Below are positions 1 to 64,000 of a stretch of DNA of 64,000 nt, one piece after another. The position numbers and the translations under genes are program-made. The stretch's first letter is position 1, and every line of letters begins with the position of its first letter. Source of the DNA: Methanoregula sp. (GTDB taxonomy: Archaea; Halobacteriota; Methanomicrobia; Methanomicrobiales; Methanospirillaceae); the NCBI RefSeq assembly GCF_028712425.1, contig NZ_JAQTQD010000013.1, forward strand, positions 1 to 64,000, in the 5' to 3' direction. The notes below the pieces were generated by a model. That model was not told the origin of the DNA. It saw only the letters and a program-made list of their open reading frames with translations, and made no database searches.

Positions 1-335
1 CCGAACTCACCGTACATCTCGGTGATGGCCTGGGTCTCCATACCGCCACCCAGCAGGGTGTCCAGTTCCGGGACGCGGAACGAGAGTTTCCTCACGTCCT
101 TTCGCTGCTCGAAGATATCCTTGCCGGTCTTGAACCCGCCAACATCTGCAGCTTCGCGGGCAGCCTTGATGATCTTCTTTGCCGTGGACTCCGAGATCTC
201 CGAGACCTCGGAGAGCTCTGCCGGCGATGCCGTGGCAATGCTCTCGACCGAGAGGTAACCGGCTTCCCGGAGTTTATCCGCAGTGCTCGGGCCGACGCCC
301 GGTAAATCTTCAATCTCGAGTGGTCCTTCAGCCAT
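1..335 (-). CDS. radA: DNA repair and recombination protein RadA (5' part, runs off the window)
   Basis: Archaeal RecA/Rad51 homologue that forms filaments on single-stranded DNA for homologous recombination. Only about 111 N-terminal residues are present, because the gene continues past base 1. They read as the RadA helix-hairpin-helix region (LPGVGPSTADKL, then repeated alanine- and glutamate-rich helices) followed by the start of the ATPase core (FRVPELDTLLGGGMETQAITE), where the core turns towards the Walker A loop. The Walker motifs lie outside the window. The ATG at 335 begins MAEGPLEIEDL, a typical start for this family. The next gene upstream (RPA) is on the same strand, so two DNA-repair proteins are neighbours here. 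Confidence 0.93.
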   Translation of the reverse strand, partial: MAEGPLEIEDLPGVGPSTADKLREAGYLSVESIATASPAELSEVSEISESTAKKIIKAAREAADVGGFKTGKDIFEQRKDVRKLSFRVPELDTLLGGGMETQAITEMYGEF

Positions 336-417
336 TTCTTATAACACTCCTATGGCACAACAAGATGTAAAAGATTAGCACATAAACCCCCCAGCGTGCG
401 CAGGGTGAAAGTGCCGT

Positions 418-1710
418 TCATTCGTCCAGGGCGTTTTTCAGGGTCGCTATGTGCGCTGTAACCGTCTCGGGCGTGATCGCCACCGGCACGATCTCTTCCG
501 GGAGGATACGGCTGCCGCGAACGGTGCCGGTGACCTGCAGCTCCGTCCCGGCCGGGAAGTCCGCATCGATAAGGTACCGCTCGCTGCCATTGTCGATGAA
601 AGTGCACCCCGGGCCCGGGATGATGGTCCCGGAGAAAACAATGGGCCGGGCCCGTTCATTTGGGACCCTCACAACGCTCCCGCGTCCTGCCGCAAGCTCG
701 ATGTTCCCGAACCGGCCGGGTTTCGCGGTGGCATGGAAGACCTCGATTTTGTCCCCGGTGGCCAGCGGGACGAGCGCATGGTCGCCCCAGAGCACCACGT
801 TCAGGTTGTCGCTCCCATCCGTAATGACGATGTTCTTCACCCAGGACGGGGCACCGTTCCGCGTGGTGAATGACCGTGGCTGCTGCACCTGCTTCACCTC
901 GCCCGTAACGGAATAGATCCCCTGGTCGCCCACCGAACCCGGAGGCGTGAACGGGACAGATATCTCCAGGTCCGCGGGTACGACGGTGCTCTTCTCGTCA
1001 AGGCTGTAACTTCGCCCCTCGTCGCGCTGGTTTGGTTTTGCGCCGGTGATGTGGAGGCAGGACCCCGGAGACACTGCAAGGAGGAGTTCCGGTGCCCATG
1101 CAACAAGCCGTGCAGTCCCCGCGGCATCCGCGACAAGAGCCTCCACCATCTCCCCGGTCGATCCATCGCGGCGGGTATAGCTGCGGGGCTCCCCGCGGAA
1201 TACCAGGAGAACGTCGAGATCGACCGGCTCGTTCGAGAGGCTGCCATTCCCGTTTTTTCCCTGCGGGATGTTGATCTCGATACTGACTTTCCGTAACGCC
1301 AGTGCATAGATCTCGCGGGTATTCTTCCCGGGGTGGCGGCCGATGACCTCTAAGACCTCTCCGGCAGTCACGTCCAGTGCGGCCCCTGCCTTCTCGTCCC
1401 AGAGGACAACGCGGGTGGTCCCGGTCTCGTCGCCAAGGAGGAGCGTTGCGACCCAGCCTTTCTCGCCATCGGCACGGTCGAACTCTTTTGGCTCGGTCTT
1501 GTCAACAACTTTCCCGAAAAAAGAAAAAAGGCTGGACTTTGCACTGAGCCCCTTGATCTTCACGTGCTCCCGGCCCAGCTCGCCGACCACCATCATCGCG
1601 GCGGTCGGCTCGTCCACGAGGTCGCCGCACTCGTCGATCTTCTTCTCTACGCGCTGTTCGAACTCCTCTTTTGTGATGAGGTCGTCGACCAGTGCATAAT
1701 GGAAGAGCAC
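418..1710 (-). CDS. Replication protein A-like single-stranded DNA-binding protein
   Basis: A 430-residue protein built of several OB folds, matching the multi-OB RPA of euryarchaea that coats single-stranded DNA in replication and repair. The N-terminus (HYALVDDLITKEEFEQRV) is a short helical region typical of these proteins. Three OB-like segments follow at roughly residues 65-150, 170-265 and 280-370, each with the pattern of a strand, a G-x-V-x-L-W-D strand and a glycine turn (for example TTRVVLWDEKAG, NLNVVLWGDHA). No C-terminal zinc-finger cysteines are visible, which fits the zinc-less RPA forms. The start is a GTG at 1710 with GGAGG about ten bases upstream. It lies just upstream of radA on the same strand. 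Confidence 0.85.
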   Translation of the reverse strand: MLFHYALVDDLITKEEFEQRVEKKIDECGDLVDEPTAAMMVVGELGREHVKIKGLSAKSSLFSFFGKVVDKTEPKEFDRADGEKGWVATLLLGDETGTTRVVLWDEKAGAALDVTAGEVLEVIGRHPGKNTREIYALALRKVSIEINIPQGKNGNGSLSNEPVDLDVLLVFRGEPRSYTRRDGSTGEMVEALVADAAGTARLVAWAPELLLAVSPGSCLHITGAKPNQRDEGRSYSLDEKSTVVPADLEISVPFTPPGSVGDQGIYSVTGEVKQVQQPRSFTTRNGAPSWVKNIVITDGSDNLNVVLWGDHALVPLATGDKIEVFHATAKPGRFGNIELAAGRGSVVRVPNERARPIVFSGTIIPGPGCTFIDNGSERYLIDADFPAGTELQVTGTVRGSRILPEEIVPVAITPETVTAHIATLKNALDE

Positions 1711-1775
1711 AGGGCAGGTCCTCCACTACTCGTTAAAGGGATGGCTGCTTGTGATCGTGAGGAGGCGGTGGAGGT

Positions 1776-2924
1776 TCACAGCTGCATCTTCCGCATGCGT
1801 TCGATTGCTTCCCGGATCCGTGCCACCTCGCGGGTGATGGCAAACCTGACATAGCCCTCCCCGCTTGCACCGAAGCCAACGCCCGGTGTTGCAACGATCC
1901 CCGCCTCGGTCAGGAGCCGGCCGGAGAATTCCATGCAGTCCTTTACCGGCAGCCAGACATAGAAGGTCGCCTTCGGGACCGGAACATCGAAGCCAAGGTC
2001 TTTCAATCCCTTGCAGAGCACGTCCCGCCGCTCCTGGTAGATAGAGCAGGCCTGCTTCACGCAGTCCTGCGGGCCGGAGAGTGCGGTGATGGCGGCGTGC
2101 TGCACGGCATCGAAGACACCGGAGTCCACGTTTGTCTTGACCCGCCCGAGGCCCGCGATGACATCGGCGTTACCAACCGCCATGCCGATCCGCCAGCCGG
2201 TCATGTTGTAGGTTTTCGAGAGCGAGTGCATCTCGATACCGACTTCCATGGCCCCGGGGGTTTCGAGGAACGATGGGGCCTTGTAGCCATCAAAGGAGAC
2301 CTCGGAGTACGCATTGTCCGAGACCACAACAATACCATTGTCGCGGGCAAAGTCCACGACTTCCTTGTAGAACCCTGCCGGGGCAATGGCACCGGTGGGA
2401 TTGTTCGGGTAGTTGATATACAGGATCTTTGCGGCTTTTGCCACGTTCTTCGGGATGTCGGAGAGGACGGGAAGGAACGAATTCTCCCGCAGGAGCGGCA
2501 TGTCGTGCACCTTTCCCTCGGCAAAGAGGGTACCGGTCCGGTACACCGGGTAGCCGGGGCTCGGGGCGAGCACGTAGTCGCCGGGGTTGACGAACGCTTC
2601 GCCAATGTGGGCGATGCCGTCCTTGGAGCCCATCAGGGCAACGACTTCTTTGTCAGCGTCGAGCGTGACACCGAACCGCTTTTTATACCAGCCGGCAACG
2701 GCGTTCCGGTAAGCCGGCATGCCGGCATAGTCCGGGTAGTGGTGGTTCTTTGAGTCCTTTGCTGCCGCAATGAGGGAATCTACGATATGGGGCGGCGTTG
2801 CAAGGTCCGGGTCGCCGACACCGAGGTCGATGAGATCGACACCTTTCTTCCGTTGTTCGGCTTTCATCGCGTCGATCCGTGCAAAAAGGTACGGCGGGAG
2901 ATTGCTCATGCGTGATGCGTACAT
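1776..2924 (-). CDS. dapL: LL-diaminopimelate aminotransferase-type PLP enzyme
   Basis: A 382-residue class I/II aminotransferase. The best match is the DapL branch, which converts tetrahydrodipicolinate to LL-2,6-diaminopimelate in the short lysine pathway used by methanogens. Visible signatures are the N-terminal LPPYLFARID, the dimer and substrate region DLGVGDPDLATPPHI, the PLP-phosphate loop (GSKDGIAHI), the NYPNNPTGA motif and the Schiff-base lysine in SLSKTYNMTGWRIG. The length is normal. The start is MYASRM at 2924; MSNLPPY at 2909 is an alternative. It stands alone and is divergent from cutA. A closely related aminotransferase of other specificity cannot be excluded from sequence alone. 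Confidence 0.82.
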   Translation of the reverse strand: MYASRMSNLPPYLFARIDAMKAEQRKKGVDLIDLGVGDPDLATPPHIVDSLIAAAKDSKNHHYPDYAGMPAYRNAVAGWYKKRFGVTLDADKEVVALMGSKDGIAHIGEAFVNPGDYVLAPSPGYPVYRTGTLFAEGKVHDMPLLRENSFLPVLSDIPKNVAKAAKILYINYPNNPTGAIAPAGFYKEVVDFARDNGIVVVSDNAYSEVSFDGYKAPSFLETPGAMEVGIEMHSLSKTYNMTGWRIGMAVGNADVIAGLGRVKTNVDSGVFDAVQHAAITALSGPQDCVKQACSIYQERRDVLCKGLKDLGFDVPVPKATFYVWLPVKDCMEFSGRLLTEAGIVATPGVGFGASGEGYVRFAITREVARIREAIERMRKMQL

Positions 2925-3045
2925 AGGTACCCACTATTTTGGCGCTGGACGCTATAGAATGTAACTCCCTTCAGGGAACGGGTCTTTCACCGGCCGCCAG
3001 TACCGGGAAACATGCTTATCTGCCAGCAGGAATAAGATCAGCGGC

Positions 3046-3390
3046 ATGGAACGAGAGCATCAGGCACAACAGGGAGCGGAGATCTGCGTGATCTGGTCAA
3101 CGGTGCCACCCTCACGGTCGGAGGACCTGGCACAACGCCTCCTGGAAAAAAACCTGGTCGCCTGTGTCAGCATTCTTCCGGTCCGGTCGCTCTACCGCTG
3201 GAAGGGGGAGGCATGCGATGACCGGGAGCACCTGCTGATCATGAAGACCCGCCGGGAGCTTGCGGATGCGGTCATCCGGACCTTAAAAGGCATGCACCCC
3301 TATGAAGTCCCGGAGATCATTGTCCTGCCCGTCACGGCCGGCCACCTCCCCTACCTTGCCTGGGTGAAGGGGGAGACACGCGAACCATGA
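3046..3390 (+). CDS. cutA: CutA1-like divalent cation tolerance protein
   Basis: A 114-residue protein of the trimeric, ferredoxin-fold CutA1 family, linked to copper and divalent-metal tolerance in bacteria but of uncertain role in archaea. The core pattern is clear: VIWSTVPPSRSEDLAQRLLEK, the ACVSILPVRSLYRWKGE block and the HPYEVPEIIVLPV motif near the C-terminus. The first ten residues (MEREHQAQQG) are extra compared with short family members. The stop overlaps the start of fdhD by 4 bp, so the two are probably translated together. That pairing hints at a metal or formate dehydrogenase context, but this is inference. Confidence 0.9.
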   Translation: MEREHQAQQGAEICVIWSTVPPSRSEDLAQRLLEKNLVACVSILPVRSLYRWKGEACDDREHLLIMKTRRELADAVIRTLKGMHPYEVPEIIVLPVTAGHLPYLAWVKGETREP

Positions 3391-4142
3391 TCCATATCCA
3401 TCACGCCATCCAGGTCACTGGCGGCGTTCCCCGGGAAACCGACGATGCCATCGTCATCGAGGACCGGTTCGAGCTCCTGCTCAATGACCGGCCGGTGGCC
3501 ACCATGGTTGCGAGCCGCGACCAGCTGCGGGAACTGGGCGCAGGCTACGTGATCAGCGAGGGACTGGTCCGGTGCGTGGATACGGTAATCCTTGACGGGG
3601 ACAGGATCCTGGTCTGTTCCGGTACCGGTTGCGAAATGAACGGGAAGAAGCAGGAGACGGGATCCTCCGGCGGGCAGAGTTTCCTCTCTCCCTCGAAAAA
3701 GGTGGCGGGATCGCCGGATCTCCGCATCACTCCGGAAGAGGTGATTGCCGTCACCCGGGAGATAGAGACCGAACTCTGGAGAAAGACCGGGGGTGTCCAC
3801 TGCTCGGTCCTCTTCTCCGGTGGCAGGCTCCTTGCAAAAAGCAGCGATGTTGGCCGGCACAATACGGTGGACAAGCTGGTGGGCCATGCGGCCTTGAACG
3901 GCATCGATCTCTCCCGGTGCGTGATCGGCTGCACCGGGCGGCAGCCGGCAGGCATGGTCCGGAAATCCGCCAATGCCGGTATTCCCATCATCATCTCGCG
4001 GGCTGCCTCGACTGACAAGGGGATCGCGGAAGCGGAAGCAGCGGGGATCACCCTCATCGGGTTCTCGCGGGGCGACCGGTTCACGATCTACACACACCCT
4101 TCGCGGGTAGTACTCCCCGAAAACGGCACGACCGGGTTGTAA
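3387..4142 (+). CDS. fdhD: FdhD-like formate dehydrogenase sulfurtransferase, copy 1 (divergent)
   Basis: A 251-residue FdhD-family protein. FdhD takes sulfur from an IscS-type desulfurase and passes it to the molybdopterin cofactor of formate dehydrogenase. Family hallmarks are present: TGGVHCSVLF, SSDVGRHNTVDKLVG and NAGIPIIISRAAS. The usual [SG]GR-[IV]-S-x-E-M block is altered to TGRQPAGMVRK, and the cysteine motif reads CSGTGC rather than CxxC. A second copy at 53478-54296 keeps the more typical SGRISSEMVRK. This copy may therefore serve a different formate dehydrogenase or other Mo/W enzyme. It follows cutA with a 4-bp overlap. Confidence 0.85.
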   Translation: MIHIHHAIQVTGGVPRETDDAIVIEDRFELLLNDRPVATMVASRDQLRELGAGYVISEGLVRCVDTVILDGDRILVCSGTGCEMNGKKQETGSSGGQSFLSPSKKVAGSPDLRITPEEVIAVTREIETELWRKTGGVHCSVLFSGGRLLAKSSDVGRHNTVDKLVGHAALNGIDLSRCVIGCTGRQPAGMVRKSANAGIPIIISRAASTDKGIAEAEAAGITLIGFSRGDRFTIYTHPSRVVLPENGTTGL

Positions 4143-4211
4143 ACCTCCATGCGCAGAATTATCTGATAGAGATGAGTAATGTGAGTACCAGGAGTCAGGG
4201 ACGGGAAGAAC

Positions 4212-4697
4212 GTGGCAGGTGAACCGATGGCAGATCCGGTGGCGGGGGCAAAAACGGCCCTCCTCGTGCTCGGGTGTCCGCAGGTGCCGGTACAGACAAG
4301 TATTGCGCTCTATCTCATGAACCGGCTGAAGAAAGCAGGGATCACGCCGGTCGTTGCCGGGAACAAGGCGGCAAACACCCTGCTTGTGGTTGCAGACCAG
4401 GAACGCCACTATCTTGGCGAAGTGCTCGATCTGGACCGGGCAGTAGGCCTCATCACGGACAAGAAGCGCACGTTCGACCTCTGTTTCGTCTTCATCCACA
4501 ACGATGCCGGCGTCAGCTATGCGGCGACCATGGGCGCGATCACGAACGCCAGGCTGTACGCGCTGGTGTATGGCGAGCATTACGAGGAGCAGGAAAAGAA
4601 GATCGACTTTCCCTGCACGGTGGTTGCGGCAAAGGCCGTGCACAATCCCCTGCCCCTGAAGAAGGCGATTGACGAGGTGGCGCCATGGGCTGCGTAG
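4212..4697 (+). CDS. DUF1890 family protein, methanogen-specific
   Basis: A 161-residue protein recognisable as DUF1890, a family seen mainly in methanogens. It has a Rossmann-like N-terminus (KTALLVLGCPQVPVQTSIALYL), a central FDLCFVFIHNDAGVSYAATM block and a conserved cysteine in LGCPQ. No enzymatic function is known. Translation may start at M6 (MADPVAG) instead of M1. It overlaps the next gene (DUF1894) by 13 bp. The two families are commonly found side by side, which suggests a shared role, though this is inference. Confidence 0.8.
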   Translation: MAGEPMADPVAGAKTALLVLGCPQVPVQTSIALYLMNRLKKAGITPVVAGNKAANTLLVVADQERHYLGEVLDLDRAVGLITDKKRTFDLCFVFIHNDAGVSYAATMGAITNARLYALVYGEHYEEQEKKIDFPCTVVAAKAVHNPLPLKKAIDEVAPWAA

Positions 4698-4960
4698 AGT
4701 CGATGAACTACGAGATCGTCCTCCGGGATGCTACGTTTAAGGAGTCGCGGGACTATATCCGGGGCCATTTCAGGGAATCGATTGATGTCCAGCCTGGCTT
4801 CAAGGTCTTTGACGTCCATGTCATCGGCCTCCCCCCGATCGCTATCGGGCTTGACGGCGATTTTGTCATCTTCCCGTACACAAAGCCCTGCCACGGCACA
4901 TTTCTCCTCCGGGTCGAGGACAAGGCAGAGGCTGCCCGGCTCCGGGCACTGAAAAAGTAA
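4685..4960 (+). CDS. DUF1894 family small protein, methanogen-specific
   Basis: A 91-residue protein of the DUF1894 family. The sequence runs MNYEIVLRDATFKESRDYIR, then VHVIGLPPIAIGLDGDFVIFPYTKPCHGTFLLRV. The invariant-looking KPCHGTF segment holds a cysteine-histidine pair that could bind metal or be redox active; this is only suggested by the pattern. The listed start is MGCVESM; the second methionine at 4703 (MNYEIVL) is an equally good start. It overlaps the DUF1890 gene and is probably cotranslated with it. Confidence 0.78.
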   Translation: MGCVESMNYEIVLRDATFKESRDYIRGHFRESIDVQPGFKVFDVHVIGLPPIAIGLDGDFVIFPYTKPCHGTFLLRVEDKAEAARLRALKK

Positions 4961-5129
4961 CGGCCTGACTCACTCCTGTTTTCTTTTGCTCTCTGTTTTG
5001 CGGGAACCTCTGCCTGCGAACCTGTACGTCGCACGTGCCTGAAGACCGGGAACTGAAAAATACAGAACCAAGTGATATCCTCTATCCCTATATAGCAGGT
5101 TGATCAATAAGGAACTATACGGGGTGATC

Positions 5130-5516
5130 ATGGCCGGCAAGGGAAAGATCCTGCTGATGGACGACGAGCAGATTATTCTTGACGTGACAAACGAAGTCCT
5201 CGGGTTCCTTGGCTATGAAGTCATGTTTGCGCAGGACGGGGAGGCAGCAGTCGCGCTGTACAAACGCGAGAAGGAAGCCGGTGTCCCGTTCGATGTGGTC
5301 ATCCTCGATCTCTCCGTCCCGGAAGGGATGGGTGGCAGGGAGGCGATGGAAAAACTGCGGGAATACGATCCTGCGGTGAAGGCCATCGTCTCCAGCGGGT
5401 ATGGCAATGATCCTGCGGTCACCGCATATACCGATTATGGCTTCTCCGCAAAGCTCACCAAGCCCTATAAGATCACGGACCTGAAGGCAACACTTGAGGA
5501 GATACTGAAAAAATAA
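5130..5516 (+). CDS. Stand-alone response regulator receiver domain
   Basis: A 128-residue CheY-like receiver with no output domain. The phosphorylation site and acidic pocket are visible: MDDEQ near the N-terminus, VVILDLSVPEGMGG (phospho-acceptor aspartate), the switch serine in AIVSSGYG and the lysine in KLTKPYK. It probably relays a signal from a histidine or PAS kinase by phosphotransfer. The ATG at 5130 is preferred because GGGGTGATC sits directly upstream, whereas an in-frame TTG at 5100 has no ribosome-binding site. No partner kinase is adjacent. The HEAT-repeat gene converges from the other side. Confidence 0.92.
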   Translation: MAGKGKILLMDDEQIILDVTNEVLGFLGYEVMFAQDGEAAVALYKREKEAGVPFDVVILDLSVPEGMGGREAMEKLREYDPAVKAIVSSGYGNDPAVTAYTDYGFSAKLTKPYKITDLKATLEEILKK

Positions 5517-5537
5517 GGGAATACTGGCACCGGCCCG

Positions 5538-6428
5538 TCAGCTGCCGGCTTTTTTCCTGATTTTGTCTATTGCTGTGGCTACTGCCCGGCGGACATATTC
5601 GTCCTTGTCGTCGAGGAGGGCATGGAGCGCTTCGAGCGCACGGGCATCGCCGATATTCCCGAGTGCATCGGCGGCACCCCAGCGCACGTACCAGTCGCCG
5701 CTCTTCAGGCACTGGATGAGAGTATCGACCGGTGCCTCGCTCCCGAGCTTCCCGAGCGCCCAGGTTGCCGGGACCTGCACAAACGAGTCCGGTTCCTTGA
5801 GCGCCTTGGAGAGGCAGACCGCGGCCCGCTTGTCGCCGATCTTCCCGAGGGCGTCGGCAGCGCTCCAGCGCACGTACCAGTCCATGTCGTTCACCGACTG
5901 GATCAGCGGCTCCACGGCCCGCTTGTCGCCAATCTCCCCGAGCGCCCAGACGGCCCGCACCCGCACCCACCAGAGCGGGTCCTTCAGGGCAAGGATCAGC
6001 GGCTCCACGGCCGGCTCCCCGATCTGCGCGAGGACGTAAGCGCTCCGCCACTGGGTGTCGCTGTCCTCGTCATGCAGGGCAGCGATCATGTGAGAGATCG
6101 CCACCTCTCCCATGCCGGCAAGGACCCGGGTTGCATGCCACCGGACATCGTGGTCTTCCTCGGACAATGCCCGGAGGAGCTGGGGGATCGCCCGTTCGCC
6201 GATATGGCCCAGGGCAAGGCCGGCCAGCCAACGGATGTCATGGTCGTTCTCCCGCAGGGCGCGGACCAGGGGCTTGATTGCCGGTTCCCCGATATCCCCG
6301 AGGGCAAGGGCAGCCCTCCACCGGATCCCGAGGTTCGGGTGCCGGATGGCCTTGATGAGCCCGTCCATGTCCATACCGCTTGTCGTGTGGATGGAGTAGG
6401 CCTTCCTGTCGGTGCCTGTATGCTGCAT
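5538..6428 (-). CDS. HEAT-repeat (PBS-lyase type) protein
   Basis: A 296-residue protein made almost entirely of about eight HEAT repeats of roughly 31 residues, with the recurring pattern DxxVRWxAAxALGxIGDxRAVEPLIxAL. Such solenoids are protein-interaction scaffolds and carry no catalytic residues. The PBS-lyase name reflects fold similarity, not bilin chemistry. The ATG at 6428 (MQHTGTDRK) is chosen because a GGGGTGA lies about eleven bases upstream and the earlier in-frame codons (to 6593) overlap the next gene's upstream region without repeat character. It converges with the receiver-domain gene. Confidence 0.85.
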   Translation of the reverse strand: MQHTGTDRKAYSIHTTSGMDMDGLIKAIRHPNLGIRWRAALALGDIGEPAIKPLVRALRENDHDIRWLAGLALGHIGERAIPQLLRALSEEDHDVRWHATRVLAGMGEVAISHMIAALHDEDSDTQWRSAYVLAQIGEPAVEPLILALKDPLWWVRVRAVWALGEIGDKRAVEPLIQSVNDMDWYVRWSAADALGKIGDKRAAVCLSKALKEPDSFVQVPATWALGKLGSEAPVDTLIQCLKSGDWYVRWGAADALGNIGDARALEALHALLDDKDEYVRRAVATAIDKIRKKAGS

Positions 6429-6620
6429 TTCCAGTCTGTTCACCCCTGTTCTGATGATTGGTTTGAGGATATTTGAATATGCCGAATGAACGGGATCCGG
6501 GGGAATCCGGGGCAGAATTACAGGAAATACAAACGGGTTCCGGGTTTTTTCAGGCACGCCGCCTGCACTCATGCCAACGTATATACGCACCATGGCAGCA
6601 CCGTATCATACGGGGATACC

Positions 6621-8291
6621 ATGCCAGAAGAACGGGAAGTGTCGGTCCTTGTCGGCGGGAGAGCAGGGGATGGGATCAACAATGCCGGTGCACTCGTTGC
6701 CCGGCTGCTCAGCCGGCTCGGGTACCGGATTTACCTGTATTTCGACTACCCCTCGCTCATCCGCGGGGGACATAACTTTGCCGTGGTCCGTGCCGCCAGT
6801 CGCGACGTGGGGACCTGCCGGGAGAAAGTCGATTTTGTCCTTGCCTTGAACCAGGAGACGCTGACACGGCACCGGGGGATGTTCCATGAGGGTACGGCGG
6901 TTCTCTTCAACGCGGACGTGGTGAAGTCAGAAGGCCAGGGCATCCCGGTCAGACAAATCCTTGCCGCAGAGCAGGCACCGGAGATCATGGGAAACTCTGT
7001 CATGATCGGTGGTTTTGCCAAAGCTGCCGGTATCCCCTGGGACCTTGTCGAAGACGTGTTCAGGGCAGTGCTCCCGAAGGGGACGGACCTGAACCTGAAG
7101 GTTGCCAGGAGGGCATACGACCAGCTTGCCGTTGCCCGGGCAATCCCGGAACGCGGGGACCCGCCCCTTCCCCTGCTGACCGGAAACGAGGCGATCGGCC
7201 TCGGGCTCATCCGGGGCGGGCTGGACGCGTATATCTCCTACCCGATGACGCCCTCCTCAAGCCTGCTGCACTTCCTTGCCGGCGAGAAGGAGAAGTTCGG
7301 GATCACCGTGGTCCACCCGGAGAACGAGATCGCCGTTGTCCTCATGGCGCTCGGGTTTGCCTATGCCGGGAAACGTGCTGCGGTCGGCACTTCCGGGGGA
7401 GGATTCTGCCTGATGACCGAAGGGCTCTCCCTTGCCGGGATGGCCGAGCTGCCGCTTGTTTTCGTGGTCTCCCAGCGGACGGGGCCTTCTACGGGCCTTC
7501 CCACGTACACGGGGCAGTCCGAGCTCGCGTTCGTACTGCATGCCGGGCAGGGGGAGTTCCCCCGGCTGATCGTTGCCCCCGGCGATGCCGGGGAAGCGCT
7601 CGCCTGGTCCGCCATTGCGCAGGAGATCTCCTGGCAGTTCCAGGTCCCGGTGTTCGTCCTCCCTGACAAGACCTTGTCGGAAGGGACTTACAGCATTGAC
7701 ACTGCTGCACTCCCCTCGCGGGAAGACGGACTCGCGGTTCCAGGCCGGGCCGCATCCGCATCACTCCCGTACCGCCGTTATGCCGATACACCCGATGGCG
7801 TCTCGCCGCCTGCATTCCCCGGCACCCCGGGGGCGGTCGTGAAGGTGAACAGCTATGCCCACGACGAATCCGGGTATACAACGGAAGAAGGCGACATGGT
7901 CTCGCTGATGACAGAAAAACGGCTCCGGAAGCAGGAGGCTCTCGCCCGGGCAATGAACACCTTCCCGCAGGTCAATGTCCTTGGAAAGCCCGATGCACCG
8001 GTGGCCCTCCTCTGCTGGGGCTCGACAAAGGGTGTCTGTGCTGAGGTGGGAGAGACCCTCGGGCTCCGGGTGGTCCAACCGGTTGTCCTCGAACCATTCC
8101 CGGTGACCCAGCTGCGGGTAGCGCTCTCGGGTGCGACAACACTCATCTGCGTGGAGGAGAACGCCACCGGCCAGCTGGCAGCGATCGCGTCTGAATACGG
8201 CATCATTGTTGACAAAGAGATCCTCCGGTATGACGGGCGCCCGTTCACGTACGAGAGCCTGCTGGAAAAAGTTCGGGAGGTAGTTTCATGA
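6621..8291 (+). CDS. 2-oxoacid:ferredoxin oxidoreductase, fused gamma-alpha subunit
   Basis: A 556-residue subunit in which the gamma domain (about residues 1-185, VLVGGRAGDGINNAGALVA) is fused in front of the alpha domain (YPMTPSSSLLHFL, then HPENEIAVVLMALGFAYAG and GTSGGGFCLMTEG). With the beta subunit that follows, it should oxidise a 2-oxoacid to its acyl-CoA and reduce ferredoxin, or run in reverse for CO2 fixation. Domain fusion and motif style resemble KorA/VorA-type enzymes, but the substrate cannot be read from sequence. No separate ferredoxin-like delta subunit lies nearby. The start is the ATG after CGGGGATACC; the longer reading frame to 6486 is not needed. It overlaps the beta gene by 4 bp (ATGA). 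Confidence 0.88.
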   Translation: MPEEREVSVLVGGRAGDGINNAGALVARLLSRLGYRIYLYFDYPSLIRGGHNFAVVRAASRDVGTCREKVDFVLALNQETLTRHRGMFHEGTAVLFNADVVKSEGQGIPVRQILAAEQAPEIMGNSVMIGGFAKAAGIPWDLVEDVFRAVLPKGTDLNLKVARRAYDQLAVARAIPERGDPPLPLLTGNEAIGLGLIRGGLDAYISYPMTPSSSLLHFLAGEKEKFGITVVHPENEIAVVLMALGFAYAGKRAAVGTSGGGFCLMTEGLSLAGMAELPLVFVVSQRTGPSTGLPTYTGQSELAFVLHAGQGEFPRLIVAPGDAGEALAWSAIAQEISWQFQVPVFVLPDKTLSEGTYSIDTAALPSREDGLAVPGRAASASLPYRRYADTPDGVSPPAFPGTPGAVVKVNSYAHDESGYTTEEGDMVSLMTEKRLRKQEALARAMNTFPQVNVLGKPDAPVALLCWGSTKGVCAEVGETLGLRVVQPVVLEPFPVTQLRVALSGATTLICVEENATGQLAAIASEYGIIVDKEILRYDGRPFTYESLLEKVREVVS

Positions 8292-9139
8292 CCGGTCGGG
8301 ACCTGATCACGGGTGTCCAGAACACCTGGTGCCCCGGGTGCGGGAACTTCACCATCCAGCATACGCTCAAGGCGCTTCTTGCCGAACGCGAGAAGGAAGG
8401 CCGGTCGCTGGACAATGTCGTCCTTGTCTCCGGCATCGGCTGCCATGCCAAGATCGCCGATTACCTCAACATCAACAGTTTCTACTCCCTCCACGGCAGG
8501 ACGATCCCGGTGGCGACCGGGATCAAGCTGGCCAACCCCGACCTGACGGTGATCTGCTGCTGTGGCGACGGGGACTGTTATGCCGAGGGGCTGGACCACC
8601 TGATCTTTGCCGCGAAACGGAACATCGACATCACGGTGCTGGTCCACGACAACCGGGTGTACGGCCTTACCACGGGCCAGTACACGCCCACGTCCCCGCT
8701 GGGATATAAGGGGAAGTCAACGCCGTCGGGCACCGCGGAACTCCCGCTCAACCCCGTCGAGCTGATGCTTGCGAGTGGCGCAACGTTTGTCGCACGCGGT
8801 TACACGAAGAAGATGGACCAGCTCAAAACTCTCATCCGAGAGGGGATTGCCCACAAGGGATTTTCGTTCATTGACGTGCTCCAGATCTGTGCAACCTTCT
8901 TCCCTGTTGCCGATTACTATACCTCCCGGGTGTATGAACCGGCCGCCCATGATCCCGCGGATTTTGCAAAGGCCTGCCTGCTTGCCCGGGAATGGGATTA
9001 CAACTCCGATGCCCGGATCGCGCTCGGAGTCCTGTACCGGAAGGAGATGCCCGGATTTGTCGAACGGGTGGCAGTGCCCATAAAGACGGCTCCCGAGAGA
9101 GAACAGGCCGTCCAGGCTATCATTGCAGCACGGATTTAA
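8288..9139 (+). CDS. 2-oxoacid:ferredoxin oxidoreductase, beta (TPP-binding) subunit
   Basis: A 283-residue beta subunit that binds thiamine diphosphate and an Fe-S cluster. The CPGCGN motif near residue 15 gives cluster cysteines, GIGCHAK follows, and the TPP-Mg site is GDGDCYAEGLDHL, with the companion HDNRVYGLTTGQYTPTSP block. These signatures are diagnostic for the superfamily. It is translationally coupled to the gamma-alpha gene upstream, and together they form a complete two-gene enzyme. The specificity (pyruvate, 2-oxoglutarate or branched-chain) is not determined. Confidence 0.92.
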   Translation: MTGRDLITGVQNTWCPGCGNFTIQHTLKALLAEREKEGRSLDNVVLVSGIGCHAKIADYLNINSFYSLHGRTIPVATGIKLANPDLTVICCCGDGDCYAEGLDHLIFAAKRNIDITVLVHDNRVYGLTTGQYTPTSPLGYKGKSTPSGTAELPLNPVELMLASGATFVARGYTKKMDQLKTLIREGIAHKGFSFIDVLQICATFFPVADYYTSRVYEPAAHDPADFAKACLLAREWDYNSDARIALGVLYRKEMPGFVERVAVPIKTAPEREQAVQAIIAARI

Positions 9140-9232
9140 CCCGGGCGGTTCCATGGATACAAAAAAGCGCCCCGGCACAATAAACCCGGGGGATCGCGAG
9201 GGCGGGATAAGAGTGGAAGAAGGGGAGCATTC

Positions 9233-10087
9233 TTGAAGTACCGGGAAACGGGCCGGAAGACCGGACCAGCGCGACAATCCGCGGGCCCGCGGGACCGGAT
9301 GCAGACAGCCACCGGCCGCCTGATCCTCCTCCCTCTCATCCTTTCCGGTGCATGGATCCTGGAGATATTTTTCCTGCAGGGATGGCCCCGGGTCTTCCTG
9401 CACCCGGAACCCTTCGGGCTGCTCTTCTATACCCTGATGACCTGTATCTTTATCGGGATCCTTGTCCCCGTGCTACTCATGCGACAGGCATTCCTCCGGG
9501 GGGATGCCAACATGCACCAGCTCGGGTTCCGGTCCGTGCGGCGCACCCTCCTGATGGCCGGTCTTACAGTACTGATCGTCTGGGTGGCGGTCGTCCTCCA
9601 GAATCCCGCTGGCACCGATCGCATCGCGTTTCTTTCCCTGTTTCTCCTCCTGCTGCCAACCGGTATTGCCTCTGCCATGGTCTGCTGCGTCCTTGCCGGA
9701 ACACACGTGCAGGCGTTTGTCCGCGAACGGGGGGCGCTCGTGGCCATCCTTGCCGGGACGGCCGTATCGGCGCTGCTCTTTGCCCTTTCCCTGCCCGCCC
9801 ACTTCCCGGATGCTGAGATCCCGGTATCCTTCCTCCGCTTCCTCTCGGCAGGCGCCCTCTTTGCCCTCTTCTTCTTTGCTGTGCGGGATGTCTGGGCGGT
9901 CTCGGTTGCTGTCACGGGGATCCTTGTCTGGCTCACGGCCGGGTGGCTGGACCCTGCACAGGTCTTTTTGCAGTATCCCGCGGTCTTTGCTGCAGCCCTC
10001 ATAAGTGCAGGAACCCTTGCTGCACTCCAGTGGCACCTGTCCCGGCATTACGTGACCATTGCTGTGCCGGCCGACCGGTCTTTGTAA
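9233..10087 (+). CDS. Polytopic membrane protein of unknown function
   Basis: A 284-residue integral membrane protein with about eight hydrophobic segments (for example ILLPLILSGAWILEIFFL, LLFYTLMTCIFIGILVPVLLM, LLMAGLTVLIVWVAVVL). No catalytic or transport motif is recognised. The predicted start is a TTG at 9233 with GGGGAG about six bases upstream. The ATG at 9299 (MQTATGRLI), right before the first membrane segment, is an equally plausible start and would remove a charged 22-residue tail. It follows the oxidoreductase genes on the same strand after a 93-bp gap, but there is no evidence for a functional link. Confidence 0.7.
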   Translation: MKYRETGRKTGPARQSAGPRDRMQTATGRLILLPLILSGAWILEIFFLQGWPRVFLHPEPFGLLFYTLMTCIFIGILVPVLLMRQAFLRGDANMHQLGFRSVRRTLLMAGLTVLIVWVAVVLQNPAGTDRIAFLSLFLLLLPTGIASAMVCCVLAGTHVQAFVRERGALVAILAGTAVSALLFALSLPAHFPDAEIPVSFLRFLSAGALFALFFFAVRDVWAVSVAVTGILVWLTAGWLDPAQVFLQYPAVFAAALISAGTLAALQWHLSRHYVTIAVPADRSL

Positions 10088-10226
10088 AAATATCACTGAT
10101 GAAGGAAGACTCGTCCCGTACATTATTGAGTATCATCGGCATCGTCTCATCCGTTAAGATGGCTTCCGGCTTTGCACCTGATGTCAGGTCAACAATAGAC
10201 TGTATGTGTGAAGCAGTATTTACCGG

Positions 10227-10421
10227 TTAAAATTCCAGCCTGACTGAGATAATATTTGCATATTCTTCTGTTATCCGTTTCATGATCGGATAGGATTCCT
10301 TGAGATCGTAAATTACCATGCGGATTGTGTCGATGTTGGCTCTTCCAATCCCGTGAATATACAAAAAATGCAGTCCGTAGCGTTTGTTGCGCCGGATCTT
10401 CTCTTCAATCTCACGTCTCAC
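10227..10421 (-). CDS. Small unknown protein, third gene of AT-rich cassette
   Basis: A 64-residue, charged, helix-rich peptide (VRREIEEKIRRNKRYG at its start, IISVRLEF at its end) with no recognised domain. It begins with a GTG immediately after the TAA of the upstream 206-residue gene, so translation coupling is likely. The local DNA is visibly AT-richer than the surrounding GC-rich genes, as for its two partners, pointing to recent acquisition. It could be a separate protein or a fragment of a longer ancestral C-terminus. No function is claimed. Confidence 0.5.
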   Translation of the reverse strand: MRREIEEKIRRNKRYGLHFLYIHGIGRANIDTIRMVIYDLKESYPIMKRITEEYANIISVRLEF

Positions 10422-11042
10422 TTAATCAGATGACATCCCGGTTGATACAAAGACAGTGAGTGTTCCCTCTTCGACAATGAGATTATAGGTCGTGAGAATA
10501 TCCCCTTCAGAATACCCCGATCGCTCTTTCTCTTCAAAGATTGTTTTGATCAGGGTCTCGAAATACCCAGCGCTGCAGAGGTCGCTGATATTCCTTCCAC
10601 ACTTAGAATATCTCCAGATGATCTGCCTTTTCAATTCAGAGATTTCATCTTTTCCCGCCCCATCTGCAAATCGCTTTTTCAGATAGAGAGATGCGCGTAA
10701 TGCGGTATAATCATCAGGAGGTATCTTACCCTTGAAAAATGCGAGAATCTCTTGTTCATCATGTGTCCGTTCCTTGGATTCAATATCTTCAATACGGCTC
10801 TTCGATTTATCCTCAAGCAGGAGTGCCCCGTCTTCGACAGCCTGGGGGATCAAGGGCCGGATAATGTCTTTTTCAGATGTTGTAAGCTTATTCAGGTTTA
10901 TCCCAAGAGTCTGCCCGCCGTTAAGGCTGGTGAATTTTTCAGAGGTATTGTCGCTGTTTATCTTAATATTGATAAAAGTGAAGGAATTTCCCTCGATCTT
11001 AACGAGATGTTTCAGCTTATCCAGAATTGCCATCAGGGACAT
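10422..11042 (-). CDS. Unknown protein, central gene of AT-rich cassette
   Basis: A 206-residue protein without a recognised domain. It begins MSLMAILDKLKHLVKIEGNS, has a charged middle (KSKSRIEDIESKERTHDEQE) and a C-terminal half with two cysteines (YSKCGRNISDLCSAGYFETL). A short hydrophobic strand (LTVFVSTGMSS) closes it. It starts two bases after the stop of the 83-residue gene and its stop abuts the next GTG, so the three genes form a tight operon. The AT-rich composition and lack of recognisable homologues mark it as accessory. Defence or mobile-element origin is possible but not shown. Confidence 0.6.
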   Translation of the reverse strand: MSLMAILDKLKHLVKIEGNSFTFINIKINSDNTSEKFTSLNGGQTLGINLNKLTTSEKDIIRPLIPQAVEDGALLLEDKSKSRIEDIESKERTHDEQEILAFFKGKIPPDDYTALRASLYLKKRFADGAGKDEISELKRQIIWRYSKCGRNISDLCSAGYFETLIKTIFEEKERSGYSEGDILTTYNLIVEEGTLTVFVSTGMSSD

Positions 11043-11044
11043 TT

Positions 11045-11296
11045 TCAGCCGATAATGTCGATGAGTTCGATAAGTGATGGCAAGTCGGATTTGATATAGA
11101 TTTCAGATCCTTTTCGGATTCCCGCGAATTCTTCAAGGGTGATATCTTCCCCATCCGGAGTGATGACACGCTGTGCCGGATTGTCTGCTTCAATAAGGTA
11201 ACCGTCGCTGTCGATTGTTTTGCCAAAGAAGGACAGGATCTCCTGCTTCGATGCAGCATCGAAGGTGATGACGCCCTCCTGCAATAATGATGACAT
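11045..11296 (-). CDS. Small unknown protein, first gene of AT-rich cassette
   Basis: An 83-residue acidic protein (MSSLLQEGVITFDAASKQEI at its start) without a recognised domain. The C-terminal part (ITPDGEDITLEEFAGIRKGSEI, ending SLIELIDIIG) is rich in acidic and hydrophobic residues, which could make a small fold that binds a partner protein. The ATG at 11296 is preferred; an upstream ATG at 11350 would add 18 residues without a better ribosome-binding site. It is the promoter-proximal gene of the three-gene AT-rich cassette. Confidence 0.55.
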   Translation of the reverse strand: MSSLLQEGVITFDAASKQEILSFFGKTIDSDGYLIEADNPAQRVITPDGEDITLEEFAGIRKGSEIYIKSDLPSLIELIDIIG

Positions 11297-11580
11297 AATA
11301 CTCGTATCCCGTATATCGTTCGATACCCGATAAAGGTTTTCTCTTGACAACCTGCTGATTATTACAACGATTTTTGGTTGTGCGTTATCAATATGGGGAT
11401 TGATTTATTATTTATCTTGTGTTTGATTGCATCAGGTTTTGAGCTCAATAGCTTTAAAACCCAAACCTTGTTTTGCACCGAATGTCTGAAATCTGAATCT
11501 AACCTCTGAAAAATATCGACTTTTGCACAAAGCCATAACCACCACAATCCTTAACAGTATAGATCGGGTATCCGGTACTG
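11297..11580. other. AT-rich intergenic region between divergent units
   Basis: This stretch separates the minus-strand three-gene cassette from the plus-strand DUF2179 gene and must hold promoters for both. It is strongly AT-rich, with several TTTAT/ATAAA runs between 11395 and 11450. One short minus-strand reading frame at 11362-11547 has no ribosome-binding site or protein character and is not called as a gene. Confidence 0.5.
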
Positions 11581-12180
11581 ATGACGGGATCGCTCATCAC
11601 CCCGGAAGTCTTTGCCTTTGTCATTGTACCTGTCCTGATCTTCCTTGCCCGTGTCTGCGACATGAGCCTTGACACGATCCGGGTCATCTTCGTCTCGAAA
11701 GGGATCCGCTATCTCCCGGCAATCGTCGGCTTTTTCGAGGTGATCATCTGGCTCGTGGCCATCGGGCAGGTGATGAACAACCTCACCAATGTTGTCTGTT
11801 ACCTTGCGTACGGTGCTGGATTTGCCACCGGCACCATCATCGGCATGGCCATCGAGGAGCGCCTCTCGCTCGGCCTTGCCATCGTCAGGATCATCACGGA
11901 TGAAGACCCGGCCGGGCTTATCCAAATCCTGCGTTCGCACGATTACGGGGTGACGGTCCTCGACGGGGAGGGCGGCAAGGGACAAGTCAAGGTCATCTTC
12001 ACCATCATCAAGCGGCAGGACCTGCAGCATGTTGTTGCCATCATCAAGGATTTCAACCCCGATGCCTTCTACTCGGTCGAGGATGTCAAATCGGTGGCAG
12101 AAGGAGTATTTCCTTCCCACAATTCCCATGCCCTCCTCCGGTGGGCAGACCTTTTGAGCCTGCGCCCGAAGGGGAAATGA
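11581..12180 (+). CDS. DUF5698/DUF2179 family membrane protein
   Basis: A 199-residue protein of the UPF0316/DUF2179 type. The N-terminal half has three or four membrane helices (FAFVIVPVLIFLARVCDMSLDTIRV is the typical opening, with the SLDTIR signature), then YLPAIVGFFEVIIWLVAIGQVM. The C-terminal cytosolic DUF2179 domain (residues about 105-165) contains the DYGVTVLDGEGGKG and IIKRQDLQHVVAIIKDFNPDAFYSVEDV motifs seen at the C-terminus of YitT-like proteins, a small ligand-binding fold of unknown ligand. It is upstream of the AAA-TOPRIM pair on the same strand, but a joint role is not evident. Confidence 0.85.
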   Translation: MTGSLITPEVFAFVIVPVLIFLARVCDMSLDTIRVIFVSKGIRYLPAIVGFFEVIIWLVAIGQVMNNLTNVVCYLAYGAGFATGTIIGMAIEERLSLGLAIVRIITDEDPAGLIQILRSHDYGVTVLDGEGGKGQVKVIFTIIKRQDLQHVVAIIKDFNPDAFYSVEDVKSVAEGVFPSHNSHALLRWADLLSLRPKGK

Positions 12181-12254
12181 GGGAGTATCCCCCTTCACTC
12201 CCGCAACCAATACCTTCTTTTTGTTCCAGGGCGACGATGACACAAGGAGTGTAT

Positions 12255-13520
12255 ATGCCGATCCAGCAGATCCATGTGGAAAATTTCAAGAGTTTCTCCG
12301 AGCTCGACATCAACCTTGCACGGTTCAATGTCGTGATCGGGTCAAATGCGGCGGGGAAGTCCAACTTCATCAGCATCTTCCGGTTCCTGCGGGACATTGC
12401 CACCGCGGGAGTCGTGAACGCGATTGCGATGCAGGGCGGTGCGGACTATCTCCGGAACGCGAAGATCGGCATATCACGCGACCTCGTAATCCGCGTCCGG
12501 TACGTTCCCGAGAGCATGCTTGAGTACGTAGAGAACACGGGAGAGGGCCCGGCACTGCTGGGGATGCGGGCCTGCGAGTCCTGCTACGAGTTTGCGCTGC
12601 GGTTCACCGGCCACCAGGACGAATTTTCCATTGTAAAGGACCGGCTCGAGATCGGGTGCGATGTCTCGGCCTGCCGGCATAACGGGGCAGAGGTTGTCGA
12701 GGATCGCCTCATCGGGAAGGGGAAGATTGCAATCGAGAGCGAGAACGGAAAAATCCACTACTCGGTCACCATACCGCCGGGCTGCCCGCTTCGGGAGGAG
12801 GAGATTATCCCCCTCTTCTTCCGGAACAAGCAGCTGCCGGAGAAGACGCTCCTGTTAGAAACCATCTACGGATTTCCCCTCCCCCACCTTGAAAAATTCT
12901 TTGACCGGATCGCGGTATACGACATTGACCCGAAACTCCCGAAGAAAGGAGCGGTCATCACCGGGAAGCGCGAACTGGACCCCGACGGGGGAAACCTCGC
13001 CCTCGTGCTCAAGCGGATCATCGATGACCCCGAGAAGAAGCGGAAGTTCTCAAACCTCCTCCGGGACACCCTGCCATTCGTGGAGGAGTTTTCGGTCCAG
13101 AAGTTCATGGACGTCTCCCTCATCCTCACCCTCCGCGAACGCTATGCAAAGGAGCGGGACCTGCCGGCCTCCTCGCTCTCCGACGGGACGATCATTATCT
13201 TTGCCCTGATCATCGCGCTCTATTTCGAGGACAAGCCGTTTATCATCATCGAGGAACCGGTCAGCCACATCCACCCGTTCCTGGTCGGGCGCCTGATCGC
13301 CATGATGAAGGAGGCCTCCAAAAAGAAGCAGATCCTCCTCACCACCCACAGTACCGAGGTGGTCCGGCACACCGGGCTTGACAACATCCTCCTCATCTCC
13401 CGGGACAGCGAGGGCTTCTCGATAGTTTCCCGGCCGGCAGACAAGGAGGAAGTGCGGACGTTCCTCGAGAACGAGATCGGCATCGAGGAACTCTATATCC
13501 AGAACCTGCTGGGAATCTGA
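12255..13520 (+). CDS. AAA (RecF/OLD-like) ATPase, first gene of an AAA-TOPRIM pair
   Basis: A 421-residue ABC-type AAA ATPase of the RecF/SMC/OLD superfamily. It opens with the typical IQQIHVENFKSFSELDI strand, then Walker A GSNAAGKSN. A signature-like SLSDGT motif, Walker B FIIIEEPVSHIHP and the LTTHSTEV histidine switch lie near the C-terminus. No nuclease domain is fused to it; the next gene supplies a TOPRIM-like domain. Such split pairs are common among anti-phage systems such as OLD, Gabija and PARIS. The ATG at 12255 is chosen because AAGGAG lies six bases upstream. The gene after it starts directly at its stop. Confidence 0.85.
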   Translation: MPIQQIHVENFKSFSELDINLARFNVVIGSNAAGKSNFISIFRFLRDIATAGVVNAIAMQGGADYLRNAKIGISRDLVIRVRYVPESMLEYVENTGEGPALLGMRACESCYEFALRFTGHQDEFSIVKDRLEIGCDVSACRHNGAEVVEDRLIGKGKIAIESENGKIHYSVTIPPGCPLREEEIIPLFFRNKQLPEKTLLLETIYGFPLPHLEKFFDRIAVYDIDPKLPKKGAVITGKRELDPDGGNLALVLKRIIDDPEKKRKFSNLLRDTLPFVEEFSVQKFMDVSLILTLRERYAKERDLPASSLSDGTIIIFALIIALYFEDKPFIIIEEPVSHIHPFLVGRLIAMMKEASKKKQILLTTHSTEVVRHTGLDNILLISRDSEGFSIVSRPADKEEVRTFLENEIGIEELYIQNLLGI

Positions 13521-14057
13521 ATGAAGAAGCGCCTGTTCATCATGGTGGAGGGTGAGGACGATGTCCGGTTCTTCGGCCGGCTCATCAAACCCCTGATCGC
13601 CCCCCGCTATGATTCCATCGAGATCATCCCCTATGCCTGCATCAAGCGCGAGAAGGTGAACCGGTTCTTAAAGAGCGTTATCCTGATGAAGAACGACTAC
13701 ATCTTTGTCGCGGACATCGACAACGAACGGTCGGTGAGGGATAAGAAACAGATCCTGTACTACCGGTTCAGCGAGATCGACGGGGGAAAAATTGTGGTCG
13801 TGATCCGCGAGATCGAGAGCTGGTACTATGCAGGGATCGCAGGCTCACTGGCAACTGAACTGGGCATCACGGATACCGGGACTACAGACGACCTGACCAA
13901 GGAGGACTTCAATGCACGGATCCCGAGAAAATTCGATTCCCGGATCGATTTCATGTTCGAGATCCTCAAATCGTTCTCCCTTGAAACGGCAGCAAAGAAG
14001 AACGCGTCGTTCCGGTTTTTCACGGAGCGGTACCAGGTGTACGAGAACCCCGTCTGA
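13521..14057 (+). CDS. TOPRIM-like partner of the AAA ATPase
   Basis: A 178-residue protein that starts on the base after the ATPase stop. It begins with MVEGEDDVRFFGRL, resembling the first TOPRIM motif (hydrophobic strand, glutamate, G-x-x-D), followed by IFVADIDNERS (the DxD acidic pair) and REIESWYYAGI. These are the acidic residues expected of TOPRIM or DUF4276/DUF4435-like nuclease partners. It is shorter than the PARIS AriB protein and no further domain is visible. The predicted role is a metal-dependent nuclease or effector unleashed by the ATPase; this is inferred from pairing and motifs. Confidence 0.7.
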   Translation: MKKRLFIMVEGEDDVRFFGRLIKPLIAPRYDSIEIIPYACIKREKVNRFLKSVILMKNDYIFVADIDNERSVRDKKQILYYRFSEIDGGKIVVVIREIESWYYAGIAGSLATELGITDTGTTDDLTKEDFNARIPRKFDSRIDFMFEILKSFSLETAAKKNASFRFFTERYQVYENPV

Positions 14058-14156
14058 TTCCGCCATCCCCCTGTTTTTCGGATGGCACGATGGCAGTATC
14101 GAAACCATTTTTTAGCGCATGGCGCCATTCTGTAATACCTGCATTGAGGTATTTTT

Positions 14157-14318
14157 ATGGAAAGGTTCGTTTGTACGATTTGCGGTCATGTCTATGACCC
14201 GGAGAGAGGGGAGATTCGCCTGGATCTTGCCCCTGGAAAGGATTTTGCCGACTTCCCCGGCGACTACCTGTGCCCCGTCTGTTTTGCCGGGAAGAGCAAG
14301 TTCGTGAAGGCAGGATGA
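14157..14318 (+). CDS. Rubredoxin
   Basis: A 53-residue rubredoxin, an electron carrier with one iron held by four cysteines. The two pairs are clear: FVCTICGHVYDPERG (cysteines at 6 and 9) and GDYLCPVCFAGKS (cysteines at 39 and 42). Aromatic residues Y13 and F30 lie where rubredoxins keep their core. It ends four bases before the flavodiiron gene and most likely delivers electrons to FprA or to the superoxide reductase in the same operon. Confidence 0.93.
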   Translation: MERFVCTICGHVYDPERGEIRLDLAPGKDFADFPGDYLCPVCFAGKSKFVKAG

Positions 14319-14322
14319 TACC

Positions 14323-15507
14323 ATGGTCTCACGAGAGATTGTTAAGGATGTATTCTGGGTCGGTGCCCTGGATTTCGACCGGCGGCTCTTTGACGAGCTG
14401 ATCCCCCTGCCTGATGGGACGAGCTACAATTCGTACCTTATCCGGGGGAGCGAAAAGACCGCCCTGATTGACACGGTCGACCCGGCAAAAGAGGAGGAGC
14501 TCATTGTCAACCTCATCAAGCTCGGGATCGAGCAGATCGATTACATCATCATCAACCATGCCGAGCAGGACCATGCCGGCTCCCTCCCCATGGTACTGGA
14601 AATGTACCCAAGGGCAAAAGTCGTGACCAACGAGAAGTGCCGCGACCTTCTTGTTGCCCTCCTCCAGATCCAAAAAGAGTCCGTCATGGTGATAAAGGAC
14701 GGGGAGACCCTCTCCCTCGGGAATAAGACCGTAAAGTTCCTCCTTACTCCCTGGACCCACTGGCCCGAGACACAGCTCACGTTCCTTGTCGAGGACCGGA
14801 TCCTCTTCCCCTGCGACCTCTTCGGATTCCACCAGGCAACGAGCGAACTGTACATCACCAATGAGGCCGAGGCATACCGGTCAGCAAAACGGTATTATGC
14901 CGAGATCATGATGCCGTTCCGGAACAGCATCAAGGGGTACATCCCGAAGATCCGGGACCTGGACCCGGTCATGATCGCGCCGAGCCACGGCCCGATCAAC
15001 AAAAACCCGAAGTTCATGCTCGATGCATACGAGGACTGGGTCTCGGACAGCGTGAAGAACGTGGTCGTCCTCCCCTATGTCTCCATGCACGGGAGCACGC
15101 AGATCCTGGTCAACCACCTGGTCGGCGCCCTTATCCAGCGGGGCGTTGAGGTCAGACCGTTCAACCTCACGAAAACGGATATCGGGGAACTGGCATATGC
15201 CCTCGTGGACGCGGCAACGGTCGTGATCGGGACGCCGACCGTCCTCTTCGGGCCGCACCCCCAGGTTGTCTATGCCACCTACCTTGCCAATGCCTTAAAA
15301 TCCAAGATGCGGTTTGCATCAGTGATCGGCTCCTATGGCTGGGGCGGGAAAGCAACGGAGACGATCGTGAAGATGCTGGACCATGTCAAGGTCGAGGTGA
15401 TCGAGCCGGTTGTCATCAAGGGGCTCCCGGACGAGGCTGCCGTTGTTGCCATCAACCGCCTTGCCGATGACATTGCAAAGAAACATACAGAGATCGGTAT
15501 ATTATAA
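14323..15507 (+). CDS. fprA: A-type flavodiiron protein (F420H2 oxidase type)
   Basis: A 394-residue flavodiiron protein. The N-terminal beta-lactamase-like half carries the diiron ligands HAEQDHAG (H79, E81, D83, H84), TPWTHWPE (H146), CDLFGF (D165) and PSHGP (H222). The C-terminal flavodoxin domain starts near residue 250 (VVVLPYVSMHGSTQ) and binds FMN. In methanogens this enzyme reduces O2 to water with reduced coenzyme F420; the family is known, while the donor here is inferred. It sits between rubredoxin and desulfoferrodoxin in an oxygen-defence operon. Confidence 0.95.
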   Translation: MVSREIVKDVFWVGALDFDRRLFDELIPLPDGTSYNSYLIRGSEKTALIDTVDPAKEEELIVNLIKLGIEQIDYIIINHAEQDHAGSLPMVLEMYPRAKVVTNEKCRDLLVALLQIQKESVMVIKDGETLSLGNKTVKFLLTPWTHWPETQLTFLVEDRILFPCDLFGFHQATSELYITNEAEAYRSAKRYYAEIMMPFRNSIKGYIPKIRDLDPVMIAPSHGPINKNPKFMLDAYEDWVSDSVKNVVVLPYVSMHGSTQILVNHLVGALIQRGVEVRPFNLTKTDIGELAYALVDAATVVIGTPTVLFGPHPQVVYATYLANALKSKMRFASVIGSYGWGGKATETIVKMLDHVKVEVIEPVVIKGLPDEAAVVAINRLADDIAKKHTEIGIL

Positions 15508-15523
15508 CCTGAAGGAATGATCC

Positions 15524-15904
15524 ATGACGAAGATGCCGGAAGTGTACAAGTGCGGTGTCTGCGGGAATATCACGATGGTCGTAAGCCCTTCGGGAGGCAC
15601 CCTGCTCTGCTGCGGCCAGCCGATGAACCTCCAGGGCGAGAAGAAAGACGATGCAGGGAAGGAGAAGCATGTCCCGGTCATCGGGAAGACCGCAAACGGG
15701 ATCCGCGTGAAACTCGGAGAAATCCCTCACCCCATGGAGGAGAAGCATTTCATCCAGTGGATCGAGGTGATCTCGGGAGGAGACCTGTATGTCCACGGGC
15801 TGAGGCCCGGCCAGGCGCCGGAAGCAGAGTTCCCCGTGAAGGCCGACCATGTAAAGGTCAGGGCATTCTGCAATCTCCACGGCCTCTGGACAACCAGCCA
15901 CTAA
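15524..15904 (+). CDS. dfx: Desulfoferrodoxin (two-iron superoxide reductase)
   Basis: A 126-residue class I superoxide reductase that converts superoxide to hydrogen peroxide without releasing oxygen. The N-terminal desulforedoxin domain has the CGVC...CC iron site (C10, C13, C29, C30). The catalytic centre has histidines at EKHVP (H49), HPMEEKH (H69, H75) and the CNLH pair (C116, H119), so both iron sites look intact. An AAGGAATGATCC precedes the ATG. A T7 run directly after the stop is a likely terminator of the rubredoxin-fprA-dfx operon. Confidence 0.95.
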   Translation: MTKMPEVYKCGVCGNITMVVSPSGGTLLCCGQPMNLQGEKKDDAGKEKHVPVIGKTANGIRVKLGEIPHPMEEKHFIQWIEVISGGDLYVHGLRPGQAPEAEFPVKADHVKVRAFCNLHGLWTTSH

Positions 15905-15909
15905 TCTCC

Positions 15910-15916
15910 TTTTTTT
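15910..15916 (+). terminator. Oligo-T terminator after the oxygen-defence operon
   Basis: Seven thymines six bases after the dfx stop, followed by a further T-rich stretch. Oligo-T tracts on the coding strand are sufficient for archaeal RNA polymerase termination. Confidence 0.55.
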
Positions 15917-15961
15917 CCTTTCACGTTAATTCAAATAGATCCCGGCAGTAACCCATAAGTG

Positions 15962-17419
15962 ATGCGCCGGCTCGAACACCTCTCCACGACCCTTGCCGAT
16001 CTTGGAGATATCTTCACGTTCATTGCCCCGGTGACGTGTCTTCCCCTCCTTGTCTGCATTATCTTCTCCGAGTGGGAGATGTTGTTGCCCATGGCCACTG
16101 TCCCGGCCGTATTTCTTGTTGCCGGTCTCTTCTTCCGGCAGCTCCCCCGCAGTGCCAAGGGCAGCAGGCTCTCGATGGCGATGTGCTCGGTCGCCCTCTT
16201 CTGGTTTGCCTGCGCCGTTGTCAGCGGGATACCGTTCATGCTGGGCCTGCACATGAGTTTCACTGACGCAGTTTTCGAGGGGATGGCCGGGTGGACGGGT
16301 ACGGCCTTCTCGATGATCCGGTCCGTTGATACCGCCCCGTACACCCTCCTCTTCTGGCGATCCTACATGCAGTGGATCGGGGGGATCGGGATCATCGCGT
16401 TCACCGTGGCGCTGGCCAGCAGCACGGGACTGTTCCGGTCGCGGATCTTCCGGGACGAGAGCCGGGACGAATCACTGATGCCCGCCGTTGCAGCAGCCGG
16501 CCGGTCCCTCTGGAAGATCTATGCCGTACTCACGTTCTGTGCCATCGGCCTGATCCTTTTTACCGGCCTTTCGCTCTGGGAGTCGGTGAACCTTGCCCTC
16601 TCGGCGATCTCCACCGGCGGGTTCACCCTGCATGCAGGAGGTATCCTGTTCTATGACAGCGTGGTTCTCCAGCTCCTCCTCATCCCGATCATGATCGCGG
16701 GTGCCCTTCCCTTCAAGCTCTATTTCCTGATCCTGGAGCACCGGCGCCTGAGCCTGTTTGGCGACGAGCAGGTCAGGATCTTCTTCCTCCTCCTCCTTGC
16801 CGGGACGGCGGTTCTGGTCTATGACCTGGTGCTCTTCTCCGATACCGGTCTGCCTGCTGCAGTCCTCCAGGGCCTGTTCATGGCAGCATCGGCACTGACG
16901 ACAACCGGGTTCCAGACCGTGAATCTCCAGACCTGGGCCGGCGTGACGATCCTCTTCCTTGCCATGCTGACCTTTATCGGGGGAGCAGCCGGTAGCACGG
17001 CCGGCGGGATCAAGCTGGACAGGATAGCCTTTGGCGTGCGGGCGCTGTTGTGGTGGTTCCGCCGGTTCTTTGTCAGCGGCAAGGTCCTTGTCCCGTTCCG
17101 GGTAGAAGGGAGGGTCATCCCGCGGGACACTGCCGAGCTGGAGACAGCAAAGAACATGCTTGTCATCCTCCTCTCCGTCATCATTATCTTTGTCGCCTCC
17201 CTTGCCGTCCTCCAGTACCATCTCACCACGTTCTCCTTAACGGAGATCGTCTTCCAGGTGGTCTCGGCCTTCTCCACCTGTGGTATCAACACCGGGTACA
17301 TCATGCCCGATATGCCGGTCATCTCGAAATGGATCTTCATCCTCGTGATGTGGATAGGGAGGCTTGAGGTCATCCCGGTCATCATCCTCTTCCTTTCCCT
17401 GGTCCGCGGCCCGGAATAA
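15962..17419 (+). CDS. trkH: TrkH-type potassium transporter membrane subunit
   Basis: A 485-residue membrane protein of the TrkH/KtrB family that conducts K+ (or Na+). The four pore loops with filter glycines can be picked out: GMAGWTGTAFS, AISTGGFT, SALTTTGFQT and SAFSTCGINTGY. The long GGAAGSTAGGIKLDR segment after the third pore is also characteristic. The ATG at 15962 is taken rather than the preceding GTG. The regulatory TrkA subunit (NAD-binding ring) is not adjacent, so it must be encoded elsewhere if used. Confidence 0.93.
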   Translation: MRRLEHLSTTLADLGDIFTFIAPVTCLPLLVCIIFSEWEMLLPMATVPAVFLVAGLFFRQLPRSAKGSRLSMAMCSVALFWFACAVVSGIPFMLGLHMSFTDAVFEGMAGWTGTAFSMIRSVDTAPYTLLFWRSYMQWIGGIGIIAFTVALASSTGLFRSRIFRDESRDESLMPAVAAAGRSLWKIYAVLTFCAIGLILFTGLSLWESVNLALSAISTGGFTLHAGGILFYDSVVLQLLLIPIMIAGALPFKLYFLILEHRRLSLFGDEQVRIFFLLLLAGTAVLVYDLVLFSDTGLPAAVLQGLFMAASALTTTGFQTVNLQTWAGVTILFLAMLTFIGGAAGSTAGGIKLDRIAFGVRALLWWFRRFFVSGKVLVPFRVEGRVIPRDTAELETAKNMLVILLSVIIIFVASLAVLQYHLTTFSLTEIVFQVVSAFSTCGINTGYIMPDMPVISKWIFILVMWIGRLEVIPVIILFLSLVRGPE

Positions 17420-17423
17420 TCCG

Positions 17424-17765
17424 TCAGCTGATGGAGAGGAACCGGCTGATGATGAGCACGGAGGCAAGCCAGATCCCATAGGCTCCCCCCACGCTCTCCA
17501 AAAATCCCCACCGGCTGACAAGGAACCAGAGCGAGATGAGGAAGAGAAGCGACGGGATGGCAAAAAAGAAGGTCCCGAGGACCAGCTGGCGGGTTGTCTC
17601 GATCCCCGCTTCGCTGTACGTGAACAGGAACGCGATGGTGGTGATGATGGGTGCGGCGGCAAGGATGCCCCCGTATTTCGGGTTCACCTGCTGTGCAAGA
17701 TACGTTACCCCGACAATGATGCTCCCGCCGGCAACGAACTTGATCAGGGCCTGCAGGTGATCCAT
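17424..17765 (-). CDS. DUF3147-like small membrane protein
   Basis: A 113-residue protein with four predicted membrane helices. The N-terminal pattern LIKFVAGGSIIVGVTYLAQQVNPKYGGILAAAPI matches the DUF3147 style (small integral membrane proteins, NP-x-x-GGILAA motif). No function is known. The gene is convergent with trkH, whose stop is only four bases away, so the two messages may overlap. Confidence 0.65.
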   Translation of the reverse strand: MDHLQALIKFVAGGSIIVGVTYLAQQVNPKYGGILAAAPIITTIAFLFTYSEAGIETTRQLVLGTFFFAIPSLLFLISLWFLVSRWGFLESVGGAYGIWLASVLIISRFLSIS

Positions 17766-17897
17766 GACATCTTAGGGTCACCGCTCCTTCTGTTTAATAC
17801 CTGTGCCTCCCCACGGGATTCCTGCGAGACACATTGCCCAAAATTCGTTCACGCTCGCCAGTCCGGCGCAAGTGTACTTTTGTTAACATCAGGAGAT

Positions 17898-17910
17898 CTA
17901 ATATAAATTG
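17898..17910 (+). promoter_or_regulatory. TATA box for the nitrogenase-like operon, probably leaderless
   Basis: The element CTAATATAAATTG is centred about 25 bases upstream of the ATG at 17929. That is the usual distance from TATA box to start site in archaea, so the transcript would begin close to the start codon and lack a leader. No ribosome-binding site is seen between the two. Confidence 0.6.
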
Positions 17911-17928
17911 CCGCCCCACTGTGTAGTA

Positions 17929-18741
17929 ATGAAACAGATCGCCCTGTACGGGAAAGGAGGCATCGGGAAGTCCACGACTTCGGCCAACCTCTCTGCCGCA
18001 CTCTCCCACCGGGATCTCTCCGTCCTCCAGATCGGGTGCGATCCCAAGCGCGACAGCACCCGGATGCTGATGCAGGGCCGGTTCATCCCTACGGTGATGG
18101 ACCTTGTCCGTGTCCGGGGCGATGCAAACGTCTCCCTTGAGGATGTTGTCTTCACCGGCTACAATGGCATCCGGTGCGTAGAGGCGGGCGGACCTGAGCC
18201 GGGCGTTGGCTGTGCCGGGCGCGGGATCATTGCCACGTTCCAGCTGCTCGAGAAGTTCGGGGCCCTGAAAGGCGACGTTATCGTGTACGATGTCCTCGGC
18301 GACGTTGTCTGCGGGGGCTTTGCCATGCCGATGCGGGAGGGCTATGCGCAGGAGATCTATCTTGTCACCTCCGGCGAACTGATGTCCCTGTATGCGGCAA
18401 ATAATATCTGCAAGGCAGTCCAGAGGCTGGCCTCGCGGGTGAAGAGCAAGTGCCGGCTTGGCGGGGTGATCTGTAATGCCAAGGGGCAGCCACGCGAAGA
18501 GGAACTGGTATCGGAGTTTGCCCGTCGCGTGAACAGCACGATGGTCCAGTATATCCCCCGGGACCATGTTGTCCAGCAGGCCGAGGTGAACCGGCAGACC
18601 GTGATCGAGTTTGCGCCCGACTCGCCCCAGGCCGGCCATTACCGCTCCCTTGCAGGAAGGATCGTGGAGAACACCAATCTTTCCATCCCTACTCCTCTGG
18701 AGACTGATGACCTCGAATCCCTTGCCCGCGAATTCCTCTAG
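17929..18741 (+). CDS. Nitrogenase reductase-like Fe protein (NifH/CfbC family)
   Basis: A 270-residue NifH-like ATPase. The P-loop is GKGGIGKST (8-16), switch I is CDPKRDST, and the two cysteines that would bridge the [4Fe-4S] cluster in the dimer are C95 (GVGCAGRG) and C128 (GDVVCGGF). It resembles the CfbC/BchL-type reductases more than NifH of N2-fixing operons. It should donate electrons, with ATP hydrolysis, to the two component-1-like proteins encoded directly downstream. Because those two proteins differ from CfbD, CfbC function in F430 synthesis is not assumed. The transcript is probably leaderless. Confidence 0.88.
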
Positions 18742-19750
18742 GCTCGGCGGCTGTACGCTCACGGGGGCGATCTCGGTGACCTCCCATCTCCGCGATACGG
18801 TCACCGTTGTCCACGGGCCGAAGGGGTGCAGCCATCACAATGTCTCCCTCCTCCATGCCAGCTGGCTTGACAACGACCATGCTGTCCTCCCCAGCCTCCT
18901 CTCCACGGGACTCTCCGAAAAAGAGGTGATCTTCGGGGGGGAAGATGCTCTCAGGAAGGCGATCGGATCCGCGGCGGGACAGGAGGGTGTCCGTGCGGTT
19001 GTTGTCCTCTCCACCTGCGTTGTCGGGACGATCGGGGACGATGTCGGCGCTGTCTGTTCGGAGGAGTACCGCGTGCCGGTGATATCCATCCCCTCGGCGG
19101 GATTCCTCGGGGGCACGTTCCAGGACGGGATGAACAAGGCCCTCATCGCCCTTGCGGGTACGGCAGGGCCCTGCCAGAAAGACCGCGGTGTCAACATCAT
19201 CGGGGAGATGAACCTCGAATTCGAGGTTGAGGAGAATTACCGGGAGATCGAACGGCTCCTTTCCCTCCTGCACCTCCCGGTGAACCTCCGGTTTGTCCAC
19301 AACCTTTCGTGGGACCAGATTGCACGGCTCGGGAGAGCAGAGCTTAATATCCTGCGGAGCCCGGCCCTTGTCCCGGTGGGAGAGTACCTGAAAAACCGGT
19401 TCGGCACCCCGTATATCCCCTCGTTCCCCCACGGGCTCTCTGCAACCCTCTCGTTCATCCGTGAGGTTGCAGCCCATTGCGGCATCGACGGGCAGGTGGC
19501 ACTGCGGGAGGAGTGCCTGCGGCAGGAAGAGATGCTTGGCCAGTTCTCCGATCTCCGGCAGGTGCCCGTCTCCCTCGACCGCGTCCACTCCGGAGAGGAC
19601 GAACTCCTTGCTGCCGAGGAGCTGGCTGCTGCGCTGGACCTGGTGATGGGCACACCGGGAACGTGCGCCCGGCTGCCGGTGAGTGCTGCCGTCGGGACCG
19701 CCGGGACACGGCGGATGCTCCACCGCTGGAGGAGGGCTGCCCATGCCTGA
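18707..19750 (+). CDS. Nitrogenase component 1-like protein, D/E-type subunit
   Basis: A 347-residue protein of the NifD/NifK/NifE/NifN superfamily. Three cysteines lie where P-cluster or Fe-S ligands are found: C16 (GGCTLTGA), C41 (HGPKGCSHH) and C104 ([13 protein letters not shown]). The middle and C-terminal parts lack an obvious cysteine matching the FeMo-cofactor ligand of NifD, so N2 reduction is unlikely. The N-terminus does not resemble the CfbD opening. The ATG at 18707 has GGAG just upstream and overlaps the H-like gene by 35 bp. It probably pairs with the next gene as a heterodimer or heterotetramer. Confidence 0.8.
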
Positions 19751-20864
19751 GTGCGACAATCCCCTCTGGCCGTGCGCCATGACCGGTGCCGCTGCCTGCC
19801 TTGCCGGGTTCGACGGGATCGCGGTTGTCATCCACGGTTCCAGCGGGTGCTATTACTACCCCACAACCCTCCTCCATGCGCCGCTCCATGGCACGTTCAT
19901 CCTCGAGGACGACGTGATCTTCGGTTCGGAGGACCGGCTCCAGGAGGTGATTGGCAGCCTGTCGGGGACGGGAAAACGGATCGCAGTTATCACGACCTGC
20001 GTTCCGGCCCTTCTCGGTGAGGACATCCGGTCCATGCTCGATGAACACGACGTGATCCTTGTCGACAGCCCGGGCTTTGCCGGGGATGTCGAGACCGGCT
20101 ATGCCAAAGCCCTTGCCGTGCTTGGACCTCAGGTTGACCCGGAAACATCCGGAGTCAACATCGATGGAGCCTGCCTCTTTGACCCGTTTGCTGCCGGGAA
20201 CGTCCAGGAGGCCAGAAGGCTCCTTGATATGGTGTCAGTTCCCGTTGCAACGGTCTTTTCATCGGACCGGTACGACTGCGTGCACCATGCTGCTCCGTTC
20301 ACCATCAGCACCAACGGGGACTTCCCCTCCGGCATCGGGGACAATCTTGGCGGAATGCTGGGTCTTACTGGCGTCCGAGAGACCTTCGCCCGGATTGGCG
20401 ACACTATTGATGGTACTGACTGCGATCCGGTCTTTTCGGAACTGGAACAGCAGGAGGAGCGCCTTGTCCGTGCGTGCGATAAGTTTCTCCAGCGGTACGA
20501 TCCCCCGTTTGCTGCGATCTTTGCCGGTTCCTCGTATGCCCTCTTTGCCGCTGAAACCCTCCACCATTATCTTGACGCGGAGATCTGCTGCATCGGGACC
20601 CGGAATGCACCCGGCAACAGCCGCTTCAGGGCTGAGCAGGTATCCAGTCTCTCGCGGGCCCGCGACCTGATCGCGACTCATGAGCCGGATCTTGTGATCG
20701 GCTCCTCGTTCGAACGCTCGCTCAACGGAGAGAAAGCATTTACCGGGATCATCCCCCCGCTCCGGGGCCGGGTCAGGATCTATCCTGCACCGCTCGCCGG
20801 TATCAACGGCACCCTCTCGTTCATGGAATCTGTGCTGAACTCCTGCATGGATAAAAAACCCTGA
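19743..20864 (+). CDS. Nitrogenase component 1-like protein, K/N-type subunit
   Basis: A 373-residue second component-1-like protein. The cysteine set is again present: C11 (PLWPCAMTGA), C36 (HGSSGCYYY) and C86 (ITTCVPALLGEDI), so a cluster shared with the D-type subunit is plausible. The C-terminal domain (PPFAAIFAGSSYALFAAETL, then HEPDLVIGSSFERSL) is the typical Rossmann-like third domain. It overlaps the D-type gene by 8 bp and has GGAGGAGGG upstream. No nifI (GlnB-like), nifE/N or nifB genes lie next to it. The substrate is unknown. Confidence 0.8.
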   Translation: MPECDNPLWPCAMTGAAACLAGFDGIAVVIHGSSGCYYYPTTLLHAPLHGTFILEDDVIFGSEDRLQEVIGSLSGTGKRIAVITTCVPALLGEDIRSMLDEHDVILVDSPGFAGDVETGYAKALAVLGPQVDPETSGVNIDGACLFDPFAAGNVQEARRLLDMVSVPVATVFSSDRYDCVHHAAPFTISTNGDFPSGIGDNLGGMLGLTGVRETFARIGDTIDGTDCDPVFSELEQQEERLVRACDKFLQRYDPPFAAIFAGSSYALFAAETLHHYLDAEICCIGTRNAPGNSRFRAEQVSSLSRARDLIATHEPDLVIGSSFERSLNGEKAFTGIIPPLRGRVRIYPAPLAGINGTLSFMESVLNSCMDKKP

Positions 20865-20977
20865 TCTGTTCTCTTATTCCATCATCCCTCCGACGGCATT
20901 TCACTTTCACTCCGCGCACGCCGGGGGGTTATATACCGTCCGGATCAACGCCTGTATACGACAGAAGGTGGTCGTGT

Positions 20978-21388
20978 ATGATGGAAAAAGCAGGGTATCT
21001 CCAGGCAACAAGGTCGCAGGCAGTTGACAGCGATGGCATCCCCCACGGGATTGTCGAGCTCCACATTCGCGGGAGCCGGTACGCGATCCGGCGCTCCGAC
21101 CTGATCCGGGCGGTAACCGGCAGGGTCCACGTCCAGGTCGAGGACCTTACCCGGAACTGGGGGGATTTCCTCGGCCAGACCCGGGGCCTTGCGCAGGTCT
21201 CGGCATCCGGGAAAGCCCTGAACATCGACCTCTTCGGGCTGGGGAGTTATACCCTCTCGCTGTCATCGCTCAAGGCCGTGCTCTATGGCAAGGAACGCCT
21301 TGCGGTCATCGTGCGCATCCCCGAGGCCCCGCTGGTCAGGATCCGGAGGGTAACGGATGGCCAGCAGACCATTGGCGCCGCAGTCTGA
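20978..21388 (+). CDS. Unknown conserved-looking protein downstream of the HDK operon
   Basis: A 136-residue soluble protein with alternating strands (VELHIRGSRYAIRRSDLIRAVTG, then ALNIDLFGLGSYTLSLSSLKAVL) that suggest a small beta-rich domain. It has no cysteines and no recognised motif. The start is one of two adjacent methionines (20978 or 20981), 38 bases after a possible TATA element (GTTATATACC at 20928-20937), so it probably has its own promoter rather than being part of the nitrogenase-like operon. I do not recognise its function. Confidence 0.6.
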   Translation: MMEKAGYLQATRSQAVDSDGIPHGIVELHIRGSRYAIRRSDLIRAVTGRVHVQVEDLTRNWGDFLGQTRGLAQVSASGKALNIDLFGLGSYTLSLSSLKAVLYGKERLAVIVRIPEAPLVRIRRVTDGQQTIGAAV

Positions 21389-21533
21389 GTTCCTGAAAAT
21401 CCTTAATAATCCCCTCTTTTACGGCGGTAAGCGTGCAACATTAATAGTTCTGCGACAGATGATCATACGTGATGTAAGCCCTCCTGCCCCGCCGGTATTA
21501 TGAGTCTTCCGGCACGGGCAGCGGGTGTCGGGT

Positions 21534-22415
21534 ATGGATACCATGGATACGGATTACCGGGCACTTGTTGAGAACCAGCAGGATCTCATAGTACAGTTCA
21601 ATCTCGAAGGACGCCTCCTTTTTGTCAACGCGGCCTATTGTGCAATCGCAGGAAAGTCCCGCGAGGAACTGAACAACAGCGTCTTCATGCCGGTGACCGG
21701 TGAGCGGTACTCCGACGTTGTCGCTACGCAGATGACCAAGCTCTTCCGTCCGCCGTATGCCTGCATTGTCGAACAATGGCTCCCGACCAAGATGGGGCTG
21801 CGCTGCATCAGCTGGTCGGCCCGGTCCGTGCTTGGCCCCGACAACACGGTTGTTTCCATTGTTGCAACGGGGCGCGACGTCACCCCGCTGAAAAACGAGC
21901 AGAAGGCAATACGGAAACGCGATGCCGAGCTCATGGTCCTTCTCGAGAGCGGGGTGCAGATGTACTATACCCATACCCCCGACCACCGGATGGTCTTTGT
22001 CAGCCCGCGGATCCGCGACATGCTCGGGTGCCGCCCGGGCGAGGGGAAACGCCTCTGGACCGACTACCTGACCGACCACCCGATGAACGCCTCAGGTCTT
22101 GAACGGACAATTCGTGCCATCGCGTCCGGGAAACGGGAACCCCCCTACCGGCTGGAGATGGCAACCCGCGACGGGAGGAAGATCTGGGTCGAGGCAAACG
22201 AGGTCCCGGTGGTGAAGAACGGGAAGACGGTCGCGATTGCGGGATCGCTCACGGATATCACCGAGAAGATGCATGTGGACGAGGGGATCGAGGAGGCCGA
22301 GATCCTCTTCAAGGGCGTCCGGCCAAAAGAGCCAAAAGAGGCAGGACGCTCCCCACTGCGTGCCATTCGCTCGATCTTCGGACGTGACGAGGCTGCAGAA
22401 GAGGAGTCTGTGTAG
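21534..22415 (+). CDS. PAS-PAS sensor protein without output kinase
   Basis: A 293-residue protein with two PAS domains. The first (about residues 10-125) contains DLIVQFNLEGRLLFVNAAYCAIAG and ends in the typical GRDVTPLKNEQKAI PAC strand and coiled helix. The second (about 135-250) has the YYTHTPDHRMVFVSPRIRDMLGC core and closes with GSLTDITEKM. No histidine kinase, GGDEF or methyl-accepting domain follows. The last 40 residues are charged and probably disordered. It could act through protein contacts, perhaps with a separate kinase or receiver such as the one at 5130. The start is taken at ATG 21534, with GTG 21525 as the alternative. Confidence 0.85.
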   Translation: MDTMDTDYRALVENQQDLIVQFNLEGRLLFVNAAYCAIAGKSREELNNSVFMPVTGERYSDVVATQMTKLFRPPYACIVEQWLPTKMGLRCISWSARSVLGPDNTVVSIVATGRDVTPLKNEQKAIRKRDAELMVLLESGVQMYYTHTPDHRMVFVSPRIRDMLGCRPGEGKRLWTDYLTDHPMNASGLERTIRAIASGKREPPYRLEMATRDGRKIWVEANEVPVVKNGKTVAIAGSLTDITEKMHVDEGIEEAEILFKGVRPKEPKEAGRSPLRAIRSIFGRDEAAEEESV

Positions 22416-22453
22416 CCCTGCCCGGTGACCGTTCTTTACCGTCTTCTGTTTTT

Positions 22454-22978
22454 ATGCCCGGCAAAACCTCGCAGGGGATCAGGCCAATGGCGTTGGTATC
22501 CGCTGTCCGCAGGGATGTTTCCGGCATTCTCGAAAGGCCGTATACAGAAACGATTGACCACCGGGCTTTCCAGCCGGACAAACGGATTCTCGTCCTCTGG
22601 GCAGCCGATTGCGCGGAGCACGTCCTGCCGTTCTTTACCAGTGAATGCCGTGGCGACGAACGGCCAAACCTCGCGATAATCACGTGCAGAGAATGGGCAG
22701 CCACCGGCATTTTCAGGATGGCAGACATCCGGAAGGCTTCCGTCGATGCCCATGCTGCCGCCAGGGATGCGCAGGGAGCGGATGCAAAATTCGCAGCCCA
22801 TGCAGCAGGACAGGCGGTCGCAGCCATCCATGTTCCAACGCATGCCTTTGGGTGTTCGGTCTATGCAATCCGGGCGGCTGCAGCCCATACCGGTAATGTA
22901 AGTGACGGTCTCATTAGGGAACGCGGGTGGCAGATGGAGTGTCTGCGCCGGCATACAGCTGATCGGGAACCCGCATAA
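22454..22978 (+). CDS. Imm-5-like putative immunity protein
   Basis: A 174-residue alpha-helical protein that resembles the Imm-5-like family. Recognisable parts are KRILVLWAADCAEHVLPFF, DERPNLAIITCREWAATG and the alanine-rich helices AHAAARDAQGADAKFAAHAAGQAVAAIHVPTHAFG. Family members are often named immunity proteins of polymorphic toxin systems, but solitary copies without a toxin are frequent. No toxin gene is next to it. The opposite strand also carries a cysteine-rich reading frame, but the codon pattern and the family match favour this strand. Confidence 0.72.
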   Translation: MPGKTSQGIRPMALVSAVRRDVSGILERPYTETIDHRAFQPDKRILVLWAADCAEHVLPFFTSECRGDERPNLAIITCREWAATGIFRMADIRKASVDAHAAARDAQGADAKFAAHAAGQAVAAIHVPTHAFGCSVYAIRAAAAHTGNVSDGLIRERGWQMECLRRHTADREPA

Positions 22979-23241
22979 CGGACACCATGAACCCGGAGTG
23001 CGGGAAAGCAGACAAAGCACCCTGCCGGGTTTTTCCTGGCACTCCACACGAAGTCATCTGATACAGATGACAGTGGCAATGCACCTGTGCTTTCGCAGGA
23101 TGGCCTGAAATAATCCTCTGTCTTTTGCCATAGAGGGGATCGGGCGGTGTACTTATTGTTCTATCCGGACCGGCCTGTTTTCGTAACTAACGTCGATATG
23201 TTATAATATTTCTGTGAAATTTCTCCACCCGGTTTTGTTTA

Positions 23242-23356
23242 GTACACCGTCCGACCCCCCCTTACCCTTTTGCTGAGGGCTGCATTTTTTCATAAGATTA
23301 CGACGGGCATGGGTACCCAGACCCGGATTGGCGGGAGAGGGGGTCGGGCGGTGTAC
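23242..23356. repeat. Inverted repeat element with CCGACCCCC arms
   Basis: The left arm GTACACCGTCCGACCCCC (23242-23259) and the right arm GGGGGTCGGGCGGTGTAC (23339-23356) are complementary over 18 bases with one mismatch and enclose about 79 bases. A third half-copy lies at 23135-23152. A similar structure exists at 39661-39759. It may be a small palindromic or MITE-like element, or a strong RNA hairpin. Confidence 0.7.
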
Positions 23357-23467
23357 ATATCTCCAGTAAGACAAATGAGTGAGAAGATTGAATGCGAAGC
23401 CATATTGGGTATTTTAGTGCGGATGATTATCCTGGAAAAATCTGTTCAGAAGAAATCTTCATTCACA

Positions 23468-23833
23468 ATGATGGGGGCTGATGTCCCCATACCCCCGGTT
23501 GTGATGAACGGCCGCCGCCCCGTAGGGCGAGTCGAAATTATCACTTCTCCACAGCCTGCGGCGACATCAAATACCAATCATCCCGACGTCTTGCTTTTCG
23601 TTTTAAGAGATGCAAACACGACATCATTGCCAGAGTCAATGAGCTGAATGACTCTTTTCCAGATTGCCCTATCTGATGGAGCAGCACTCATTCCCATAGG
23701 GAGGAAGGTACAGTGAGTCATGTTCACTTATTCCCTATTCGAGTCATCGCGAATATTTCTGCACCGGTAATACAGGGGCATCGCCTGCGCCCCCGCCCCC
23801 TCGGGGGCAGGGATGGCGCAAGGGGGGGTGATC
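23468..23833 (+). repeat. Dispersed intergenic element, copy 1
   Basis: About 366 bases sharing both ends with 53038-53389. The left end has a nearly identical 50-base block (ATGATGGG, then CCCCCATACCCCCGGTTG and AACGGCCGCCG). The middle contains GCGGCGACATCAAAT, matching GCGGCGGCATCAATT in copy 2. The right end has CCCCCTCGGGGG and TGGCGCAAGGGGGGG followed by GATC. The left block can encode the peptide MMGADVPIPPVVMNGRR in one frame, nearly the same as in copy 2. The rest of the interior has diverged. Its nature (non-autonomous mobile element, structured RNA or peptide gene) is not resolved. Confidence 0.65.
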
Positions 23834-23893
23834 GTAACAAAGAGATATGTTTTTCAGAAAAAAGAAAAATTCGGTTCGTGAAGAAGAACCCGG

Positions 23894-25015
23894 TCAACAG
23901 CCCTTCTTCACGCACTCCGCGATATACGAGCCGGCCTTTGAGGTGCTGACTGCCTTCCCGCCAAGGTCGCGGGTCACCATGCCGTCGCGGATACTCGCTT
24001 CAATGGCCTTTACCACTGCTGCTGCCGCCTCGTGCTCGCCAAGGTGGTCGAGGAGGAGCGATCCTGCCCAGATGGTGGCGATGGGGTTTGCCACGCCCAT
24101 GCCCTTGTACTTCGGGGCCGAGCCATGGATAGGCTCGAACATCGAGGTGCCCTTCGGGTTGATGTTGCCGCCCGGGGCAAGGCCGAGCCCGCCCTGGATC
24201 ATGGCGCCGAGGTCGGTGATGATGTCCCCGAACATGTTGGGGGTGACAACCACGTCGAACCACTCGGGGTTCTTGACAAACCACATGGTGACCGCGTCCA
24301 CGAAGTTGAACTCGGTGGTAACGTCCGGGTAGTTCTTTGCGGTGTCCAAAAAGACATCGCGCCAGAGGCCGTACACGTCCGAAAGGACGTTTGCCTTGTC
24401 CACCGAGGTAAGTTTCTTCTTCCGCTGCATCGCGAGGTCGAATGCATAGGTCTGGACCCTGCGGGCGCCTTCGCGGGTGATGACGCCGATCTGGTAGGCG
24501 ATCTCTTCTGCATCGCTCGTGACATCGAGCCCGAACTTCACGTTGTAGATGTCGCGGACAACGTCGAGCTCGATCTTCTGGTGCTGTTTGAACCGGGAGC
24601 CGATACCGACATAGAAGTCCTCGGTGTTCTCCCTCACCACCACGAAGTCGATGTCCTTTGGCCCTTTGCCGGCAAGGGGAGTTTCAACGCCGTCAAGGAG
24701 CTTGATGGGGCGGAGGTTGACGTACTGGTCGAAATGGAACCGGAGCGCGAGGAGGATGCCTTTCTCTAAGATCCCCGGTTTCACCCGGTCGTCGCCAATG
24801 GAACCGAAGTAGATGGCCTTGAACTTCTTCAGTTCGGCAAGGTCATCCTCCGTGACCAGCTTCTTCGTGGCAAGGTAACGATCCGCCCCGATATCGAAGT
24901 CGGTCCACTCGATAGCGAAGTTGAACTTTTCCCCTGCTGCTTCCAGTACTTTCTTTCCCTCGGCCACGATCTCCGGGCCGATCCCGTCTCCACCGATTGA
25001 TGCTATCTTGTACAT
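23894..25015 (-). CDS. leuB: 3-isopropylmalate (or isohomocitrate) dehydrogenase
   Basis: A 373-residue beta-decarboxylating dehydrogenase of the LeuB/AksF/isocitrate family. Diagnostic segments are [50 protein letters not shown], the metal-binding block [27 protein letters not shown] and [12 protein letters not shown]. In leucine synthesis it oxidises 3-isopropylmalate; methanogens also use a paralogue for coenzyme B synthesis, and the two cannot be separated here. The start overlaps the leuD end by 13 bp with AAGGAGA as ribosome-binding site. It is the last gene of leuC-leuD-leuB. Confidence 0.88.
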
Positions 25016-25557
25016 GCGGGTGTCTCCTTCAATCCTTTTGCATATTCCACGAGCCCGCCGGCATCGATGATGCCCTGCATGAACTCCGGTACCGGTTCAA
25101 TGGCGTACTTCTTGTTGTCCGCCTCGATGAACCCCTCTTTGATGTCCAGCCGGATGGCTGCCCCGTCGGCAATCTTGTCCGCATCCGGGCAGACAACCGG
25201 GAGCACGCCGACATTGATGGAGTTGCGGAAGAAGATCCGGGCAAACGACCGTGCCACCACGACCTTCACCCCTCCCCCCACGAGGGCGAGCGGGGCGTGT
25301 TCGCGGGAGGAGCCGCAGCCGAAGTTGCGTCCCCCGACGATGACATCGCCTGGCTTCACCTTCTTTGCATACTCGTCTCTCGTTCCTTCGAACGCATGCT
25401 TTGCCAGTTCGTCCGGGTTATTGATGGTCAGGAACCGGCCGGGGATGATCGCATCGGTATCGATATTGTCGCCGAACTTCCATGTCCGGGCATTCTTCGC
25501 CACCGGACCGGACTCGGGTGCGATCTTCCTGACCGGGATACTCTTCTTTGCCGCCAT
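25003..25557 (-). CDS. leuD: Isopropylmalate isomerase/homoaconitase small subunit
   Basis: A 184-residue small (swivel) subunit that completes the active site of the [4Fe-4S] hydro-lyase. The substrate loop YKxxx-type motif and the [18 protein letters not shown] signature are present, as are [17 protein letters not shown] and the [14 protein letters not shown] block. The N-terminus ([17 protein letters not shown]) is about 20 residues longer than the minimal archaeal form. The start at 25557 comes one base after the leuC stop, so coupling is tight. As for leuC, the choice between leucine and coenzyme B pathways is open. Confidence 0.88.
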
Positions 25558-25558
25558 G

Positions 25559-26809
25559 TCAGACCTCCCTCGGGTCGGTGATCTCTCCCGTGATTGCGCT
25601 TGCCGCTGCCGTTGCCGGGGAGCAGAGGTACACCTTGCCGTCCGTGCTGCCCTGACGGCCCTTGAAGTTCCGGTTCGAGGTCGAAAGTGAGACCTCTCCG
25701 GGGGCGATAAGGCCGAACGCCCCGCCCATGCAGGGGCCGCAGCAGGGAGCCTCCACAAGGGCGCCTGCCTTTACGAACTTCTCGATGAGCCCTGCCTTTA
25801 AGGTCTTGAGGTATTCGTCCCGCGATGCCGGGATGATGATGGTCCGGATCTTCGGGGAGAACTTCTTCTTGCCCAGCACTTCGGCAGCTTCCTTGAGGTC
25901 CTCAAACCGCCCGTTCGTGCAGGACCCGATGAAGACCTGGTCGACATGTGTCCCGGCGACCTTGCTGACCGGGACACCGGTATCGACATTGTGCGGCACG
26001 GCGACCTGCGGTTCGAGGTCAGAAACATCATAGGAGCGCTTCTCCGCAAATGTTGCATCCGGGTCGCTGTCCAGTTCGAAGGGCTTCATCTTCCGGCGCC
26101 CTTTCATGTACTCCCACGTGATCTTGTCCGGGGCAACGATCCCTGCCTTGCCTCCCATCTCGATGGCCATGTTGCACAGCGTCATCCTGCCGGCCATGTC
26201 GAGTTTCCTTACGATTTTCCCGGTGAACTCGATGGCCTTGTAGGTCGCTCCGTCGGCACCGATATCGTGGGCGATGGCGAGGATCAGGTCCTTTGCCCCG
26301 ACGCGCCGGGGGAACTTTCCGGATACTTCCGCACGGATCGTCTCGGGCACCTTGAAGTAGAGGGCGCCGAATTTCAGGGCAAATCCCATGTCGGTGGACC
26401 CGATACCCGTGGCGAATGCCCCTGTCGCGCCGTACATACAGGTATGGGAGTCAGCCCCGACAACGATCTCGCCCGGGGCAGCCCGGCCCTTCTCGATCGT
26501 CACCTGGTGGCAGACACCTTCGTTGATGTCATAGTTGTGGATGTCCTGCTCAAAAGCAAACTTCCGCATGTACACGTGGTTGTTTGCCGCCTCGATGGAA
26601 TCTGCGGGGATCTGGTGGTCAAAGAGCATGATGATACGCTTTGGGTCGAACACCTTCTTCCCGCCCATCTCGTAGAACTTCTGGATGGCAAGCGGACCCG
26701 TGATGTCGTGGATCATCGCCCCGTCAAGGGGGGCCATGACCACTTCGCCCGCCCGTATCTCCTTGCCACATTTCCTCGAGAATATCTTCTCAACGATTGT
26801 CGCTGACAT
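25559..26809 (-). CDS. leuC: Isopropylmalate isomerase/homoaconitase large subunit
   Basis: A 416-residue aconitase-superfamily protein. The [4Fe-4S] cysteines are in GSCTNGR and in CCGPCMGG. Other family marks are FDHQIPADS, GADSHTCMYGATGAFATGIGSTDMGFAL and APGEVSLSTSNRNFKGRQG. It isomerises 2- to 3-isopropylmalate, or acts on homocitrate-type substrates. The ATG at 26809 is used rather than the TTG six bases before. It is first in a leuC-leuD-leuB operon read on the minus strand, and divergent from the SIMPL-domain gene. Confidence 0.9.
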   Translation of the reverse strand: MSATIVEKIFSRKCGKEIRAGEVVMAPLDGAMIHDITGPLAIQKFYEMGGKKVFDPKRIIMLFDHQIPADSIEAANNHVYMRKFAFEQDIHNYDINEGVCHQVTIEKGRAAPGEIVVGADSHTCMYGATGAFATGIGSTDMGFALKFGALYFKVPETIRAEVSGKFPRRVGAKDLILAIAHDIGADGATYKAIEFTGKIVRKLDMAGRMTLCNMAIEMGGKAGIVAPDKITWEYMKGRRKMKPFELDSDPDATFAEKRSYDVSDLEPQVAVPHNVDTGVPVSKVAGTHVDQVFIGSCTNGRFEDLKEAAEVLGKKKFSPKIRTIIIPASRDEYLKTLKAGLIEKFVKAGALVEAPCCGPCMGGAFGLIAPGEVSLSTSNRNFKGRQGSTDGKVYLCSPATAAASAITGEITDPREV

Positions 26810-26950
26810 GCTCAATCGTCTCTACTATTGACACGCCCTGCTCATGTAGTTTCTGTGCACCACTTTTCCCGCACCGCCATGACTGCGACAGGATTCGCAC
26901 TCAAGGCAAGTTTTAATCCCGTTTCTGGCCAAGATTATGCGAATATCATG

Positions 26951-27688
26951 ATGCGAAGACTGAACTTCCTCTGTATTGCGCTTGCCATCCTCATGGTGGC
27001 AGTGGTAGGCACCGTTGCTGCGGCAACGGGGGATTCGTCGGCAGACAAGGTCATCCATGCCCAGGGAAGCGGCAATATCATCGGGACGCCCGACCGGGCG
27101 CAGGTGACATTGGCCGTCCAGACCGAGAATGCCGATGTCAAGGTGGCCCAGGAACAGAATGCCGCCAAGATGACCAAGGTTATCGATGCCCTTGTGGCGG
27201 CAGGCATCCCCCGTGACGCCCTCAAGACAACCGGGTACAACATCTATGCCACGTACGATGACTCGGCCAAGGGGTTCCTTGATCCCAAGGTCAAGTCCTA
27301 CCAGGTGACAAACACCTTAACCATCACCCTCCACGACGTCTCCAGGACCGGGGAAGTGATCGACCTTGCAGTGGCAAACGGTGCAAACCAGGCAAACTCA
27401 ATCCAGTTCATGCTCTCGGATGCACAGGCCACAGCCCTGCGGAACGAGGCCTTAATGAAGGCCGTGACCAATGCCCGTGCAGATGCCGAGGCAGTTGCCA
27501 GTGCCATGGGTGTCAGCATCACCGGAACAGGGAATGTCGAGATCTACCAGGGCTACATGCCGGTTGTCTTCTCCAATTATGCGCAGGACGCATCTGGCAG
27601 GGTAGAAAAAGCTGCAACCACCACACCCATCCAGTCCGGGGATATCACGGTCAATGCGCAGGTCTCCGTGACCTACACCTACCAGTAA
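26951..27688 (+). CDS. Exported SIMPL (DUF541) domain protein
   Basis: A 245-residue secreted or membrane-anchored protein. The N-terminus MRRLNFLCIALAILMVAVVGTVAA is a clear signal peptide or anchor. The mature part is a SIMPL domain: IHAQGSGNIIGTPDRAQVTLAVQTENADV at its start, TGYNIYATYDDSAKG and SYQVTNTLTITLHDVS in the middle, then ARADAEAVASAMGVSI and a closing ITVNAQVSVTYTYQ. Bacterial relatives (BP26, YggE) are periplasmic, oligomeric and linked to stress tolerance; a role in this archaeon is unknown. The preceding ATG at 26948 is an equal start. A T7 run follows the stop. Confidence 0.87.
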   Translation: MRRLNFLCIALAILMVAVVGTVAAATGDSSADKVIHAQGSGNIIGTPDRAQVTLAVQTENADVKVAQEQNAAKMTKVIDALVAAGIPRDALKTTGYNIYATYDDSAKGFLDPKVKSYQVTNTLTITLHDVSRTGEVIDLAVANGANQANSIQFMLSDAQATALRNEALMKAVTNARADAEAVASAMGVSITGTGNVEIYQGYMPVVFSNYAQDASGRVEKAATTTPIQSGDITVNAQVSVTYTYQ

Positions 27689-27692
27689 TCTC

Positions 27693-27699
27693 TTTTTTT
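27693..27699 (+). terminator. Oligo-T terminator after the SIMPL-domain gene
   Basis: Seven thymines begin four bases after the TAA stop, a typical archaeal intrinsic termination signal. Confidence 0.5.
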
Positions 27700-27848
27700 C
27701 TCATCCCGCTGCACGCTCTTCACAATGTTTTTAATTTCGCAGCGTGATCATTTCATAAAACCAGCATGTGTGCCGGGAATTCCGGTATACGATAGCAGAA
27801 ATCTCGAATATCCATCAATCAGCGGATACAATAGGATTGATTTTCACA

Positions 27849-28292
27849 ATGGAGCGCACGATCGGTTTTAAGGAGAGAAGGTATATTGAAGAGCTGCGAA
27901 TCCTCACCAAGGCAACCGCCCTGGACTGCGTAATCGATGACCGGTTCGACCGGGTCATCTACGTGATCCGGCAGGGTGACATGGGCCTTGCGATCGGGAA
28001 GAAAGGCGAGAACATCAAACGGCTGCAGAATGTCCTCGGCAAGCGGATCGAGATGGTCGAATTCGCCGAGACGCCGGATGCGTTCATTGCCAATATCTTC
28101 AAGCCGGCCGAGGTCACGAGGGTGGAACGATCGTCCCCGGAGGTACCGGTGAATGTTCTTGTGCGGCAGAGAAGCGACCTCGGGATTGCCATCGGGAAAG
28201 CCGGGTGCAATATCGAGAAGGCCCGGGTCCTCTGCCGGCGGTTCTACAACACCGAGGTCGGGGAAGTCCTGCTCGAAAAGGAGGAAGCATGA
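27849..28292 (+). CDS. nusA: Archaeal NusA-like transcription factor (two KH domains)
   Basis: A 147-residue archaeal NusA homologue consisting of only the KH1-KH2 RNA-binding part. Both KH signatures are visible: DMGLAIGKKGENIKRLQNVLG and DLGIAIGKAGCNIEKARVLC. The first lies near residue 50 and the second near 113. The length is normal for the archaeal form, which lacks the N-terminal polymerase-binding and S1 domains of bacteria. The ATG at 27849 (MERTIGFKERRYIEELRIL) is the usual start; reading frame to 27768 is not used. It overlaps hisE by 4 bp. Confidence 0.9.
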   Translation: MERTIGFKERRYIEELRILTKATALDCVIDDRFDRVIYVIRQGDMGLAIGKKGENIKRLQNVLGKRIEMVEFAETPDAFIANIFKPAEVTRVERSSPEVPVNVLVRQRSDLGIAIGKAGCNIEKARVLCRRFYNTEVGEVLLEKEEA

Positions 28293-28591
28293 AGACGCCT
28301 GTCGACCCGAAGGTCATAGCCGAACTCTGGCAGATCATCTGCGACCGTGCCGATCACCCGAAAGAGGGGTCCTATACCACCCGGCTTCTGGCGGATGAGA
28401 AGGGGATCGACAAGGTGCTGGAGAAGGTGGGCGAGGAGTCCACCGAGTTCATCCTTGCCGTCAAGAACGGCGTTCCCGAGCGGACGGCGAGCGAGGCTGC
28501 CGACCTGTTCTTCCACGTGCTCGTTGCGCTCCGTGCCTCGGGCGTGAGCCTCGCTGACGTGATAAAGGAACTGGAACACCGCAGGAAATGA
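28289..28591 (+). CDS. hisE: Phosphoribosyl-ATP pyrophosphatase
   Basis: A 100-residue all-helical pyrophosphohydrolase that catalyses the second step of histidine synthesis. The MazG-like metal-binding helices are present: DKVLEKVGEESTEFILAVKN (the EExxE motif) and ASEAADLFFHVLVAL (the ExxD motif). The N-terminal SYTTRLLADEKG stretch is typical of HisE. Translation begins at the ATG overlapping the nusA stop, with AAGGAGGAAGC upstream. There are no other his genes in the window. Confidence 0.93.
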   Translation: MKTPVDPKVIAELWQIICDRADHPKEGSYTTRLLADEKGIDKVLEKVGEESTEFILAVKNGVPERTASEAADLFFHVLVALRASGVSLADVIKELEHRRK

Positions 28592-28613
28592 TGCGGGTAC
28601 CCGGAGACTCCCG

Positions 28614-29066
28614 TTATTTCTGGAGAAACGCCATCAGGTCGACTACCTGCGGGAGGTCCTCGTTTTTCTGTGCTGCCGTGGCAAGAACGGTCTCTTCCAC
28701 AAAGATCGGGACGTCGCCCCTGAGTGCCAGCGCAATCCCGTCGCTCGGGCGGCAGTCCAGGTATTCCTCGTGCCGGTTGTTCATAAAGACGAGCTGCGCA
28801 TAGTAGACACCGTCATCGATACTGTCGATCTGGAGCGAGCGCAGGGTGATGGAGAACTTTGCGCAGAGGTCCAAAAAGAGGTCGTGCGTAAAGGGGCGGG
28901 GCAGCACCTCCCGGTTCTTTGCGCTGTTGATGGAGACTGCCTCCCAGATCCCGATGAAGATCGGGAGGAATCTGTCGGAACCGTCCGTGAGGATCACGAG
29001 GGGGACCGTTGCCGTCTCACCGGTAGCCATGAAGACACCTTTGACCTCGCAACGGACCTGTGTCAT
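28614..29066 (-). CDS. Bifunctional nuclease (DUF151) family protein
   Basis: A 150-residue protein of the DUF151/BFN family. The core runs VPLVILTDGSDRFLPIFIGIWEAVSI, then RPFTHDLFLDLCAKF and a final RPSDGIALALRGDVPIFV motif. Plant and bacterial relatives have DNase and RNase activity in vitro; the physiological role is not established. The gene converges with hisE, with only 22 bases between them. Confidence 0.9.
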   Translation of the reverse strand: MTQVRCEVKGVFMATGETATVPLVILTDGSDRFLPIFIGIWEAVSINSAKNREVLPRPFTHDLFLDLCAKFSITLRSLQIDSIDDGVYYAQLVFMNNRHEEYLDCRPSDGIALALRGDVPIFVEETVLATAAQKNEDLPQVVDLMAFLQK

Positions 29067-29104
29067 GCCAGTGCACAGTGATTGCTGTCAACCGTGATAA
29101 GGAT

Positions 29105-30160
29105 TCAGGTGGAAGGCGGCGGTGGCGGGCAGTTCCCCTCTTCGAGACAGGCCCGGGCTTCCCGCCGGACAATGATGATGCTTGAGAGGATGCCGAGCGC
29201 GATATTGAAGTAATAGAGGACAATGCGCCAGAGCACGACAAAGATCCCGACAACCCCGGCCGGGAGGAAGAGGGCGTACATGGATGTGGCGCCGACTTCT
29301 GCAATGCCCGAGCTCCCCGGGGTTAAGGGGAGCATCATCAGGATTGCGAGGATGAGCTGGATGACGAACGACTCCAGGATGAGCGGGGGTTGTCCGAGCC
29401 CCACGAGGATGAGGGATGCGGTGATGATCTCGGAGACCCAGTAGAGGAGGGTAAAGATCATTCCCCAGACGAGCCCTCCTTTTGCCGTGTGGACAAACCG
29501 GACCGTTGATCCCTGAAAATTATCAATTTCCTTGTCTGCCCGTACCAGCAGCGACTCGACCCGGGAATTCTCCCACGTACGGGTCAGCCACCGCGTGCAG
29601 CGTGCGACGACCCGCTTCACCACATCCGGGCGCCGTATGGCCAGGTAGAAGAGGAAGAGGCACCCGGCAACGAAGATCCAGGTGACAAAGACCATGATCT
29701 CCGAGACCGTTCCGAGCTGCTTCCACTGGTCGGTCAGGACAATCATGGAGAAAGCGGCCAGAGCTGCAAGGGCGATCCCATCGAGGACCCGTTCCATAAT
29801 GACTACCGCAGTCGCATCCCCGAGAGGGACATTTGCCTTGTAGAGTTCGTGGACCCGGACCGGCTCTCCCCCTGCCTGTGCCGGTGTGATTGCTGAAGCG
29901 AGGAGGTTTGCAAAGACCAGGTTCAGGCTGTACCAGAATCCGACACGGTAGCCAAGCGAACCCGCCATCATCTTGACCCGCATGGCCCAGAAGCACATGG
30001 TCAGGAGGTGGGTGAGGAATGCAAGGAGGAGGAACCAGGGATTGATCTGGGTAAGGTAGGTGATGGTGTTCTCGTTGATGGTGAGGAGGAGGATAACCAC
30101 GAGGACGGCAAGGGAGAACCCGACGGAAATATAGAGCCATTTCAACTGAGACTTGTCCAT
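29105..30160 (-). CDS. Flippase-like (UPF0104/AglD-type) membrane protein
   Basis: A 351-residue polytopic membrane protein of the lysylphosphatidylglycerol synthase transmembrane-domain superfamily. About eight helices are visible, and the conserved AITPAQAGGEPVRVHELYKANVPLGDATAVVIMERVLDG block is highly characteristic. A C-terminal MLPLTPGSSGIAEVGAT motif is also typical. Relatives act with polyprenyl-linked glycans, for example haloarchaeal AglD in N-glycosylation, or as putative lipid flippases; the exact role here is unknown. M9 of the longest frame (MDKSQLKWLY at 30160) is used as start. It is transcribed away from the DUF357 gene's promoter side on the same strand. Confidence 0.85.
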   Translation of the reverse strand: MDKSQLKWLYISVGFSLAVLVVILLLTINENTITYLTQINPWFLLLAFLTHLLTMCFWAMRVKMMAGSLGYRVGFWYSLNLVFANLLASAITPAQAGGEPVRVHELYKANVPLGDATAVVIMERVLDGIALAALAAFSMIVLTDQWKQLGTVSEIMVFVTWIFVAGCLFLFYLAIRRPDVVKRVVARCTRWLTRTWENSRVESLLVRADKEIDNFQGSTVRFVHTAKGGLVWGMIFTLLYWVSEIITASLILVGLGQPPLILESFVIQLILAILMMLPLTPGSSGIAEVGATSMYALFLPAGVVGIFVVLWRIVLYYFNIALGILSSIIIVRREARACLEEGNCPPPPPST

Positions 30161-30242
30161 TGACGTACCCCGGTAATTCTGCAACTGTCAGTCTAACAGG
30201 TTATAGGGCAAAGTATATACTTTTTCTTTCGCCGGTTCCCCG

Positions 30243-30824
30243 TCAGTCCACGGTGAAGATTTCGTGGTTTGCATGGATGGCAAAGAGACCGGATCCGACC
30301 CCGGCATCGAGCCAGCCGTGGCCATAGCTGAAGCAGGATAAAGCGTCTTCTCTCCTTCCCTCCGAAGCCTCCCGGCTCCCGTTCTCCAGGTAGATCCCTG
30401 CAATGAACAGCACTTGTCCTGCAAAGGCATGCGCAGGTGTCCCGGGGGCCGGTGCAGGGGTTACCGAGGCAATGGCAGTCTGAAGGAGCCGCGCATACCG
30501 TCCGGTCTTCTCGCCCAGTTTCAGGAAGTGGGTGGCCGGCACCCGTTCCGCCGGGGTGGCAAAGGGGCACCGGGAGTTCCCGCCGGAACAGGCGAGCGCC
30601 CCGGACGCGATGCCGCAGTGGAGCCATCCCAGGCCGTACAGGAACGCGGCAAGGGCGTTGACCGGATCATCTATGGAAAGGAATGTCCGGCCATCACTCT
30701 CGTACGCGGATGCCATCCGGAGCACGGCATCCCCGGTCTTCCCAAGCAGTGTCCCCTCCGGTGCACTGCACGTTGTCTGTTCAAGGGCCGATGCAAGCAC
30801 TGTTGCGCATTCTGCGATCCTCAT
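30243..30824 (-). CDS. DUF357 family protein with a duplicated motif
   Basis: A 193-residue helical protein. The DUF357 signature, an acidic residue followed by a [20 protein letters not shown] helix, appears twice: at about residues 52-78 and again near the C-terminus as [22 protein letters not shown]. The second copy is the better match. The family is archaeal and of unknown function. The start overlaps the dphB stop by 4 bp, so the two are coupled, which suggests a link to translation. Four cysteines in the first half (TTCSAP, LHCGIAS, LACSGG, SRCPFAT) are not typical of the family. Confidence 0.78.
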
Positions 30825-31570
30825 AGGCCGGCGAACATCTCCAGGTACTCCCGCTCCATATCGTGCAGTTCCGCCGGCACGATCAGGATGTGGAGTGGCG
30901 GACCGAAATCACAGGCCCTGACCAACTCTTCCGGCCCTGCCCGTACCACCGGCTCACCGGACCCTGCCCGGGCAATGCCCACGTACAGCGGGATTTTGGC
31001 CTTCCGTGCCGCTGCCATCTCCTCCAGCAGGGCAACGGCTTCCGGCACGGTCATGTACCGTTCGTCCTGGATGTCAAGATAGACCAGCGTATGGAGCCGC
31101 TGGGACAGGTTTGTCAGGATGACGTCAAGGGGCGTTGTCGGGAACCAGTTCTTCTGCGGGAATGGAAGGGAACAGGACTTCCCGAACCGGTAGTTCTGGA
31201 GCCCCGAGAGGCCGCAGACAGCGCTCGCGATGGAGGCGGCATGGATGATCGCGGTCCTGATCCCTCTTTCTGCAGCCCGCATACGGAGGTCGGCATGGGT
31301 TGTTGAGACCATCGGGTCTCCCGCGCAGAGAAACACCACGTCTTTCTCCGCGGCCTCGTCCAGCATTGCGCCGGGATCCTGTTCTACATCGGACCGGTAC
31401 AGCGGGGTAACGGGCCTCCCGTAATATTCCTCAAGTTCCTCCCGCGTTGCACCCATGAGGCGCGACGTGTAGCATTCAAGGTAGACCCTGTCCGCGTTCC
31501 GGATACGAACGAGCCCCTTTTCCGATACGTCCGTCTTGTCAAAGAGGCCAAGGCCGATGAACGTCAGCAT
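30821..31570 (-). CDS. dphB: Diphthine synthase
   Basis: A 249-residue S-adenosylmethionine-dependent methyltransferase of the tetrapyrrole-methylase fold. It methylates the modified histidine of elongation factor 2 on the route to diphthamide. Key stretches are [19 protein letters not shown] at the start, [50 protein letters not shown] and [19 protein letters not shown]. The sequence is complete and of normal length. The dphB-DUF357 pair is read on the minus strand after the KaiC-GTPase genes. Confidence 0.95.
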
Positions 31571-31585
31571 GTTCTCCCGTCCCGG

Positions 31586-32758
31586 TCAGTACCTGAACTG
31601 GGTTATCGAGTCCACGAGCGATTCAAGGACGAAATTCACATCAGTTTTCCGGGTTGCCGAGATCTGGTAGAGGGGGACCTCGTTGCTGATCGCAAGAACC
31701 CTACGGATCAGTTCCGGGTCGAGTGTTCCCGTCAGGTCGTTCTTATTTACCACAACGGCAAACGGGATCCTCCGTCGTGCAATCATGTCGCTCAGGAGGC
31801 GAGCCCGGGGGAGCTGGTCCGCGTTTGTAGCGTCGATGATAAGGAGCGCCCCCATCGCGTGCCCGAGATAAGAAGGCAGGAGGGAATCGAAGCGCTCCTG
31901 CCCCGGTGTCCCGTAGAGCGTGATGTCGAAATCCTTCCACCGGATCCAGCCGAAATCCAGCGCTACCGTTGTCATGCCTCCCTCCTGTGCCTTCCGGTCA
32001 ACAGAGTGCCCCTCATCCGCGGCATTGAGGACAAACGTTGATTTCCCCGATGAAGCCGGACCCGTGACCACGATACGGGGGATGTAGGGAATGATCCTTC
32101 CCTCGCCAATGATGAACGGGACCGAGCGGACGGGCAGATCTGCCCACGAGGTATGGACAAGGGTGAAATAATTGAACTGCGGGAAGGGCCGGAACGACGA
32201 GCGGATGGCAAGCACGAGATCGAACTTCATGTCGCGGATGAAATGTTCAGGGAGATCCGGGCCCTCCAGGTTCAGGTGTTCGATGATAAGCGTGATCCCG
32301 TTTTTCCTCTCCATCTCCTGCACCGAGATGAAGATCACGGCTGCGGCATCGGTCCCGAACTCCTCGTTTAAAAGATCGAAATAGACAAAGATGATATCCA
32401 CGTCATGCTGGCGGCAGAGTTTCCGGATCCGCGCCTGCAGTTCGCGTGCCCTTCCCTCCGGCGACCTGCTGCTCTTTAAGATCCGTTCCCAATCGATGGC
32501 ATCGAAGAAGGTGACCGGTGCCATGGCAAGATCGGGCCGGGGCCCGTACATTGCCTGCACATCGTTCCGGAATGCATCGACCGTTGTGTTCGGGAGGACG
32601 ACAAGGCAGGATTGTTTCTTTGCCAGTGCACAGGACAGGGTCGAGATCATGAAGAGCTGGCCGTCAACCCCGGGTTCAAGGCTGTACAGCACTTTACTGC
32701 CCTCCGGGATACCGCTTCCGAGCATCTCGTCCAGGCCGCTTATCCCGGTCGAGATCAT
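31586..32758 (-). CDS. Fusion of a degenerate KaiC/RecA-like domain with a small GTPase
   Basis: A 390-residue two-domain protein. Residues 1-225 look like a RecA/KaiC fold (MISTGISGLDEMLGSGIPEGS opening), but the Walker A position reads EPGVDGQLF and has lost the GKT, so ATP hydrolysis is doubtful. Residues 228-390 form a Ras-like GTPase with G1 GPASSGKST (233-241), G2 threonines near 263, G3 GTPGQERF (283-290), G4 NKND (338-341) and G5 SAT (367-369). The G3 begins GTPG instead of DTPG. It overlaps by 4 bp the gene for a second degenerate KaiC-like protein, so the two are likely partners in a signalling complex. Confidence 0.85.
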   Translation of the reverse strand: MISTGISGLDEMLGSGIPEGSKVLYSLEPGVDGQLFMISTLSCALAKKQSCLVVLPNTTVDAFRNDVQAMYGPRPDLAMAPVTFFDAIDWERILKSSRSPEGRARELQARIRKLCRQHDVDIIFVYFDLLNEEFGTDAAAVIFISVQEMERKNGITLIIEHLNLEGPDLPEHFIRDMKFDLVLAIRSSFRPFPQFNYFTLVHTSWADLPVRSVPFIIGEGRIIPYIPRIVVTGPASSGKSTFVLNAADEGHSVDRKAQEGGMTTVALDFGWIRWKDFDITLYGTPGQERFDSLLPSYLGHAMGALLIIDATNADQLPRARLLSDMIARRRIPFAVVVNKNDLTGTLDPELIRRVLAISNEVPLYQISATRKTDVNFVLESLVDSITQFRY

Positions 32759-33477
32759 GGGAGGATGGTCACCTGACCTTTCGAGACGGAGAATTTCATC
32801 CAGTCTCCCTGCATGCCGGGAAGCCCGCGGATGCGCATCATGTTGACATTCTGCTCGATCTTGACCTCGATGACACAGTTCATCAGCTGCTTGATCAAGG
32901 AGAGTGTCTTGTCATCGAAGGACTCGTTGTTGAGGAGATAGACTCCCACGCCTTCGATCTTCTTCAGTTTTGCCGTGAGCACATGGAGGAACTGGTACAG
33001 CACTTCGAGCCGGCGGTACATCAGGAGGGTGGAGATGGAGTTGACACAGAACCGGATCGGCGGCGGAAACAGGCCGGTCTCGCCGTCGGCAAAATCCCCC
33101 TCGAAAATGCATTCCACCATGTTCGAGAACTTGATCCCGATGCCGGTCAGGTCCGTGGGGCTGGAGACGAACATCAGCCGGGTGGTGTCGGTGATGCCCG
33201 GTGTCGAGCTCTTGGTGATGGCATCAATCACGCCGGTGAACCGCTTGTCGGCCCCGGCTACCTTGAATGCGTCGACCACTTCGGCAGCGCGTTCATTGGT
33301 CGAGAGTACGATGGCGTACTCGCCCGGTATTGGTTTTGTCAGTGCGTACGCCAGCTGGTCGGCGGCACTCATGGGCGGACCTAAGATGAGGATATTGGTC
33401 CCGGCATCAAAACCGCCGGTCTTCTCGTCTATCTGCGCGATACCCGATTTATAGGTGTACATTGATCGATTGATCAT
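32755..33477 (-). CDS. Degenerate RecA/KaiC-like ATPase-fold protein
   Basis: A 240-residue KaiC-like protein with a start typical of the family (MYTYKSGIAQIDEKTGGFDAGTNILILGPPMSAADQLAYAL). The Walker A loop GPPMSAADQ lacks the lysine and threonine, while the rest of the fold (YAIVLSTNERAAEVVDAF, RFCVNSISTLLMYRRLEVLYQFLHVL, then GVGVYLLNNESFDD) is kept. It probably binds partners rather than hydrolysing ATP. A TATA-like TTATAAG lies at 33491-33499 on the minus strand, only 18-33 bases from the possible starts at 33477 and 33462. The transcript is therefore nearly leaderless. It forms a two-gene operon with the KaiC-GTPase fusion. Confidence 0.78.
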   Translation of the reverse strand: MINRSMYTYKSGIAQIDEKTGGFDAGTNILILGPPMSAADQLAYALTKPIPGEYAIVLSTNERAAEVVDAFKVAGADKRFTGVIDAITKSSTPGITDTTRLMFVSSPTDLTGIGIKFSNMVECIFEGDFADGETGLFPPPIRFCVNSISTLLMYRRLEVLYQFLHVLTAKLKKIEGVGVYLLNNESFDDKTLSLIKQLMNCVIEVKIEQNVNMMRIRGLPGMQGDWMKFSVSKGQVTILP

Positions 33478-33564
33478 TTTATCAGAAAGACTTATAATCT
33501 CTCCTGTCGGGCCGGGTAGCGAAGATGTCGTATCAACGGGTGGAGCCGCTCCTGGCCCCGGCAA

Positions 33565-33609
33565 TTTTTAGGCATTCCGAAATATTTTAGCATTAGGGAA
33601 GCCTAAAAG
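33565..33609 (+). promoter_or_regulatory. Promoter with DtxR-type operator for the feo operon
   Basis: TTTTTAGGC (33565-33573) and GCCTAAAAG (33601-33609) are inverted copies that flank AAATATTTTAG, a probable TATA box about 30 bases before the ATG at 33616. TTAGGC/GCCTAA half-sites are the usual targets of metal-dependent DtxR-family repressors. Binding by the regulator encoded directly downstream would cover the promoter and switch off the operon when iron is plentiful; this is inferred. Confidence 0.65.
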
Positions 33610-33615
33610 TAATGG

Positions 33616-34332
33616 ATGGCGTCGGAGCAACTGGAAGAATATCTCGAGAGTATTCTGGACATCGAGGAGAAACACGGGATCGCCCGGACATCCGCGATTG
33701 CCAAGTGTGTCAAGGTGGCGCCCGCGAGCGTGACGGAGGCTCTCCAGGCCCTCTCCGATAAAGGCTTCGTGAAGTACGAGCCCTACAAGGGGGCAACCCT
33801 GACAGAGCGGGGCCGGGAGATGGCGCGGAAGGTGAAGCGCCGGCACCGGCTCCTCGAGGTCTTCTTAACCGATGTGCTCCATATCACCAGGGATAATGTC
33901 CATGACGAAGCCTGTAAAATGGAGCACACCCTCTCGGACGAGACGGAGTGTGCGCTCTGTAAGCTGCTCAATGCCCCGGCCCGGTGCCCCCACGGCAGCC
34001 TGATCGAGGCTTGCGACCGGAAGGTGGAGAGCTGCTCGGCCTGTCTCGATGAAGGGCAGGCCCCGCCCGCTCCCGCCCGCGAGGAACCGCTGCTCCCGGT
34101 CACCTCCCTTGCTCCCGGTCAGAAAGGGACCATCGCGTTCATCCGGGGCGATACCAGCGTTGTCCAGCGGTTGACGGATCTTGGTCTCACCCTCAAAACC
34201 GAGATCCAGCTGGTCAGGAAGGCCCCCCTTCTCGGGCCGGTGGAGATTGCTGTCCGGAGGACAAAGCTGGCAATCGACCATGCTATCGCCGATCACATCT
34301 TTGTCACTCCCTGTGGTGAGAAGAGCAGATGA
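33616..34332 (+). CDS. DtxR-family metal-dependent repressor fused to FeoA domain
   Basis: A 238-residue regulator. Residues 1-70 are the winged helix-turn-helix (EQLEEYLESILDIEEKHGIARTSAIAKCVKVAPASVTEAL), followed by the metal-binding dimerisation domain (HRLLEVFLTDVLHI, DEACKMEHTLSDE). A cysteine-rich segment, ECALCKLLNAPARCPHG then CDRKVESCSAC, links to a FeoA/SH3-like domain at about 162-235. The cysteines may hold extra metal. It is coupled by a 4-bp overlap to feoB, so it likely represses its own iron transporter. The start ATG lies about 30 bases from a TATA-like element inside the palindromic operator. Confidence 0.9.
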   Translation: MASEQLEEYLESILDIEEKHGIARTSAIAKCVKVAPASVTEALQALSDKGFVKYEPYKGATLTERGREMARKVKRRHRLLEVFLTDVLHITRDNVHDEACKMEHTLSDETECALCKLLNAPARCPHGSLIEACDRKVESCSACLDEGQAPPAPAREEPLLPVTSLAPGQKGTIAFIRGDTSVVQRLTDLGLTLKTEIQLVRKAPLLGPVEIAVRRTKLAIDHAIADHIFVTPCGEKSR

Positions 34333-36311
34333 GCGGGTGCAAAAACTGCAGCGGGTGTGACATCCTGCACCCCCCTGTTGACACAAAGACGGAATATGTC
34401 GTTGCCCTTGCCGGTAATGCCAACGTCGGGAAGAGCGCGACCTTTAACCAGCTCACCGGGGTTGACCAGGACATCGGCAACTGGCCGGGCAAGACAGTCG
34501 AGCGCGCCGAAGCCCTCCTCCAGCACCGGGGCCGGCGGATCCGGGTCATCGACCTCCCGGGCATCTACTCGATCACCGCGCTCTCGACTGAAGAGCAGGT
34601 GTCCCGGGAGTTTATTGCCCATGACCGCCCGGATGTTGTCGTAAACGTGCTGGATGCCTCAGCCCTCGAACGCAACCTCTTCTTCACGCTCCAGCTCACG
34701 GAACTGGAAAGCCCGCTCGTGATAGCCCTGAACCAGGCGGACCTTGCAGCAAAGAAAGGAATTGTCCTTGATGCGGGGAAACTTTCAGATCTCCTCGGCG
34801 TACCGGTCATCCCGACCGTGGCGATCCAGGGAAAGGGGATAGCGGAACTCTCGGACGCGATCGTGAGTGCAACCAGCTCCCGCCCCCGCCCGAAGATTAT
34901 CCGGTACGGGAAAGAGGTCGAGGACCGGATCGCCCGCATCCAGGCCCTGCTTCCCGAAGGATCGGGGGGCTACCCGCCCCGCTGGACGGCGATCAAGCTG
35001 CTGGAAGGCGATCCTGACACGGTCTGGGAAGTCCGGCAGCATTCTTTGGACGTGGCTGCCGCCGCCCTTGAATCGGGCCGCGAACTGGAGAAGATACACG
35101 GGGAACCGGCAGCAACGGTCATGAGCGCAGAGCGGTATCATGCTGCTGAAGAGCTGGCCGCAAGCGTGATGGAGATCCGGCCGCCGGGGGACAACGAGGT
35201 CTCCCTCACCGAGAAGGTCGACCGCATTGCGCTCCATCCGGTTCTTGGGTATCTCCTCCTTGCCGCCACGATCGGCGGGCTGCTTGTCTGGACATTTGTC
35301 ATCGGTGCCTGGATCTCCGGTGTCCTGACGGAGTTCCTTTCGGGTATCGCCCCGGTCGAGCCGCTGATCACGGGAACCCTTCCCGAGATTATCTTCAACG
35401 GTGCCTGGACGGGTTTTGTGGCCGCCCTCACGCTGATCGTGCCCTACGTGATCCCCTTCTACCTTGTCCTTGCCCTGATCGAGGACTCCGGTTTTCTCAC
35501 AAGGTTCTCCCTGATGCTCGACAAGGGGATGCACCGCATGGGGCTGCACGGAAAGGCCATCATCCCGCTCGTGCTCGGGTTTGGCTGCACCGTGCCTGCC
35601 TGCCTCTCGTGCCGGATCATCGAAGCCCCCAAGCAGAAACTGATTGCGGCATTCCTGGTCACGCTCATCCCCTGCTCGGCCCGGACCATCGTGATCCTTG
35701 GCGTTGTTGCGGTGTTTGTGAATATCTGGTGGGCGCTTGCCCTGTACCTGCTCGTCTTTGTCCTGATCGTGGTCCTCGGCCGGCTCGCGTTCCGGCTGCT
35801 GCCCGGCGAATCGGTGGGCATGATCATGGAGATGCCGGACTACCATGTCCCTCACCTGCAAGGGGTACTTGGCCAGACCTGGCAGAGGACCCGGTCGCTC
35901 ATCGGGATCGTGCTTCCGGCCTATATTATCGGCAGCATCGTCATCACCGGGGCCTATGCAGCCGGGCTCCTTGAGCCCATCAATGCTGCACTCTATCCCG
36001 TCACCGTCATCCTGCTGGGCCTCCCGGCTGTGACCGGCGTGGTGTTTATCTTTGGCATCATCCGGAAGGAGATGACCATCCTTGCCCTTGCGGCGATTCT
36101 CGGGACAACCGTCTTCTCAGATGTCCTCACCCCAATCCAGATCATCGTCTTCGGGCTCGTGACCCTGCTCTATGCCCCGTGCATCTCCACGATCCTTGCG
36201 CTGGCAAAGGATTTCGGGTGGAAGGCGGCGCTCTCGATCACGGCACTCGAGACCAGCCTTGCGATCGCGCTCGGCACACTCGTCTTCCACCTTATCGGCC
36301 CCTTCCTCTGA
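34329..36311 (+). CDS. feoB: FeoB ferrous iron transporter
   Basis: A 660-residue Fe2+ transporter. The cytosolic G domain has G1 GNANVGKS, G3 DLPG and G4 NQAD, followed by the helical GDI domain. The membrane part has two Gate regions, visible around IPLVLGFGCTVPACLSCRIIE and the later VTGVVFIFGIIRKEM. A short N-terminal extension, MSGCKNCSGCDILHPP, has three cysteines and could bind iron. It is translated together with the DtxR-FeoA gene, and no separate feoA is present, since the FeoA domain is fused to the regulator. Confidence 0.95.
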   Translation: MSGCKNCSGCDILHPPVDTKTEYVVALAGNANVGKSATFNQLTGVDQDIGNWPGKTVERAEALLQHRGRRIRVIDLPGIYSITALSTEEQVSREFIAHDRPDVVVNVLDASALERNLFFTLQLTELESPLVIALNQADLAAKKGIVLDAGKLSDLLGVPVIPTVAIQGKGIAELSDAIVSATSSRPRPKIIRYGKEVEDRIARIQALLPEGSGGYPPRWTAIKLLEGDPDTVWEVRQHSLDVAAAALESGRELEKIHGEPAATVMSAERYHAAEELAASVMEIRPPGDNEVSLTEKVDRIALHPVLGYLLLAATIGGLLVWTFVIGAWISGVLTEFLSGIAPVEPLITGTLPEIIFNGAWTGFVAALTLIVPYVIPFYLVLALIEDSGFLTRFSLMLDKGMHRMGLHGKAIIPLVLGFGCTVPACLSCRIIEAPKQKLIAAFLVTLIPCSARTIVILGVVAVFVNIWWALALYLLVFVLIVVLGRLAFRLLPGESVGMIMEMPDYHVPHLQGVLGQTWQRTRSLIGIVLPAYIIGSIVITGAYAAGLLEPINAALYPVTVILLGLPAVTGVVFIFGIIRKEMTILALAAILGTTVFSDVLTPIQIIVFGLVTLLYAPCISTILALAKDFGWKAALSITALETSLAIALGTLVFHLIGPFL

Positions 36312-36362
36312 ACGGGCCACCATCAGGCCTAATTACCTTGGGCAGGCTATACCTAAGTGAGA

Positions 36363-36992
36363 ATGATCTACTGGCTCTACGCGCAGCTGCTAAGGCGGCA
36401 GATTGTGGACCTGCCGGAACAGGTCTGTTTCATGATCAGCGGGGAAGACCTTGCCGGCGCGCCCGATTCGCTCTTTGCTGTCACCTCGTGGTGCAACGCG
36501 ATCTCGGCGCACGTGACACGGCATGGTCCGGCCGGCGCTCACGGGATATGCCACCTGATGTTCCATATCGCGACGAAGGACCCCGACCAGATCGACGTGC
36601 TCCTCCCGGCCATCCGGAAGATCAGCACGATTGCGCACCTGAGCCTCCATGCCGGCAGCCGCAAGGAGACCGGCGGGAGCGGGATGGATGTTGTCGTGGC
36701 CGTGGGCAAGAGCGGCAGGGAGGAGATTACGGAGTGCATCCGGAAGATGGCACGGGACAATGTTCCTCCGGAGACCGTGGATGAGAAGGTGATCGAGTCC
36801 TACCTGACCTTCCAGTATGCTCCCGATGTCGTGATCAAGAGCGGCGGGGACCATCTCACGGATTTTTTGATCTGGCAGTCCGTGTACTCCGAGCTCTTCT
36901 TCTCGGACGTGAACTGGGCGCACTTCCGCGAGGTGGACTTCCTCCGGATCCTCCGGGACTACCAGGCGCGGATCCGGCGGTTCGGTAAATAA
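36363..36992 (+). CDS. Nus1/NgBR-like subunit of a heteromeric cis-prenyltransferase
   Basis: A 209-residue protein of the undecaprenyl-diphosphate synthase fold. The C-terminal half (SGGDHLTDFLIWQSVYSELFFSDVNW, then FLRILRDYQARIRRFGK) is clearly of this family. The catalytic opening is degenerate: the usual MDGNRR reads ISGEDL, so this protein alone should be inactive. It ends in RFGK, matching the R-x-G motif at the C-terminus of eukaryotic NgBR/Nus1. The canonical catalytic partner is encoded at 37770-38537. In Methanosarcina mazei a heteromeric enzyme of this type makes the glycosyl carrier lipid. The start is at ATG 36363, with GTG 36357 as the alternative. Confidence 0.78.
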   Translation: MIYWLYAQLLRRQIVDLPEQVCFMISGEDLAGAPDSLFAVTSWCNAISAHVTRHGPAGAHGICHLMFHIATKDPDQIDVLLPAIRKISTIAHLSLHAGSRKETGGSGMDVVVAVGKSGREEITECIRKMARDNVPPETVDEKVIESYLTFQYAPDVVIKSGGDHLTDFLIWQSVYSELFFSDVNWAHFREVDFLRILRDYQARIRRFGK

Positions 36993-37002
36993 TCGCGGCC
37001 CA

Positions 37003-37695
37003 TCACCGGAGCCGGATGTTAATCCAGGACGGTTCACCGTCCAGACTCTTCTCTTTTATGGCGAACTGGTTCTTGAGGGCAACGGTAACAGTTTTTTTCT
37101 CCGGGACCGGGGTGATCCGGTGCTCGCGGCACCACCGTGTGAATGCCTGGTAGAGCGCCTCTTTTGTCACATGATCGTCTTCGGTATCCCCGCGGATGGT
37201 CGCCTCGGTGATGAACCGTTTCAGTGCCTGCCCCTTTCCGGATTTTGCCGGTTTTTTCCGTGCCGGCGTTTTCTCTTTTTTTACGGGAGCACTGGCGGCA
37301 GGGGGCGGGGTTGCCGGGGACTTCTCTGGTACCGGGGCCCGCCCGGGCAATGCTGCGGGAACAGTCCTTTTGGCCGGCCGGGGTACCTGCTTTACCGCTG
37401 AAGCAGCCCGGGGGTCGTCCGCGTTGATGACCGGGCGGAGGTTATCGGGAGATGATGCCAAAGCGGCGCCCGGTGCTCTCGCAGCGGCCCCGTCTTTTGC
37501 AACAATCACGGGCGCGGGGGGCTCTTCCGGTTCTGCGCCCTCTTTAGTGTATGGAATCCCGGTTGCATGGGCAAGCGCCCGGTTGCAGATCTCCGCGATG
37601 TCAAGGCCGGATACCTGCGCCTGCCTCAGGATATCCTGCCGGATGGCGATACCGGTCAGGCCCCCTGTAGGAGCCTCTCCCTTCTTTCCCGTCAT
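37003..37695 (-). CDS. CcdA/RHH-like N-terminus joined to a small C-terminal winged-helix-like domain
   Basis: A 230-residue protein with three parts. Residues 1-48 (GIAIRQDILRQAQVSGLDIAEICNRALAHATG) resemble the ribbon-helix-helix and C-terminal segment of CcdA-like antitoxins. Residues 50-155 are a proline-, alanine- and lysine-rich linker, probably disordered. Residues 160-230 (DHVTKEALYQAFTRWCREHRITPVPEKKTVTVAL, then EPSWINIRLR) look like the small DNA-binding domain found at the end of D5-type primases and related phage proteins. No toxin, primase or helicase gene is next to it. It converges with the Nus1-like gene and precedes uppS on the same strand. Confidence 0.6.
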   Translation of the reverse strand: MTGKKGEAPTGGLTGIAIRQDILRQAQVSGLDIAEICNRALAHATGIPYTKEGAEPEEPPAPVIVAKDGAAARAPGAALASSPDNLRPVINADDPRAASAVKQVPRPAKRTVPAALPGRAPVPEKSPATPPPAASAPVKKEKTPARKKPAKSGKGQALKRFITEATIRGDTEDDHVTKEALYQAFTRWCREHRITPVPEKKTVTVALKNQFAIKEKSLDGEPSWINIRLR

Positions 37696-37769
37696 GAACG
37701 ATCAATTCCTGATCTGTTGTTCAAGATAGATAGAGTACGCGATTACGGAACGATGGGTGCGCCGGGTTT

Positions 37770-38537
37770 TCAGGAACTCTTTGCAGCACACCGCTGGTCA
37801 TAGATCCGGATGGCCCGCAACAGGTCGATCTTCCGGAAGAGCGGCCAGTACGGGGCACAGAAGTAGACCGCGGACTCGTGCCCTGCGGCAAGCCACGGGA
37901 GGAAGTTCGAGGTCCGGCACTCGTTGCCCGTCCTGATGATCAGGTCAACGGGGGGGATCCCCTTGCCGCGGTGGAGGTGCTCCTCGACCATGCTGACATC
38001 AATGGTATCGGGGTCGGCCCCGGTCTTCCTGACGGTTTCCAGGATGTCCCGGGCAGCAAGGACGATCTCGTTCCTCCCGCCATAGGCAAGGGCGATGTTG
38101 AGGAAGAAGCCGGTATGCTCCTTTGTGGCCTCCTCCGCTGCAAGGACTGCCTCTTTCAAATCGTCCGGGAGCATCGACGGGTCGCCGACCATCTGGACGC
38201 GGATCCGGTATTTCTTTACCCGTTCATCGGTGAGGACACTCAAAAACTTCTCCCGGAACATAGCAAAGAGATACCCGACCTCGTTCTTCTCGCGCGAGAA
38301 GTTCTCGGTCGAGAACGTGTAGAGCGTGACGTGCCGGATGCCCAGTTCGTGTGCCCAGTCCAGCATCTTCTCCGTCTTGTCGGCACCTGCGCGGTGGCCG
38401 GAGGCCGTATCCAGCCCGAGCATCTTTGCGTACCGCCGGTTCCCGTCCATGATGATGGCAACATGATTGGGGATGTGCCGGCACTGCCGCACGAGCTGCT
38501 GTTCGTAGAGAGGTTCGAGAATGCCCTGCAGGTTCAT
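37770..38537 (-). CDS. uppS: Cis-prenyltransferase, catalytic subunit (UppS family)
   Basis: A 255-residue cis-prenyltransferase that elongates an allylic diphosphate to the long polyprenyl carrier for glycan assembly. The catalytic motif is HVAIIMDGNRRYAKMLGL near residue 30, followed by the GHRAGADKTEKML helix, TLYTFSTENFSRE and LNIALAYGGRNEIV. The C-terminal part reads IIRTGNECRTSNFLPW. The start ATG at 38537 overlaps the radical SAM gene by 4 bp; a longer reading frame to 38855 is out of the family. It likely works with the Nus1-like protein at 36363. Confidence 0.9.
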   Translation of the reverse strand: MNLQGILEPLYEQQLVRQCRHIPNHVAIIMDGNRRYAKMLGLDTASGHRAGADKTEKMLDWAHELGIRHVTLYTFSTENFSREKNEVGYLFAMFREKFLSVLTDERVKKYRIRVQMVGDPSMLPDDLKEAVLAAEEATKEHTGFFLNIALAYGGRNEIVLAARDILETVRKTGADPDTIDVSMVEEHLHRGKGIPPVDLIIRTGNECRTSNFLPWLAAGHESAVYFCAPYWPLFRKIDLLRAIRIYDQRCAAKSS

Positions 38538-39526
38538 AGCGGGGTCAGCTCCACGACCATGCCCCGGTTGGGGTAACGCTCGATCACGCACTTCTTCCCG
38601 GGCATCCCGTCTTTGTGTTCTTCGAGGAGCCACCAGGCCATCTCGATGCCATCCGCCGATTCCTCGAAACTGTCCGGGTCCAGCCGTTCCCGGCAGAACC
38701 GCAGAACTGCCTCCCGCTCCCCAACCTCCGGCTCGACAATACCGTACACGATGGTGCCATCGTCGGTGATCTCGTCGAACGGGCGGGCCGTGTTCTCTGC
38801 GATCCGCTTCAGCCGCTCCCGGAGCTGGACCGAGTCCTTGAATCCCGAGGAGCACCAGTGGACCTTATCGTGCTTCACGAGTTCTTCCGCCCATTCGCGG
38901 GCGCCGTAAATGGCATTGTGGAGCTCGTCGGCAAGATCGTAGCCCCGCTCCCGCATGGCGTACGCATTGGTCTCGCCCCATTCGAGTTCATTGATATTCA
39001 GGAAGTCAAGGTATGGGAGCGCGGGGATGAGGAGTTCCAGCCCGGGGAGGGCAGGCACTTCGATCCCGATATCAAATCCCATCTCTTTTGCCCGCTGTGC
39101 CGAACGGATGAAGTCCGAGTCCAGGATTGTGTCCCAGCACTCGCGGGGTGGGTGGAGCCGGATCTCGTCCACGAGTCCCTGCATCTCCGCCAGTTCGCTG
39201 TCTGAAGGGGCCTTTGCGGTATACAGGTGGATCTGGTGCTCCGTCCCGAAATAGTCCTTGAGCATCCGGCAGTATTCCGTCACTTTCTCAAGGCAGAGGA
39301 GCGGTTCGCCGCCCGTGACACCCGTGCCGAGCGCGCTCATGGTCTCGGCGACTTCGATGATCTGCGACGGGGCATCAATGGGGACTTCGTTTGCGTACAC
39401 CGTGTCCGTCCCTTTCCGCTCGGACGAGAGGGGGCAGTACCAGCAGGTGCGGTGGCAGCGTCCCGTAACAAAGAGCACCATCTTTGCGCCCTGGTGGCAG
39501 AGTACACAGCCTTGTGATAGGGTCAC
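38534..39526 (-). CDS. Radical SAM protein (COG2108-like)
   Basis: A 330-residue radical S-adenosylmethionine enzyme. The [4Fe-4S] motif is CHRTCWYC near residue 24-31, with a preceding pair of cysteines in QGCVLCHQG that could bind a second metal. Typical GGEPLLCLEKV (SAM-binding GGE) follows. The last 60 residues contain RYPNRGMVVELTPL with no known domain. The family is common in archaea and its substrate is unknown. The start is GTG at 39526. It is translationally coupled to uppS, suggesting, but not proving, a role in lipid or glycan metabolism. Confidence 0.82.
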   Translation of the reverse strand: MTLSQGCVLCHQGAKMVLFVTGRCHRTCWYCPLSSERKGTDTVYANEVPIDAPSQIIEVAETMSALGTGVTGGEPLLCLEKVTEYCRMLKDYFGTEHQIHLYTAKAPSDSELAEMQGLVDEIRLHPPRECWDTILDSDFIRSAQRAKEMGFDIGIEVPALPGLELLIPALPYLDFLNINELEWGETNAYAMRERGYDLADELHNAIYGAREWAEELVKHDKVHWCSSGFKDSVQLRERLKRIAENTARPFDEITDDGTIVYGIVEPEVGEREAVLRFCRERLDPDSFEESADGIEMAWWLLEEHKDGMPGKKCVIERYPNRGMVVELTPL

Positions 39527-39997
39527 GATTGTACCAGTCCCGGACCGGCTTTTCCGGTCGTAAACGTGATCATACTGTTTGACGGGTGAGATTCAAAACC
39601 CTTCTGTGCAGTTCCGGGTGAACGGAAAGTACGGCCCGACCCCCCGTGAGATCAGTTTTTTCCCTCCCGACCCCCTCCACATAATTACCGGATTCCGGTA
39701 GTATTTTACGATAGAGATATGGTTTTTCTGGAAAAAATGTGGTGGGGGGTCGGGAGGGATAAACATGTTTTGGCCCGGCCGGTCGTTCGGTCCTGCATGG
39801 TTAAATGGCTTGTGTTTTACGTCATACAAGGGGGAATACCGGGTCCCGATCTCAAATCATGAAGTGCTCATCAGTACCCCGCCCGACCCCCTTTGGCTCA
39901 TTTTGAATGGTGGATGTGCCGGCCCCGCCCCCGTATCGTGCTGCCCTGCATCTCACGACGGGTACTTTTATAAGCCGAGCCATACACGATTTAATAG
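39527..39997. other. Intergenic region with CCGACCCCC repeats and pilin-type promoter
   Basis: About 470 bases without a gene. It contains the motif CCCGACCCCC at 39635-39644, an inverted repeat at 39661-39759 and another copy near 39882-39891. A TATA element (CTTTTATAAGCC) lies at 39965-39976, about 27 bases before the ATG of the surface protein, so that gene is probably leaderless. Short reading frames here have no family character. Confidence 0.6.
39661..39759. repeat. Inverted repeat element with CCCGACCCCC arms
   Basis: The left arm TCCCTCCCGACCCCCTCCAC (39661-39680) continues to ACAT and is complementary to ATGTGGTGGGGGGTCGGGAG (39737-39756) with one inserted base. They enclose about 54 bases of AT-rich DNA. 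The arm core is the same as in the element at 23242-23356, so both may belong to one family. Confidence 0.7.
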
Positions 39998-41494
39998 ATG
40001 AAAAAAGTCGGTGGTGCGGGAGGAGACCGGGATGCCGGACTGTCTGAGGTGGTCGGATTTGTCCTGATCATCGCGCTTCTCATGGCGGTTTTTTCGCTCT
40101 ACCTGACGTACGGTGTTCCGGCACAGGGTCGCGAGAACGAGATTCTGCATATGGGCGTGGTCAAGGACCAGTTTATCGATTATAAGATCGGGCTCGATTC
40201 CCTGTCCACCAATAATAAAGTGGATACAACCCTGAGTAACTCCTTCTCGCTTGGATCAGATGGTGGATATACCCAAGGGGGAGTCCTGGGTTTCATCCCG
40301 ATCATGAACCCGGTGAGTTCCGGGGGGACATTCTCGATCAACCGGCGGACTACGGTACCTGAGACGCTGAACATCTCCTCACTGTCGCTTATTGTGGATT
40401 CTTTGAATACAAATTCCCGTACCTCGGAGGATCTCCCGGCAACGGTCAATTATACGCCAAGCCACGTCTTTGTTAATATTTCTGGTATTCAGAGTTCGGA
40501 TCTTTCAGCCAGCAAACGGTTCGGGGCAACGGTGAATCAAACTTCGTGGGCTGCTTATGTGAATCTCACACCTCAATCGACTTTTTATCAATATTACTCT
40601 AAAATCCCTGCGCAAACGTGTCCGACCTCTAATGGAACACCGGCCATAAACTTGGGAGGTAATGAGTGTCTTGTCGCTATTAATGCATACAATTACACTG
40701 GCACTGATCTCACCCTCTCTCTTAAACGGGGCGGAATCGTCACGATGGAGAATTACCCGGTATATCGGAATGTCAAGGCCGGCACTACCTACGCCATTGA
40801 TCTCATGGATCCGGCATACGGGCTGAGATCAGCGATCACCCCGGGTGAAACCATCGGTCTCAAGACGGATCTGCCCCGGGGATCTGTGACGGCAACGGGA
40901 AATATTACGTATAATTTCATTGAAAAAACGTATCAGATCACTCCTATCACGCTGGGAGCCATCGATTATCAGTCCCAGAATCACTACTGGCTCTCCCAGG
41001 AGTATTATTACCAGATGGGCGGGGTCTTCCTCTCCCAGGTCGATGGCAACAATACGTACAAACTTCCCCCGGAGATCTCGTTCTCCCGCGATAATTCCGA
41101 TCCCAGCAGGCCCGTTACCAGGGTAACCATCAATGCCGTGAGTATCAGCAATCCGTACGGCGGCAGCGTTGTCGGCGGCAACAGCCCGGTCCAGGTCAAG
41201 ACCACCCTCGACTCTGTTTACAATCTTCCCTATGCTGCGGGAAAAGCGAATACCAAATGGATCCGGATTGCTGTCAATACCTCCGATAAACAGGCCCGGG
41301 GGATGTGGAAGAATTATTTTGACTACACCGCAATGGTTGCCGGCATTCCCCATTGGGAAACCGGTATCGCGGGAACCGAGAGTTACATCCGTATCGGTAC
41401 CGATTACGACTCAAATCCCGTGAAAAAATACGACATCAACGTGATTGCATCGAATGCAACCTACACGGCCCTGCTGTATGGCGTAGGCGGATAA
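39998..41494 (+). CDS. Type IV pilin-like surface protein
   Basis: A 498-residue exported protein. The N-terminus is an archaeal type IV pilin or pseudopilin leader: a charged stretch (MKKVGGAGGDRD), then AGLSEVVGFVLIIALLMAVF followed by SLYL, where prepilin peptidase would cut before the hydrophobic helix. The remaining residues are serine-, threonine- and asparagine-rich beta structure with many N-glycosylation sequons and no recognised domain. It is followed after three bases by a pilin-adhesin (41498-43055), suggesting a joint role in a surface filament or adhesion complex. The transcript appears to be leaderless. Confidence 0.78.
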   Translation: MKKVGGAGGDRDAGLSEVVGFVLIIALLMAVFSLYLTYGVPAQGRENEILHMGVVKDQFIDYKIGLDSLSTNNKVDTTLSNSFSLGSDGGYTQGGVLGFIPIMNPVSSGGTFSINRRTTVPETLNISSLSLIVDSLNTNSRTSEDLPATVNYTPSHVFVNISGIQSSDLSASKRFGATVNQTSWAAYVNLTPQSTFYQYYSKIPAQTCPTSNGTPAINLGGNECLVAINAYNYTGTDLTLSLKRGGIVTMENYPVYRNVKAGTTYAIDLMDPAYGLRSAITPGETIGLKTDLPRGSVTATGNITYNFIEKTYQITPITLGAIDYQSQNHYWLSQEYYYQMGGVFLSQVDGNNTYKLPPEISFSRDNSDPSRPVTRVTINAVSISNPYGGSVVGGNSPVQVKTTLDSVYNLPYAAGKANTKWIRIAVNTSDKQARGMWKNYFDYTAMVAGIPHWETGIAGTESYIRIGTDYDSNPVKKYDINVIASNATYTALLYGVGG

Positions 41495-41497
41495 ACC

Positions 41498-43055
41498 GTG
41501 AAGACCGATAACCACTCCGGAGCCTCTGAAGTTCTGGGAGCAGTTATCCTGATTGCGGTTATCGGTACGGTGGTCTCCATCGCGGGAGTGGCGATCCTCT
41601 CCCAGCCCCCGCCGGAGAAGATTCCCGCCCTGCATGCTGAGATTAAACTCCTTGGTAATACTGTCATGATCACGCACAATGGCGGCGATGCACTCCAAGA
41701 AGATCAGATGAAGATCATGGTGGACGGTTGATCGGACGAATTCGTTCGTTCTCATGAATGGGAATATCTGGTCCCGCTGGATAATCGGGGATACCCTTGT
41801 ATACACAGGAGAATCGGCCCCTCCGGGAGCCATCCAGATCATCTATACCGGTGGCTCGTCCTAGCGTGTCCTCCAGTCATGGGGGGACTCTACCACTGTC
41901 GCCGGCACCCCAACGGCAACCACCACAACCACTGTCCCCACAACGACAACCCCTGTGCCCACCGTTCTCAACGCGGATTTCAGCGGCACTCCGACAAGCG
42001 GGTACCTGCCGCGTAACGTGCACTTTACTGATCAGTCTACCGGGCCAATTGACCAGTGGAGCTGGGCGTTTGGTGACGGTAATACCTCGTCAGTACCAAG
42101 CCCGCAGTATACCTATCCCGATGCAGGGAGTTACACGGTCATCCTGACTGTGACAAATACCACTTACGGTATAACCAGCACGGCAACAAAGGTGAAATAC
42201 ATCCATGTACTGTCTTTTGCCGAATACGTCAGTAACGAGAGCGTCTTTGTATATGGAACCAAACTGGTCTTCAGAGGGTATACAATAAACGGTGAGAATT
42301 CCACGATCGTCTTCATGGGCCCGTTACTCTCAACTGAACTTGATGGCGGGGCCAAAATCAATGTCTCAAAGATATATGTTGATGGGGATGCCGATCTGGG
42401 TGCGAGTAATATAGCCCTGGGATATCAACCCCAACCCGGTAATACATATATCCACGGATATCTGAAGAGTCAGGCTAACCTCTATGGGGAAGTCAATGTT
42501 GCTGGAGATGCAACCTTGACCGGAGCGAAGATCCATGGGAATGTGTCGGTGGATGGTGATCTCACCGTGGATGATTGGAAACCGACGTTCGACTCGAATT
42601 CATATATCTATTACACCGGCAGTCTCATCACGCCCGGTGGGGATAACTCCCGTTGTATCCATGTGGATACCTTGCCGGGGTTCACCATCCCGGACCTGCC
42701 GTTACCTTCGACGAAGGCCCAGGCCTGGTACGATGCGAGGGGGTATGTCTCCGGGGGTACTCTGACGAGCAATCTGAAGGTATTTGCAGATAGTATTACA
42801 TCCGATTCGTGGAGGCCATCAGCATATAATGTAGTAATCGTTGCCCGCACGGGCGATATCACGTTGACCGGGCTTGGTGGGAGCACGGTGAGTGGCGTGT
42901 TATTTGCCCCGAATGGACAGGTGACTTTTTACGGTGGGGCTTTCGAAGGTGTGGTGATCGCCCGGGATGGCTTCTATGTCACGAGTGGTGGAACTACGGT
43001 AAGGTTCAAAAATATGGACGAATATATCAGTGATTCGGCCGATTATCCGTTCTAA
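41498..43055 (+). pseudogene. Pilin-like PKD adhesin, copy 1, broken by a frameshift and a stop
   Basis: Compared with the intact copy at 43312-44910, this gene lost two bases near 41728: GACGGTTGATCGG instead of GACGGTGTTGATCGG, which ends the first frame at 41731. In the restored frame there is also a TAG at 41862-41864 where the intact copy has a sense codon. The 5' part encodes the pilin leader (SEVLGAVILIAVIGTVVSIA). After the TAG an open frame runs to 43055 with a PKD domain (WSWAFGDGNTSSVPSPQYTY) and a C-terminal beta domain (GVLFAPNGQVTFYGGAFEGV). Both lesions would have to be bypassed for expression. It starts three bases after the 498-residue protein gene. Confidence 0.8.
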
Positions 43056-43257
43056 TCGCTCGTATCGGGAGGAGACACTTATTTTTCATCTTCATGTGAA
43101 GATGAATTCGGGCCGGTCGGGCAGTTCAATCGTCAGGCGATAAAAATCATGTTCAAATACCCTTCACAAGGGGTATGAGGACTGTATCCTGATTGGTATT
43201 GATTCCCGGGTTTTGTTATAAAATTGCCAAAAGGGAACCTTCAGATACCAACACGTT

Positions 43258-43300
43258 TCTAGTACCACAACAGTACTATAATAGATTATTATCCTTTGAG
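43258..43300 (+). promoter_or_regulatory. Promoter region of pilin-adhesin copy 2
   Basis: A block TTCTAGTACCACAACAGTAC followed by TATAATAG, then CGGATGACCTGTG just before the start, is shared with the region before copy 3 (TACCACAACAGTAC at 45110-45123). The TATAATAG is the likely TATA box. The conserved upstream part may bind an activator or be the factor B recognition element. Confidence 0.5.
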
Positions 43301-43311
43301 TCGGATGACCT

Positions 43312-44910
43312 GTGCTGCAGCATACAGGAAGGGTTCGCACCCATGAATATGGCGTATCTGAAGTGATTGGCGCAGTAATGCTCATAGCCGTGGTTGGTGC
43401 AGCCGTTGCCATCATTGGGGTTGCATTGCTGTCGCAACCTGCTCCGGAGAAGATCCCGGCACTCGAAGCGGTCATCTCGAATACCGGAAATACCATCCAG
43501 ATCTTCCATAATGGTGGGGATACGCTCCAGAAAGATCAGATGAAGATCATGGTGGACGGTGTTGATCGGACGAACTCGTTCGTTCTCAGGGATGGAAATG
43601 GCTGGTCCAAATGGATGATTGGTGATACCCTTATTTACACGGCAGATCCGGCCCCTACGGGAGCCATTCAGATCATATATACCGGTGGCTCATCCGGGCG
43701 TGTCCTCCTTTCATGGGAAGGTACAACTTCTGCGGGTATTGGCACAACTACCACGACAACGCCGGTTACGACAACGCCGGTTACGACACCGACACTCCCG
43801 GTTCTCACCGCGGATTTTTACGGCAATCCGACGAGCGACTACCTGCCGCTTCCCGTGCTGTTTACCGATCTGTCTACCGGGCCAATTGACCAGTGGAGCT
43901 GGGCATTTGGTGATGGGAGTACCTCGTCAGTGCCAAGCCCGCAGTATACCTATCCCGATGCAGGGATTTACACGGTCATCCTGACTGTGACAAATACCAC
44001 TTACAGTATAACCAGCACGGCAACAAAGGTGGACTACATCCATGTACTGTCTTTTGCCGAATACGTCAGTAACGAGAATGTCTTTGTATATGGGACAAAG
44101 CTATTCTTCTTTGGAGATACGATTACTGGTGAAGATGCCACGGTCGTTATAACGGGGTCTTTACTCTCAACCGAAATGAACATGAACGCGGCTATCGCGA
44201 TCAAAACCATCTATGTCGATGGAGATGTCTACCTGGGCCCCGGCAGTGCCAGTCTGGGATATCCCGGCAAGATCGGCAATACCTCTGTGAACGGTGATTT
44301 CAACATCGCCAGCGGGAGTCACATGATCTATGGAAATGTGAACATCTCAGGTAATGCCAACCTTGCAGGTGCGACTATCCGGGATACTGTGACCGTAGAT
44401 GGAGATGTAAACCTGGGCTGGGGTACCGTGTTTGGCGACGATGCGCTGGTCTTCTATACCGGAGAGCTGACAAAACCTGCCTATTATTCGAGACCCTCAA
44501 TAGAATCAAAATGCATCCACGTGGATAGCGTACCAGGAGTTACCATGCCTGATCTGCCGATTCCCTCAGCGAAGGACGCCAGTTGGTACGCAGAGGAAGG
44601 ATACACGTACGACCTCCTGCTGAGCTCCAATACGAAGATCTATTCGCCTTTTGGCTATACATCAGCATTAATAGGAACCGTGTCCAACGTGATTATTGTC
44701 GCAGCGGACGGGGATATTACCCTTATGGGTGGCGGAAGTCATGTTTCCGGCGTATTGTTTGCCCCGAAAGGGAGAGTAACAATCGCCGGGGATTCCTTTG
44801 AAGGTGTTATCATCGCTCGCGATGGCCTTTATGTTCCCTCCGGTGGAACCGATATCACGTTCAAGGATCTTGAGGATTATATCGCTGATACGGAAGATTA
44901 TCCGTTTTAG
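43312..44910 (+). CDS. Pilin-like PKD adhesin, copy 2 (intact)
   Basis: A 532-residue surface protein and the intact reference of the tandem family. Residues about 14-41 form the pilin leader and helix (GVSEVIGAVMLIAVVGAAVA). A conserved DUF1628-like pilin domain follows (SNTGNTIQIFHNGGDTLQK, then IQIIYTGGSSGRVLLSW). A TTTTTTPVTTTPVTTPT linker leads to a PKD domain near 165-245 with the WAFGDG and YTYPDAG motifs. The C-terminal part (VDGDVYLGPG, then VIIVAADGDITLMGGGSHVS and GVIIARDGLYV) is a beta-helix-like region as in PilX-type proteins. The start appears to be a GTG. A T7 run after the stop may terminate it. Confidence 0.8.
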   Translation: MLQHTGRVRTHEYGVSEVIGAVMLIAVVGAAVAIIGVALLSQPAPEKIPALEAVISNTGNTIQIFHNGGDTLQKDQMKIMVDGVDRTNSFVLRDGNGWSKWMIGDTLIYTADPAPTGAIQIIYTGGSSGRVLLSWEGTTSAGIGTTTTTTPVTTTPVTTPTLPVLTADFYGNPTSDYLPLPVLFTDLSTGPIDQWSWAFGDGSTSSVPSPQYTYPDAGIYTVILTVTNTTYSITSTATKVDYIHVLSFAEYVSNENVFVYGTKLFFFGDTITGEDATVVITGSLLSTEMNMNAAIAIKTIYVDGDVYLGPGSASLGYPGKIGNTSVNGDFNIASGSHMIYGNVNISGNANLAGATIRDTVTVDGDVNLGWGTVFGDDALVFYTGELTKPAYYSRPSIESKCIHVDSVPGVTMPDLPIPSAKDASWYAEEGYTYDLLLSSNTKIYSPFGYTSALIGTVSNVIIVAADGDITLMGGGSHVSGVLFAPKGRVTIAGDSFEGVIIARDGLYVPSGGTDITFKDLEDYIADTEDYPF

Positions 44911-44925
44911 GGATTACTCCCCCTC

Positions 44926-44932
44926 TTTTTTT
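44926..44932 (+). terminator. Oligo-T terminator after pilin-adhesin copy 2
   Basis: A run of seven thymines begins 16 bases after the stop codon, as expected for archaeal intrinsic termination. Confidence 0.5.
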
Positions 44933-45109
44933 ATTCATAAATTTCCCTCATCAATTCACCCGCACAGGGTATTATTTGGGGAAACCTGATACAGCAGGTA
45001 CTGCCGGTTTTTGCATATTGGGAGGTATATCCGGAAGATAAACCAGCATCCCGTCGGGTTCTCTGTTTTTACTACAAATGGAAGAATATTATACCCCCTG
45101 TTCTAATAC

Positions 45110-45154
45110 CACAACAGTACAATAATCCATAGTTTCAAAGCGGTCGGATGACCT
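45110..45154 (+). promoter_or_regulatory. Promoter region of pilin-adhesin copy 3
   Basis: The TACCACAACAGTAC motif, an AATAAT TATA-like element and CGGATGACCTGTG are nearly the same as before copy 2. The conservation outside coding DNA implies a common promoter and regulation for these surface genes. Confidence 0.5.
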
Positions 45155-46734
45155 GTGTTGCACAAGACAGAAATGGTCAGAACTCACGAAAACGGCGTGT
45201 CTGAAACAATCAGTGCCGTGATGCTGATTGCGGTTACAGTGTCAGCCATCGCGATCATCTCTGTTTTTTCCTCTCCCAACCCCCTCCCGAGAAGATTCCG
45301 GCGCTGGAGACGGTAATCTCGAATACCGGAATTGTTGTCCAGATCCTCCATAATGGCGGGGATCCGCTCCCGTACAGCGATTTCAGGGTTATGCTCGACA
45401 GTCAGCCGGCTGAACTTCCTCCGGATTCGGATATGATATGGTCTTCTGGTGAATCCCTGACGTTTTCCGGGGTCGATGTGAAGAATGTTCAGGTCCAGTA
45501 TACGCAGGACGGAGGTTCGAAATATGCGCTGTTGTCGTCAGCTGACTTTGGGGGAGTCCCGGGCCCTTCGGTGGCCCTGAAAATCATGGCAGGTGCCGGG
45601 GAGGGAGGTAGCATCTCGCCTTCTGGTGCCGTGGCGGTTGTTTATGGCGGGAGCCAGACGTTTTCAATCATCCCGGATGCCGGATACCGGATTTCCGAGG
45701 TGAAAGTTGACGGTAATTCGCAGGGTGCCATTTCAACCTATACCTTTGACGCGATTACCATGGGCCATACTATCTATGCAGAATTTGCAGTAAACCCGGT
45801 TATCACCGCATCTGCCGGCCCGAACGGGGCTGTTGCACCTCCAGGTGCGACTTCGGTCAGTTACGGCGCTACACCGACCTACACTATAACGCCAAACGCC
45901 GGGTATCACGTGGCGGATGTTCTTGTTGACGGGACATCTGTGGGCGCTGTGACCAGTTACACGTTCCTCCCGGTCACCACGGATAGGATGATCTCGGCCA
46001 CGTTTGCAATCAACACGTATACGATCACGGCGAGCAGCGGAGCGAACGGAGCGATAACACCTGCGGGAGTAACAACCGTGAATTATGGCGGCAGCCAGGA
46101 ATACACGATTACACCCTCGATCAAATACCACATTCAAACACTGGTAGTTGACGGTATAACAACAACCTATCCCCCGAAGATAACATCCCCCTACACATTC
46201 ACCAACGTGCAGGAGGATCATACAATAAGCGTCACGTTTGCACCGAATCCACGTCAGGAAATATTCTTTGACACGTTTGATCTGCTTGCTCCCGCCGATA
46301 ATGGGTGGACCATAATAGGTAGTCCTGACTGGCAGACTGATGCACCGGTAAGTGGAACACATAGCATTCGATTCCGGGGAAGTGTTGCTTATCCAGGACC
46401 TGATGAGGGTATTTATCGGACTGTCCCAACTACCGGTTATTCGGATATCATTGTGTCATATCTCCTGGGAGCACAATCCCTGGATACCACCAGCGAGGGT
46501 TTTGCCGCTCAATATTCAACGAATGCGGGGGGATCGTATACCGATATCACCAGATTTACAGGTCCATATACGGGTTCTACCACGTTTACCTCCTACACAA
46601 GCGGGATACTGCCCACTGCTGCCAACAACCAGGCCAGCAACTTCCGGATACGGTTTGCGATGTGGGGAAGCAACACTAATGACAGAGGTTGGTGTGACGA
46701 TGTGAAGGTAACCGGCATTCCTGATTACCTGTAA
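45155..46734 (+). pseudogene. Pilin-like adhesin with InlB-type repeats, copy 3, frameshifted
   Basis: The first frame starts at GTG 45155 and encodes the pilin leader (NGVSETISAVMLIAVTVSAI) but ends at a TAA at 45314. The expected continuation (LSQPPPEKIPALETVISNTG) lies in another frame from about 45272, so one base is missing within GTTTTTTCCTCTCCC, a homopolymer-rich run. After that a frame stays open to 46734 with three InlB-type beta repeats of roughly 70 residues (GGSISPSGAVAVVYGGSQ; GAVAPPGATSVSYG; GAITPAGVTTVNYGG) and a jelly-roll-like end (FFDTFDLLAPADNGW, then RGWCDDVKVTG). It may be a decayed gene, a phase-variable gene or, less likely, a sequencing error. Confidence 0.75.
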
Positions 46735-47474
46735 TCCCGTTCCAGGCTACGATGGGACGATCCGTAATCAATTCTCTGCCAGATCCCGGCACCATTAGCG
46801 ATGGTTTCAGGGAATCGGGTCGTTTTTTAATCTCCCTATAAATGAGCGCGATTATTCAAAAGCAAAAAGGATAGTATCCTCTGAGCATCTTCGATTTTCC
46901 CACAAGTATCCGTTTCTCTTATACCAGCTCAGCGTTCCGTCCGAAAAATCACTGAAGAGAGCAGCGAGTAACCCAGCCAAACGGCAACTTCTCCCGTGGA
47001 AGAAGATAGAAAAAGGAGGGGGTTATGAGCCATCCCCTGAAAGACACCCGTATCACGGAAAACGAATTTGGTAACGTCATTATCCAATTATCCTCAAGAT
47101 CCAACACTATCCTTCCCCTGTTCATAATCGTAATTGTTGGTTTCACAGCCTGAACCAGTGAAAAACCTGAACTCTTATGAGGAGGAGGGAACAATGCATC
47201 AAAACAGGCATAAACCAGGGTGAGCTGCTGCTCACCCCGTGATAAGTACAGGACTCCTGCAAACCGCGTTGCTATCCTGATATACGCGGGGCAGGATCTG
47301 GCCGTCCGCTACACCTCACAGTATATCCTGCAATCCGAGTCTCTGACGCAGGGTTAAGCGCGGTATCGCTTCCTGAACGGGGTACGGCTGGCAGGATAAG
47401 AAACTCAGGAGAGCACTCCCTCTCCTTTTTGGAGGCAGCCCTGACTGAAATCTATGGGAATCCGGTCAGGTATC
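46735..47474. other. Long intergenic region without a recognisable gene
   Basis: About 740 bases. It is AT-richer than neighbouring genes and holds only short, unsupported reading frames on both strands. A perfect small hairpin, GGTGAGC-TGCT-GCTCACC, lies at 47219-47236. It could be a terminator, a small RNA element or a relic. Nothing else stands out. Confidence 0.5.
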
Positions 47475-48845
47475 TTACACCGTTGTATGGATCTCTGCAA
47501 TCCCCCTGGGCACGGTAGTATTCGCTATCGCGGTCAGCACCCCGCCCTTATAGACCCGTATCTCCAGAAGTCTCGTGCTCCCGTCTGCCTTCTCCAGCGT
47601 CGCGTCGATGGTCCCGCGATTCATCACCATCTGGAAGATCTGGTCCCCATTACCATAGACCGCCCGCACCTGGCCGTTCGAACTGATCGTTCCGGAATAA
47701 TCCCCCAGGTAGCTCACCTGCACCCAGACCCCGGTATCGGGCACCGTGATTTGGACAGGCCCGGCTTCGGGTGCCGGGGGTTCCGCAACAACCGGTGCCT
47801 GCATCTCCTTCACGTCCGGGCCTATGAGGGCGGGCCCGACAGATACATGCATCTCCACAATCCCCCTTGGTGAGGTTGTCTCACGCCGGGCGAGAAGGGT
47901 TCCCCCGTTATACATCGAGACCTCAAGTCTCTGCCCGGACCCGTCGCCCTTCTCGATGAACCCGTCAACCGTGGTGTTCTTTACCGGCAGCTGGTACCAT
48001 TGCGTCCCGTAACTGTTCACGTCTTTGCGCCATGCCCCGGCTGAGAGGAATCCCGTATACTGTCCCGGGTACGTGATCCTCACCCAGATGCCGTTTCCCG
48101 GTATTGTGCTGAAATTGCCCTGCGCTGTGCCGGTAATCGCGGACGGTGTGGCAGCCGGTGCGGGTGACAGAACCGGTACAGGCGTCCGGGCTGGCGTCGG
48201 GGAAGGGGTACCGCTGGCCTTTGCGAGGGCAGCTTTCTCCCAGGGCTGTGGCCCCGGTTCCGGTATTGGCGAGACCATGGCCACGACCATGATCGCTGCA
48301 AGGATGACGATGGCAATGAGGGTGAAGGCCGGGGATACCGGTTTTGGCTCGTCAGGGAGGGCCTGCCGTGTGCTCTGGGCAGGGCCGTATACCGTCCATT
48401 CCGGGACGGCCGGACGGCCGGTGGGTGCATCGGTATCCAGCGTTCCCGCATCCATCCTCTCCCGCCGGGCGCGGGAATAGTAATCTGCAGGCGTTGGATC
48501 GGGGCGGACCGGGATGCCCTGCTTTTCGAGGACGGTAAGGCACCGGTCGCGGTTCTGGATGTTCCTTCCCGCGGCAAGGAAGATGAAAATCAGCTCGACC
48601 CCGCGCATACCCCCGTCGGCACTACCATACGTGATCCGGATTACAGGCTCCCGGAGCCGGTTGGTCTCCGCGAAAGCAAGCGTGATGTCCTGGTAGGGGA
48701 TCTCCAGCCGGGACATTGCGGTATCCTCGCTGGTCAGGATGAGCCGCCCTTCGAGAAAGACGGCTTCGTAGCCGATACCGTTGATGATCAGCCGTTGTGT
48801 CCTGTGGATAACCGCATCCCCGTTCTCATTGCCCGGAGTATCCAT
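47475..48845 (-). CDS. Membrane-anchored protein with two extracellular repeats
   Basis: A 456-residue protein. Residues 1-110 form a soluble PH-like beta domain (RLIINGIGYEAVFLEGRLIL, then VELIFIFLAAGRNIQNRDR). A single membrane helix spans about residues 172-191 (PAFTLIAIVILAAIMVVAMV). After a proline- and threonine-rich stretch (TPSPTPARTPVPVL) come two related domains at about 240-345 and 370-456, each containing a GIWVRITYPGQYTG-type strand and a closing SPRGIVEMHV / VPRGIAEIHT strand. It probably spans the membrane with the repeats outside. I do not recognise its function. Confidence 0.72.
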   Translation of the reverse strand: MDTPGNENGDAVIHRTQRLIINGIGYEAVFLEGRLILTSEDTAMSRLEIPYQDITLAFAETNRLREPVIRITYGSADGGMRGVELIFIFLAAGRNIQNRDRCLTVLEKQGIPVRPDPTPADYYSRARRERMDAGTLDTDAPTGRPAVPEWTVYGPAQSTRQALPDEPKPVSPAFTLIAIVILAAIMVVAMVSPIPEPGPQPWEKAALAKASGTPSPTPARTPVPVLSPAPAATPSAITGTAQGNFSTIPGNGIWVRITYPGQYTGFLSAGAWRKDVNSYGTQWYQLPVKNTTVDGFIEKGDGSGQRLEVSMYNGGTLLARRETTSPRGIVEMHVSVGPALIGPDVKEMQAPVVAEPPAPEAGPVQITVPDTGVWVQVSYLGDYSGTISSNGQVRAVYGNGDQIFQMVMNRGTIDATLEKADGSTRLLEIRVYKGGVLTAIANTTVPRGIAEIHTTV

Positions 48846-48924
48846 GGTCGCCTGCCGGATATTACCAGTACCTACTGTACCCCTTCATCCTAATAATCTC
48901 TGCAGTGTGGCGGGGCATGTGGCG

Positions 48925-50463
48925 TTATTCCCCGTGCCCGCCAGCCTCGCGCACCTCCGTGTTCCGGTTCACGAAAAGGTTCCAGGAATCGTGGGCACGG
49001 TTGTACCGGACCAGTACGCCCCGGAGTTCCAGCACGGAGCCATAGCCGGCAGAGATCAGGGCCTCGTTTCCTTCCGTGCGGTGAAACGCCGGGAGCACGG
49101 CATAGACCGGCGCTTTTGCGGTGCCGTCGCAGACCTTGAAGAGGTGGTTCTTTGCATCGCCGAGTTCAGCGCTCATCTTTGCAATAATCGTGTTCACCCG
49201 TTTTCCCTCGTGGAGGTGCAGTTTCGAGAGAAGAAGGAACCGTGTCAAGGGAACCCCCCGGGCCCCCTCGCGGCGTATCCCGGCCCGCCGGAGGACTGCG
49301 AAGCTGTACTTGATGTCCGTGTTGATGTACCGGTACGGCTCGTCGCACCGGGCAAGCGTCTCCATCAGGCGGGTAGGCCGGATGGCAGGCGCAGTGGCAA
49401 AACTCCAGCACCGCGGAGCTTTACAGGCAGTGCCCCGGAAGAGCGGGCAGGGGGAGTGCACGAAAAGCCCGGCAGGCTCAAGGCTGGCGGCAAGTGTCCG
49501 CATGCGGGTGGAGTTCTCTTCATCAGCGGGTTCGATGATAACAACTGCCCCGCCGGGCGCGAGCCGCTCCGCGAACCGGCTGACAATTGCGGCACGCGCA
49601 TCTCCATCCCGCCCCGCGAACTCCCCGAGGACATTGGAGAAGATGATGAGGTCGAACCGTTCCGGCAGGGATGCGGGGAGCGGTTCGCGGATGTCCGCTT
49701 TTTTCGGTGGCTTGACCGATACCGGCCCTCCCCGCGGCACGAATGCATCCCTGAGGTACAGGAACGCCTCGATATGCTCCTCCGACTGCTCGATGGAATA
49801 GACCGAGGCCTTCACCCCGTCAAGCCGGGAGATGAAGTCCGCGATAGCGAGCGGGACAACGCCCGGCCCGGTCCCGGCATCGAGGACCGTCATCGACTTT
49901 TTCATGAATCCATCTCCTGCAAGCCGTAAGAGCAGGTGTTCGGTCTGCAGGAAATACACCGGGAAGTGATAGGCAAGGTACCCGAGCACGCTGTACCCTT
50001 TCGTATACCTGAGGGATCGCTTGTGGAGCGGCTTCCAGTAATCATCCTTCTGGGAGGTGATCGCCTTCCGGAGCCGGTCGAGCGTGACCGGGTCATCCCA
50101 GGGCTTCCCCACCTTTTTCGTGATGTACTGTTCGATTGCCGTGGCAAGGGCGGGGGGCAGTTCCCTCTTCTCAAGGAATGCGCCGGTACGCGTGCGCCCG
50201 CCATCGTCCAGGAGGTACGGCTGGGGCGGGACCAGTTTCGTGATCTCGACATCCCGGCCCCGTGGTGTTGCCGTAAGACCAAGCCGGGGCAGTTCCGGTG
50301 CAATAGCCCGGTACATTTCATCGACCGGCAACGGCTCGTCAAGGTACGGTACGATCTCCGAGAGCAGGAACGAGCGCCGGGTCCCGGCAATGCACTTGAT
50401 TGTGGAGATCAGGGGATTTCCGGCCATAACCTGCCGGATAGTTGGGTGACTGCCCACATACAT
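48925..50463 (-). CDS. Rsm22-like ribosomal small-subunit methyltransferase
   Basis: A 512-residue protein of the Rsm22/METTL17-type family. It has an N-terminal helical region, a Rossmann methyltransferase core starting near residue 192 (MTVLDAGTGPGVVPLAIADF) with the acidic SIEQSEEHIEA, LIIFSNVLGEF, then APGGAVVIIEPADEENSTRM, and a CPLFRGTACKAPRCWSF segment with three cysteines. In mitochondrial relatives these cysteines bind an Fe-S cluster. A C-terminal OB-like part (SVLELRGVLVRYNRA) follows. The role in rRNA maturation is known for relatives, not shown here. The start is at 50463, with 50427 as alternative. Confidence 0.78.
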   Translation of the reverse strand: MYVGSHPTIRQVMAGNPLISTIKCIAGTRRSFLLSEIVPYLDEPLPVDEMYRAIAPELPRLGLTATPRGRDVEITKLVPPQPYLLDDGGRTRTGAFLEKRELPPALATAIEQYITKKVGKPWDDPVTLDRLRKAITSQKDDYWKPLHKRSLRYTKGYSVLGYLAYHFPVYFLQTEHLLLRLAGDGFMKKSMTVLDAGTGPGVVPLAIADFISRLDGVKASVYSIEQSEEHIEAFLYLRDAFVPRGGPVSVKPPKKADIREPLPASLPERFDLIIFSNVLGEFAGRDGDARAAIVSRFAERLAPGGAVVIIEPADEENSTRMRTLAASLEPAGLFVHSPCPLFRGTACKAPRCWSFATAPAIRPTRLMETLARCDEPYRYINTDIKYSFAVLRRAGIRREGARGVPLTRFLLLSKLHLHEGKRVNTIIAKMSAELGDAKNHLFKVCDGTAKAPVYAVLPAFHRTEGNEALISAGYGSVLELRGVLVRYNRAHDSWNLFVNRNTEVREAGGHGE

Positions 50464-50553
50464 CTTTCCCCGGCCGGTTCCCGTGCAGTCCCGCTCCTGT
50501 CCTGATCGCTGGCTTCATCTGCTTTGGCACGAGATATTCTGGCAGATCCAGCC

Positions 50554-50802
50554 ATGCTCGACCACTGTCCCGGTGCCGCGAACCTCCGCACCCCGACGCT
50601 CGCCATCAAGAAATGCCCCCGGTGCGGCGATGAAGTCGAACTCTTCTCAAACGATGTCTCCGTGAAGTGCAGCACCTGCGGGTTCGAGGTGTACAACGAC
50701 ACCATCTCCTGCGTCCAGTGGTGCAAGTACGCAAAGGAGTGCGTGGGCGAGGAGACCTACCATAAGGTTATGGCGCAGCTGAAGGCACAGGAAAAGAAGT
50801 GA
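50554..50802 (+). CDS. Small zinc-ribbon protein
   Basis: An 82-residue protein with seven cysteines. The central zinc ribbon is CPRCGDEVELFSNDVSVKCSTCG (two CxxC knuckles), followed by SCVQWCKYAKECVGEETY with a further three cysteines that could form a second metal site. Small proteins of this type are found in many methanogens; their role is unknown. The ATG at 50554 (MLDHCPGAANLRT) is used, though an in-frame start at 50524 is possible. It is divergent from the Rsm22-like gene and convergent with nadA. Confidence 0.75.
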   Translation: MLDHCPGAANLRTPTLAIKKCPRCGDEVELFSNDVSVKCSTCGFEVYNDTISCVQWCKYAKECVGEETYHKVMAQLKAQEKK

Positions 50803-50806
50803 TCCC

Positions 50807-51727
50807 TTACGGGAGGGCAAGCATCCGTTCGATCGCGGCCCGTGCCCTGGCAGCTACATCGTCCGGCACAGTCACGCGGGGCCGGAGGGTCAGAAGGGAG
50901 TCGCGGACTTTTTCGAGGCTGGTCTTCTTCATGTTCCGGCAGACGCCCTTGTCATCGAGCGGGAAGCACACCTTGTCCGGGCACTCCTTTTTCAGCCGGT
51001 AGAGGATGCCGATCTCCGTGCCGATGATAAACTCCCTCTTTTTTGAGGCTTTTACCTCCTTTATGATCCCGGACGTGCTTGCCACGTGGTCGGCAAGGTC
51101 GATGACCTCCGGCCGGCACTCGGGGTGGACGAGCAGGACGGCATCCGGGTGAGCTTTTTTCACCGCCATCACCTGCGCCGGCGTGATCCGGTCGTGGACG
51201 ATACAGAACCCTTCCCACGGGAGGACCTTCTTCTTCGTGAACCGCTGGGCGTACCGGCCAAGGTTCCGGTCCGGGACAAAGAGGATCTCGTCCTCCTTAA
51301 CGGAGTTGACCACCTTCACCGCGTTCGAGGACGTGCAGCAGATGTCGCTCTCGGCCTTGACCTCCGCGCTGGTGTTGACATAGCAGACCACGGCAGCGTC
51401 CGGGTGCCGCTCCTTTGCAAGCCGCAGCTCGGCAGCGCTGATCATCTGCGCCATGGGGCAGCAGGCATCCTCCGCGGGCAAAAGGACGGTCTTTTCCGGG
51501 GAGAGGATCGCCGCGGTCTCGGCCATGAAGTCAACGCCGCAGAAGACGATGACTCCCTCCTCGCGTGTAGCCGCTGCCCGTGAAAGTTCGAGGGAGTCCC
51601 CTGTGATATCTGCAATATCCTGTATCTCGTCAGGCTGGTAGTTGTGGACAAGGAGGATCGCGTCCTGTTCCTCCTTCAGCCGTTGGATCTCCGCTGTGAT
51701 CTCCGCGGAACCTGCTAACCTGTCCAT
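50807..51727 (-). CDS. nadA: Quinolinate synthase
   Basis: A 306-residue NadA, which condenses iminoaspartate with dihydroxyacetone phosphate to quinolinate in NAD synthesis, using one [4Fe-4S] cluster. The three pseudo-symmetric domains begin with the LLVHNYQPDEIQDIADITGDSLELSRAA stretch. The cluster cysteines are those in AEDACCPMAQ, VHPECRPEV and DKGVCRNMKK. The length is normal. Neither nadB/aspartate dehydrogenase nor nadC is adjacent. Confidence 0.95.
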   Translation of the reverse strand: MDRLAGSAEITAEIQRLKEEQDAILLVHNYQPDEIQDIADITGDSLELSRAAATREEGVIVFCGVDFMAETAAILSPEKTVLLPAEDACCPMAQMISAAELRLAKERHPDAAVVCYVNTSAEVKAESDICCTSSNAVKVVNSVKEDEILFVPDRNLGRYAQRFTKKKVLPWEGFCIVHDRITPAQVMAVKKAHPDAVLLVHPECRPEVIDLADHVASTSGIIKEVKASKKREFIIGTEIGILYRLKKECPDKVCFPLDDKGVCRNMKKTSLEKVRDSLLTLRPRVTVPDDVAARARAAIERMLALP

Positions 51728-51828
51728 AATCCTGTATCCTGTTCATCGCAGATTCCTATTAAACCGATGCTCCCGGCCGGCACACCCGGATATTTATGCA
51801 TCCGGCCCGCCCAGTACCTCACAAGGCT

Positions 51829-52023
51829 ATGAAGATCCTCCTTCCGGACAAATGCCGCCGCGATGCCGGGCCTGGCCCGGTGACCGTGGAGGCGCTCCTC
51901 AGCGAGCTCGGGTTCGATCCCATCGAGGTGATCGTCTCGCGGAACGGGATGCTCGTTACGGAAGATGCGGTTGTCGGGAACGATGATGAGATCCGGATCA
52001 TCCGGATCGCGCACGGGGGATGA
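51829..52023 (+). CDS. Ubiquitin-like sulfur carrier (SAMP/ThiS/MoaD family)
   Basis: A 64-residue beta-grasp protein ending in the di-glycine HGG that is adenylated and thiocarboxylated in this family. The fold is short (MKILLPDKCRRDAGPG, then GFDPIEVIVSRNGMLVTEDAVVGNDDEIRIIRIAHGG). It ends three bases before the NcsA-like gene, so it probably serves as the sulfur donor for that tRNA thiolase. A partner E1-like enzyme (MoeB/UbaA) is encoded at 57424. Confidence 0.85.
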   Translation: MKILLPDKCRRDAGPGPVTVEALLSELGFDPIEVIVSRNGMLVTEDAVVGNDDEIRIIRIAHGG

Positions 52024-52026
52024 ACG

Positions 52027-52959
52027 GTGGTGCACACCGCAGGACACGGTATAACTCCCCGCTGCGATACCTGCGGTGAACCCGCGGTCTACCGGGAGAG
52101 AACAACCGGCCGCCATTTCTGCAAAAACCATTTCATTGCTGACGTGGAAGGGCGCGTTCTTGAGACGATCCGTTCAAGGAACCTGATCGCGCCCGGCGAC
52201 CACGTTGCTGTTGCCCTGAGCGGCGGCAAGGACAGCACGGCCCTCCTGGTGATCCTCTCAAAGGTCCTGCCCGGCGTGGGCCCGGTCCGGCTCACCGCGA
52301 TCACCATCGATGAAGGGATTGCCGGCTACCGCGAGGATACCGTCCGCTCGGCTGATACGCTGGTCGCCCGCTACGCCCTCCCGCACCTGACGGTCTCCTT
52401 CCCGGATCTCTTCGGGGGGACGCTCGATGCGTTCCTTGCGGGGCGGGAACCGGAGGCGTGCAGCGTCTGTGGGATCCTGCGGAGGAAGGCACTGAATGTT
52501 GCAGCGGAGCGGGCCGGCGCAACAAAACTTGCCACCGGCCATAACCTTGACGATGAGGCCCAGTCGGTCTTCATGAACGTGCTCCGGGGCGACCTGCCCC
52601 GGCTCGTGCGGGACTCCGGCAGCGATTCACAGGGGCGGTTCATCCCGCGGATCAAGCCCCTGATGTTCGTTTCGGAAAAGGAGATCGCTGTCTATCTCAT
52701 GCTGCACGGGATGTGGGCGGACCTGCCCGAGTGCCCGTACGCGGTGCATGCCCTCCGCGGCGAGGTGCGGCGCATGCTTGCCACCCTTGAATCAAGACAC
52801 CCGGGCACGATGCTCAACCTGATGAAGAGCAAGGCGAAGATCGAGGCACAGTGTGGCGGGCTCCTGGAGGATGAGGCCGTGCACCGCTGCCGGGAATGCG
52901 GCGACCCGTGCAGTGGGGAGATCTGCCAGCTCTGTACGCTGAAAAAAACTCTGAGATAA
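52027..52959 (+). CDS. ncsA: tRNA 2-thiolation enzyme (NcsA/CTU1-TtuA family)
   Basis: A 310-residue PP-loop ATPase for the 2-thiouridine modification of tRNA. An N-terminal zinc finger (CDTCGEPAVYRERTTGRHFCKNH), the PP-loop SGGKDST near residue 64, the catalytic-type SVCGILRR, GHNLDDEAQSVFMNVLRGD and ECPYAV follow in the usual order. A C-terminal zinc finger (CRECGDPCSGEICQLC) completes it. The GTG at 52027 is the start. It is probably cotranslated with the upstream ubiquitin-like sulfur carrier. Confidence 0.9.
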   Translation: MVHTAGHGITPRCDTCGEPAVYRERTTGRHFCKNHFIADVEGRVLETIRSRNLIAPGDHVAVALSGGKDSTALLVILSKVLPGVGPVRLTAITIDEGIAGYREDTVRSADTLVARYALPHLTVSFPDLFGGTLDAFLAGREPEACSVCGILRRKALNVAAERAGATKLATGHNLDDEAQSVFMNVLRGDLPRLVRDSGSDSQGRFIPRIKPLMFVSEKEIAVYLMLHGMWADLPECPYAVHALRGEVRRMLATLESRHPGTMLNLMKSKAKIEAQCGGLLEDEAVHRCRECGDPCSGEICQLCTLKKTLR

Positions 52960-53477
52960 ACTCCGCGTTACAAGAGAAGAGGAGCGTTAATCATTTATTT
53001 AGTGACAAATTTGTACTCAAAATTCGACACCAGATTGATGATGGGAGCTGATGCCCCCATACCCCCGGTTGTGATGAACGGCCGCCGAAGTCGAAGAACG
53101 CTTCGCGTTCTTCTCCCATCTCACCTCCTTGAGGTTCGATGCCCCGAAGGGCGAAATCGAAGGTTGAAACCTTCTCCAGTCAATCCTCGCTGATGCGATG
53201 ATTGACTCCCCGCGGCGGCATCAATTTCTTTTAATGAAAACAACTCTTTGTCGAAGTACTCCTTAAAGGTAATGCCGAGGCATCACAATGCGCCCCGTCC
53301 CCCTCGGGGGAAGACCGCTCTCGAATGAGAGCCGGCTGGAGAAGAGCCATCAGGCTCTCCGACTCTGGTGGCGCAAGAGGGGGGCGATCTATTCATTTGA
53401 AGTGGGTTTTCTTGATAGAATTATGAGAAAACAAGTCTTAAAAGAAACATTCTGATTTTCATGAGTTGTCAAACAAA
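52960..53477. other. Intergenic region with the second dispersed element
   Basis: About 520 bases without a gene. Most of it is the dispersed element at 53038-53389. A hairpin-rich stretch, GAGAGCCGGCTGGAGAAGAG then CAGGCTCTCC, lies near 53327-53360 and is missing from copy 1. A plus-strand frame at 53002-53193 encodes the same MMGADxPIPPVVMNGRR peptide as copy 1 and is not called separately. Confidence 0.55.
53038..53389 (+). repeat. Dispersed intergenic element, copy 2
   Basis: About 352 bases with the same ends as 23468-23833. Left: ATGATGGGAGCTGATGCCCC, then CATACCCCCGGTTGTGATGA and ACGGCCGCCG. Middle: GCGGCGGCATCAATT, inverted with respect to the left-end GATGCC and CGGCCGCC. Right: CCCCGTCCCCCTCGGGGG and TGGCGCAAGAGGGGGGCGATC. 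This copy carries an extra roughly 50-base hairpin segment before the right end. In both copies a possible peptide, MMGADAPIPPVVMNGRR here, is kept with a single residue change. Confidence 0.65.
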
Positions 53478-54296
53478 TCACTGCGGGGCGGGTGCAGCGC
53501 CGGTGATCCGCTCCGCATGCGTATAGATCACCATCTTGCTGCTCCTCGCAAACCCGACAACGGTGAGGCCGGTCTTCTCTGCGGTCTCCACGGCAAGCGT
53601 TGTCGTTGCCCCGCGGGAGACAATGATGGGGATACCCGCGATCAGGCACTTTCGTACCATCTCCGACGAGATGCGGCCTGAAACGATCACCCAGGTCTTC
53701 GAGAGGTCGATCTTGTTCCGGAGTGCGTGCCCGATGACGCGGTCAAGGGCATTGTGCCGCCCGATGTCCTCGGAAACGGCAAGGACCTTCTGCCGGTCAA
53801 TCAGTGCCACGATATGGATGCCTCCCGTTGTCATGTGGAGTTCGGAGTTCAGGACGGCTTTAGCCGATGTCCAGATATCCGCATTCGTGATGGAATAGTC
53901 GGACTGGATCTTCGGGAGTTTTTCGGTATCGATAAACGAGGTGGACCCGCCGCACCCCGAGAGGATCGTCTTCTTTGGCCCGAGCACCTTGAAGAGGTTC
54001 TTTGTTATGACGCTCATCCGGTTCTGCTCGATCCGGATGGACTCGATCTCGTCGATATTTTTGATGATCTGCTCGGTGTAGAGGTAGCCGGTCACGAAGT
54101 CCTCCAGCTGGACAGGGCTCATCATCGCCGTCATCGCGTGCCGCCCGTTGACGAAGAGGGCGAGCGGGACTTCCTCGATGACCTCGTGGAGGCTTTTTCC
54201 CGCGGTGTCGCCGTCCACCTTGATGCAGGAGAGCCTCCTGTACATGGTGTCGTCCGCGTTCCCGCCTGCTTTTTTCGAAGAGGAATCCCGTTTCAT
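53478..54296 (-). CDS. fdhD: FdhD formate dehydrogenase sulfurtransferase, copy 2
   Basis: A 272-residue FdhD with the complete set of family motifs: MTTGGIHIVALI, SEDIGRHNALDRVIGHAL, VSGRISSEMVRKC and AGIPIIVSRGATT. The loop that receives sulfur reads SGCGGST, with one of the two cysteines of the bacterial CxxC. Because it lies in a sulfur-trafficking cluster with LarE, IscS and IscU, this copy is the better candidate for the housekeeping formate dehydrogenase. It overlaps the larE stop by 4 bp. Compare the divergent copy at 3387. Confidence 0.92.
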   Translation of the reverse strand: MKRDSSSKKAGGNADDTMYRRLSCIKVDGDTAGKSLHEVIEEVPLALFVNGRHAMTAMMSPVQLEDFVTGYLYTEQIIKNIDEIESIRIEQNRMSVITKNLFKVLGPKKTILSGCGGSTSFIDTEKLPKIQSDYSITNADIWTSAKAVLNSELHMTTGGIHIVALIDRQKVLAVSEDIGRHNALDRVIGHALRNKIDLSKTWVIVSGRISSEMVRKCLIAGIPIIVSRGATTTLAVETAEKTGLTVVGFARSSKMVIYTHAERITGAAPAPQ

Positions 54297-55093
54297 TTCA
54301 GCACTTCGTCTAAACTGCCGCTCCGGTAACCTTCAAGGTCGAGGGTGATATAGGAGAATCCGAGAGACCGGAGGTGTGCGGCAATCAGGTCTTTCTGCTC
54401 CAGTATTCGCCCCATCTCCACTTTATGTACTTCTATCCGTGCAATATTCCCGTGCAGCCGGACGCGGAGCTGCCCAAACCCGCGCTCTCTCAAGAATGCC
54501 TCGGCCTCTTCGATCTTCCTGAGGCCATCCCTCGTGATCCGGTCGCCGTACGGGATGCGGGAGGAGAGGCAGGCTGCCGACGGTTTCTGCCAGACTGGAA
54601 GTCCCATATCGCGGGCAATGTCGCGGATGTCCTGCTTCGTGCACCCGCATTCGATGAACGGGTGGACGATCCCTTCCTCCGTGGACGCCTGGAGCCCCGG
54701 GCGGTGTTCGCGGGTATCAGAGACGTTCATCCCGTCGGCAATGCAGGCCAGCCCGAGTTCTATAGCCCGTCGCTTCAGGAACGTGGCCGAGATCTTCTTG
54801 CAGTGATAACACCGGTCCTCCGGGTTGCTGCTGAAGATGTCGTCCTCCAGGTGAGGCACGGCGATGATGTCGAGCGTAAGCCCGAGATCAGCAGCGATCT
54901 TTTTCGCATCGTCCACCTCCGCCCGCGGGACAACGGGACTGTCGAGGAGGACGCAGCGGCTCTTCTCTCCCAGTGCCTCGCGGGCGAGCGCTGCAAGGAG
55001 CGTGCTGTCAGTGCCTCCGGAGAAAGCAACGAGAAGGGACCCGCGCTTCCGGATGTTTTCTTTCAGCGCCTGTTTCTTTTCTGGGATACTCAT
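54293..55093 (-). CDS. larE: LarE-type ATP-dependent sulfur transferase
   Basis: A 266-residue PP-loop protein (MSIPEKKQALKENIRKRGSLLVAFSGGTDSTLLAALA) of the LarE family, which transfers sulfur in the synthesis of the nickel-pincer cofactor or related molecules. Conserved parts are EDRCYHCKKI, IADGMNVSD, RPGLQAS, ECGCTKQDIRDIA and PSAACLSSRIPYGDRIT, whose cysteine corresponds to the sacrificial or cluster-bound cysteine. No larA, larB or larC is adjacent, so the substrate is uncertain. It lies between fdhD copy 2 and the HTH gene in one minus-strand transcription unit. The start at 55093 follows family length. Confidence 0.85.
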   Translation of the reverse strand: MSIPEKKQALKENIRKRGSLLVAFSGGTDSTLLAALAREALGEKSRCVLLDSPVVPRAEVDDAKKIAADLGLTLDIIAVPHLEDDIFSSNPEDRCYHCKKISATFLKRRAIELGLACIADGMNVSDTREHRPGLQASTEEGIVHPFIECGCTKQDIRDIARDMGLPVWQKPSAACLSSRIPYGDRITRDGLRKIEEAEAFLRERGFGQLRVRLHGNIARIEVHKVEMGRILEQKDLIAAHLRSLGFSYITLDLEGYRSGSLDEVLK

Positions 55094-55137
55094 GGTAATA
55101 TCACGGATGAAAAAGAGGGATTGTGGAGATGGTGGCC

Positions 55138-55479
55138 TTACGACCCGCACCGGCCACTGGATGCGGGAGTGCCGCCGCACTGGTTCTCATCGCCTTCCCG
55201 GAGCTGGCGGCAGATATCGCAGGTGCGCTGGACAAGGTTGAGGTCCCTGCCCTCCTGGAGATCCTTTGCCAGCTGCTCGATGGAGTGCTTCACTTCGTCC
55301 TCAAACTCGAGACGGTACCCGCGTTTTCCCGAAAGGTACTGCGATACCGCGGAGGGAGCTATCTCGAGCATCCTTGCGGCTTCCACTTGGGAGACGCCGC
55401 ACCGGACCAGCTCCACCGCGATTGCGGCGCGGATGGCCGGCAGGACGTCCCATACGATCTTCTGACAGGGAGCTTCCAT
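55138..55479 (-). CDS. HTH regulator with a C-terminal cysteine cluster
   Basis: A 113-residue archaeal XRE-like transcription factor. The helix-turn-helix is at residues about 30-50 (SQVEAARMLEIAPSAVSQYLS). The C-terminal part holds C87-x-x-C90 (RTCDIC), C101 and C111, an arrangement that could bind an Fe-S cluster or zinc. It is divergent from iscS, with a 16-bp perfect palindrome in the shared region. By position it is likely to sense Fe-S or cysteine status and control iscS-iscU and its own larE-fdhD unit. This is inference. The ATG at 55479 is used rather than the GTG three bases before. Confidence 0.82.
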   Translation of the reverse strand: MEAPCQKIVWDVLPAIRAAIAVELVRCGVSQVEAARMLEIAPSAVSQYLSGKRGYRLEFEDEVKHSIEQLAKDLQEGRDLNLVQRTCDICRQLREGDENQCGGTPASSGRCGS

Positions 55480-55525
55480 CACAACACAACCTTTATTTTG
55501 TCAGATTCACGACATAATAGATTGC

Positions 55526-55541
55526 ATTCACAATTGTGAAT
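55526..55541. promoter_or_regulatory. Palindromic operator between the HTH gene and iscS
   Basis: ATTCACAATTGTGAAT is a perfect 16-bp palindrome. A TATA-like CATAATAG sits at 55513-55520 in the iscS direction, so bound protein would cover the iscS start site. On the other strand the same TATA element reads CTATTATG about 34 bases from the HTH start. Related sites occur at 61837-61850 and 61999-62012. Confidence 0.65.
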
Positions 55542-55680
55542 TGGTCGTGTCAGCAGAAATACCTTGTCTCCGGGCTGTCCAGCCGGCCATTGCAGTCCCG
55601 CGCCGGATCTGAACTTCTCCGGCACCTGGGAAAGAGTAATCAGACGACCAGAACAGATAATCTGGTATCCAGTGAGGATC

Positions 55681-56874
55681 ATGGGAGAGAAACGCACCGT
55701 TTACCTGGACCATTCCGCAACCACGTATGTCCGGAAGGAAGTACTGGATGCGATGGTCCCCTACTTCACCGACCATTTCGGTAACCCGTCATCGATCTAC
55801 CGTATTGCCGGGGAGTCCCGGAAAGCCATCGATACTGCCCGGGCACAGGTTGCAAAAGCGCTCGGGGCCGGACCAGAAGAGATCTACTTCACGTCCGGTG
55901 GAAGCGAATCGGACAACTGGGCAATCAAGGGAATTGCCTCGGCGAACGTCAAGAAGGGCAACCACATCATCACCACGAAGATCGAGCACCACGCCGTCCT
56001 CCATACCTGCGAGTTCCTGGAGAAGAGCGGCTTTACCGTGACCTACCTCCCGGTGGACAAGTACGGCCTCGTGGACCCGGCCGAACTCGAACGGGCGATC
56101 ACCGACAAGACCATCCTCATCTCGATCATGTACGCCAACAACGAGATCGGCACGATCGAGCCCATCGCCGAACTCGGGGTGATCGCAAAAAAACACAAGA
56201 TCCCGTTCCATACCGACGCAGTCCAGGCGATCGGGAATGTCCCAATCGATGTGAACGCCCAGAATATCGACCTGCTCTCCCTCTCCGCCCACAAGTTCTA
56301 CGGCCCCAAGGGCGTCGGGGTACTGTATATCCGGAAGGGCACGAAGATCGACAACCTGATCCACGGCGGAGGCCAGGAACGGAGGCGTCGTGCAGGTACC
56401 GAGAACATTGCGGGCATTGTCGGCTGCGGCAGGGCAATCGAGCTTGCGACGGCTGATATCGAGGGCCATACCCGGCGTATCCGTGCACTGCGGGACCGGC
56501 TCCTTCGGGGGATCCAGAGAGCGATCCCCGACACCCACCTCAACGGCCACCCGGAGAAGCGTTTACCCGGCAACATCAACATCAGTTTCGAGTTCATCGA
56601 GGGGGAGTCTATGCTGCTCTGGCTGGACGACGAGGGCATCTGTGCCTCCACCGGCAGTGCCTGCACATCCGGTTCGCTTGAACCATCGCATGTCCTGCTG
56701 GCAACAGGCCTGCCGGTCGAGATCTCGCACGGCTCGCTCCGGCTGACGCTGGGCGATGCGAACACGGAAGCGGACGTGGATTTCGTGCTCGAAGTGCTGC
56801 CGAAAGTTGTCTCCCGCCTGCGGGAGATGTCGCCCCTGTACAAGGGCGGGAAGGGAGGATGCAATGTACAGTGA
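55681..56874 (+). CDS. iscS: Cysteine desulfurase
   Basis: A 397-residue class V PLP enzyme that removes sulfur from cysteine as an enzyme-bound persulfide. The start [17 protein letters not shown] is typical. The pyridoxal lysine is in [29 protein letters not shown] holds the histidine, and the active-site cysteine is in [29 protein letters not shown] precedes the ATG at 55681. It overlaps the scaffold gene iscU by 11 bp. In this window it can feed FdhD, MoeB/MoaD and IscU with sulfur. Confidence 0.95.
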
Positions 56875-57295
56875 CAAGGTCATGGACCATTTCAAGAATC
56901 CGCGGAACGTCGGCGAGATCGAGAACCCTGACGGTGTCGGGGAGGTCGGGAACCCGGTCTGCGGCGACATCATGAACATCTGCCTGAAGATCGAGAACAA
57001 CGTCATCACCGATGCAAAATTCAAGACGTTCGGTTGCGGGGCAGCGATCGCCTCAAGCAGCATGGCGACCGAGTTGATCCGGGGCAAGACCCTCGAAGAG
57101 GCATGGGAGGTCTCCAACAAGGCCGTTGCCGATGCTCTCGAAGGCCTTCCTCCGGTCAAAATGCACTGCTCGGTGCTTGCCGAGGAAGGCATCCACAAGG
57201 CCATCAACGACTACCGGAAGAAACAGGGTCTCGAACCGTGGGTGGAGAAGAATCCGCATTCCCACGAACACGAGGACATGACCTGCGACCATTAG
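56864..57295 (+). CDS. iscU: Fe-S cluster assembly scaffold (IscU type)
   Basis: A 143-residue scaffold on which Fe-S clusters are built from IscS sulfur. The opening [26 protein letters not shown] is typical. The three conserved cysteines are in [18 protein letters not shown] and [11 protein letters not shown]. The C-terminal tail ends in histidine-rich [12 protein letters not shown], which may bind metal and is not found in all members. AAGGGAGG precedes the start. It overlaps the iscS end. Confidence 0.95.
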
Positions 57296-57341
57296 CGCCA
57301 AAGAACGGGTATCGGCAATTCCTGCCGGAACGAAACTGCAT

Positions 57342-57381
57342 ATATAATTGCCTTGTCCAACAAGAGATCAACGAGACAAGG
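57342..57381 (+). promoter_or_regulatory. Promoter with inverted repeats before moeB
   Basis: A TATA element (CATATATAATTG, 57339-57350) is followed by CCTTGTC (57351-57357) and GACAAGG (57375-57381), inverted copies of seven bases. A smaller palindrome, CTTGT-CCA-ACAAG, lies inside. The position just after the TATA box suits a repressor site for the molybdopterin genes; the regulator is unknown. Confidence 0.45.
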
Positions 57382-57423
57382 AGTCGGGGACGGCATTAAA
57401 AATGCCTGCGATACGGTGATACC

Positions 57424-58182
57424 ATGCTATCGGAACGCGAGCTCGAACGGTATAAACGGCAGATCCTGCTCTTTGGGGAAGAAGGGCAGGAACGGCTCAA
57501 GGCCTCGCATATTTTCATCGCAGGCGCCGGAGGTCTCGGCTCCCCCATCGCCATCTACCTTGCCGTTGCCGGGGTCGGGGCGATCACGATCGTTGATATG
57601 GATGTGGTCGATCAGTCCAACCTGAACCGGCAGATCCTCCATTCCGACCGCGATATCGGGAAGAAGAAGACCGTCTCGGCGCTGGAGAAGCTCCGGGAGT
57701 ACAATGCCGACATCACGATCAATGCCATTGATACCACGATCACGGAAGAGAACATCCGCGAGCTCGTGGGCAGGGCCGACGGGATCGTGGACGCGATGGA
57801 CAATTACCCGATCCGCTATCTTTTAAACCGCGTGGCGCTGGAGAAGAAGGTTCCTTTCTTCCACGGGGCCATCCGCGGGTTTTACGGGCAGGCGACCACC
57901 ATCCTGCCGGGAAAAACCCCCTGTCTCGAGTGCATATTCCCAAAAGCACCGCCAAAGGAAGTATTCCCGGTTGTGGGAGCAACGCCCGGGGTCATCGGCA
58001 CCGTGCAGGCAACCGAAGTGATCAAGTATCTCACCGGACAGGGCAGTCTGCTTGACAGCCGGCTCTTCATCTGGGATGGCCTCACCTCGACCTCCGAGGA
58101 GATTGCGGTCTGCCGGAACCCGTCCTGCCCGGCCTGCGGGGATCAGGCAGACGCAGACAAGACAACGGGGAAGAAGAAATGA
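57424..58182 (+). CDS. moeB: E1-like adenylyltransferase (MoeB/ThiF/UbaA family)
   Basis: A 252-residue enzyme that adenylates the C-terminal glycine of ubiquitin-like sulfur carriers. The nucleotide loop is FIAGAGGLGSPIAIYLAVAGVG, followed by DMDVVDQSNLNRQILHS and the catalytic region VGATPGVIGTVQATEVIKYL. A zinc site of CxxC type is seen in TPCLECIF and SCPACGDQ. It overlaps moaD by 4 bp, so molybdopterin synthesis is its clearest task, but in archaea one enzyme also serves tRNA thiolation carriers such as the one at 51829. Confidence 0.92.
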   Translation: MLSERELERYKRQILLFGEEGQERLKASHIFIAGAGGLGSPIAIYLAVAGVGAITIVDMDVVDQSNLNRQILHSDRDIGKKKTVSALEKLREYNADITINAIDTTITEENIRELVGRADGIVDAMDNYPIRYLLNRVALEKKVPFFHGAIRGFYGQATTILPGKTPCLECIFPKAPPKEVFPVVGATPGVIGTVQATEVIKYLTGQGSLLDSRLFIWDGLTSTSEEIAVCRNPSCPACGDQADADKTTGKKK

Positions 58183-58457
58183 GTGTGAAAGTACGTTTTT
58201 TTGCACGGTTCCGTGAACTTCTCGGAACGGATATTGTCACAGAGCCCAAAGCCGGGACATCGCTTGCTGCGCTCGTTTCGGGAATTGCACAGAAGAATAA
58301 GGAAGGCTATGATGCGATCTTCGATGAGCAGGGATCGTTCCGCGAATTCGTGATCCTGATGCGGAACGGGAAACGCGTGGAGACCGCTGATGCCGGGAAA
58401 ACGATAGTTGCCGATGGCGACGAGATTGCCGTCTTCCCGCCGGTTGCAGGAGGGTGA
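58179..58457 (+). CDS. moaD: Molybdopterin synthase small subunit
   Basis: A 92-residue beta-grasp protein ending in FPPVAGG, with the di-glycine that carries the thiocarboxylate. Family marks are VKVRFFARFRELLGTD at the start and the DEIAVFPPVAGG tail. It lies between moeB and moaE with 4-bp and short spacings, so all three are translated as a unit. Confidence 0.93.
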   Translation: MSVKVRFFARFRELLGTDIVTEPKAGTSLAALVSGIAQKNKEGYDAIFDEQGSFREFVILMRNGKRVETADAGKTIVADGDEIAVFPPVAGG

Positions 58458-58463
58458 GCACCG

Positions 58464-58892
58464 ATGGTGATCAGGGTCCAGAAAGAGGATGTGGATATCG
58501 GTGCGCTCATCACCGGTGCAAAGAAGCACGGCACTGGTGCGGTTGTCGTTTTTGACGGGATTGTTCGGGACGACGACATCACCGAGATGGAACTTGAGGC
58601 CTACGAGGACGTTGCGGTAGCCGAGATGGAGAAGATCGCAGCAGAGGCAACGCGGCTCCACAACCTCCTGCACGTTGACATCATCCACCGCATTGGCCGG
58701 CTCTCCATTGGCGAGAATATTTTGATTATCGTTGTGAGTGCCGGCCACCGTCCGGAGGCCTATGCCGGCTCCCGCTATATCATCGAAGAGATCAAGAAGA
58801 GCGTCCCCATCTGGAAGAAGGAGCTCACAAAAGACGGGGGGCGCTGGGTGCCCGGTGAACACGGGCACGGGGCGGGGAAGCCGCGGAAATAG
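58464..58892 (+). CDS. moaE: Molybdopterin synthase large subunit
   Basis: A 142-residue catalytic subunit that inserts sulfur from MoaD into precursor Z. Motifs are GAVVVFDGIVRDDD, LEAYEDVAVAEMEKIAAEA, HRIGRLSIGENILIIVVSAGHRPEAY and the C-terminal KKSVPIWKKEL with the conserved active lysines. The protein is complete. Its final HGHGAGKPRK tail is charged. It ends the moeB-moaD-moaE operon. Confidence 0.94.
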   Translation: MVIRVQKEDVDIGALITGAKKHGTGAVVVFDGIVRDDDITEMELEAYEDVAVAEMEKIAAEATRLHNLLHVDIIHRIGRLSIGENILIIVVSAGHRPEAYAGSRYIIEEIKKSVPIWKKELTKDGGRWVPGEHGHGAGKPRK

Positions 58893-58906
58893 GCATTCTT
58901 TCTCTC

Positions 58907-58914
58907 AAAAAAAA
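58907..58914 (-). terminator. Oligo-T terminator after pdxS
   Basis: Eight adenines on the plus strand read as eight thymines on the minus strand, about 17 bases beyond the pdxS stop. Confidence 0.5.
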
Positions 58915-58930
58915 CAGTTTTATGCTGGGA

Positions 58931-59827
58931 TCAGGTTCCTCGTGTCTGGAGGACCTCTTCCGGCTTCAACAGGTGGACATCGAGACCCGGCATCGCCACG
59001 CCAAGCCCCCGGCTCGCCCGTGCTATTACCTCAGCATCGGTGAAACTGTTCACTGCTTCAACGATCGCTTTTGCTCTCCGGGCCGGATTTTCCGACTTAA
59101 AGATCCCGGACCCCACGAATACCCCGTCGGCCCCGAGCTGCATCATGAGCGCTGCATCGGCGGGAGTGGCTATGCCCCCGGCCGAGAAGTTCACGACCGG
59201 CAGCCGGCCCCGTTTTGCGGTCTCGATGAGCAGTTCGGTCGGGGCCTCGATCTCCCGGGCATAGGCCACCAGTTCCTGGGGTTCGAGTTGCCGGAGTGCC
59301 CGGATGCCCCCCTGGATGGCCCGCATATGCCGCACCGCTTCGACCACGTTGCCGGTACCGGCCTCTCCTTTCGTGCGGATCATCGCCGCCCCTTCATTGA
59401 TGCGGCGGAGGGCCTCGCCGAGATCGCGGGCCCCGCAGACAAACGGGACCGTAAACTTCGTCTTCTCGATGTGGTACTCTTCGTCAGCAGGGGTCAGGAC
59501 TTCGCTCTCGTCGATCATGTCGACACCCAGGACTTCGAGAACCTGCGCTTCGACAAAGTGTCCGATCCGCACTTTTCCCATCACCGGGATGGAGACCGCC
59601 TCGATGATCTCGGTCACCTTCTCCGGGTCTGCCATACGGGCAACCCCGCCGGCCTTCCGGATATCCGAAGGCACCCGTTCCAGCGACATCACGGCAACGG
59701 CGCCGGCTTCTTCTGCGATCCGTGCCTGATCGGCGTTCACGACATCCATGATTACGCCGCCTTTCTGCATGGACGCAAAACCCCGTTTGATGAGTTCCGT
59801 GCCATGCCGTAATTCTGATAGTTCCAT
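58931..59827 (-). CDS. pdxS: Pyridoxal 5'-phosphate synthase, PdxS subunit
   Basis: A 298-residue (beta/alpha)8 lyase that forms PLP from ribose 5-phosphate, glyceraldehyde 3-phosphate and ammonia. Highly conserved stretches are [74 protein letters not shown] and [34 protein letters not shown]. The Schiff-base lysines lie in GKVRIGH and at the opening KGG. The glutaminase partner PdxT is not adjacent. The ATG at 59827 is used; the TTG three codons upstream is unlikely. Its PLP would serve IscS, CysK and DapL. Confidence 0.96.
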
Positions 59828-59866
59828 TCGTATCAACCAATCCGGTTTTCGTTGTTATTGTAGGGT

Positions 59867-60835
59867 TCAGATCTGGCGGAGACTCCCGCGCTGCTTCACG
59901 AACCGGTCCCAGTTCCATGGCTCGTCAAGGAGATTGACCGTCACCTGCTCGATGCCGCAGATCCCCAGGGTTTTTCTCTTCACCTGGTCGGAAAGGTGAT
60001 CGGAGAGAGGGCAGGCCCTGCAGGTGAGGACCATGTCGATCTCGACCTGCGTGCCGTTTACCCGGATCTCCTTGATGAGCCCGAGATCCACGATGTCGAT
60101 GCCAACCTCCGGATCGATCACGTCCCTGAGCGATTCGCGGATCCGGTTCTCGCAGACCAGTTCCTGCGGCAGTTCAGCGGGAACCGGTTCCGGCCGGGCC
60201 TGTTCGATGCTGCGGAGCCGCTCCTCGAGCTGGTTCTGCCGGTCAAGAAGCCTGCTTATGACACGGAGCACCGGGTCCGGCATAACCTCTTCTTTTTGGC
60301 CCTCGCGGGTAATACCCTGTTCCGGCCCTGCGATCCGTCCCGGGACACCGACAACGGTGGCACCGGACGGTACCGGCCTGACAACAACCGCCCCGGCACC
60401 AACTTTTGCCCCATCGCCAATATCGATCGGCCCGAGTACGATGGCGCCGGAGCCGATGATCACGTTGTTCCCGATGGTCGGGTGCCGCTTGATGTTTTCG
60501 AGTGCGGTGCCGCCAAGGACAACTCCCATGTAGATGAGGACGTCGTCTCCTACTTCTGCCGTCTCCCCGATAACAACGCCCATGCCATGGTCGATGACAA
60601 CGCGCCGGCCGATCGTCGCGCCCGGATGGATCTCGATCCCGGTCAGGAACCGGCTGATGTGGGACAAGAACCGGGCAGAGAACTTCAGGTTGTGCGTCCA
60701 GAGCCAGTGGGACCTGCGGTGGAACCAGAGCGCGTGGAGGCCCGGGTAGCAGAAGAGGATCTCCGGAGTCGAGCGGGCAGCCGGGTCCCTGCCGTAGATT
60801 GCCCGGATATCTTCCCGGAGGCGGTCGAATACCAT
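59867..60835 (-). CDS. cysE: Serine acetyltransferase fused to a MIP18/DUF59 domain
   Basis: A 322-residue fusion. Residues 1-190 form a complete serine O-acetyltransferase with the left-handed beta-helix hexapeptide repeats ([44 protein letters not shown]). A coiled linker follows ([22 protein letters not shown]). The last 80 residues are a MIP18/DUF59 domain with [20 protein letters not shown] and the CRACPLSDH cysteines of Fe-S carriers of the PaaD/SufT type. The start at ATG 60835 has AGGATTGC upstream; GTG 60850 overlaps cysK and is an alternative. It lies directly after cysK in one operon. Confidence 0.88.
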
Positions 60836-60842
60836 AGCAATC

Positions 60843-61778
60843 CTACTCACCGGCGAACAGATCCGGAATGCTCAGGTAGCGTTCACCGGTATCGGGAAGG
60901 ATGACGACAATCGTCTTGCCCTTGTTCTCCGGGCGTCGTGCCACTCCGAGCGCTGCATACAGCGCAGCCCCGCTGGAGATTCCCGCAAGGATACCCTCCT
61001 CGCGGGCGAGTTTCCGCGCAGTCTCGAAGGCATCCTCGTTCTTCACCCGGATGATCTCGTCGATGAGGTCCCGGTTGAGCACCGCGGGGACAAAACCTGC
61101 CCCGATACCCTGGATACGGTGTGCACCGGGAGATCCTCCTGAGAGGACCGGCGATGCATCGGGTTCGACTGCGATGGCACGGAACGAGGGTTTCCGCTTC
61201 CTGATGGCGTCTGCGATACCCGTGATAGTTCCCCCGGTCCCGACACCTGCAACGAGGATATCTACGGTGCCGTCAGTGTCGCGCCAGATCTCTTCGGCCG
61301 TGGTCTTCCTGTGTATCTCCGGGTTTGCGGGATTCTCGAACTGCCGGGTAACAAAGAAGTACTTCGGGTTCTCCTTTGCCATCTGTTCTGCCCGGGCTAC
61401 CGCGCCCTTCATTCCTTCCGCGCCCGGCGTGAGCACGAGCTCCGCCCCGAATGCCTTTGCCAGTTTCCGGCGCTCGATGCTCATGGTCTCGGGCATGACA
61501 AGTGTGAATTTATATCCCCGGGCTGCGCTCACGAATGCCAGTGCGACACCGGTGTTCCCGCTTGTTGCTTCAAGGATGATTGTATCCTTGTTGATCAGCC
61601 CCTTTTGTTCTGCATCGTCGATCATTGCAACGCCGATGCGGTCTTTCACGCTGCTCATGGGGTTGAACGATTCAATTTTGACGATGACGTCAGCCTCCTG
61701 TCCTTTTGCGAGCCTGTTGAGGCGGACAAGCGGCGTATTGCCAATGGTCGAGGTGATATTATCATATATTCTGGTCAT
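60843..61778 (-). CDS. cysK: Cysteine synthase (O-acetylserine sulfhydrylase)
   Basis: A 311-residue PLP enzyme making cysteine from O-acetylserine and sulfide. The pyridoxal lysine is in [28 protein letters not shown] holds the substrate loop, and [13 protein letters not shown] binds the PLP phosphate. The end ([19 protein letters not shown]) is typical. AGAGGAAA precedes the ATG at 61778. Two palindromic sites, 60 and 220 bases upstream, resemble the operator at iscS. Together with CysE it gives a complete bacterial-type route to cysteine. Confidence 0.95.
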
Positions 61779-61836
61779 TTGGTTTCCTCTGCTGAATCCG
61801 GAATCGTGGCCGGAAAAGCCGGCGGGATTCCGGTAC

Positions 61837-61850
61837 TTCACAATTGTTAA
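61837..61850. promoter_or_regulatory. Operator-like site before cysK, site 1
   Basis: TTCACAATTGTTAA differs by one base from the palindrome at 55526-55541. It lies about 60 bases upstream of the cysK ATG and just downstream of a TATA-like element, so occupancy would block transcription start. Confidence 0.6.
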
Positions 61851-61998
61851 TTTTCCCGGGCCGCTATATGAGTACTCTGATACTGGCAAAACCTGCCGAT
61901 GGATCTTCCGCAGGGCCTTGTCCGCTGAAGAATTGCTGATTGCGGCAAAACATGACACGAAATCAGGGTATATCTGCGCCTGCGATCCATACTGTGTG

Positions 61999-62012
61999 TT
62001 CACAATCGTGAA
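61999..62012. promoter_or_regulatory. Operator-like site before cysK, site 2
   Basis: TTCACAATCGTGAA also differs from the consensus by one base. It lies about 220 bases upstream of cysK, overlapping the start of a possible small reading frame at 62008. It could serve as a second operator for cysK or control a plus-strand transcript. Confidence 0.5.
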
Positions 62013-62265
62013 CGGGAACAGACACCATGAACAGATACCATGCGAATATCGCAGGAACGGGAGCAAATCCGGAACTATCCGGTCGTTCTGTCCGTCACTA
62101 TCCTGGCCTCAGGAGGATTACGGCTGTCCGGTCCCGCGGTATCCGGGGCTCCGGGCAGTATTGTTGCCGTACGGGGCTTTTTGGAACCGGCACGCAGACG
62201 ACTGCCTGTCGCCAGGCACGCTGGCGGACAGCTGCCGATGGTATGTGTCCGTGACGCTGTCCTGA
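62008..62265 (+). CDS. Possible small cysteine-containing protein
   Basis: An 85-residue frame starting at GTG, ending at 62265. Its second half ([20 protein letters not shown], then [20 protein letters not shown] and [17 protein letters not shown]) has four cysteines and many aromatic residues, which looks more like a folded protein than the overlapping frames do. There is no ribosome-binding site and no family is recognised. It may be an uncalled small gene under control of the palindromic site next to its start, or a chance frame. Confidence 0.3.
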
Positions 62266-62446
62266 ACTCACGTCCTCATCCATATCCGGCAGTGCCTCTG
62301 CAGTACCACACACCTGCACGGCTTGCACCCTGCCGGACCTGTCGCCTCATGCACCACACCACAATAGCCATTGTATGATCCGGGGGGCAATCTCACCCCC
62401 TGAATAGTTTTTGTGCCGGATCCGGCACGCCAGAATGAACAGAAGA

Positions 62447-62519
62447 GCCGGCGTGGCAGAACGGTTAATGCCTCCGCCTGCAAAGCGGATGTCCGGGGGT
62501 TCGACTCCACCCGCCGGCG
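62447..62519 (+). tRNA. tRNA-Cys (GCA anticodon)
   Basis: The 73 bases fold into a normal tRNA. The acceptor stem is GCCGGCG paired with CGCCGGC, then discriminator G62519. The anticodon arm is TCCGC-CTGCAAA-GCGGA, whose loop gives anticodon GCA for cysteine codons. The T arm contains GGTTCGACTCC. The CCA end is not encoded. It ends 23 bases before cysS, so the tRNA and its synthetase may be in one transcript. Confidence 0.95.
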
Positions 62520-62542
62520 CTCTCCTACGGGAGATGATTTCC

Positions 62543-63802
62543 ATGCACTTGTACAGTACGCTCACGAAGACAACGGAACCGCTCACAACCCTCCATCCCG
62601 ATCGCGTGTACCTGTTTGTCTGCGGCCCGACGGTGTACGATTATTCGCACATCGGGCACGCCCGGACCTACGTGGTCTTCGACGTACTGGCAAAGTTTCT
62701 CCGCTCAACCGGAAAAGAGGTCTTCTACCTCCAGAACATCACGGACGTTGACGACAAGATCATCAACCGGGCAAAGGAGGAAGGCATATCCCAGAGCGAA
62801 CTTGCACGGAAATTCGAACGCGAGTACCTCCGCGACATGCAGGCACTCGGGATCAATGCCGTCAGCTACTATGCCCGGGCAACGACCCATATCCCCGAGA
62901 TCATCGACCAGATCGGTCGCCTTCTCGACCGTGGCGTTGCTTATGTCACAGAGGCCGGGGTCTACTTCAACGTGGATACCTTCGAGCGCAACGGGGAACT
63001 CTCCGGCCAGGAGCGGGCAAAACGCGTCAGCCGCGTAACGGATGAATCAAAACATAATCCGAACGATTTTGCGCTCTGGAAGCTCGGCGAGTACGGCGAG
63101 TACACCTGGGATTCACCCTGGGGCCGGGGCCGGCCCGGCTGGCACATCGAGGACACAGCCATCTCCGAGAAGTACTTCGGCCAGCAGTACGATATCCACG
63201 GCGGGGGCCTGGACCTGATCTTCCCCCACCACGAGGCCGAGATCGCCCAGATGGAGTCCTTGGAAGGAAAGCACCCGATGGTGCGGTACTGGATGCACAC
63301 CGGTTTTTTGACCGTCAATGGCGAGAAGATGTCCAAGTCGCTGGGGAATTTCATCACGATCCGCGACGCCACAAAGACATGGAAGCCCGACGTGCTCCGG
63401 TACTTCCTTCTCCTCTCGCACTACCGCTCCCCCCTGCAGGCAACGGACGAGGGTCTGGCCAACGCTGCAAAGCGGCTCGAACATATCCGGGCGATTGCGC
63501 AGGAAGATATGGGTCCGGACATCTTCGGAAGGAAAGCCTTCACCGAAGCCATGGAGAACGATCTCAATACTCCTATGGCGCTCGCGACAATCCAGCGCCT
63601 TGCAGCAAACGGGGATATCGGCGCCCTGAAGGAGTACGGGAAGATCCTCGGGATCAACTTCCTCCGCGAGACAAGCGCACCGTTGAGTGTCCTGCAGGAG
63701 ATCCGCGAGGAGCTGCGGGCCCGGAAGCAGTTTGAAGTGGCCGACCTGATCCGCGAGAAGATGGTGGAGGCCGGGATTACGGTGAAGGACCGGGCGCTTT
63801 AA
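62543..63802 (+). CDS. cysS: Cysteinyl-tRNA synthetase
   Basis: A 419-residue class I synthetase that attaches cysteine to tRNA-Cys. The zinc-binding cysteine and HIGH region are FVCGPTVYDYSHIGHARTY, further zinc ligands lie in GWHIEDTA and FPHHEAEIAQ, and the KMSKS loop is GEKMSKSLGN. It is shorter at the C-terminus than bacterial CysRS of about 460 residues, which is usual in archaea. GGGAG precedes the ATG at 62543, which is preferred to 62534. Its presence means this organism need not use the SepRS/SepCysS indirect route alone. Confidence 0.96.
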   Translation: MHLYSTLTKTTEPLTTLHPDRVYLFVCGPTVYDYSHIGHARTYVVFDVLAKFLRSTGKEVFYLQNITDVDDKIINRAKEEGISQSELARKFEREYLRDMQALGINAVSYYARATTHIPEIIDQIGRLLDRGVAYVTEAGVYFNVDTFERNGELSGQERAKRVSRVTDESKHNPNDFALWKLGEYGEYTWDSPWGRGRPGWHIEDTAISEKYFGQQYDIHGGGLDLIFPHHEAEIAQMESLEGKHPMVRYWMHTGFLTVNGEKMSKSLGNFITIRDATKTWKPDVLRYFLLLSHYRSPLQATDEGLANAAKRLEHIRAIAQEDMGPDIFGRKAFTEAMENDLNTPMALATIQRLAANGDIGALKEYGKILGINFLRETSAPLSVLQEIREELRARKQFEVADLIREKMVEAGITVKDRAL

Positions 63803-63814
63803 TGGCGCCTGCGG

Positions 63815-64000
63815 TTATCCCCGGCCAAGAAGCCATTTCCAGAGGGGAGTATACACAATCCTATTTTCTTCTCCTTCCTTGTCCCGCGTGAGGATGATCC
63901 GTTCTCTGACTTTGCCGGCAAACAGTTCAGAAAATTCCTGCAGAGCGTCAGCTTCCCGTCCAGGAATGGAGTCAGTATAACAGACGTTGATTGCGGTAAG
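63815..64000 (-). CDS. C-terminal part of an archaeal AAA/DUF234-type ATPase (runs off the window)
   Basis: About 60 C-terminal residues of a minus-strand gene that continues beyond base 64000. They read INVCYTDSIPGREADALQEF, SELFAGKVRERIILTRDKEG and EENRIVYTPLWKWLLGRG before the stop. The LTRD and PLWKWLL pattern is typical of the C-terminal nuclease-like (DUF234) domain of archaeal MJ-type ATPases. The P-loop is outside the window, so the assignment is tentative. Confidence 0.55.
   Translation of the reverse strand, partial: LTAINVCYTDSIPGREADALQEFSELFAGKVRERIILTRDKEGEENRIVYTPLWKWLLGRG

Follow-up and report, generated by a model that had tools for sequence, protein, structure and literature searches.

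The window analysed here, a stretch of 64,000 nucleotides from Methanoregula sp., carries a three-gene operon whose products, H, D and K, are best read as an order-specific variant of the nitrogenase-like reductases. With a probability that we put at roughly 0.6, H-D-K would be an ATP-dependent two-component reductase specific to the Methanomicrobiales, with a P-cluster-like relay, no FeMoco-type cofactor and an organic substrate, whose H protein also serves CfbD. In such an enzyme an H homodimer carrying one [4Fe-4S] cluster would hydrolyse ATP and donate electrons of low potential to a D2K2 heterotetramer, where a P-cluster-like iron-sulfur cluster held by three cysteines of D and three of K would relay them to the bound substrate; D would hold no FeMoco-type cofactor, and the same H would reduce homodimeric CfbD, encoded elsewhere, in the F430 pathway. 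The characterised clades of the superfamily are concerned with N2 fixation, chlorophyll, F430, C-S cleavage and sulfonate use. H-D-K is a clade conserved across an important methanogen order and without an assigned function, and it unites P-cluster ligands, the lack of cofactor ligands and a D subunit that lacks a domain, which were not found together in any characterised member compared. No description of the clade was found in the literature searched, mostly outside subscription journals, and the missing domain of D, the fixation across the order and the absence of another CfbC are not described in the papers searched.

Layout, promoter and conservation of the operon

The three open reading frames lie in a row on the forward strand of contig C50, in a genome of 2.67 Mb. 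H (17929-18741; ATG at 17929, stop at 18741) is a NifH-like Fe protein of 270 aa, D (18707-19750; ATG at 18707) a component-1 alpha-like subunit of 347 aa, and K (19743-20864; ATG at 19743) a component-1 beta-like subunit of 373 aa. The operon is real and was correctly delimited in a preliminary description of this DNA, as were the P-loop of H (GKGGIGKST), its bridging cysteines C95 and C128 and the tight overlaps, which by the ORF reading amount to 35 bp between H and D and 8 bp between D and K; Shine-Dalgarno-like sequences precede D (GGAG) and K (GGAGG). Because H and D overlap, there are no nifI1 or nifI2 genes between them, as had also been noted. The leaderless promoter proposed at the same time agrees with the region before H (17875-17928, forward strand), where a TTAACATCAG element at about 17883-17892 is followed by a TATA-like box at about 17900-17907, some 27 bp upstream of the ATG. 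Most of 29 aligned orthologous operons have TTAACWTCAG-like and TATA-like elements at much the same distance from the ATG, and the two together would fit a leaderless start of H. In upstream alignments the TTAAC element is not kept before stand-alone H genes. A regulon sharing this promoter was considered and dropped, since in five genomes exact matches to TTAACWTCAG were found at the operon only (in four of the five) and one-mismatch matches occurred at about the control frequency, so that the motif stands before other genes no more often than chance would give.

The operon is under purifying selection, with dN/dS of H, D and K at 0.03-0.18 against three relatives. For D and K, which might be taken for a decaying relic beside an H still needed as CfbC, given that D has lost a domain and that at least three genera lack D-K, the values are 0.08-0.18; with ligands invariant, both genes kept across six families, and neither frameshifts nor lost cysteines among the sequences read (37 of D, 36 of K), decay of this kind appears highly improbable.

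Most of the family's 108 genomes carry an orthologue of D, with 40-98% identity. In a 393-genome sample of the phylum, D is found at 356 bits or more in almost every sampled Methanomicrobiales genome, and matches in other genomes of the phylum reach at most 191 bits, the next-best being fused proteins. Some 85,000 species were scanned with D; of the 134 matches, the best 80 carry the names Methanoregula, Methanoculleus, Methanofollis, Methanogenium, Methanolinea or those of uncultured Methanomicrobiales or Euryarchaeota archaea. Every one of the six Methanomicrobiales families sampled retains D-K, and H-D-K is a signature of the order. Genera g4 (G006), g9 and g13 of the order lack D; the genomes G006, G018, G019 and G079 have one Oxidored_nitro match each, at the level of CfbD, and K is therefore missing there as well. 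H is kept without D-K in g13 and g4, and Methanospirillum hungatei JF-1 has been listed with nifH and without nifDK (PMC8597730). In nearly every genome H stands directly before D, overlapping it or a few bases apart; the K gene of Methanoculleus is found 2-4 kb further downstream, in most cases on the opposite strand, and is still kept, and one genome (G009) has H on a different contig from D-K. Another, G059, holds two diverged copies of the entire operon, on contigs C28 and C32 (loci L086 and L087).

Ligands, folds and relatives of D and K

H matches Fer4_NifH (PF00142) at 8e-108; against Oxidored_nitro (PF00148), D reaches 3.7e-55 and covers just positions 1-251 of the 399 in the profile, and K (1.6e-34) aligns in two segments that jointly cover nearly all of it. 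Matches this strong are far from chance. On sequence grounds the three proteins are members of the nitrogenase superfamily, and the overall type of mechanism, that of a nitrogenase-like two-component reductase, appears well supported. D and K score far below the cut-offs of the NifD/K models and of the BchB/BchN/BchZ models, and reach 43.6 and 40 bits against the CfbD model TIGR03282, the cut-off of which is 268.4. Among family profiles the best named match of D is NifE, at 113 bits, to which structure comparison also points; plasmid records gave matches at the NifE/NifD/BchB level only.

The cysteines C16, C41 and C104 of D align with C72, C98 and C164 of NifD from a Rhizobium plasmid (C62, C88 and C154 in Azotobacter), and C11, C36 and C86 of K with C70, C95 and C153 of the Rhizobium plasmid NifK; among family orthologues the three of D are invariant in 37 sequences and the three of K in 36. 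FeMoco is ligated in NifD by Cys275 and His442. The column of the cofactor cysteine, which is C283 in Rhizobium NifD, C249 in NifE and C273 in a MarD-like protein, is occupied in D by Arg217, identical in 17 of 17 aligned D sequences, and the stretch of the third domain of NifD that holds the histidine ligand is absent from D in the alignment. AlphaFold models of D (pLDDT 88.0) and K (pLDDT 92.4) resemble NifE/NifD/Mar/BchB and VnfK/NifN/NifK/BchB chains, respectively. Beyond residue 280 the D model has just two short strands and two helices, so that its third domain is mostly absent; that of K is complete. Because the cysteine ligand is an invariant arginine and the covering domain is missing from D, a FeMoco-type cofactor is not expected. 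Judged from sequence, a four-cysteine [4Fe-4S] arrangement might take the place of the P-cluster-like cluster. Invariant residues in the third domain of K (G320, S321, S322, E324, P339 and R341, with a GSSFE motif at 320-324) and a conserved glycine-rich loop at 191-207, in which G199, G203 and G207 are invariant, suggest that the best-conserved candidate substrate pocket belongs to K.

The D sequences form a monophyletic group (100/100), which lies outside the NifDE (100/99), CfbD (100/100) and MarD-like (100/100) clades, the last of which was identified by one entry that matches the Mar structure 9d9u at 2e-72. K forms a clade of its own (support 100) without a supported sister. The tree thus puts D inside none of CfbD, NifEN and Mar, and the same holds for K at the tree resolution available; by tree, HMM score and ligand pattern both subunits stand outside nifDK, NifEN, Mar, Isr and CfbD. 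For D and K, the claim that the operon fits neither nifHDK nor cfbCD is upheld by these results, and so are the three cysteines assigned to P-cluster positions in each subunit and the lack of a cofactor cysteine in D; the loss of the third domain of D and the order-wide signature go beyond what had been described.

The sister of D (98/99) is the D part of fused NifH-NifE-like proteins. One of these, of 731 aa, is encoded in the same genome, followed by a NifN-like protein and preceded by an ABC-type ATPase (L009, G000:C38:1217-4398). Its D part, like D, has three cysteines and no cofactor cysteine (Thr242 in its place). It differs in the fusion of H and D, in the ATPase upstream and in keeping the third domain, and its NifN-like partner has one of the three cysteines, against three in K. 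Dos Santos et al. 2012 recorded such a pair and gave it no function (PMC3464626). The same study noted in general terms a class, including archaea, with three plus three cysteines and no FeMoco ligands (PMC3464626), so that the ligand pattern of D-K alone is not unheard of.

With NifHDK the operon shares the gene order, the six P-cluster cysteines and similar folds. It differs from NifHDK and NifEN in the absence of nifI and nifB from the operon, in its separate clade and in a D without the cofactor cysteine and third domain, the equivalent of Cys275 being Arg217 and the region of His442 falling in the missing domain. A scaffold like NifEN, which would carry or mature the NifB-made [8Fe-9S-C] L-cluster, might still be considered for D-K, since NifE is the best named match of D in profiles and structures, NifB is present, and the methyl-coenzyme M reductase activation complex, one conceivable recipient, holds L-clusters (PMC12176620). 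However, D is not placed with NifE or NifN and lies outside the NifDE clade, the cysteine at the cofactor position of NifE (C249 in Rhizobium) is Arg217, the domain that would cover the cluster is missing, and other methanogens activate methyl-coenzyme M reductase without D-K; a scaffolding role is thus quite unlikely.

Only a shade less probable still is the reduction of a small sulfur or other compound, as by Mar and Isr. Other superfamily members that were once unassigned do act in this way (PMC12552129, PMC11423573), Mar and Isr both have P-cluster-position cysteines in at least one subunit, and Mar, like D-K, has them in both. Yet MarD-like proteins retain the cofactor cysteine and form another clade, to which D does not belong, and Isr has one cysteine in D and three in K, with the radical SAM protein IsrB alongside (PMC11423573), whereas D of the present operon has three, and neither a radical SAM gene nor one for sulfur assimilation was seen beside it.

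H and the CfbD encoded elsewhere

Three further component-1-like proteins are encoded in the genome, two on contig C38 and CfbD on contig C1. The last of these scores 502.7 bits against TIGR03282 (cut-off 268.4), and the adjoining ORF, Mur-ligase-like and without a Pfam match, is probably CfbE. Of a separate cfbCD pair, which had been suggested as something to look for elsewhere in the genome, CfbD was therefore found and a second CfbC was not: the only strong NifH-type proteins in the genome are H and the fused one. CfbCD is of the ATP-dependent two-component type, as H-D-K would be, with the difference that its component 1 is a homodimer of one subunit, CfbD, in place of the two different subunits D and K. 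The reaction of CfbC and CfbD uses both proteins as well as ATP (PMC7242693).

CfbD is above its cut-off in 70 of 70 Methanomicrobiales genomes. Of 75 order genomes, 50 have just one protein that reaches E<=1e-60 against the CfbC model, and this is H; 12 of the 50 are single-contig (G016, G035, G065, G110, G193, G203, G232, G253, G258, G307, G317 and G345), and in seven genomes of four genera (G005, G021, G031, G095, G097, G101 and G103) CfbD lies 10-16 kb from H. Since there is no other CfbC in these genomes, H would serve CfbD; moreover, H persists where D-K is absent and therefore has another partner. H is thus probably a functional CfbC as well as the reductase of D-K, and it would be a candidate essential protein for methanogenesis in the Methanomicrobiales, because CfbD needs a reductase and only H is apparent. 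The earlier reading of the operon as an uncharacterised nitrogenase-like reductase is thus partly supported: it holds for D and K, which lie outside the known clades, while H is probably the CfbC of this organism too.

The name itself cannot be taken from profile scores. H reaches 416.7 bits against the NCBIfam CfbC model NF033200 (cut-off 402), but NifH-like proteins of nif-type operons also exceed this value, and naming H CfbC from NCBIfam alone was rejected on this account. Proteins of this kind that adjoin NifD-like genes were seen in G190, G156 and G143 (loci L237-L239). Automatic CfbC and NifH names in archaea are unreliable, and H is likely to be mis-annotated as nifH in surveys. In the tree H forms a clade of its own (support 96-98), apart from the CfbD-adjacent CfbC of other orders (100) and from NifH (99). 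A firm grouping of H with NifH or with CfbC was likewise set aside, as AU tests on its position reject none of three groupings (p 0.79-0.87).

Substrate and genomic neighbourhood

That the substrate is a tetrapyrrole or a related large ring is a guess, tentative and more apt to fail than to hold. A tetrapyrrole would also be the substrate if D-K were an accessory of the F430 pathway, a partner of H and CfbD that reduces or passes on either Ni-sirohydrochlorin a,c-diamide or a modified or later form of F430. The probable service of H to CfbD and its overlap with D-K in one operon favour such a role, as does the loss of cofactor ligands common to the tetrapyrrole reductases DPOR and COR (PMC11423573); DPOR (BchLNB) has no FeMoco ligands, as in D-K, and the K model resembles BchB. 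Other orders, however, make F430 without D-K, genera g13, g4 and g9 of this order are without it, and the single [4Fe-4S] cluster of DPOR is held by four ligands, three cysteines and one aspartate (PMC11423573). In DPOR and COR, which act on chlorophyll-type substrates, one subunit supplies three cysteines and its partner a single ligand, against the three plus three cysteines of D-K. An accessory role is accordingly unlikely, although it is better placed than either the scaffold or the sulfur-compound reading.

The preferred reading, of a two-component reductase that relays electrons through a P-cluster-like cluster to an organic substrate, can be carried further. D-K might have a P-cluster and no active-site metal cluster, the pocket might have moved to K because D lost its third domain, and the Fe protein might be shared with F430 biosynthesis throughout the order. 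This fuller version is rather doubtful, a little less so than the accessory role. The place of H outside the CfbD-linked CfbC clade and neighbours without a hint of a substrate count against the preferred reading itself. The conserved neighbours of the operon (FprA-like, TrkH and LeuC/LeuD-type genes) have no obvious link to it and name no pathway or substrate.

Upstream, at 14323-17419, an FprA-like flavoprotein with an ODP beta-lactamase fold, a desulfoferrodoxin and TrkH make up a neighbourhood that is conserved and seems to serve oxygen defence in part. The operon is followed on the same strand by a gene for a 136-aa protein without a Pfam match (20978-21388), conserved there in 73 loci. 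Further upstream, at 12141-14057, an AAA_21 ATPase (PF13304) is directly followed by a 178-aa protein without a Pfam match, and this arrangement, possibly a two-gene defence-like pair, is kept in about 25 loci.
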